This document shows positions 1-33,904 of a stretch of DNA of 33,904 nt, piece after piece. Each line of letters opens with the position of its first letter. Position 1 is the first letter of the stretch. The stretch is from Chloroflexota bacterium (GTDB lineage Bacteria > Chloroflexota > Anaerolineae > 4572-78 > J111). The notes under the pieces were generated by a model that worked only from the letters and a program-made list of their open reading frames with translations, had not been told where the DNA came from and ran no database searches. The translations under genes and the position numbers were made by a program. The stretch is from positions 1 through 33,904 of the forward strand of contig JAJRVO010000134.1 in assembly GCA_024277275.1 (NCBI GenBank). Direction: 5' to 3'.

Positions 1-222
1 CGCAAATGAACAATGAACAATGAGTAATGAGCAAATAAACTCAGATAAAAAATCAAAAAGAAAAAGAATCTGTGAAAATCTGTATTCATCTGTGGATAAT
101 AATTCTCGCGGACGACGCAAATGTTGCGAGGTAATACTATAACGCAGCAAGCCGCAAATGAATAATGAATAATGAGCAAAGATTCTCGTGAGCAGCGCAA
201 ATCTTGTGGGGTAATCCTATAA

Positions 223-312
223 CTCACCTAACTCAATAAACTCACTGAACTCAATAAACTCACTGAACTCAATAAACTCACTGAACTCAATAAACCCACT
301 GAACTCACCAAA
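223..312. repeat. Ten in-phase nonamers
   Basis: CTCACCTAA CTCAATAAA CTCACTGAA CTCAATAAA CTCACTGAA CTCAATAAA CTCACTGAA CTCAATAAA CCCACTGAA CTCACCAAA. Confidence 0.95.
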
Positions 313-337
313 CTGTTTTTTAATGGAGGAAACACTA

Positions 338-739
338 ATGACACAACAACGCCCGCTTAGGGTTTTGATTGGCAAGCCGGGTCTGGATGGACACGACAAA
401 GGGGCCAAAGTAGTGGCCCACGCCCTGCGCAATGCCGGTTGCGAGGTAATTTATACCGGGCTGCACAAAACGGTCGATCAAATTGTAGAGGCGGCCCTGC
501 AAGAGGATGTGGATATTATCGGGCTGTCGATTTTGTCCGGGGCGCACATTGAATTGACCCAGAAGCTAATGAAACGTTTACGAGAAGAAGAGATGGAGGA
601 TGTCGCCGTGATTATTGGGGGCAATATCCCGCACGGAGATCGCCTCAAGTTGCAGGAGTTGGGGGCCAATGCCGTCTTCCCCACCGCTTCGCCGCTGGAT
701 GATATCGCTGAGTTTGTAAGGAGTGTTGCTCCACGTTAA
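338..739 (+). CDS. mcmA2: Methylmalonyl-CoA mutase small, cobalamin-binding subunit
   Basis: Protein MTQQRPLRVLIGKPGLDGHDKGAKVVAHALRNAGCEVIYTGL... carries the B12-binding DxHxxG motif (DGHDKG). ATG at 338 is preceded by GGAGGA. Confidence 0.93.
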   Translation: MTQQRPLRVLIGKPGLDGHDKGAKVVAHALRNAGCEVIYTGLHKTVDQIVEAALQEDVDIIGLSILSGAHIELTQKLMKRLREEEMEDVAVIIGGNIPHGDRLKLQELGANAVFPTASPLDDIAEFVRSVAPR

Positions 740-745
740 ATTATA

Positions 746-802
746 GTAATTAGTAATTGGTAATTAGTAATTATGAATGTCCAATTACCAATTACTAATT
801 AC
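746..802. repeat. Heptamer-based hairpin between the two MCM subunit genes
   Basis: 20-bp perfect stem GTAATTAGTAATTGGTAATT (746-765) / AATTACCAATTACTAATTAC (783-802). Confidence 0.92.
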
Positions 803-844
803 CAGTTACTGATCTCCAATTTCAGCTACCAAGGAGGTACAAAA

Positions 845-2464
845 ATGGCTGTTAATGAAAGTGATCTGCGCCCGGTCGTTTTGGAATCGGGTATTGAAGT
901 TAAACCAACTTATGGCCCGGAGGATATTGCCGGCCTGGACCTTGAGCAAGAACTGGGCCAGCCGGGGGAGTATCCCTTTACCCGGGGTATTCACCGCTAT
1001 ATGTATCGTTATCGACCCTGGACAATGCGCCAGTACACCGGCTTTGGCACGCCCCAGGAAACCAACGAGCGTTTTCGCTTTTTGATTGAGAATGGACAAA
1101 ACGCGCTGAACGTTGCTTTTGATCTGCCCTCGCAAATGGGGCTGGATTCTGACGACCCGCTGGCCGAGGGCGAAGTGGGCCGGGTGGGGATGGCCGTTGA
1201 CACACTGCGCGATATGGAAGTGGCCTTCAAAGACATTCCCATCGACAAAATCAGCGTCTCGCTGACGGTTAACGCCGTGACGCCCGTTATTTTGGCAATG
1301 TACCTGGCTACCGCCGAGAAGTACGGCGTGCCGCGTGAGCAAGTGCGCGGAACCACCCAAAACGATATCCTGAAGGAGTACATTGGCCGGGGAGCCTGGA
1401 TTTTTCCGGTCGAGCCGTCGCTGCGGATGACGGGGGATACGCTGGAGTTTTGCGCCAAAGAAGCGCCGCGCTACTACCCGGTCAGCGTGTGCGGCTATCA
1501 CATTCGGGAGTCGGGCGCGACTCCGGCCCAGGAAATCGGTTACGCCTACGCTATTGCCAAAGCCTACATCCAGGAGGTGGTGGGCCGGGGTTTGGCTGTC
1601 GATGACTTTGCCGGGCGAATCTCCTTTAACTTCAACATCTACGGCAACTTGTGGGAGCAAATTGCCAAGTTCCGGGCTGGTCGCCGGTTGTGGGCCAAAA
1701 TTATGAGAGAGGAGTTTGGGGCGCAAAAGCCCGGTACTATGCAAATGAAGATGATTGCCGGCGGCGGCGGCAGCGGGCTAACCATCGAGGAGCCGGAGAA
1801 CAACATTGTGCGCGGGGCCTACTACGCCCTCATCGCAGCCCTGAGCGGGACTCAAACCAGCGCGTTATGCTGCTACGACGAAGCCTACACCATCCCCACG
1901 CCCAAGGCCCAGCTTATTTCGCTGCGCACCATGCAAATTTTGGCCGACGAGATTGGCCTGTCCGACACGGTTGACCCGCTGGCCGGGTCTTACTACATAG
2001 AGCGGCTAACCGCGGAGATGGAGCAGCGGATTGTGGCCGAGATGCGCCAGGTTGATGAGGAGTGGGGCGGGATTGTCAAGGCCGTGAGCGAGGGGCTGGT
2101 GCAACAAAAGGTCTCCCGGCAAGCGTATGAGTACGAGCGCAAGGTGCAGAACGGCGAGATTGTCAAAGTCGGCGCTAACAAATATCGGGTAGAAGACGAA
2201 GCAGAGAAGATTCCCGAAGTCGAGCTACATTCCTACCGCACGGAGGCCAGAGACGAGCAGCTACAACGTCTGGCTCAGGTCAAACAAGAACGGGATGCGG
2301 TTGAGGTGGAGGCGGCCTTGAATGAGGTTCGAGACGTTTGCCAAAGCGGCCAGAACGTGATGCCTACGATGATGCGAGCCGTGCAGGCTTATTGCAGCCT
2401 GGGCGAGATTATCGAAGTGATGAAGGAGACTCTGGGCGAGTTCCAGGAGCCGGTTACGTTGTAA
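845..2464 (+). CDS. mcmA1: Methylmalonyl-CoA mutase large (catalytic) subunit
   Basis: Recognisable MCM family: YPFTRGIHRYMYRYRPWTMRQYTGFGTPQETNERFRFLIENGQNALNVAFDLPSQMG. ATG at 845 with AAGGAGG upstream; the 24-aa longer ORF start lies in repeat DNA. Confidence 0.95.
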   Translation: MAVNESDLRPVVLESGIEVKPTYGPEDIAGLDLEQELGQPGEYPFTRGIHRYMYRYRPWTMRQYTGFGTPQETNERFRFLIENGQNALNVAFDLPSQMGLDSDDPLAEGEVGRVGMAVDTLRDMEVAFKDIPIDKISVSLTVNAVTPVILAMYLATAEKYGVPREQVRGTTQNDILKEYIGRGAWIFPVEPSLRMTGDTLEFCAKEAPRYYPVSVCGYHIRESGATPAQEIGYAYAIAKAYIQEVVGRGLAVDDFAGRISFNFNIYGNLWEQIAKFRAGRRLWAKIMREEFGAQKPGTMQMKMIAGGGGSGLTIEEPENNIVRGAYYALIAALSGTQTSALCCYDEAYTIPTPKAQLISLRTMQILADEIGLSDTVDPLAGSYYIERLTAEMEQRIVAEMRQVDEEWGGIVKAVSEGLVQQKVSRQAYEYERKVQNGEIVKVGANKYRVEDEAEKIPEVELHSYRTEARDEQLQRLAQVKQERDAVEVEAALNEVRDVCQSGQNVMPTMMRAVQAYCSLGEIIEVMKETLGEFQEPVTL

Positions 2465-2615
2465 AGTCAGATTATTGTGTGGCATATGTAGCCCTGGCTG
2501 CTACCGACTGATCGTTTGAACAATTTCTCAAAGCTGAGATTTGGCCGACCGGTGGATTTGCCATTGATGAAACTGTAAAGCATAATACCGGCTTGGTAAT
2601 AAGACCGGGTAATGC

Positions 2616-3842
2616 TTGATGACAGTTTTTTTCTATTACATCCTCGAATACGTTAAGGTTTTTGTTAGAACGCTGTGGTTATCAGCTTTTATAGCTCTGG
2701 CGGTTGGCGTGCTGATGGCTATTGTCATTACCGCGCTTGACATCTTTTTATTTCGACGCAGTGACTGGAAAGACGCCGATAAAAGACCCAAATCGCTTAA
2801 AGAGTTAGGTTCGCTGCTTATTGTTACAGACCGGATTGTATTGGCCGTACTCCTGGTCAGCGTTTTATTTGTTGGCGGCTATCGTGTTTTTACGGTTGTT
2901 CCGGAAGAAGTGGCATCTATTCCTTCGCCCACTCGACCCCCTTCTCCAACGCCAACCTGGCCTGCAACCGCTGTTTTTACGGCCGAGCCTTCGGCTATTG
3001 CTACGCCAACCCCTTTGCCCACCAATACACCCACAATTACGCCAGTACCCTTGCCTACTGATACGCCAACCGCCACATTCACCCCCGGACCGCCGCCAAC
3101 CGAAACTTTTACGCCTGTTCCTACAGCGCCGCCCACTGCCACATTTACGCCTGTTCCACAAACCTCTTTGTCTTCTCCATCTTCATCTGCACCTGCGCCA
3201 CAATCTTCTTCCCCGGCTCCATCTGCGCCCGATGCCGCATCATCAGTCGCATCTTCCCCAAACCCTGCTCCCGTTCCGGCGTCGTCTGCTCAAGAATCGC
3301 TGTGCAATAAGAGCGTAGCCGGCGACGGCGTTTTTCTTAATCTCTGGAAAAAGTACCAGAACAAACTGGGGTGTCCCCGCGAAGAAAGGCAGTTGCAAGC
3401 CGATTCGGTCTATTTTGTCGAACAGTGGTTTGAGTACGGCCACTTATTTTTCTTAAGTAGCGACCTTGAGAACAAGGTAATTGCAGCCTACGGAACGCCG
3501 CTGGGCGGGGAAGCCGGAACCGGCGCCTGGCAATCTTTTCCAAGCGAACCCTGGCCCGGGTTAGATCACAACTTCTGCTTTGACGGTCAGGGCTTAGACA
3601 AACCCATTTTTGACAACTTTAACGAGGTGTGGTGCTTTGAAACCGGCGTTAAGGACAAACTGGGGCTGCCGGTAGATTTTGACAGCAGCACCAGAGCAAG
3701 AGTTTATTGGGCCGATAACTCCAAGCATATCATGCTGCAACATTTTGATAAAGGCTTTATTTTACGCGACAGCGATGGGGCAACCAATGGTATGGCTTAT
3801 ATCTTTCTAAATAATGGCACATATATACGCGACTATTATTAG
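2616..3842 (+). CDS. Hypothetical membrane protein with Thr/Pro-rich linker and C-terminal extracytoplasmic domain
   Basis: Long ORF with N-terminal hydrophobic segments, then TPTPLPTNTPT-type linker, then a folded-looking C-terminal domain. Start may be 2619. Confidence 0.75.
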   Translation: MMTVFFYYILEYVKVFVRTLWLSAFIALAVGVLMAIVITALDIFLFRRSDWKDADKRPKSLKELGSLLIVTDRIVLAVLLVSVLFVGGYRVFTVVPEEVASIPSPTRPPSPTPTWPATAVFTAEPSAIATPTPLPTNTPTITPVPLPTDTPTATFTPGPPPTETFTPVPTAPPTATFTPVPQTSLSSPSSSAPAPQSSSPAPSAPDAASSVASSPNPAPVPASSAQESLCNKSVAGDGVFLNLWKKYQNKLGCPREERQLQADSVYFVEQWFEYGHLFFLSSDLENKVIAAYGTPLGGEAGTGAWQSFPSEPWPGLDHNFCFDGQGLDKPIFDNFNEVWCFETGVKDKLGLPVDFDSSTRARVYWADNSKHIMLQHFDKGFILRDSDGATNGMAYIFLNNGTYIRDYY

Positions 3843-3849
3843 AAACCGG

Positions 3850-5460
3850 TCACTGAGCCGGGCAAGGTTGCAACATTTCTCCCTGTAACTCCCAACAGGT
3901 TCGCTCCTCAAACTGCCTTCGCAACTGCTGCGTCATCTCCGGCCCCCAATCGATGGCGTACACAACGGGGCCATCAAGCGTTGGGCTATTGGCCGCAAAA
4001 GGCGCGGCGAAATCGCTCCAACTCTCCACATCTTTCATCAAAATTAAAGCCGGTTGCAACAGGTCGGCCTGCTCCACAACTTCCAGCGGCGCAGACGTGA
4101 TGTTGTATTTTCCCTTTTGGGCCGCCAAAAGGGACGGTAAATTCCAGACAAGGTTGTAGCCAACAAAGCCGGCTACCAGCCCAATAACCAGCCAGTGCAA
4201 AGGCAAAACAATACGCTTCTGCCTTAGAAACTGAACGGAAATCTGAATGCCGCGAGCCGTCAGCAGCAGCATACCCGGTAAGGCATCATAATAATAACGC
4301 GGAAACCCTCCATCCGCGCCGCCAAACGCCCAATAAAAATTATGGATAACAACCACGCCTAAAATGATACTCAAGAGCAACCAATCCCAGCGGTTGGGCC
4401 AATCCCGATAAGTGGTCCACCCTTGATGGTTGGGAAAATCTTGTCGACCGGGCCGATCTTGACGTTTGGCCCATCCGGCCAAAAATGGAACGGGCAGAAA
4501 AAGAAGATTGCTCCAGCCCAGCCAGCCAAATAGCCCCGTCGCCAGGGTAGTAAACTTAAGGCGGGTATTGATGAAGACGGCATTGTGCAACGTGTAACCG
4601 TAAGGGCCAATATCCGGCCCAAAACCGATGCGGTCATAGGGCCAAACCAGCACGTAGCCGTTAAAGGTTGGACTGCCGGCGACGGCCTGCCAATACAACG
4701 GCAACAGAGCGGCAACGGGTAATCCGCCCAACGCAATCCAGAGTAACGCGCTCCATTTAAGTTCGCCGCGCACAATGAGGATTAACAAAAAAAAACCTAT
4801 TGCCGACCCAATGCCAAGAGCGGCAAAAGGGCGGGTGACAAACGTCGCCCCCAAGGCCAGGCCGGTTAAGGCGGCATAGGCCCAGCGATGTCGTAGGGTG
4901 AGAGAAGTCAACAAAACAGGCTCCACGCTGCGTTCTGCGGTTAAGTAAAAGAGGCCGACCAGAGCCAATGTTACCCAAAAGAGCGAAGCGGTATGGGATA
5001 GCAGCGAGCTTGAGAGGAATAAAAAACCGGGTGTGACCAGTCCTAACCCGGCGGCCATAACAGGGAGGTAACAGGGGGCATCTCTGCCGCCACGGCAATA
5101 AAAAGAGTGTCCAAGCCAGGCAATCAAGGCCAGAGTGAGGGCGGCTAATACGGCGTTAACTAACCAGGGCACGCCCAAACCAACCCCCAGGCTTAACAAA
5201 AGAGGCCAGCCGGGGTGGTATTTGCCAAAACGTTTACCCTGGTAATCAACCACAAATGGAGACCAAAAGGCGTCATCTAAAGCGGGTGTGGGGACCGTCA
5301 GCCGGTGTTGGGCAAAAACTTTGGCCTGAAAAATATAAGCTACTTCATCTTCAGAGTGGGGAACATGCTCAAATATTTGAGCAGAGAGAACGGCAATGGC
5401 AATAAAGGCGGTAAGGCAAATACCAACAATACCCCACCGAAGCCTGCTATTGTATGTCAC
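3850..5460 (-). CDS. Multi-pass membrane protein, PMT/ArnT-like glycosyltransferase (GT-C fold) candidate
   Basis: Many hydrophobic helices with an N-terminal HSEDEVAYIFQAKVF loop typical of PMT-like proteins. Confidence 0.7.
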   Translation of the reverse strand: MTYNSRLRWGIVGICLTAFIAIAVLSAQIFEHVPHSEDEVAYIFQAKVFAQHRLTVPTPALDDAFWSPFVVDYQGKRFGKYHPGWPLLLSLGVGLGVPWLVNAVLAALTLALIAWLGHSFYCRGGRDAPCYLPVMAAGLGLVTPGFLFLSSSLLSHTASLFWVTLALVGLFYLTAERSVEPVLLTSLTLRHRWAYAALTGLALGATFVTRPFAALGIGSAIGFFLLILIVRGELKWSALLWIALGGLPVAALLPLYWQAVAGSPTFNGYVLVWPYDRIGFGPDIGPYGYTLHNAVFINTRLKFTTLATGLFGWLGWSNLLFLPVPFLAGWAKRQDRPGRQDFPNHQGWTTYRDWPNRWDWLLLSIILGVVVIHNFYWAFGGADGGFPRYYYDALPGMLLLTARGIQISVQFLRQKRIVLPLHWLVIGLVAGFVGYNLVWNLPSLLAAQKGKYNITSAPLEVVEQADLLQPALILMKDVESWSDFAAPFAANSPTLDGPVVYAIDWGPEMTQQLRRQFEERTCWELQGEMLQPCPAQ

Positions 5461-5474
5461 GTATTATAGTCCTT

Positions 5475-5577
5475 CAGAAAAGTTTTTGCCCACAATATGC
5501 GTAATGAATGATGCGTAAGGGAATTTCACGCATCACGCATCAGAAAACCACTAACATCAATGGAAAGAACTTTTCTG
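5475..5577. repeat. Nested inverted repeat
   Basis: Outer CAGAAAAGTTTTT / AAGAACTTTTCTG (12/13); inner GCGTAATGAATGATGCGT / ACGCATCACGCATC words. Confidence 0.75.
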
Positions 5578-5611
5578 GGTAGCTATACGTATCGCAAGAG
5601 GCAGTTTCATT

Positions 5612-6202
5612 TTACAACAACGGTCCTACAATGGCCTCTAATTCTTCAAGTGTAATCTCGCCAATTTGGGTGTGCTGAATAAAACCATTGCGGTCAATAA
5701 TAAAGCTGGTGGGCAACCCTTGTACCCGGTAAAGGTCTACCACCTCGGTTTGAGTATCCAGCAGAACGGGAAAGGTAAAGCCGTTGGCCTGAATGAATTC
5801 ATTGATTGTGATGGCGTCCTCTTGATTGTTAACAGCCAGCACTACAAATCCTTCTTGCTTGTGAGCCTCGTAAAAGGCATTAATTTCCGGCATTTCTGCT
5901 TTGCAGGGAGGACACCATGTGGCCCACATATTTATCATCACCACTTGTCCGGCATAGTCGCTTAAGGCAACATTCTCGCCGGTGAGCGAGATTAAAGTAA
6001 ATTCAGGAGCAATATCCGCCTGTGGTTGGCCAACGTTGTTAGAGGCGTCTGGTTTACTTGCCAATGATTGTTGACTTGTCCTAAGCAACATGCTCGCTCC
6101 CACCGCAATCAAGGTTAGGGCCAGCGCAACATTAAGATAAAGCCAAATCTTTTTGGGTCCTGTTTGTTGGTTGTATTGCGTAATTTCGTATTTGTTGTTC
6201 AT
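5612..6202 (-). CDS. TlpA/ResA-family membrane-anchored thiol-disulfide oxidoreductase
   Basis: N-terminal TM helix; MINMWATWCPPCKAEMPEINAFYEAH contains the WCPPC thioredoxin motif. Confidence 0.93.
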   Translation of the reverse strand: MNNKYEITQYNQQTGPKKIWLYLNVALALTLIAVGASMLLRTSQQSLASKPDASNNVGQPQADIAPEFTLISLTGENVALSDYAGQVVMINMWATWCPPCKAEMPEINAFYEAHKQEGFVVLAVNNQEDAITINEFIQANGFTFPVLLDTQTEVVDLYRVQGLPTSFIIDRNGFIQHTQIGEITLEELEAIVGPLL

Positions 6203-6245
6203 AATCCATCCACGGTTTTAGCAATTTCTGAGACATCCATTCCAT

Positions 6246-6428
6246 AAGTAACCCAAGTTGCTACCTGACCAACCAACAGTCAGAAAATCAATGATTCAGC
6301 GCCAAGTAAGCCAGAAGTAGGAAGTATGGAGTAGGGAGTATGGAGTAGGGAGTATGAAGATTTTACCCCTAATCCCTACTGCTTACTTCCTACTCCCCGG
6401 TTTGATGATACAGGTGGCAACTTGAGTT
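6246..6428. repeat. Nested inverted repeat with heptamer interior
   Basis: Outer AAGTTGCTACCTG (6255-6267) / CAGGTGGCAACTT (6411-6423); interior six heptamers GAAGTAG GAAGTAT GGAGTAG GGAGTAT GGAGTAG GGAGTAT (6314-6355) facing TACTGCTTACTTCCTACTCC. Confidence 0.85.
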
Positions 6429-6497
6429 AAGTAATTGAAGCAATACTTTACCCAACGATCCCTTTTAAATCAAATGAGGGCATCTCAACTGAAAATA

Positions 6498-6537
6498 AAC
6501 ACGTCCATGTGTGGTGTACCAAACACATGGACGTGTT
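6498..6537. terminator. Strong hairpin downstream of maeB; possible terminator
   Basis: 15-bp perfect stem AACACGTCCATGTGT / ACACATGGACGTGTT (6498-6512, 6523-6537), T-rich flanks on both strands. Confidence 0.6.
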
Positions 6538-6646
6538 TTGTTGTTCAAACTCAGTAGACCCAATTTGTTTGGCTCCAAGCCGGTTTACAAGCAGCGTTTG
6601 GGGGTTACAAACCCCCTCAGAGCAAATTCTACTGCCGGCAAACTAA

Positions 6647-8893
6647 CTACTCCCGGCTTTGAGCGTCAATAACGGCCATAGCGGCAATATTGACAATATC
6701 GCGGACTTCCGCGCCGCGTTGTAGTATATGAACCGGCTTGTTCATCCCCAGCAGCACCGGCCCAATGGTTTCAATGCCGCCGAGTCGTTGCATAAGTTTG
6801 TAAGAAATATTAGCCGCTTCCAGACTAGGGAAGATGAGTACGTTGGCGTCTCTAACCTGGCTAAAGGGATACAACTCGTCAACCAGAGAGGGCCTTACGG
6901 CAGTATCGGCCATCATCTCGCCATCTACAGCTAAATCAGGAAAACGTTCTTTCAATAACTCGGCGGCCTGCCGAACCTTGTTGGAAAAGGGGTGGCGCGT
7001 GCTGCCAAAGTTAGAGAAGCTAAGCAACGCCAAACGAGGCTCCATATCCAAACGGCGCACTTCTCTGGCAGCCAAATAACCAATTTCGGCCAGGTCTTCG
7101 GCGCTGGGATCAATGTTAACTGTTGTGTCGACAAAAAAGTAGACTTTGTCTTTAACAATCATAATGTACATTCCGGCCACTTTATGTACATCCGGGGCGG
7201 TGCCAATAATTTCCAGAGCCGGACGAATGATTGAAGGGTAGTCGTGGAGCAAGCCCGATACGTAGGCATCGGCGTCGCCCATCTGCACCATCATAGGGCC
7301 AAAATAGCTGCGCCGCCGCACCAATGCATGAGACCTGCTTAAGGTGACGCCTTTGCGCTGGCGTTGCTTAAGCAGCACTTGACAATAATTCTCAAACTGT
7401 TCGCTAGTTTGAGGATTGATGATTGTTGGCTCAAATTCAAGACCAAGCTCTTCAATTTTTTGCCGTACTACATCAGGACGACCAAGTAGAATAGGTTGAC
7501 CAATTCCCTCTCCCTCAACTATAGCGGCAGCCCGAATAATTTTGGGGTCTTCTCCCTCGCCAAAGACAACGCGCTTGGGATTATGGCGAGCCTTGTTCAT
7601 AATGTGGCGCATCAATTCCCAACCTTTGCCCAAACGCGCCTCTAGTTGTTCGCGGTAAACGTCTATATCTATTGGGCGACGGGCAACGCCGGTTTTTATG
7701 GCGGCTTCAGCTACGGCAGGGGCCTCCCATAGCAAAACACGCGGGTCAAAGGGTGTGGGGATAATGTATTCAGGCCCAAATTTAAGGCTTTCCAGATTAT
7801 ACGCCTTAAGCACAGAATCGGGTACGTCTTCGTGGGTTAAAGCGGCCAGAGACTTGGCCGCGGCCAGTTTCATTTCATCGTTAATCTGGCGTGCTTGCAC
7901 ATCAAGCGCGACCCGAAAGATGAAGGGAAAACCAAGCACATTGTTGACCTGGTTGGGATAGTCGCTGCGTCCGGTAGCCACAATGGCGTCGGGGCGAGCC
8001 TCTTTAGCCAACTCGTATTTAATTTCCGGGTCGGGGTTTGCCATTGCAAAGATGATAGGCTGGTCGGCCATAGAGCGAACCATATCCTGGGTAACCGTGT
8101 CGGCAACCGACAGGCCAAGAAAAACATCGGCTCCTTGCATAACATCCTCCAGGGTACGGGCGTCGGTCTCTTTCATAAAACGGGCCTTGTATTTATTCAT
8201 CCCCGCATCACGGCCACTGTGGATGACTCCTCGCGAGTCGACCAGAGTGATATTTTCTCGCTTGGCCCCGGCCAAAATAAACATTTCAGCGCAGGAAATG
8301 GCCGATGCGCCGGCTCCATTGACTACAATTTGTATATTGGCAAACTCTTTGCCCACAATTTCCAAAGCGTTCATCAGGCCGGCCGTGGCAATAATAGCCG
8401 TGCCGTGCTGGTCGTCATGGAAGACGGGAATATCCAGCATCTCCTTAAGTTGTTCTTCAATGTAAAAACACTCCGGCGCTTTAATATCTTCCAGATTAAT
8501 GCCGCCAAAGGTAGGGGCCATGGCCCGCACCACGTTGATAATCTCATCCGGGTCAACGCAGTCTATTTCAATATCAAACACGTCAATATCAGCAAATCGT
8601 TTAAAAAGGACGCCTTTACCTTCCATAACCGGCTTGGAAGCAAGCGGTCCACGGTTGCCCAACCCCAAAATGGCAGTGCCGTTAGAAACAACGGCCACCA
8701 GATTGCCTTTGGCCGTATAACGATAGGCAGTGTCTGGGTCTTTGGCAATTTCAAGCACCGGTATTGCTACGCCGGGGGTATAGGCCAGAGACAGGTCAAG
8801 CTGAGTTCTGGCCGGTTTGGTAACGGTGACCTCGATTTTACCGGGCCGCCCGTCTTCATGATATTTTAAAGCTGTTTCTTTAGTAATCTTCAT
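6647..8893 (-). CDS. maeB: NADP-dependent malic enzyme fused to phosphotransacetylase-like domain
   Basis: Malic domain ([26 protein letters not shown]) followed by PTA-like domain ([19 protein letters not shown]...). Confidence 0.95.
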
Positions 8894-8947
8894 TTGAATA
8901 TCTCCTTAAAGGGTTGTAGGAAAGCCAAAAACCGAAAGATACTCTTT

Positions 8948-9195
8948 CTTGTTCCCTCTTCTCGTTCCCAAACTTCGGTTTGCTACCGTACACTTTTAAT
9001 AGTAGGTTGGGTTGAATGGGTGAACACTGACTATCCGCCCAAAAGCTATTGGGTTTCGCTCAAAATTATGCTTAAAAGCAGGTAATGAAACCCAACATAG
9101 CGCCGATTATCAGATGCTTTTGGCTCAACCCAACCTACCCCTTAAAAGCGTCCGGTAGTGAAAACTTCGGTTTGGGAATGAGAAGAGGGAACAAG
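8948..9195. repeat. Long imperfect inverted repeat, arms about 70 bp
   Basis: Left CTTGTTCCCTCTTCTCGTTCCCAAAC...CTACCGTACACTTTTAATAGTAGGTTGGGTTGA (8948-9015); right is its complement (9125-9195). Confidence 0.88.
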
Positions 9196-9264
9196 GTAAA
9201 ACCCATTTTAGGGGTAGCTAACGGTTTTTAAGAATTTAACTTTCCACGAATTTAATTAGTAGAG

Positions 9265-9396
9265 TTGTTCCCCAATTAGCAGATTAGGAAATTTGGACAC
9301 AGATTTCACAGATAAACACAGATTTTCTTCTTTGTTTTTAAAATAATCTGTGTGAATCTGTGTCCTACAAACGAGATAATCTTATTAGGGAACAAG
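9265..9396. repeat. Nested inverted repeat with CACAGATT words
   Basis: Outer TTGTTCCCCAATTAGCAGATTA / TAATCTTATTAGGGAACAA; inner GGACACAGATTTCACAGATAAACACAGATT / AATCTGTGTGAATCTGTGTCC. Confidence 0.85.
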
Positions 9397-9542
9397 TCTA
9401 GTGTAGTTGCCATAAGCGACTGCATCCATTACGAGTAACGCCGCACTGTATTATACACCCCTAGTGATATTTGTCACAAGAAAGAGATATCAAATATCGA
9501 CACTTTTGCGCTAAACGTCGATTTTTACCCCATAAATAAAAA

Positions 9543-9571
9543 AGGCTCGCCAACTGCTGGTTGACAAGCCT
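9543..9571 (-). terminator. Rho-independent terminator for the 9611-10879 gene
   Basis: On the minus strand: AGGCTTGTCAACCAGCAGTTGGCGAGCCT followed by TTTTTTATTTAT. Confidence 0.75.
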
Positions 9572-9610
9572 CTACACAATGTAGGGATATAGTATTTTCC
9601 TCAAGCGAGT

Positions 9611-10879
9611 TTAGAACTTTCGCTTAAATTTAACAAAATACCACTGTTTGTCGGTTTGCTTGGTATCAAAGGGAATATCATCTGACATACGGTTGCCGTT
9701 GGCGTCGGCCAGATAAAAAAGCCAGGATACGTCTTCGATGCCGCCGGGCGGTTCAAACTTAACGTTGCCGCTCTTGATAACGTTGCTGGGCGCGTTGTAC
9801 CCCTCATAAAACCACGTTGAGAGAGGGCTTTCGTAGGTTAAATTGTGATCCAGCCGGGTGCCGACAATTTTCATATCGCCAATAGGGATTTCATTAATGT
9901 CGACAATTGCCACGTACATGACCAGGAATGAATTGGTGGTGGGGCTATTAAAAAACTCGCCCAACAAGAAATCGTACTCCGGCAGCGGGGTGGCTGTGGG
10001 TAGAGGCGTTGCCGTTGGAGGAGGGATAGGGGTGGCAGTTGGAGTGTCGGTGGGTACAGGGGTTTCGGTAGGCACAGGGGTGTTGGTGGGCAGCGGGGTT
10101 TGGGTGGGGATGGGGGTATCGGTGGGCAGCGGGGTTTGGGTGGGGGTGGGCGTGTCTGTTGGAGTGGATGTGGGCGTGGGCGTAGCGGTGCCGGTTGGCG
10201 TGGGAGTTAATGTTGGTAGAGCAGCGACCCGGCGGATAACAGGGGTAGCAGCCGATTCGCTGATGGCGCTCATCAAGCTAGACATCAATTCGTCCAAGAT
10301 ACCTTGCGGCGTGGGGGTAGGGCTGGGTCGTCGGGTACGGGTGGGCATCGGTTCCTGATTGTTATCGCCGGAAAAACCGGAGAAATCCAGAGCGATGGTC
10401 GGAGTGGGCGTTGGTAGATTGGCTGTTACTGGGGGGGCATTTGCGTCTTCCGCCGGTTCGGCAAATTGGGAGAGGGAGGCAGTGTCATTTGCCGGCGACA
10501 CGGGTTCGGCGGCCTGTTCCTGTAAATCGACTTGCGATGGGGCAGCGGCGGCAGTTATGCCGGCGGCGTTAGAAGCCGGACCAGCCGCAGCAACCGATTC
10601 GGATGCTTCGGTAGCGGGCAGCGTTTGTTTCTGAATTTCGAGCGAGGCGCCGGCGGTTTCTTGGGACGATACGGCCATAGTTGGCACAGGGAGAATAGTT
10701 GGCAGCGCAGCCAATCGACGAATGCGGACAGGGGCAGGCTCACCGGCGTTGGTTAAGCGCGGGACCAGGTTAAAAATTAAACTGCATCCCAGCCCGGTAA
10801 AAACCAGAACAAAAATGAGCACGGGATAGATTGAAATATAGGCTAAAACATCAAATAGCAGAGTAGGGCGGCGTTTCAT
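9611..10879 (-). CDS. Hypothetical membrane-anchored protein with TPTPT/PTDTPT low-complexity linker
   Basis: N-terminal TM segment, long Thr/Pro linker, C-terminal globular-looking domain. Confidence 0.75.
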   Translation of the reverse strand: MKRRPTLLFDVLAYISIYPVLIFVLVFTGLGCSLIFNLVPRLTNAGEPAPVRIRRLAALPTILPVPTMAVSSQETAGASLEIQKQTLPATEASESVAAAGPASNAAGITAAAAPSQVDLQEQAAEPVSPANDTASLSQFAEPAEDANAPPVTANLPTPTPTIALDFSGFSGDNNQEPMPTRTRRPSPTPTPQGILDELMSSLMSAISESAATPVIRRVAALPTLTPTPTGTATPTPTSTPTDTPTPTQTPLPTDTPIPTQTPLPTNTPVPTETPVPTDTPTATPIPPPTATPLPTATPLPEYDFLLGEFFNSPTTNSFLVMYVAIVDINEIPIGDMKIVGTRLDHNLTYESPLSTWFYEGYNAPSNVIKSGNVKFEPPGGIEDVSWLFYLADANGNRMSDDIPFDTKQTDKQWYFVKFKRKF

Positions 10880-10978
10880 ACTTCAACTCACTTTCTGGAT
10901 TTTGGTCGTAAATGCGGTTAAAGCGACTTCCCTCTCTTCTCCTTACTTAGTGACCGTCCAAAAATAACTTTCCATTTT

Positions 10979-11008
10979 AGGAGTCAAAAAGTGTACTTTT
11001 TAACTCCT
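10979..11008. repeat. 30-bp palindromic hairpin upstream of the 9611-10879 gene
   Basis: AGGAGT-C-AAAAAGT-GT-ACTTTTT-A-ACTCCT, one mismatch in a 14-bp stem. Confidence 0.8.
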
Positions 11009-11349
11009 TTTGCAGGAACTTATTGTTAGATGATTACTTAGTTCTTAATATACCAGATTTCATGGCAATTGAGTGTCCCAAAACTGTCCCAAAACACACC
11101 CATTTTTGGGACACAATTTAATAGCGATGTTAATATTACAATGTGGCTAAACTGAACACTATCAAGCGCAAAGCGCAAACCACAATTTTATTGTATCATT
11201 TGCTATGGGGGTTTTCAATAATACTAAAGTGGGATATTGCGCTTCAACGGAGATTTGTAGGGTAAGCGTATGATAAAGCGTGTTTTAAGGGTTATTGTCA
11301 GCAATCGACAGGTATGCTAGAATAAAAAAACCTTGTCTGGCAGTGTGAG

Positions 11350-11646
11350 ATGAAACTTTTAGCCGGTGATTTTTACAAAATTTCAAAGCCGTCTGTGGAA
11401 ATGAGCGGGGTGTTTTTCCGGGGCTTGCCGCCTTTGTATGGGGTAGTCATCGACAATAAACACAACCTGCCGTATGTGCTGGCCGCAAGTTATATGTGTC
11501 CCCAAGGCGAGTTTGGCTATCTTGGCCCGCATGATGAGGCCGAGCGGTTAACGCAAGACGAATGGCTGGACGGAGCAAAAGCCGAGGGCGTGGACATTGA
11601 GGCTTTTTTGGCAAAGTGGAAACGCAGCGGGGTAGATGGCAATTAA
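11350..11646 (+). CDS. Small hypothetical protein
   Basis: 98-aa ORF with ordinary codon composition; no family recognised. Confidence 0.5.
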   Translation: MKLLAGDFYKISKPSVEMSGVFFRGLPPLYGVVIDNKHNLPYVLAASYMCPQGEFGYLGPHDEAERLTQDEWLDGAKAEGVDIEAFLAKWKRSGVDGN

Positions 11647-11811
11647 CTTAATGGTCACTGCCGTCTCAATGGCGTCCAGGGCCGAACCGCCCCCGGCCAG
11701 AATTTTATAGCCGGTTTGGGCGGCCAGACGGCAGCCGTTTTTGTGGGCCTGGTGTTCATCTTTGGAGATGTCCCAGGCTCCCCCGTGGACAATGATAGCC
11801 GGTTTCATCAT
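11647..11811 (-). pseudogene. N-terminal remnant of an isoaspartyl peptidase/L-asparaginase (Ntn-hydrolase) gene
   Basis: MMKPAIIVHGGAWDISKDEHQAHKNGCRLAAQTGYKILAGGGSALDAIETAVTI matches the family N-terminus (IIVHGGAW, GGSALDAIE), then loses resemblance near 11645. The ATG overlaps the recJ stop (ATGA). Confidence 0.75.
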
Positions 11812-13526
11812 TCGCTTGGCCTCAAATCTTTTATGTTTAACTGCATACGTCGTTGGTTGTTCCACTCGTTAAATTCCAGGCTGTAAACAACGTCGATATT
11901 TTGAGACACATGCACCTTGTCGAGCCAATACCCTTGCCGAAAGGCAATGCCATCCCAGGTTTGACGGCCATCATGCAGGACCAGCTTGAGGTGTTTGCCT
12001 TCCAGCCCCACAGTTTTTCTGTATTTTATGCGCAGATTTCGGGTGAGAAAACGCGGGGTTGGATTGCCGTAGCCAAAGGGTTGCAGGCTGCTTATAGTCT
12101 CTATCAAATCGGGACGCACGCCGCGCAGATTGACTTCCCCATCGATAGAAACCGTTGGACGCAATTGTGTGATATCCAAACTATTTTGGGCAATGTCCAT
12201 CAGACGTTCTTTTAGAGCGGGTAATTTCTCATTTTCCACGGTAAAACCGGCGGCGGCGGCGTGCCCCCCATAGCGTACCAGCAAATCGGCGCACTGGTCC
12301 AACGCCTCGGTAATGTGGAACTCTGGAATGCTGCGGGCCGACCCTCTGGTGACGTCCGGCCCCTGGGTGGCAACCAGCGCGGGGCGATAAAACTCCTCGC
12401 TCAAGCGAGAGGCTGCCAGTCCCACCACGCCGGGGTTAAAGTCGGGATGACAAACAAAATGGAGAAGATTGTGCGTTTTATCAGCCAGAACAGCTTGACG
12501 GGCTATTTGTACGGTGTACTCGGTTAATCTTTGTCGCTCTTTGTTTTGCTGGTCTAACTCCGTGGCCAGGGGGGTTGCTTCGGGTCCGTTTTTGACCATT
12601 AAGAGCTGGTAAGCGGCCAGGGCGCTGTCCAGCCGGCCGGCTGCGTTTAGGCGCGGTCCAATGGTAAAACCAATAGTACCGGCGGTTATTTTTTTGTTTG
12701 ACCCGACGTTTCCCTGAGTCATCAGGGCGGCCAACCCCGGTCTTAGAGAGCGGTTAAGCCAATGCAAACCCTGGTTTACCAATTTTCTGTTTTCGCCGTA
12801 CAGCGGGGCTAAATCGGCCACTGTACCCAGGGCAACCAGGTCAAGAAGATTATTTTCATGCAGATTAGATTGGCTACGATGTTCTTTTAACACATCGGCA
12901 TGAAAAAGCGCCTGGGCTACTTTATACGCCAGACCCACTCCGGCCAACTCTTTAAATGGGTAAGCGCACTCCGGCTGTTTGGGGTTGATAACAGCCAGAG
13001 CCGGGGGGATTTCTTGACCCACAGTGTGGTGGTCGGTAATGATAATATCCAGCCCCAAACTATTGCCGTAAGCCACCTCGTCAATTGAACGAATGCCGCA
13101 ATCAACCGTGATAACAACTTTTACCCCGCGTTCGGCTAATTCGGCCAGAGCCTCGTTGTTTAGGCCGTAACCCTCATCAAAGCGGTTGGGGATATACGCC
13201 TGGGGTTGACCGCCCAAAGCCGTGAGGACTTGCATCATCAGCGCGGTGGCGGTAACGCCATCAGCGTCATAGTCGCCATAAACAGCTATGGGTTCTTGTT
13301 TTATAATGGCTTGACTCAGGCGTTCTACGGCCTGGGGCATACCTTTTAAGCGCAAAGGGTTATCATCCGGCCAGCGGTGGGCCAAAAAATCTCTAACTTC
13401 TTGAGGGGCGGTAAAACCTCGGTTATAAAGGATTTGCACAATCAGAGGCGGCAAATCCGGAAATTGGGTAAAGTGGCTATCGGGAGCGCGGGGGGTAATC
13501 TCCCATCTTTTTAATGGAATGGGCAA
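11808..13526 (-). CDS. recJ: Single-stranded-DNA-specific exonuclease RecJ
   Basis: DHH motifs: IAVYGDYDADGVTATALM, VDCGIRSIDE, DIIITDHHTVG; C-terminal GYGNPTPRF. Confidence 0.95.
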   Translation of the reverse strand: MPIPLKRWEITPRAPDSHFTQFPDLPPLIVQILYNRGFTAPQEVRDFLAHRWPDDNPLRLKGMPQAVERLSQAIIKQEPIAVYGDYDADGVTATALMMQVLTALGGQPQAYIPNRFDEGYGLNNEALAELAERGVKVVITVDCGIRSIDEVAYGNSLGLDIIITDHHTVGQEIPPALAVINPKQPECAYPFKELAGVGLAYKVAQALFHADVLKEHRSQSNLHENNLLDLVALGTVADLAPLYGENRKLVNQGLHWLNRSLRPGLAALMTQGNVGSNKKITAGTIGFTIGPRLNAAGRLDSALAAYQLLMVKNGPEATPLATELDQQNKERQRLTEYTVQIARQAVLADKTHNLLHFVCHPDFNPGVVGLAASRLSEEFYRPALVATQGPDVTRGSARSIPEFHITEALDQCADLLVRYGGHAAAAGFTVENEKLPALKERLMDIAQNSLDITQLRPTVSIDGEVNLRGVRPDLIETISSLQPFGYGNPTPRFLTRNLRIKYRKTVGLEGKHLKLVLHDGRQTWDGIAFRQGYWLDKVHVSQNIDVVYSLEFNEWNNQRRMQLNIKDLRPSE

Positions 13527-13549
13527 AATTGAGTTCTCCCAATGGGAAT

Positions 13550-13700
13550 GAGAGGATTTGGTAATTCAACGTAACCGTTAAAAAAGGCAAATGACGAACG
13601 ACGGTGGACGAATGAAACGATAGAACAAGGTTTTTATCGTTCGTCCACCGTCTTTCGTCAGGTTTGAATACAACGACCTAAACAATTACCAAATCATCTC
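13550..13700. repeat. Nested inverted repeat between recJ and the DUF4870-like gene
   Basis: Outer GAGAGGATTTGGTAATT / AATTACCAAATCATCTC (16/17); inner GACGAACGACGGTGGACGAATGAAACGATA / TATCGTTCGTCCACCGTCTTTCGTC. Confidence 0.88.
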
Positions 13701-13713
13701 GGAAATGAATAAC

Positions 13714-14025
13714 TTAAACCCAACCTTGTCCCTTGATAAAATTGGTAATGACAGGTATTTCAATCCAGATTCCCTGGTAGGCCTGGTAAGCCCAATAAAG
13801 CGTAACAAACCAGATTAAAAAAGGCACACAAGCTAATACAACTGTCCATCCCAAAACAATTGCTGAGACTACAATAACAACATTTACAACCAGGGCCTGA
13901 ACAGCGTGGTATTTTTGAAAAGGACGGTTTTTCATGTCCTCTACAAGTAGGATAACAAGCGCGACAAGTCCTATTGGGTAAGATAAAGCAGCCATCAATT
14001 TGTCCTGATCATTTATATCGTTCAT
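13714..14025 (-). CDS. DUF4870/Tic20-like small membrane protein
   Basis: AALSYPIGLVALVILLVEDMKNRPFQKYHAVQALVVN pattern with several TM helices. Confidence 0.7.
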   Translation of the reverse strand: MNDINDQDKLMAALSYPIGLVALVILLVEDMKNRPFQKYHAVQALVVNVVIVVSAIVLGWTVVLACVPFLIWFVTLYWAYQAYQGIWIEIPVITNFIKGQGWV

Positions 14026-14093
14026 TTAGAAAGTGCCTCCATTTTACAGATAAATAATTTGTTTATAGAAATTATAAAAATCGACAGCGGGTT

Positions 14094-14393
14094 TTAGTTC
14101 TCCCAAAACCACTGCATATCGCCAATTGGCACGCCTTTCTTAAGTTTGTCGGCCATCACATAGGCGTCAACAGCCCCCAAAGCCATGACAAGAATAGGCC
14201 CAACGCAGGGAAGTACCCATAGCACAACCCAGGCTACAATAAAAATAATTCCTTTTTTCTGTTGACCCAGGTATAGGTGCCCAACGCCGCCAAACAAAAG
14301 AAAGCTCAAAATTGCGGTTATAATGGGGTCTTTTGGCGGATCAACGGGTTCAATTTGCGTTGTGGACTCAAACATTATGACTTCCTCCAACAA
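14094..14393 (-). CDS. TM2-like small membrane protein
   Basis: FGGVGHLYLGQQKKGIIFIVAWVVLWVLPCVGPI; start may be the internal Met (MFESTT). Confidence 0.65.
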   Translation of the reverse strand: MLEEVIMFESTTQIEPVDPPKDPIITAILSFLLFGGVGHLYLGQQKKGIIFIVAWVVLWVLPCVGPILVMALGAVDAYVMADKLKKGVPIGDMQWFWEN

Positions 14394-14397
14394 ACTA

Positions 14398-14560
14398 GAG
14401 TTTATAGGAGTTTAATGAGTTAGGTGGGTTGGGTGAGTTAAAAGGACGCAATGCCGCACTTAACGCCGGTTATCAGCCCAAATTCCCCAATTTATTTTTA
14501 CCGGGGATAGCTAACAACTCATTAAACTCACTAAACTCACAAATCTCTATAAACTCTCTA
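14398..14560. repeat. Inverted pair of nonamer tracts
   Basis: Left GAGTTTAAT GAGTTAGGT GGGTTGGGT GAGTTAAAA; right AACTCATTA AACTCACTA AACTCACAA ATCTCTATA AACTCTCTA (14516-14560). Confidence 0.85.
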
Positions 14561-14734
14561 GCTACGGCCGATTAATTAATTCTAGCATAGGTGGTTACGG
14601 GGTGCAATACTGTAACAGATTTTTTGGGAATATTTGGATTTTGGAAATTGCCAGTCGATAAAGGCAATGTTATCATGGTATTGTACCCAATCAACTTTAC
14701 GCAGCAACGCTATAAGAGTTGCAAGGAGCTATTT

Positions 14735-15706
14735 TTGACCGCAAAGATTATTTTTATGGGCACGCCCGATTTTGCAGTCCCCCCTTTAACAGCCTTAATT
14801 AACCCTCCTTTTAAAGGGGACAGGCAGAACTGGAAAGTAGTCGCGGTAGTCACGCAGCCTGACCGCCCCAAGGGTCGGGGTAAAAAATTAACCTCGCCGC
14901 CGGTAAAAGTGGCGGCGGAGAACGCCGGAATACAGGTGTTTCAACCGGAAACCCTTAAATCAGAAGAATCTATGGCTCAACTGGCGGCGCTCAAGCCCGA
15001 TTTAATTGTGGTGGCTGCTTTTGGTCAAATTTTGCGGAAGAACGTGCTGGCTCTACCGCCCTTTGGTTGCCTCAATGTTCATGCATCGCTGTTACCGCGC
15101 TGGCGAGGAGCATCGCCAGTAACGGCGGCTATTAAAGCTGGAGATACGGAAACGGGCGTTACCCTGATGCAGATGGACGAGGGGCTGGACACCGGCCCCA
15201 TCATAGCCCAACAAGCCATCCCAATTTCTGCCGACCATACCGGCGGCAGCCTGACCGCAGAACTCGCCGAATTGGGAGCAACGTTATTAGCAGAGACTCT
15301 GCCGGCCTGGCTGTCGGGCCAAATTGAGGCTCAACCTCAGGATGACAGCCTGGCGACAATGACTCGTCTGCTAAAAAAACGGGACGGCGAAATTGATTGG
15401 ACTCAACCGTCCCCGGAAATAGAACGGCAGGTGCGCGCCTTTTTACCCTGGCCGGGGACTTTTACCCACGGCCCACGCGGTCAAATTAAAATTTTAGCCG
15501 TTGAACTGGCCGATGAATCTGTTACACAATCAGGGCAGGATAATCCCGGCGTTCTGTTTAAGCGCCATCGAAATGTGTATGTTTCTACCGGAAAAGGAGC
15601 GATTCGTTTGATAAGCGTACAACCCGCCGGCAAAAAAGCAATGACCGCGGAAGCTATGCTCAATGGGCAGCCTGATTTGCTGGGCGCTAAGTTAGGAAAC
15701 GTTTGA
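14735..15706 (+). CDS. fmt: Methionyl-tRNA formyltransferase
   Basis: KIIFMGTPDFAVPPL, VVTQPDRPKGRGKKL, NVHASLLPRWRGASPV, GDTETGVTLMQMDEGLDTGPI. TTG start at 14735 is preceded by AAGGAG; the ORF itself opens at 14591. Confidence 0.94.
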   Translation: MTAKIIFMGTPDFAVPPLTALINPPFKGDRQNWKVVAVVTQPDRPKGRGKKLTSPPVKVAAENAGIQVFQPETLKSEESMAQLAALKPDLIVVAAFGQILRKNVLALPPFGCLNVHASLLPRWRGASPVTAAIKAGDTETGVTLMQMDEGLDTGPIIAQQAIPISADHTGGSLTAELAELGATLLAETLPAWLSGQIEAQPQDDSLATMTRLLKKRDGEIDWTQPSPEIERQVRAFLPWPGTFTHGPRGQIKILAVELADESVTQSGQDNPGVLFKRHRNVYVSTGKGAIRLISVQPAGKKAMTAEAMLNGQPDLLGAKLGNV

Positions 15707-15713
15707 TAAACAT

Positions 15714-17285
15714 ATGGACAACGCCGCTGTAGAGTGTCTTGATTTAACGAGGCCAACGCTCGACTTTCTAAAAACCATTGAACAACAAATGGCTATTGTG
15801 GCCGACCTGAGCCGGGCCGATCTTTTGTTATATTGCCAAAAATCGCAACAAGAAGTGACCATTTTGGCGCACGCTCAACCTCACTCGCTGGCTCATGTTT
15901 ATAGCTCCAATAGAGCCGGGCGTACTGTTGGCGTTGACTACCGGCCGGAAGTTCTCCAGGCGTTGAAATCCGGGAAACGGCAAAAGGAGCAGCGCAGTTT
16001 TATTTCTGAAGGGGCGCCGGTGATTAGACAAGCGATTCCAATTTCTTTCCCGCCCCGTTGCCTCTCTTTGCCCGGTCAAACTCGGCAAAATAAATGGCCC
16101 AAGCAACAGCCTCAAGTGATTGCCACCTTAATTATTGCCACCAATCTTATTGAATATGAACGTCACCGATTTCGCAGCCGCATTTATAGACAAGCCATAA
16201 TAAGATTGCAGGCAATGCTGTTATGCGGACAGATACCGGGCGCTGAAGAATTGTCGTCATTTGGCGAACAAGACGGCATTATCTTTACCGACCACGAAGG
16301 CGTAATTCGATATGCCAGCGGTATTGCGGCCAATCTTTATCGCCGCATAGGGTATAAAGAAACGTTGGTCGGGCGGCATCTGGTTGACCTGGACACCGGC
16401 GATGAAGAATTGCGGCGGGAAGCTCTGGTCCAAAAGCGATGCCTGGAATGGGCAGCGGAAGAGGGGGATAGATTTTGGGTTCGCAAGGCTATCCCGCTGG
16501 TGGCCTACCCGTCCCCCTACTGGAGTTGGCTGAACATCTTTGGCCCATCAAGATTTGCTAAAGAAAACGGGGCGTTTATTCTTCTGCATGACGACACCGA
16601 AATTCGTCATCGGGAACGGGAAATTCGTATTAAAAATGCAATGATTCAGGAGGTGCATCATCGCGTAAAAAACAACCTGCAAACCATTGCCGGACTGCTC
16701 AGAATGCACGCTCGCCGGGTGAAATCGGAAGAGGCTCGTCTGGTTCTGGATGAGGCCCTCAATAGAATTTTAAGCGTGGCCGTTATTCACGAGTTTCTCT
16801 CTAGCGATAGCTCTAATATTATTAACATCAAAGAAATAAGTAACCGGATTATCAGCCAACTGCAACAGGGCATCCTAAACCCGGACAAGGTTATTCAAAT
16901 GGAGGCGGTTGGCGACTCAATCCGATTGCCGGCTCGGCAGGCCACCGCCTGCGCTTTAATTATTAACGAGTTAATTCAAAATGCCCTTGAGCATGGCTTT
17001 GAGCATAAACAAGAAGGGCTAATCAGGGTAAATTTGGAAGATAACGGTGATGAGGTTATTATTAAGGTTGCCGACAACGGTGGCGGTGTGCCTGAAAACT
17101 TTCAGATGGACCAGGCGGAGAGTCTTGGCCTGCAAATTGTAAAAATCCTGGTCGAAGGAGACCTGCAAGGTCACATTGAATTGGAAAAAGGCATTGACAA
17201 TGGAGAGGGGCTGTGCGTGAAGATTGCCTTCTCTAAAGCAATATTCAGAGGTGAAGAAGGGTGGAACGAACACGTATCATTATAG
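15714..17285 (+). CDS. PdtaS-like histidine kinase (GAF/PAS-like sensor, HisKA_2, HATPase)
   Basis: MIQEVHHRVKNNLQTIAGLLRMHARRV is the HisKA_2 H-box; ATP-binding motifs NELIQNALEHGF and VADNGGGVP. Confidence 0.9.
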   Translation: MDNAAVECLDLTRPTLDFLKTIEQQMAIVADLSRADLLLYCQKSQQEVTILAHAQPHSLAHVYSSNRAGRTVGVDYRPEVLQALKSGKRQKEQRSFISEGAPVIRQAIPISFPPRCLSLPGQTRQNKWPKQQPQVIATLIIATNLIEYERHRFRSRIYRQAIIRLQAMLLCGQIPGAEELSSFGEQDGIIFTDHEGVIRYASGIAANLYRRIGYKETLVGRHLVDLDTGDEELRREALVQKRCLEWAAEEGDRFWVRKAIPLVAYPSPYWSWLNIFGPSRFAKENGAFILLHDDTEIRHREREIRIKNAMIQEVHHRVKNNLQTIAGLLRMHARRVKSEEARLVLDEALNRILSVAVIHEFLSSDSSNIINIKEISNRIISQLQQGILNPDKVIQMEAVGDSIRLPARQATACALIINELIQNALEHGFEHKQEGLIRVNLEDNGDEVIIKVADNGGGVPENFQMDQAESLGLQIVKILVEGDLQGHIELEKGIDNGEGLCVKIAFSKAIFRGEEGWNEHVSL

Positions 17286-17659
17286 CTGACGATGAGTCGA
17301 TTGTAAGAGCGGACTTAAAAGAGATGTTAACCGGCCTGGGCTATCTGGTGGTTGGCGAAGCGGGCGACGGCGAGATTGCCGTTAACCTGGCCCGCGAGCT
17401 AAAGCCCGATGTTATTCTGATGGACATCAAAATGCCCAATATGGACGGCATAGAAGCGACCAAAATTTTAACAGAAGAGCAGGTTGCCCCGGTTGTATTG
17501 CTGACCGCCTTCGGCCAAAAAGAACTGGTTAATAAAGCCAAAGAAGCCGGCGTGGTTGGTTATCTGGTTAAACCTTTTAGAGAAACCGATTTGATGCCCG
17601 CTATTGAGGTGGCGCTCTCTCGCTTTAGCGAGTTTAAAGCCGTTCATCAGGAAGTGTAA
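17261..17659 (+). CDS. Response regulator receiver domain (ANTAR-type, PdtaR-like; ANTAR part separated by a stop)
   Basis: IIIADDESIVRADLKEML, DVILMDIKMPNMDG, VLLTAFGQ, VGYLVKPF. GTG start overlaps the kinase gene by 25 nt. Confidence 0.9.
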   Translation: MERTRIIIADDESIVRADLKEMLTGLGYLVVGEAGDGEIAVNLARELKPDVILMDIKMPNMDGIEATKILTEEQVAPVVLLTAFGQKELVNKAKEAGVVGYLVKPFRETDLMPAIEVALSRFSEFKAVHQEV

Positions 17660-17662
17660 GAT

Positions 17663-17845
17663 TTGCAAAATGCTCTGGAAACCCGCAAGGTGATTGAGCG
17701 AGCCAAGGGGATTCTCATGGACAGCCAGAGTATGGACGAGGGCGAAGCCTTCCGCAAAATCCAAAAGATGAGCATGAACACCCGCAAACCCATGAAAGAA
17801 GTAGCCGAGGCCATTATCCTGGCTCACCAGGCGGCAAGCTCGTAA
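17663..17845 (+). CDS. ANTAR RNA-binding domain as separate ORF, same frame as the upstream receiver
   Basis: LQNALETRKVIERAKGILMDSQSMDEGEAFRKIQKMSMNTRKPMKEVAEAII is a clear ANTAR domain; preceded in frame by TAA at 17657-17659. AGGAAG lies 8 nt upstream of the TTG. Confidence 0.75.
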   Translation: MQNALETRKVIERAKGILMDSQSMDEGEAFRKIQKMSMNTRKPMKEVAEAIILAHQAASS

Positions 17846-17931
17846 ATTGCAGGGATCAGGGGCGGAAGGTAGAATAACTTTATCTGGGGTAATGCCCCGG
17901 TTCTTTTGTGTTTTCATTGGAGTGATTGCGT

Positions 17932-18693
17932 ATGGCAGTAAAAGAAATGGTTATTGACAAATATCAAGCGCAGGTTGTAGAAGGCAGCACACAACCCCCA
18001 ACTCCAGATTCCCTCTCAATTCCACCTTTGCAAAACGGAGACCGCCTGACTCGGTCCGAGTTTGAACGCCGTTATGCAGCGATGCCCCATCTCAAAAAAG
18101 CCGAACTCATTGAAGGAGTTGTGTACATGCCCTCACCAATACGTCATAAGAGTCACGGGAAACCTCACGGCCAGATTGTTGGCTGGTTAGTAGCATACCA
18201 CGCTAAAACTCCCGGAACCGATTTTTCCAATGATGCTACGGTTCGGCTGGATTTAGACAATGAAGTGCAGCCCGATGCATTGCTAAGATTGGAGACAGAG
18301 TGTGGTGGAACCTCCCTGGTTAGTAAAGATGACTATATTGAAGGTCCGCCTGAACTAATTGCAGAGATCGCTGCCAGCAGCGCCGCTTATGATTTACACG
18401 ACAAGTTAAAGGTCTACCGCCGTAACGGCGTGCAGGAGTATATTGTCTGGCAGATTTTTGATAAGCGGCTGGATTGGTTTAAGCTAAGTAACCAGGACGA
18501 ATATGTTTCTCTGGAACCAAACAAGAGTGGCGTGGTTTGCAGCCAGGTTTTTCCCGGCCTTAATTTAAATGTCACCGCTCTGCTGAATGATGATCTGGCT
18601 ACCGTGCTGGCCGAGTTACAACAAGGGTTAGAAACGGCGGAGTACAAGGAGTTTGTAGAGCAATTGGCAAATAAGGCGGTTGTTGACAACTGA
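17932..18693 (+). CDS. Uma2-family (DUF820) PD-(D/E)XK-like protein
   Basis: LTRSEFERRYAAMPHLKKAELIEGVVYMPSP, VQPDALLRLE, PPELIAEIAASSAAYDLHDKLKVYRRNGVQEYIVW. Confidence 0.9.
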   Translation: MAVKEMVIDKYQAQVVEGSTQPPTPDSLSIPPLQNGDRLTRSEFERRYAAMPHLKKAELIEGVVYMPSPIRHKSHGKPHGQIVGWLVAYHAKTPGTDFSNDATVRLDLDNEVQPDALLRLETECGGTSLVSKDDYIEGPPELIAEIAASSAAYDLHDKLKVYRRNGVQEYIVWQIFDKRLDWFKLSNQDEYVSLEPNKSGVVCSQVFPGLNLNVTALLNDDLATVLAELQQGLETAEYKEFVEQLANKAVVDN

Positions 18694-18718
18694 AATGAGA
18701 AGAAGTAACGAAAAATTC

Positions 18719-18750
18719 AAAGCCCGCTCCGGTTGTGGAGCGGGCTTTTT
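18719..18750 (+). terminator. Rho-independent terminator after the Uma2-family gene
   Basis: AAGCCCGCTCC-GGTTGT-GGAGCGGGCTTTTTG. Confidence 0.92.
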
Positions 18751-18799
18751 GTTTGTATCACTGTATAACCAACTATTGAGACTTCAGCGCAAAGCCCTA

Positions 18800-19078
18800 T
18801 CATTCAGAGTCATATGAAGCGAGTGAATACGTGCGAGGCATGGTCATTACAAAAGAGCAGTTTTGAGGCCCCGGACAAGAGCCGCCGCAAGCGGTACTGT
18901 CGCTTGTATCACAGTTTAGCTCAGTTTCTAGTTCGCTGTCTTTTAGCCGGCCTTTGCGTACCCAAAACTGAATCATCCCCTCAAGCGCGCTCCGCTCAAT
19001 GCCCAACTTGCGAGCGAGGTTATTTAAATCAAGCGGTCCCTGGGCTTTCTCTATCTCCAACAAAATTTGCTGTAACAT
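18800..19078 (-). CDS. feoC: FeoC-like winged-helix regulator with C-terminal Cys cluster
   Basis: 92 aa, wHTH (LNNLARKLGIERSALEGMIQFWVRKGRL) then C-x7-C-x3-C-x5-C (CDTSDSTACGGSCPGPQNC); lies directly downstream of feoB. Confidence 0.82.
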   Translation of the reverse strand: MLQQILLEIEKAQGPLDLNNLARKLGIERSALEGMIQFWVRKGRLKDSELETELNCDTSDSTACGGSCPGPQNCSFVMTMPRTYSLASYDSE

Positions 19079-19093
19079 CTTTGTATCTCCGTC

Positions 19094-20827
19094 TTATCCC
19101 AAAGCCAGGAGCAAACCGCCCTGGAAAACAATAAAGGCCACTGCCCAGGCCACCGCAAACTGACCAAAAATACTGAACCACATCCACTTCACTCCCAGTT
19201 CCTGCCGCTCGGCGGCAATGGTGACCATACAAGGCGTGTAAAGAAGAACAAACACCATAAACGCCAATGCCGCCAGCGCCCCATGCCCGCCGCTGGTCGC
19301 CTCAAAATTAACCTGAATAGCCGCCATCAAATTGGTGGGGTCCGGTTCCCCTTCTCCCTCAAACAGGTTGATACCGATAATCAGCGGGACAGATTTAATG
19401 GTGTCTACCGTGGCCCGCACAAAGCCAACCCCAATTTCAACCACGTCCTCAAAGAAAGTGGTCGGCCTTGTTTCTACTTCAACATCTTGCACGTTATAAA
19501 CCAGGGCAGCGGTGCTAATTACCACCTCTTTAGCCACAAACCCGGTAATCAGAGCGCCGCTGTTTTCCCAATTTCCAAATCCCAGGGGAGCAAAAATGGG
19601 AGCTACCGCGCCCGAAACCATCCCGAAGGCGCTATCATCCACCTCCGTGTCGGCAAAAGCGCCGGCGCCGTTAGCCGGCGTAGCCATCAAAAACCAAACA
19701 ACAATGCTTGCCGCCAGGATAATTGTCCAGGCATTGCGGATAAATGTAGAGGTACGCTCCCACACGTAAAACCAAATGGTTTTAAGATGAGGCCAACGAT
19801 AGGGAGGCAACTCTATCAGAAACGGGGTTGTATCCCCTTCCTTAAAAAGCGTGCCTCTAAGGATAATGCCTAACCCAATAGCCGTAACAATGCCCAACAG
19901 ATAAAGACTAAACACAACCAGGCCCGTTTGCTGCGGAAAAAAGATGGCGGCAAACAAAACATAAACCGGCAGCCGCGCCCCGCAACTCATAAAGGGGACC
20001 AGCAGCCCGGTTAAAATGCGGTCTCTTTCATTTTCCAGGGTGCGGGTGGCATACAAGCCCGGCACAGAACACCCAAAACCCACCACCATCGGCAAAAAGC
20101 TTTTGCCGTGCAACCCCACCTTTTGCATCACGCGGTCCATTACAAAAGCGGCTCGCGCCATATAGCCGGAGTCTTCTAAAACAGCCAGGGCCAGATAAAG
20201 CGACATCAAGACCGGCACAAACACCATCACCCCGCCGACCCCGGCAATAATGCCATCGACAAACAAGCTCTCAATCCAGGTCCCTGTCAGGCTCAGCATC
20301 CCCAGCAATCCAACTGTCCAATGGGTAATTGGCCCGCCAATTACCGCGTCCACCCAATCCAGATAGGGCGTGGCAATATCGGTGGTTACTTTAAAAACAA
20401 TCCACATCAGGGTCAAAAAAATGGGGATGCCCAGCAGGCGGTGGGTGACAACTTTATCAATTTTATCAGATATGTTGACCGGCTGAACCGCCGGACGAGT
20501 AAGCACGTTACGTACCAGGCTATTGACAAAACTGTAGCGATAATCCGCCAAAATAATGTCTACGTCCTCGCCGTAACGTTCTTCAAGCCGGGTCAGGCTG
20601 CCCTCCAAAGCATCTATTACGCTTGCCCCGCCACTGACAGCTTTGACCTCTGCCAATAAAACTTCATCGTGTTCCAGTAATTGAATTGCCAGCCAGCGGG
20701 GACTGTAAATGGCAATCAACTCCGGCAACTGTTCAATAGCGACGCAAAGGCGCTCAATCTCCGTTTCAATTTCCCGGCTGTACTCCACGTAAATCGGATG
20801 GTTAAAGACAATACCGGCTGCCGTCAT
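19094..20827 (-). CDS. feoB: FeoB permease part (helical domain plus membrane core), separate ORF
   Basis: Gate motifs VGFGCSVPGLYATRTLENERDRILTGLLVPFMSCGARLPVYVLF and nucleoside-recognition-type TM domain. ATG at 20827 with GGAGG upstream. Confidence 0.9.
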   Translation of the reverse strand: MTAAGIVFNHPIYVEYSREIETEIERLCVAIEQLPELIAIYSPRWLAIQLLEHDEVLLAEVKAVSGGASVIDALEGSLTRLEERYGEDVDIILADYRYSFVNSLVRNVLTRPAVQPVNISDKIDKVVTHRLLGIPIFLTLMWIVFKVTTDIATPYLDWVDAVIGGPITHWTVGLLGMLSLTGTWIESLFVDGIIAGVGGVMVFVPVLMSLYLALAVLEDSGYMARAAFVMDRVMQKVGLHGKSFLPMVVGFGCSVPGLYATRTLENERDRILTGLLVPFMSCGARLPVYVLFAAIFFPQQTGLVVFSLYLLGIVTAIGLGIILRGTLFKEGDTTPFLIELPPYRWPHLKTIWFYVWERTSTFIRNAWTIILAASIVVWFLMATPANGAGAFADTEVDDSAFGMVSGAVAPIFAPLGFGNWENSGALITGFVAKEVVISTAALVYNVQDVEVETRPTTFFEDVVEIGVGFVRATVDTIKSVPLIIGINLFEGEGEPDPTNLMAAIQVNFEATSGGHGALAALAFMVFVLLYTPCMVTIAAERQELGVKWMWFSIFGQFAVAWAVAFIVFQGGLLLALG

Positions 20828-20828
20828 C

Positions 20829-21362
20829 TTACAATATCCCTCCGGCCGGTTGCGCCTCTTGCTTCGCCTGGACAAAGTCGGCAATAATCTGTCTTAATTC
20901 ATCAAGGCCCTGGTTGCGACTGGCAATAGCGGAAATAACCGGAATTCCGCCCAATCCTTCTGACATCTTTTGCGTGTCGATTTGAAAACCGCGATGACCG
21001 GCCATATCCATCATATTCAACACCACCACGGTCGGCGTTCCGGTTTCTAAAATCTGCATGGTCAGGTAAAGATTTCGCTCCAAATTTGCCGCGTCGGCCA
21101 CGTTTACCACCAGAGCCGGCTTTTCTTTTACAATAAAATCGCGGGCAATCTGCTCCTCTAACGAGTAAGCCGACAGGCTATAAGTTCCGGGCAAATCAAC
21201 CACCTTGATATTAAACCCGTTGTACTTAAAATTGCCTTCTTTTTTTTCAACGGTTTTACCCGGCCAGTTCCCCACATATTGACGAGAACCGGTCAACGCA
21301 TTAAAAACCGTACTTTTACCGGCATTAGGATTACCGGCCAGAGCAATAGTAAAATCAGTCAT
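20829..21362 (-). CDS. feoB: FeoB GTPase domain, separate ORF
   Basis: [19 protein letters not shown] (G1), [20 protein letters not shown] (G3), LNMMDMA (G4). Ends with TAA one nt before the permease ATG. Confidence 0.93.
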
Positions 21363-21379
21363 TCAGCGCTCTCTTATAC

Positions 21380-21490
21380 AGGGTGCGTCCCAGATTTTAG
21401 AAAATCTGGACAAAGACGCTTCGCTTATAGGGGATTCGGGGGGATTCCCCCGCACCCCCCTGTCTTCTCCCAAAATTTGGGACAGACCCT
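21380..21490. mobile_element. MITE-like element between feoA and feoB
   Basis: Terminal inverted repeats AGGGTGCGTCCCAGATTTT and (reverse complement) AGGGTCTGTCCCAAATTTT; flanked by CTTATAC (21373-21379) and CTTATGC (21491-21497). Confidence 0.65.
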
Positions 21491-21491
21491 C

Positions 21492-21728
21492 TTATGCCGG
21501 TGAAACCATAATTTTGTGGGCCATACTACGCCCCAACGCCAACCGCGAGTTGTACACAGAGAGCAACATCGGCCCGCCCTGGTCTTGCATAACTCGTAAC
21601 TCCACGCCGGGAGTCAAGCCCAGTTCCGTCAAGCGGCGGCGCAGTTTGCGCCCGGTAGTAATTGCGACAAGTTTCACCGTTTGACCCGGTGTAATCATTG
21701 ATAGTGGTAGTGTGCTGTTTGTAGTCAT
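21492..21728 (-). CDS. feoA: FeoA-family SH3-like protein
   Basis: LSMITPGQTVKLVAITTGRKLRRRLTELGLTPGVELRVMQDQGGPMLLSVYNSRLALGRSMAHKIMV. Confidence 0.92.
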   Translation of the reverse strand: MTTNSTLPLSMITPGQTVKLVAITTGRKLRRRLTELGLTPGVELRVMQDQGGPMLLSVYNSRLALGRSMAHKIMVSPA

Positions 21729-21754
21729 TCCTGTTTGTAGCCTCCGTACAAAAT

Positions 21755-21873
21755 AGCTCGTAGCTTATAGCTTATAGCTCGTAGCTCGTAGCTCATTGCT
21801 AATTGTTCATTGCTCATTGTTCATTGCTCATTGCTAATTGTTCATTGCTCATTGCTCATTGCTCATTGTTCAT
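21755..21873. repeat. Phased degenerate heptamer tract, 17 consecutive units
   Basis: 6 units AGCTCGT/AGCTTAT/AGCTCAT followed without phase change by 11 units TGCTAAT/TGTTCAT/TGCTCAT. Confidence 0.95.
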
Positions 21874-21889
21874 TTGCGGCTTGGCCGCG

Positions 21890-22570
21890 CTATGTGACAG
21901 GTATAGGTAAATCTTCCGGTTCAATAACCGGGGTAAAATAAACGCTTTCAGCAATTTCGCCTGACAACGACAGGTGTTGGCCGCCTATCTGTAAAAACAG
22001 CGAGCCATTGTCGGCAACGGCCAACATTTTTACCATAACGCCCGGCAACACGCCCTGATGATGCAGAAACTCCTGGGTAGTTTTATCAGCGTCAATATTG
22101 ACAATTTGCCCCTGCGCCCCGGCGGCCAGCGCGGTTAACCGCTCCACCGGACGCGCGTCGTGAGCGTCATCATCGCCGGCAGGAATCGGCTTATTTTGAG
22201 GACTGAGGGTTGGATACTCCAAAAACTCGGCTAACCGTTCCGCCAGTTCATCGGGCGTAACATGCTCAAAGCGACAAGCCACCTCTTCGGCCTCGCGCGG
22301 CTCGATGCCCAACTTCTCCACAAAAAAAACTTCCCACAAACGCCGGTGCCGCAACACGCGCTGCGCCAGAACTTCTCCCTGAGAGGTAAGCGTTACCCCT
22401 TTATAAGGCTCATAGGCAACAAGGTCCTTATCAGTCAATTTTCGACACATCTCATTAGCCGAAACCGGCGAAACCGAAAGCTCTTGCGCCAGCAGAGGAA
22501 CAGGAACCGGCTGCGTCCTTTGTTGTAACAGAGCTATTCTGAGCAGGTACATTTCAATACTTTCACTCAT
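21890..22570 (-). CDS. DtxR/MntR-family metal-dependent regulator with C-terminal FeoA-like domain
   Basis: SESIEMYLLRIALLQQRTQPVPVPLLAQELSVSPVSANEMCRKLTDKDLVAYEPYKGVTLTSQGEVLAQRVLRHRRLWEVFF. Start assigned at MSES; upstream ORF extension lies in the regulatory module. Confidence 0.92.
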   Translation of the reverse strand: MSESIEMYLLRIALLQQRTQPVPVPLLAQELSVSPVSANEMCRKLTDKDLVAYEPYKGVTLTSQGEVLAQRVLRHRRLWEVFFVEKLGIEPREAEEVACRFEHVTPDELAERLAEFLEYPTLSPQNKPIPAGDDDAHDARPVERLTALAAGAQGQIVNIDADKTTQEFLHHQGVLPGVMVKMLAVADNGSLFLQIGGQHLSLSGEIAESVYFTPVIEPEDLPIPVT

Positions 22571-22583
22571 TGTGTCCTCGGCC

Positions 22584-22730
22584 AAGTTATGGTACGCCAT
22601 AACAAAAACTTGCTTAATGATAAGGCAAGCCTTACACTGCGAATATGCCACACAAATACAATTAAAGCAAGTGACAAATGTCATACCGAAACCAGACAAA
22701 TATCACTTTGAGTTTTAACCCCGGTTAAAA
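22584..22730 (-). promoter_or_regulatory. Copy A of a 147-bp multi-dyad regulatory module (reads toward dtxR-feo)
   Basis: Inverted copy of 24242-24388, ungapped, about 26 mismatches by hand. Dyads: GTTATGG-TACG-CCATAAC (22586-22603), TAAGGC-AA-GCCTTA (22621-22634), TGACA-AA-TGTCA (22672-22683), TTTGAGTTTTAACC-CC-GGTTAAAACTCAAA (22707-22736). Confidence 0.85.
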
Positions 22731-22855
22731 CTCAAATTACCCGATGAGATAATATCACTTAACGCCGGGCTATTGATAATCTACTAGAACTGAGGTATTT
22801 TGAAACTCAATTTTAGACAAACTTTCAACCACTATATAATCAGGAGGATTACAAA

Positions 22856-24112
22856 ATGATTAATCAAAAAACTTTTCTAACCTTACTTGTACTAGCTTTA
22901 GTAATGACCTTGCTGCCTGCGGTGGCTATAGCCGCGCCGCCCTTGCAAGAAGAAGGCGTTGAATACATAGTCCAGGCAGATGACTGGTTAAGTAAACTGT
23001 CAGATAAATTCTATGGCGACCCGCTGGCCTTTCCGGCCATTGTTGAGACAACCAACGCCAAAGCCGCTGCGGATGATAGCTACGCCTTAATTGACAACCC
23101 GGATGTCATCGAAATTGGTCAAAAACTGTTTATCCCCACCGCCCAGGAAGCCTCGGCAATTTTGGGCGATCAAGTCCCCTACCTCAGCGGCGATTTGACC
23201 ATTTACTCCGGTCGCAATGAAAGCCTGGTGGGGCCGCTAATTGAACAGTTTGAACAAGAGACAGGCTTAAACGTGGAGGTACGCTACGGCTCTACCACCG
23301 AGATGGCCGCCACCATTCTGGAAGAGGGCGCTAACAGCCCCGCCGATATCTACTACGGTCAAGATGCCGGCGCTCTGGGCGCTCTGGCCAAAGCCGGTCG
23401 CCTCTCGTCAATCCCTCAAGATTTGCTCAACCAGGTAGAGGCCCGCTTCCGTTCCCCGGAAGGACTTTGGGTGGGCACATCTGGCCGGGCGCGGACGGTA
23501 GTTTACAACACCAACAGCTTAACCGAAGCCGACCTGCCCGACGACATCTTTGGCTTTTGCGCCCCCGAATGGAAGGGGCGACTGGGCTGGGCGCCCACCA
23601 ACGGCTCATTTCAGGCATTTGTGACCGCCCTGCGCGTGGCAGAGGGCGAAGACCGGGCGCGAGAGTGGTTGTCTTGCATTCAAGCCAATGAGCCGGGCGT
23701 CTACCCCAAAAACACGCCCATTGTAGAAGCTGCGGGCAAGGGCGAGATTGACGCCGGGTTTGTCAATCACTACTACCTCTTCCGCTTTCTTGCAGAAGAC
23801 CCCGACTTTCCGGCTCGCAATTACCACCCCCGCACCGGCGACGTTGGCGGAATGATTAACGTGTCCGGCGTGGGCATTGTCAACACCACAGACAACCGCG
23901 AAGCCGCCGAAGCCTTTATTCGCTTCCTGCTACGCCAAAGCTCGCAGCAGTACTTTAACACAGAAACAAACGAGTACCCACTCTCCGCCGATATCCCGTT
24001 AAATCCGTTACTAACGCCGCTCAGCACAATCAGTACGCCGGATATTGATTTGAGTAATCTGGATGATTTGGATGGCACATTGCAACTGCTGCAAGAGTTG
24101 GGGATTTTGTAA
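22856..24112 (+). CDS. Fe3+-type ABC transporter substrate-binding protein with N-terminal LysM-like domain
   Basis: Signal peptide, then VEYIVQADDWLSKLSDKFYGDPLAFPAIVETTN...VIEIGQKLFIP (LysM-like), then FbpA/FutA-like fold LTIYSGRNESLVGPLIEQFEQETGLNVEVRYGSTTEMAATILEEG... Confidence 0.9.
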   Translation: MINQKTFLTLLVLALVMTLLPAVAIAAPPLQEEGVEYIVQADDWLSKLSDKFYGDPLAFPAIVETTNAKAAADDSYALIDNPDVIEIGQKLFIPTAQEASAILGDQVPYLSGDLTIYSGRNESLVGPLIEQFEQETGLNVEVRYGSTTEMAATILEEGANSPADIYYGQDAGALGALAKAGRLSSIPQDLLNQVEARFRSPEGLWVGTSGRARTVVYNTNSLTEADLPDDIFGFCAPEWKGRLGWAPTNGSFQAFVTALRVAEGEDRAREWLSCIQANEPGVYPKNTPIVEAAGKGEIDAGFVNHYYLFRFLAEDPDFPARNYHPRTGDVGGMINVSGVGIVNTTDNREAAEAFIRFLLRQSSQQYFNTETNEYPLSADIPLNPLLTPLSTISTPDIDLSNLDDLDGTLQLLQELGIL

Positions 24113-24126
24113 GCAGTTGTTCCCGA

Positions 24127-24181
24127 GGAGTGCGGAATGAATTCCGCTTTGAGTTACCTGGCAGAATAAATTCTGCACTCC
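24127..24181. repeat. REP/BIME-like double-hairpin element
   Basis: Outer GGAGTGC/GCACTCC enclosing GCGGAAT-GA-ATTCCGC (24132-24147) and GCAGAAT-AA-ATTCTGC (24161-24176), both perfect. Confidence 0.8.
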
Positions 24182-24241
24182 AACAGCCTTACCCGCGTTA
24201 AGCAGGATAAAGGAGTCACAAAGCTTGCTTTGTAGAATAAA

Positions 24242-24388
24242 TTTTAACCCTGGTTAAAACTCTATGTGATATTTGGCTGGATTTGTGATGACATTTGTCA
24301 CTTACTTAAATTTCATTTCTGTGGCATAGTCACAACATAAGGTTTGCCTTATCATTATAGCAGGTATTGTTATGGCGTACCATAACTT
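24242..24388 (+). promoter_or_regulatory. Copy B of the 147-bp multi-dyad regulatory module (reads toward the Fe3+ permease)
   Basis: Dyads: TTTTAACC-CT-GGTTAAAA (24242-24259), TGACA-TT-TGTCA (24289-24300), ATAAGG-TTTG-CCTTAT (24337-24352), GTTATGG-CGTA-CCATAAC (24369-24386). Confidence 0.85.
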
Positions 24389-24421
24389 AAACAAAATCAA
24401 AACCAAAAGGAAATTCACTGT

Positions 24422-26068
24422 ATGACCGTAACCAACCCCAAATTATCTAACACTACCTTTGGCGTTCAATCAATTTGGACACGCAACCGCCCTATCTACC
24501 GCCCGCCTCTCTTTTTGTGGCTGGCCGCCCTTACCGTGGCCGTGCTGGCTATACTGCCTCTGGGATACCTGATTATTCGGGCAGCCGGCGCCGGTTACGA
24601 AAAAGTATGGAACATTCTGCTTAGACCCCGCACGCACGAGATTTTATTTGGCAGCGCGGGTTTGGCTTTATCCGTTACCTTACTCTCCATTGTCATCGGC
24701 GTAACGTTGGCCTGGCTGACGGTGCGCACCGATTTACCGGGCCGTAAATTTTGGGCCGTGGCTACTATATTACCCCTGGTCATTCCCTCTTACGTGGGCG
24801 CGTTTACCCTCATTTCTGCATTTGGCCCGCGCGGGCTTGTTCAGGGTTGGTTAGAGCCATTCGGCGTCGAGCGGCTGCCCTCGATTTACGGTTTCCCCGG
24901 CGCGCTGCTGGCCCTGACCCTGTTTACCTACCCTTACATCCTGCTTAGCGTTAGAGCCGCCCTGCACGGCCTGGACCCCAGTTTGGAAGAAGCGGCCCGT
25001 AGTTTGGGACGCAGTCCGTTTCAGGTTTTCCGAGAAATCACCTTGCCCCACTTACGGCCCTCTATTCTGGCCGGGGCGTTGTTGGTGGCCCTTTACACCC
25101 TCAGTGATTTTGGCGCGGTTTCAATGTTGCGTTTCGACTCCTTTACCCGGGCCATTTACATGCAGTACAGCGCCTCTTTTGACCGAAGCGTGGCCGCCGT
25201 GCTGGCTTTGTTACTGGTGGGATTAACGCTGGTTATCCTGATTTTTGAACACCGGATGCGCAGCAAAGCGCGTTACTATCGCAGCAGTTCCGGCACAGTT
25301 AGACCCGCAACCCCGGTTAAACTGGGCAAGTGGCGCTGGCCCGCTCTGGCTTTTTGTAGCTTCATCGCCCTATTGGGGCTGGTTACTCCCCTACTGGTCA
25401 TTGGTTACTGGCTGGCACGAGGCATAAGCGCCGGGGAGCCGCTTAATCTGCAACCGGCCATTGTCTTTAACTCGGTGGTTGCCTCCGGGGCAGCCGGAGT
25501 AGTGGCAATTTTTGCGGCCATCCCGGTAACGGTGCTGGCTATCCGTTTTCCGGGCTTAGTCAGTCGCGGTCTGGAAAAATGCGTCTACATTGGCTACGCC
25601 TTACCCGGTATTGTGATTGCCCTCTCGCTGGTCTTTTTTGGGGCCAATTATGCCCTCTTCCTTTATCAAACCATTTTTCTGTTGATTTTTGCCTACGTGG
25701 TTCGCTTTTTACCCCAGGCTATAGGCAGCGCCCGCGCCTCTTTACTGCAAGTCAGCCCTCGGCTGGAAGAAGCATCCCGTAATCTGGGTCGAACGCCTAT
25801 CCAAACCCTCTCTTCCATCACTGTGCCGCTGATTAGACCGGGCCTGGTGACGGGGTTGGCCCTGGTCTTTTTAACGGCGATGAAAGAGTTGCCGGCCACC
25901 CTCCTGCTGGGGCCAACCGGCTTTAGCACTATGGCCACCCGCATCTGGGACACCACCGAAGAAGCCTTTTTTGCCCAAGCTTCTGTTCCGGCCTTGCTGC
26001 TGGTGATGGTCTCGGCGGTGGCAGTCTGGTTAATCCTCTCGCAAGAAGAGAAGAGAGCGCGCCAGTGA
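24422..26068 (+). CDS. Fe3+-type ABC transporter permease (fused two-unit FbpB-like)
   Basis: Two EAA-like loops (LEEAARSLGRSPFQVFREITLPHLRPSI; LEEASRNLGRTPIQTLSSITVPLIRPGL) and about 12 TM helices. Confidence 0.93.
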   Translation: MTVTNPKLSNTTFGVQSIWTRNRPIYRPPLFLWLAALTVAVLAILPLGYLIIRAAGAGYEKVWNILLRPRTHEILFGSAGLALSVTLLSIVIGVTLAWLTVRTDLPGRKFWAVATILPLVIPSYVGAFTLISAFGPRGLVQGWLEPFGVERLPSIYGFPGALLALTLFTYPYILLSVRAALHGLDPSLEEAARSLGRSPFQVFREITLPHLRPSILAGALLVALYTLSDFGAVSMLRFDSFTRAIYMQYSASFDRSVAAVLALLLVGLTLVILIFEHRMRSKARYYRSSSGTVRPATPVKLGKWRWPALAFCSFIALLGLVTPLLVIGYWLARGISAGEPLNLQPAIVFNSVVASGAAGVVAIFAAIPVTVLAIRFPGLVSRGLEKCVYIGYALPGIVIALSLVFFGANYALFLYQTIFLLIFAYVVRFLPQAIGSARASLLQVSPRLEEASRNLGRTPIQTLSSITVPLIRPGLVTGLALVFLTAMKELPATLLLGPTGFSTMATRIWDTTEEAFFAQASVPALLLVMVSAVAVWLILSQEEKRARQ

Positions 26069-27090
26069 ACAGTATCGCTATTCGTTGTCAGCATCTTTCA
26101 AAAAAATTCAGCGGGGTTCAAGCCGTCGATGGCGTGACCCTTAACTTACATGAGGGACATTTTTTGGCTTTGCTGGGACCAAGCGGCTGCGGCAAAACCA
26201 CTACCTTGCGCTTGCTGGCCGGTTTTGAGGCCCCCGATGAGGGAGAGATAGCCATAGGCGGGCAAGTAGTCAACGGGCCGGGGGTATTTGTTCCGCCAGA
26301 GCGGCGCAGCGTGGGCATGGTCTTTCAGGAATACGCGCTTTTTCCCCACCTGAGCGTGGCCGATAACGTGGCCTACGGTATCCCCAAAGAAATTGATAAA
26401 AAGGAGCGAGTCCACGAAGCGCTAAGCCTGGTAGGATTAGCTAATGTGGCTACGCGAATGCCCTACGAGTTGTCCGGCGGGCAACAACAGCGCGTGGCTT
26501 TAGCGCGGGCTATGGCTCCTCGTCCCCAACTCATCCTGCTCGATGAGCCTTTCTCTAATCTCGACGCCGGATTACGCACCCAGGTTCGGGCCGAGGTCCG
26601 GCAGATTTTGCGGAAAGCTCATGCCACTGTTATCTTTGTCACCCACGACCAAGAAGAAGCCCTAAGCCTGGCGGATGAGGTGGCGGTGATGATGGACGGC
26701 CATATTGCCCAAACCGATACGCCCCAAAAGCTGTATCGTCACCCCATTAATAAGCAGGTCGCTACTTTTTTGGGCAACGCCAACTTTCTGCCCGGCCAAA
26801 TCAGCAACGGTCAGGTTACTTGCGAGTTGGGACGCCTGCCCACGTCAGGCATCCACACCGGCCCGGTAGAAGTGATGCTGCGCCCGGAGGATTTGCTGCT
26901 GGTTCCTGATGAGTTGGGGGCCGCTGAAATTGTTAACCGCGAGTACTTTGGGCACGACCAGTTAATCAGAGTCCGGTTGAGTTCCGGCAGCCAGTTGCAA
27001 AGCCGGCTGCTCGGCTCGGAGGGAGATTTTTATCCGGGGCAACGTGTCGGCTTAAAAGTAAGAGATAGCGTAGTCATTTACCCCGTTTAA
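26065..27090 (+). CDS. ABC transporter ATP-binding protein (FbpC/PotA-like)
   Basis: Walker A GPSGCGKTT, signature LSGGQQQRVALARAM, Walker B LILLDEPFSNLD, C-terminal TOBE-like region. ATGA-type overlap with the permease. Confidence 0.95.
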   Translation: MNSIAIRCQHLSKKFSGVQAVDGVTLNLHEGHFLALLGPSGCGKTTTLRLLAGFEAPDEGEIAIGGQVVNGPGVFVPPERRSVGMVFQEYALFPHLSVADNVAYGIPKEIDKKERVHEALSLVGLANVATRMPYELSGGQQQRVALARAMAPRPQLILLDEPFSNLDAGLRTQVRAEVRQILRKAHATVIFVTHDQEEALSLADEVAVMMDGHIAQTDTPQKLYRHPINKQVATFLGNANFLPGQISNGQVTCELGRLPTSGIHTGPVEVMLRPEDLLLVPDELGAAEIVNREYFGHDQLIRVRLSSGSQLQSRLLGSEGDFYPGQRVGLKVRDSVVIYPV

Positions 27091-27103
27091 ACAAGAGGGA
27101 GAT

Positions 27104-27529
27104 ATGTGGTTTAACCCAATTATAAAATGGCTGCTGCGTTCGCCGCTGCACGGTTTTGTCAGCAACAATATGATGTTGATTACCTACACCGGGCGTAAGA
27201 GCGGTAAAGAATACACCATCCCCATAAACTATCTGCGTAATGACAGCGTTTTTATCACAACCAGCTTCCGCAAACGCATATGGTGGCGAAACCTGCGCGG
27301 CGGCGCGCCGGTCACTCTGAGAGTGCAGGGTCAAACCTTACAAGCAACGGCGGAGGTCATTGAAGATGACGAGGGGGTTGCCGCCGGTTTGATGGCTTAC
27401 CTGCAACAAATCCCTCATCTGTCCAAATATTTTGGGGTGAAGCTTGATGCAGATGGTCAACCAAATTCGGCAAATGTGGCGACATCCGCCCAGGATAAGG
27501 TGATAGTGCGGAGCAAATTGGTTCAATAA
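27104..27529 (+). CDS. Deazaflavin (F420)-dependent nitroreductase-family protein
   Basis: MLITYTGRKSGKEYTIPINYLRNDSVFITTSFRKRIWWRNLRGGAPVTLRVQGQTL. Confidence 0.85.
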   Translation: MWFNPIIKWLLRSPLHGFVSNNMMLITYTGRKSGKEYTIPINYLRNDSVFITTSFRKRIWWRNLRGGAPVTLRVQGQTLQATAEVIEDDEGVAAGLMAYLQQIPHLSKYFGVKLDADGQPNSANVATSAQDKVIVRSKLVQ

Positions 27530-27560
27530 GCAAAATGTAAAAATGAAGCGCCAAAACAAA

Positions 27561-27593
27561 AAGGGGCGGCAAATTAGCCACCCCTCAGTTTTT
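27561..27593. terminator. Bidirectional-looking terminator between convergent genes
   Basis: AGGGGCGGC-AAATTA-GCCACCCCT with A-rich left and T-rich right flanks. Confidence 0.7.
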
Positions 27594-27610
27594 GGTTCAG
27601 TTGTTGGCTG

Positions 27611-28789
27611 TTAATGATGTCTCTTTCCATCGGGCATTATGGCTCTTTTGAGGCTTTTTACTTCGCCTAAAGTAGAGCCGATGACGTTGGCCCCTTCAAG
27701 GTTGGCCCCGTGCATGCTGGCCCCAACTAAATCGGCCCCGCCTAAGTTAGCGCCACAAAGTTGGGTCCAGCTTAGATTGGTTTCAGTCAGATTGGATTTG
27801 CTTAAGTCAGCCAAATTTAGGTTAGCCCTGTACATTGTGGCTTGATGCAAGTTGGCTGTACCCAAGTTAGCCAAAATCAGAATTGTTTCACTCAAGTCGG
27901 CCCCAATCAGATTAGCCTGATGCAGGTTAGCCCCTTCCAAATTAGCTCCGTGAAAATCGGCTTCACTCAAATGGGCCTCATCCAGGTCACTCCGTTCCAT
28001 AACAGCTTCAGCTAGATTGGCTTTACCCAGATTAACCAAACGCAGGTTAGCCCGGCTCAGGTTAGCCACCACCAGAGAAGCGCCATGCAAATCAGATCCG
28101 CTTAAGTTAGCCCCTTCCAAATTGGCCCCGCTCAGGTCGACCTGGCGCAAGTTGACGCCGTGCAAGTCGGCATTTTTAAGATCAGCTCCGCGTAGATCGG
28201 CCCCGTGCAAGTCAATAACCGCACTGCTTTTGATGAGACCGGTCTCGTACAGAAATCTCAACAATAGCCCCTTATGCGGTCCATCCAAACCGCGTAGCAC
28301 TGTCAGTGTCCGCGCGCGAGCAATATCCCGCACTGCCGTACCCGGTTCCGAGCTGCGTAACTCTTTTTCCAGCAATAGTTCCGTCATTCGGTCCAGATAA
28401 ATCTGGACGGCAGTTTCCCGAAATCGCTCGGCTTCAATCTCGCGTTCATGCTGGGCGTACCATTGAGCAACCTTCAGATCGTTTTGGGCACGCTGCTCGC
28501 TGCTGCGTATTGATCGGTTAAGCAGCAAGGCGCCACTAACCAGGATGGTGGGAATGATGAGCAACTCTGCCCAATTCAGAAGATTCGGGTTGTCAAATCC
28601 AAAGCGAATTTGTGGATAGATTACCCGGATCAATAGAATGCCGGCTATCGAGACAAATACCAAAAACATTCCCACAATCACTGCGCGACTAAGTCTGGGA
28701 TCAATCATTTTGCCATGAGTTTGCCGGCCGCCGGCATTTTCTAAAACCCTGCTGTGCGCGCTAAAATACCTGTTTCTAATTCTGTTCAT
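27611..28789 (-). CDS. Membrane-anchored pentapeptide-repeat protein
   Basis: Two N-terminal hydrophobic segments, then A(D/N)LXX repeats: ADLRGADLKNADLHGVNLRQVDLSGANLEGANLSGSDL... Confidence 0.93.
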   Translation of the reverse strand: MNRIRNRYFSAHSRVLENAGGRQTHGKMIDPRLSRAVIVGMFLVFVSIAGILLIRVIYPQIRFGFDNPNLLNWAELLIIPTILVSGALLLNRSIRSSEQRAQNDLKVAQWYAQHEREIEAERFRETAVQIYLDRMTELLLEKELRSSEPGTAVRDIARARTLTVLRGLDGPHKGLLLRFLYETGLIKSSAVIDLHGADLRGADLKNADLHGVNLRQVDLSGANLEGANLSGSDLHGASLVVANLSRANLRLVNLGKANLAEAVMERSDLDEAHLSEADFHGANLEGANLHQANLIGADLSETILILANLGTANLHQATMYRANLNLADLSKSNLTETNLSWTQLCGANLGGADLVGASMHGANLEGANVIGSTLGEVKSLKRAIMPDGKRHH

Positions 28790-29281
28790 TTGCAGATACC
28801 ATCCCCAAAAACAAGAAATGCCTCTAGTCCAATTGCTTCACCTTTTAAAAGAGAAGTTGCAAGGGGCATCGAGGCACCACACGATAATTACATAGCAAAA
28901 TATTATGGAACGCGGTAAAATATTAAAGTACGGTTCGTCGCTAAGATGGAAAAGGAAATTTTAAGGTACTTTATATTGTAACAGAAATAAAAGTGATTGC
29001 AACAGAGTAAAAAGTCCTACGCTTACCGTTTTTGACGAAAGACCGACGACGGGCGACGGAAAAATGTAAATATACGGCTTTTGGATTTATGTATGGCCTT
29101 TGGTAGTTAATTGGGTAGAAAAGTTGTCAGCCAAATAGTGAATCATCATGGCTACTCATAATGCAAAATGAGATTTGTCGGCGCTTGTTCACAAAAGTAT
29201 ACTTTCAGTTGATGCAACTACCAACCCTAAGTTTATAGTTTGCGCCTTACCATCCTAAAAACCTTTATTGAGGAGATAAAC

Positions 29282-30703
29282 ATGGACGAGAATTTCTTCA
29301 AAGCGCTTCTAAATATCAGTCTCCAAATGGCCCAAACACGTGCTCTGGCGCCCTTACTGGAGTACGCAATGCAGGCCGCACTTGAATTGGTTGGGGCCGA
29401 GTACGGGTATCTCATCTTGCGCAATCCGGACGGCAGCTTAGATTTTAGAGTTAGCCTGGATAAATATGGGCAACCCATTGAAAACCCCGAAACACAAGTG
29501 AGCAATACCATTCTTGATAAGGTTATCGCATCTAAAGAACCCCTTGTTATTTTGGACGCTCTGGATGATGTCTCTTTTGGAAGCGCGGATAGCGTTGTTG
29601 CTTTAAAGCTCCGCTCGGTGATGTGCGTTCCGTTAACAACCTATCGTCAGGTTCTGGGGGCAATTTATGTTGAAAACAGGGCCGGCGCCGACATTTTTGA
29701 AAAAAAGGACGTTAAACCTCTCACCTTCTTTGCTACCCAGGCCGCAGTTTTTATTGAAAATGCCTTTTTAAACAGCGATTTGGAAGCGCAAGTAAAGGCC
29801 CGCACCGCAGAATTGCAAGAAAGCCAGGCCAATCTGCAATCGCTTATTGAGAATACCCAGGATGACATCTGGTCCATTGACAAAGATTTTAAGATTATCA
29901 TTGCCAATATTAACTTTATACGTCACTTTGAGCGATACGGTTTTAAGATTGCGCCAGGGATGAAGCTTTCAGAAGTTGCATCTGATGAGGAGCCGGAACC
30001 AAAATGGCAATCACGTTATTCACAAGTATTTAAAGGTAAGTATATTGCCGCTGAAGATGTTTACAAACGAAATAATCAAAATCGTTATCATGATATTTCG
30101 CTGTCGCCCATCATTGACAAAGCCGGCAATATTACCGGAGCCACCGCTTTTAGCCGGGATATTACCGAGCGCAAGCAGGCGGAAAAAGTTTTAAAAACCC
30201 TCAACCAACAACTGCAAGACGAGTTGGCCCTGGCTCACAAAATTCAGCAGGGCTTACTGCCCCCACCTCAGCCCAAGTGGCCTTATCTTGACGTTGTTTG
30301 TTACAGTATGCCTGCCCGTGAAGTAGGCGGAGATTTGTACGCTTACCACGCTTTTGACCTGCCTGTAGATTATGAGGGTTTCCCAAACCTGGACCCAATA
30401 GGGAGTTATGCAATTACTGTGGGCGATGTGTCGGGTAAAGGAATGCCCGCAGCCTTACTGATGGGGGTCAGTTTAGCCTTGTTCCAGTCTGTCATTCGAC
30501 AAGAATTTTCTCCTGGCGAGCTTTTGACCTATTTGGATAATGCGCTTGTGCCGTACACTAAGGCCACGCGTCAAAATTGTGCCCTGGCTTATATAGAAAT
30601 TACCACGCCTATCCAAAATAAACCGGGTACATTACGCATTGCTAACGCCGGTTGCATCCCCCCGTATATCAAACGACAATCCGGGGAAGTTGAAGTTCAC
30701 TAG
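29282..30703 (+). CDS. GAF-PAS-SpoIIE (PP2C-type) phosphatase, interrupted by in-frame TAG
   Basis: GAF (VGAEYGYLILRNPDGSLDFRVS), PAS (TGATAFSRDITERKQAE), SpoIIE (LAHKIQQGLLPPPQPKWP, VGGDLYAYH, VGDVSGKGMPAALLMG). Stops mid-domain at 30701-30703. Confidence 0.88.
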   Translation: MDENFFKALLNISLQMAQTRALAPLLEYAMQAALELVGAEYGYLILRNPDGSLDFRVSLDKYGQPIENPETQVSNTILDKVIASKEPLVILDALDDVSFGSADSVVALKLRSVMCVPLTTYRQVLGAIYVENRAGADIFEKKDVKPLTFFATQAAVFIENAFLNSDLEAQVKARTAELQESQANLQSLIENTQDDIWSIDKDFKIIIANINFIRHFERYGFKIAPGMKLSEVASDEEPEPKWQSRYSQVFKGKYIAAEDVYKRNNQNRYHDISLSPIIDKAGNITGATAFSRDITERKQAEKVLKTLNQQLQDELALAHKIQQGLLPPPQPKWPYLDVVCYSMPAREVGGDLYAYHAFDLPVDYEGFPNLDPIGSYAITVGDVSGKGMPAALLMGVSLALFQSVIRQEFSPGELLTYLDNALVPYTKATRQNCALAYIEITTPIQNKPGTLRIANAGCIPPYIKRQSGEVEVH

Positions 30704-30730
30704 ATAGGTGATTTTGCGCTGGGGCAGGGT

Positions 30731-30991
30731 TTGGGAGCAATGACCGGTTATCGAGAAATCGCCCTAAATGTATCAAAAGGGGACATGATTGTTATGACCA
30801 GCGATGGCGTAGTGGAGGCTATTAATGCAGCCAATGAGCTGTTTGGTTTTGAGAGATTGCAGGCGGCAATAGCCACCGGCCCAACCATCAGCGCCAGAGC
30901 AATGCTTGATCATCTAAAATCTGCCGTAGCGGCTTTTGTTGGTGAAACCGAACCCCACGATGATTTAACAATTGTGGTGGCGCAGGTGTAA
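30731..30991 (+). pseudogene. C-terminal part of the SpoIIE phosphatase domain, same frame after TAG
   Basis: IALNVSKGDMIVMTSDGVVEAINAANELFGFERLQAAI...EPHDDLTIVVAQV is the family C-terminus (SDGVVEA, DDLTIVV). Offset from the upstream ORF is an exact multiple of 3. Confidence 0.8.
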
Positions 30992-31062
30992 AATTGCTGA
31001 TAAGTACCCCCTCCAATGCTCTGCATTGACAAGCGCTGGGGGCGCAGGTCGCCCAAATATGC

Positions 31063-31202
31063 AGGGCTGTTCAGTTCTCGCCAATCGCCGGTGATTTTAC
31101 CGCCAAGGACGCCAAGATCGCCAAGATTTTTATAAATTCTTTGCGTCCTTTGCGCTCTTGGCGGTTTAAAAATTATGCCACGCCTTAGAACTGAACAACC
31201 CT
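31063..31202. mobile_element. MITE-like element with 16-bp TIRs and 12-bp direct-repeat flanks
   Basis: AGGGCTGTTCAGTTCT (31063-31078) and AGAACTGAACAACCCT (31187-31202), 15/16 complementary; flanked by exact GCCCAAATATGC at 31051-31062 and 31203-31214. Interior nonamer hairpin 31099-31165. Confidence 0.8.
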
Positions 31203-31280
31203 GCCCAAATATGCCTTACCACGCTGGAACGTGGTAACAACTTGAAGCCCAAAATTCTTTACAAATGAGACAAAATTTTC

Positions 31281-31357
31281 AACGCAAAGTTGCAAAGGGT
31301 CAAAGACACAAAGTTAAAAATTATCTTTGCATTCTTGTTCCTTGGCGTCTTTGCGTT
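31281..31357. repeat. Imperfect hairpin of short repeated words
   Basis: AACGCAAAGTTGCAAAGGGTCAAAGACACAAAG ... CTTTGCATT...CTTGGCGTCTTTGCGTT. Confidence 0.7.
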
Positions 31358-31406
31358 ACAACTTGTCGGTTTGAGACGAAGCTTCGCCGGACGATTACAA
31401 AATAAC

Positions 31407-31436
31407 AACGGGGACGCCCATTTAAGCGTCCCCGTT
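31407..31436 (-). terminator. Terminator downstream of the LysM lipoprotein gene
   Basis: 11-bp perfect stem AACGGGGACGC / GCGTCCCCGTT. Confidence 0.75.
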
Positions 31437-31489
31437 AAATTTATTGCATATTTTTACCAAACTCACACCCCACATTGTGGAGTATTGCA

Positions 31490-32692
31490 CTACGGCAGAT
31501 AAAGCACTTGTCCTACATAAATTTGGTTGGGATTAGATAGACCGTTGGTTGCTGCCAATATATCGGCAGAAGTACCGTAAAGCAGGGAAATGGAGAATAA
31601 TGTCTCGCCGGGAGCCACGGTATGCGTATTGGCATTGCCGGGAACAGGAGCATAGGCATCATCTTGTGGCGGATAGTCTTGATAGGGTTGTTGGTAGTAA
31701 TTGTCGGCAGGCGGCTGGTAGTAACCATCAGCGGGAGGCTGGTAGTAGCCATCGGCAGGCGGTGGGGGCGGCGGTCCAAAATAAGCGCCGGGAGTTGGAA
31801 TGAGAAGCTGTTGTCCGGCTTGAATTAGATAGGGATACGGAATACTATTGAGTCCGGCAATGGCCTCAACCGAAACGCCATACTGCAAGGAAATGCGATA
31901 CAGGGTTTCGCCGGGGGCAACAAAATGTTGATTTTGACCGCTGTCGGGTACATAAGGCTGCTGGTAGGAGGGGGCTGTGTAGCCGCCGTCGCCATAAGAC
32001 GGAGTTGTGTAGCCGCTATCGATACCGGGAATATTCAATTCTTGACCGGCATAAATCATATCGGTGGGCAAACCATTGGCCATAACAATAGCGCTAACAG
32101 TTGTGTCATACCGTAACGCAATGCTAAACAGGGTGTCGCCCGGTTGAACCCTGTAAGTTGTATCGCCATAGGTTGGCGCGCCATAATCGCCGCTGGTTTG
32201 GCTGACCGGAGGGTTGGCTGCCACGGGGCCGCCAATCGGCAAATCTTCTGATGTAGTTGCGTCTACAACAATGGCCTCATCCGTCGCTATCACACCATCT
32301 TCAACGGCAGCTTCTTCGGCAGGAGGCACAAAACTTTCGGGAGCTACAGAAGACGCTTGTTCGGCTTCAGCGTTTACAGCAGAGGACGCCGAGGGTTCAA
32401 GGTTAACCGCCTGCGAGGTTGGCGCTACCGGCTCGGTTGAGCCATTGGTGGTTTGGGCTTCGCCCAGAGTGGATTGGGTAGCGGTAGGTTGAACATTAAT
32501 AATGGTGGGAATAGGCGTAGCTTCAACAACCAGATCAGCCTCTGCGCCCAGAGGGGCCAGAGTTGGAGGCAAATCTGAAACCGGGCCTGGGTCTGACACA
32601 TCTTCATCGCTTCGGCGCAACTCACAGCCTGTCAAAACAATCATAAGAATCAACAGGGCTAATAGGTAACGAAACTTGGGCAATTTTGCCAT
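31490..32692 (-). CDS. Lipoprotein with three LysM domains
   Basis: Lipobox LLILMIVLTGC; three LysM repeats (YRVQPGDTLFSIALRYDTTVSAI..., HFVAPGETLYRISLQYGVSVEAI..., HTVAPGETLFSISLLYGTSADIL...); DGYYQPPA linker repeat. Confidence 0.92.
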   Translation of the reverse strand: MAKLPKFRYLLALLILMIVLTGCELRRSDEDVSDPGPVSDLPPTLAPLGAEADLVVEATPIPTIINVQPTATQSTLGEAQTTNGSTEPVAPTSQAVNLEPSASSAVNAEAEQASSVAPESFVPPAEEAAVEDGVIATDEAIVVDATTSEDLPIGGPVAANPPVSQTSGDYGAPTYGDTTYRVQPGDTLFSIALRYDTTVSAIVMANGLPTDMIYAGQELNIPGIDSGYTTPSYGDGGYTAPSYQQPYVPDSGQNQHFVAPGETLYRISLQYGVSVEAIAGLNSIPYPYLIQAGQQLLIPTPGAYFGPPPPPPADGYYQPPADGYYQPPADNYYQQPYQDYPPQDDAYAPVPGNANTHTVAPGETLFSISLLYGTSADILAATNGLSNPNQIYVGQVLYLP

Positions 32693-32900
32693 AATCGGTC
32701 TCCTCCACAAGTATTGCTATAAGATCGGTAAGTAGACATAATACCTGATTACGTTACATAATATCACAGGTAAAACATTACGTCAAGTTGTACAACTTTC
32801 CTACAACATCTAAATTCCCAATGACTTGCTCCGACGTTAAGTGTGGTATATGATATTGCTTATAATAAATAAGCAGTTCCAAAAAACTAACTGTCCAAAC

Positions 32901-32963
32901 CACGTAACCAGTAATGCGTAACCTGTTACGGATTACGAATTACGAATCACGAATTACGGTTAA
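32901..32963. repeat. Nine in-phase heptamers
   Basis: CACGTAA CCAGTAA TGCGTAA CCTGTTA CGGATTA CGAATTA CGAATCA CGAATTA CGGTTAA. Confidence 0.85.
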
Positions 32964-33046
32964 CTCTAGCCCAATATGACCTAACTAAAAATCATCGTCC
33001 TGGAACAATCTAAACTTCAGAACTCCCAATTGCCTCGGAGAATTTC

Positions 33047-33904
33047 ATGCCGCTCATCGTTCCTCGCCAAAAACCTATCATCAAGCTTCGGCTGGCCCGA
33101 AACCTGGTTCGCGCTTTAAAGCGAGGGCATCCCTGGGTTTTTGCCGACGCTCTGCGCCGGCAACCGACCGCCCCTCCCGGCGCGCATGCCATACTGTTAG
33201 ACAACAAAAAAGAGCGAGAGATTGCCAAAGGTTTTTATACCCCCCATAGCCCCCTGGCTTTTAGAGTTTGCACGCTAGAGCCAACCGAAATGCTCAATGA
33301 TACGTGGGCCATTAAGAGAATGGAACAAGCCGTCTTGCTGCGCCGCCTGCTTTTTGACAACCAGACCACCGGCTTCAGGTTGTTCAACGGCGAAGGCGAC
33401 GGTTTGCCGGGCCTTATTTGTGATATTTATGGCGACACGGCAGTTATTCAACTTGATGGTCCCGGGCCAGGCAACTTTTGGGACGCCAAAGGGGTGGCCG
33501 GCTGGGTGGCTAAAGCTCTCAAGCTGCAATCCGTCTTCCTAAAAGGTCAATCCGGGCGCGATGCCGGCAGTAAGGTGTTGGCCGGACTTCCCCCGGCAGA
33601 GTCAACCCCGTTTCTGGAAAACGGCACGCGTTTTAGCGCGGATGTTGTGCGCGGGCAAAAAACCGGTTTTTTTCTTGACCAGCGTGACAACCGCCAACAG
33701 ATTAAAACCGTGGCCGCGGGTCGACGAACGCTGAATTTATTTGGTTACACCGGAGGATTTTCAGTTTATGCGGGTTTAGGCGACGCCGGCCACGTAACCA
33801 CTGTTGATGTGGCCGCTCCCGCGCTCCGGGTTGCTAATTATCATTGGCAGCTTAACGGCCTCCCCGCAGCCAGACATGAAACAACTAAAGCTGACGCCTT
33901 TGAG
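33047..33904 (+). CDS. RlmI/RlmK-like 23S rRNA methyltransferase (PUA-like plus SAM MTase), truncated by window end
   Basis: Own translation from ATG 33047 (open to 33904, not in the ORF track): RLARNLVRALKRGHPWVFADALRRQ..., LFNGEGDGLPGLICDIYGD, GQKTGFFLDQRDNR, LNLFGYTGGFSVYAGLGDAGHVTTVDVA. Confidence 0.92.
   Translation, partial: MPLIVPRQKPIIKLRLARNLVRALKRGHPWVFADALRRQPTAPPGAHAILLDNKKEREIAKGFYTPHSPLAFRVCTLEPTEMLNDTWAIKRMEQAVLLRRLLFDNQTTGFRLFNGEGDGLPGLICDIYGDTAVIQLDGPGPGNFWDAKGVAGWVAKALKLQSVFLKGQSGRDAGSKVLAGLPPAESTPFLENGTRFSADVVRGQKTGFFLDQRDNRQQIKTVAAGRRTLNLFGYTGGFSVYAGLGDAGHVTTVDVAAPALRVANYHWQLNGLPAARHETTKADAFE

Follow-up and report, generated by a model that had tools for sequence, protein, structure and literature searches.

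The window, a stretch of 33,904 nucleotides, is a whole contig of a 6.06-Mb genome assembled in 833 contigs, which its closest named dtxR loci place in the Chloroflexota, class Anaerolineae. On its minus strand, a gene for a DtxR-type metal-dependent regulator is followed by feoA and then by parts of FeoB, as identified by Pfam, with FeoB (19094-21362) divided between two overlapping open reading frames, one for the G domain (20829-21362), the other for the membrane part (19094-20884). The dtxR open reading frame as listed begins farther upstream than the gene start placed at about 22573. The dtxR stop and the feoA start are separated by a gap of 161 bp, largely occupied by an array of 7-bp units whose end is about 26 bp from the feoA start. 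The sequence-only reading had described this array as seventeen consecutive in-phase heptamers between dtxR and feoA; re-reading the window confirmed every word to the letter and the single phase, and the Pfam matches confirmed the flanking genes (Table 1). At lag 7, 95 of the tract's 112 positions are identical (binomial tail 4e-25, given the match rate of intergenic DNA), and identity is also present at lags 14 and 21. Read on the minus strand, the left end (E1, CATAGCGCGGCCAAGCCGCAAATGAAC) of a dispersed element immediately precedes the tract, and the TAG that terminates the dtxR gene (21892-21890) comes from the E1 junction. No Rfam family matched at the gathering score in the whole window, and a known RNA family was dropped as a reading.

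Table 1. Features of the dtxR-feoA gap and element copies at the start of the window.
Feature	Position	Strand	Details
Heptamer tract	21755..21873	minus	17 in-phase units
E1	21876..21894	minus	CATA 21894-21891 (presumed target) and GCGCGGCCAAGCCGC; palindrome GCGGC-CAA-GCCGC 21876-21888
DtxR-type metal-dependent regulator, C-terminal FeoA domain	21890..22573 (end approximate)	minus	Pfam PF01325, PF02742, PF04023
feoA	21492..21728	minus	Pfam PF04023, 73 bits
Copy cut by contig start	1..141	plus	E1 end, heptamers 5-34, insertion, E2 ~99-141
Complete second copy	138..221	plus	E1, three heptamers, E2; head-to-tail with preceding copy

Read on the minus strand from E1, the tract comprises 11 AATGARC/AATTAGC units, the native word, and then six units of an AGCTAYR type towards feoA, which are locally derived words. 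In forward-strand words, with one letter for each, the pattern is x y y x x z / c a b a b c a b b b a, where z is AGCTCAT. The steps from AGCTCGT to AGCTCAT and on to TGCTCAT are single substitutions, and AGCTCAT stands exactly at the word junction, so the change of word is a local two-substitution shift that needs only point mutation and duplication in 7-bp steps. Phase is kept automatically because duplication and loss run in whole units. Similar units adjoin each other within the tract more than expected by chance (permutation p = 0.009), and a five-unit (35-bp) block recurs in part. In-phase drift of this kind is common in the genome, with 23 of 44 arrays of at least six units containing units at least three substitutions apart. 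Of the earlier description of a switch of word family without loss of phase, the retained phase thus stands, while the switch dissolves into single steps and is not abrupt. Import of a second word family into the tract was also considered and rejected, since a genome search found AGCT-type words essentially restricted to the dtxR-feoA locus.

The element was recognized from flanks common to the gaps around arrays, followed by searches of the genome for patterns of its ends. It is about 88 bp long and present in about 90 copies, many of them identical, each laid out as CATA, the palindromic E1, normally four AATKARC heptamers and E2 (...GGTAATACTNTA). The E1 pattern has 90 genome matches against two for a reversed control, and the E2 pattern has 89 against none. 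Aligned copies define a young, nearly uniform subfamily in which E1 is CATA followed by GCGCGGCAAGCCGC, E2 is TTCTCGCGGATAACGCAAATGTTGCGAGGTAATACT NTA, and the whole reads CATA, GCGCGGCAAGCCGC AAATTAACAATGAGCAATTAACAATGAACAAATGA TTCTCGCGGATAACGCAAATGTTGCGAGGTAATACT NTA, with AATTAAC AATGAGC AATTAAC AATGAAC as the spacer; an older subfamily reads AAATGAACAATGAACAATGAGCAATGAGCAAAGATTCTCGCGGGCAGCGCAAATCTTGTGGGGTAATACT. Heptamer number varies among copies (3, 4, 5, 6 and 8). In 66 of 79 pairs E1 and E2 are spaced by 60 bp, in five by 59, and most departures among the remainder (52, 67, 67, 73, 74, 74, 87 and 124) amount to whole heptamers, a stepwise pattern that lends no more than indirect support to slippage as the source of length changes. 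Tandem head-to-tail copies at 88 bp occur in five places. Both ends are palindromic and unlike each other, and a compensatory E1 variant, GCGGT-AA-ACCGC, is found in L095 and L128. Folded as RNA or as DNA, the element does no better than shuffles, so structural claims are drawn from the palindromes alone. A related element at about 3046-3197 of L095 (minus-strand coordinates) combines the variant E1 with a non-heptamer interior and lies head-to-tail with a standard copy.

Several observations suggest that the element is probably mobile and non-autonomous. CATA precedes 27 of 31 matched left ends; of the other four, three follow TATA, two of these being clearly the right end of a neighboring copy, and the fourth is a mutated form. 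A protein kinase gene in L142, itself otherwise broken, has a copy inserted within it, and joining the flanks between CATA and TTGAACG restores an uninterrupted frame (...VMEYVEGESVDKH continuing into IERWSGPLPIETILDIA...) with nothing lost or duplicated and kinase motifs on both sides. The exact rejoining is also compatible with a 2-bp TA duplication. Within the class, E2 is patchy, occurring in 20 of 298 genomes, with high copy number in G086 and G167 and nine copies in G259, and is abundant in a few genomes, as for a mobile family. A pattern search found E1 not enriched over control in E2-rich genomes, so the combination of E1, heptamers and E2 seems to have been amplified recently in this lineage; one copy with 85% identity was found in G002. 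Copies are often placed next to or inside GCGTAATGCGTAACG heptamer arrays, as though the CATA target came from them, with examples at L048 6846, L088 553, L117 2767 and L130 879 (minus-strand coordinates). No plasmid match was obtained for the element or for three heptamer arrays with BLAST, whose low-complexity filter may hide simple repeats.

Among known systems, the element shares several features with non-autonomous derivatives of the IS200/IS605 (Y1/HUH) type, namely palindromic unlike ends, the absence of a long target duplication, a tetranucleotide flanking the left end with a similar one at the right, and head-to-tail joins (PMC6006769). Copies insert directly after a fixed tetranucleotide and leave no target duplication beyond a possible 2-bp TA, and the pattern resembles single-strand (Y1/HUH) transposition. 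Unlike that type, the element has no cognate Y1 transposase or TnpB linked to it: in this genome, which is about 90% complete, all four Y1 matches fall on contigs without E1 or E2 and no TnpB zinc-ribbon domain was found, and the DNA examined contained no long E1-E2 copy. The E1 palindrome also sits only about 2 nt from the target, which leaves little room for a guide tetranucleotide, and the guide geometry described for IS200/IS605 (PMC6006769) is not evident in the element. Short palindromes, high copy number and mostly extragenic location are shared with REP, BIME and REPIN sequences (PMC3733652). Unlike REPs and REPINs, the element lacks a GTAG/GGAG or CGTC tag, with TAGC/TAAC at the foot of E1 and GATT at the foot of E2. 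Its ends differ from each other, unlike the inverted copies of one palindrome in a REPIN, and its head-to-tail joins recur, an arrangement that is absent or under-represented in REPs. Identity with REPINs was therefore rejected, as both the tag and the inverted symmetry are absent.

At the dtxR-feoA locus, the minus-strand tract opens with CATAGCGCGGCCAAGCCGCAAATGAACAATGAGCAATGAGC, the sequence of the older subfamily, and runs for 17 units without E2. An nhmmer match (1.2e-9) to this locus (L161) supports E1, which passes unbroken into the subfamily's AAATGAACAATGARC; the junction of E1 with the array is identical to that of complete copies (GCCGCAAATGAACAATGARC). With E2 absent, membership in the element is based on E1 and the spacer words. 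We consider it likely that the tract belongs to a decayed copy of this dispersed, probably mobile and non-autonomous element and represents its over-expanded internal spacer. A copy of the older subfamily would have landed immediately behind a CATA where the dtxR gene ends, and slippage or unequal exchange may then have raised the number of its heptamers, 7 bp at a time. The AGCTAYR words would have come from point mutations and were presumably then copied locally, and E2 may have been lost by deletion.

An ordinary long heptanucleotide repeat grown by polymerase slippage, with E1 adjacent by chance or inserted later, is an unlikely alternative explanation of the same tract. Heptamer arrays without E1 or E2 are common in this genome and in relatives, and those built of AATGARC words occur here and in G019, G008 and G002, so that E1 could have landed beside a pre-existing array. 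Heptanucleotides are also reported to outnumber the other classes of long simple repeat in most of the prokaryotic genomes surveyed, and polymerase slippage has been proposed for them (PMC4679880, PMC4692102). Against such an origin, the tract joins E1 exactly as complete copies do, and its words are the element's own spacer words. Misassembly or an incorrect count of units might be suspected in a genome so fragmented, where several arrays and element copies lie at contig ends and the window contig itself begins inside a copy; the tract, however, lies within its contig between stretches of unique coding sequence, and independent assemblies of relatives also carry heptamer arrays, so we regard this possibility as very unlikely.

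The array may alternatively be a regulatory device that binds a protein or sets the dtxR-feoA spacing in the mRNA, with copy number tuning feoA expression. Its position, inside a likely transcription unit and close upstream of the feoA start, would suit this, and a role as sites for translational regulators has been proposed for the TAACTGA heptamers upstream of starts in Beggiatoaceae (PMC4679880). Conservation is lacking, however: orthologous dtxR-feoA gaps in L016, L018, L019, L020 and L026 are at most 56 bp long and have no array, which argues against a conserved regulatory role. Comparable arrays also lie between unrelated genes, the region shows no promoter- or terminator-like excess, and E1 and the array, folded together as RNA, do just slightly better than shuffles (z -1.8). 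We consider regulation very improbable and rejected it as the main reading because several orthologous gaps lack an array. An effect on the dtxR/feoA expression ratio, which the sequence-only reading proposed to test, likewise found no support, given these orthologous gaps and a tract that sets out from one end, the left, of a dispersed element. Two other orthologous gaps (L025 and L017) contain their own, different heptamers, which could hint at a preferred site. Most likely, the tract is transcribed with the operon but is neutral or nearly so, a tolerated insertion.

Heptamer arrays extend well beyond this locus. In 80 evenly spaced contigs (581 kb, 83% coding), lag 7 and its multiples (14, 21 and 28) are the only strong enrichment in the autocorrelation of intergenic DNA, an enrichment away from the locus that the sequence-only reading had singled out as informative. 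This sample holds 66 period-7 arrays in intergenic DNA vs 19 in predicted genes; intergenic arrays of periods 5, 6, 8 and 9 number 0, 2, 10 and 11, with 0-1 in shuffles. The triple word of TGYTCAT has 99 genome matches, and many other word families are present, including GGATTTT, GGTAATT, AGTAATT, CATCATT, AGGGAGT and AACAATT. Period 7 is also dominant, with other words, in three genomes of the same family and at named Chloroflexota loci. The earlier proposal of a 7-bp mechanism or constraint is borne out insofar as a 7-bp process operates throughout the genome and in relatives, so that this tract is not alone in its period, while the in-phase change of words does not serve as an argument for anything beyond slippage plus mutation.

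Neighboring arrays within 120 bp form 59 inverted vs seven direct pairs, where random word pairs would give about 20% each. The bias was seen again in G005 and G019, though not in all relatives, and we found no description of inverted pairing of heptamer arrays in the open-licence full texts read. The 7-bp arrays of these Anaerolineae might conceivably arise from a dedicated or structure-templated process instead of ordinary slippage, in which the paired arms of a hairpin would template one another's growth in 7-bp steps and a mobile element would seed heptamers through the genome, although we think this quite unlikely. If true, hairpin-templated growth would explain why words differ between genomes while the 7-bp geometry with complementary arms is shared. 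Within the window, two-armed complementary heptamer arrays lie at 744-821 (TAGTAAT/CCAATTA) and 6314-6397 (GGAGTAG/CCCTACT), with a loop of 12.

The arrays described here have much in common with known heptamer repeats, including the long heptanucleotide repeats (LSSRs), the STRRs of Calothrix and Nostoc, GGGNATC of Xanthomonas and Nostoc, TAACTGA of Beggiatoaceae and the (GATAGRA)n satellites of Chloroflexus aurantiacus, all with a 7-bp unit in mostly intergenic locations (PMC4679880, PMC4692102, PMC6749651). Variable copy number, degenerate related words and many loci per genome are likewise shared, and our arrays are tandem 7-bp units beyond chance that are mostly intergenic, dispersed and variable in copy number. 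Unlike those repeats, many word families with a strong inverted-pair bias are found here in one genome, and one family resides inside a dispersed element with defined ends. Heptamer repeats as such are already known; to our knowledge, and as far as open-licence full texts go, a home for them inside a short dispersed element is undescribed. Some 90 nearly identical copies that carry the same small heptamer array to different sites amount to a natural experiment on array growth, and bear on why prokaryotes favor 7-bp repeats. Should the inverted pairing hold elsewhere, it would suggest that DNA hairpins take part in the growth of arrays.

Arrays of other periods were also seen. In the window, AACTCACTA/AACTCAATA words form period-9 arrays at 221-314 and 14416-14560, the latter with an inverted partner (TGAGTTAGG ... 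AACTCACTA). At 5430-5982 of L088, a mixed 7/8-bp array (GGTAGCA, GGGTTGCA) has a long inverted arm.
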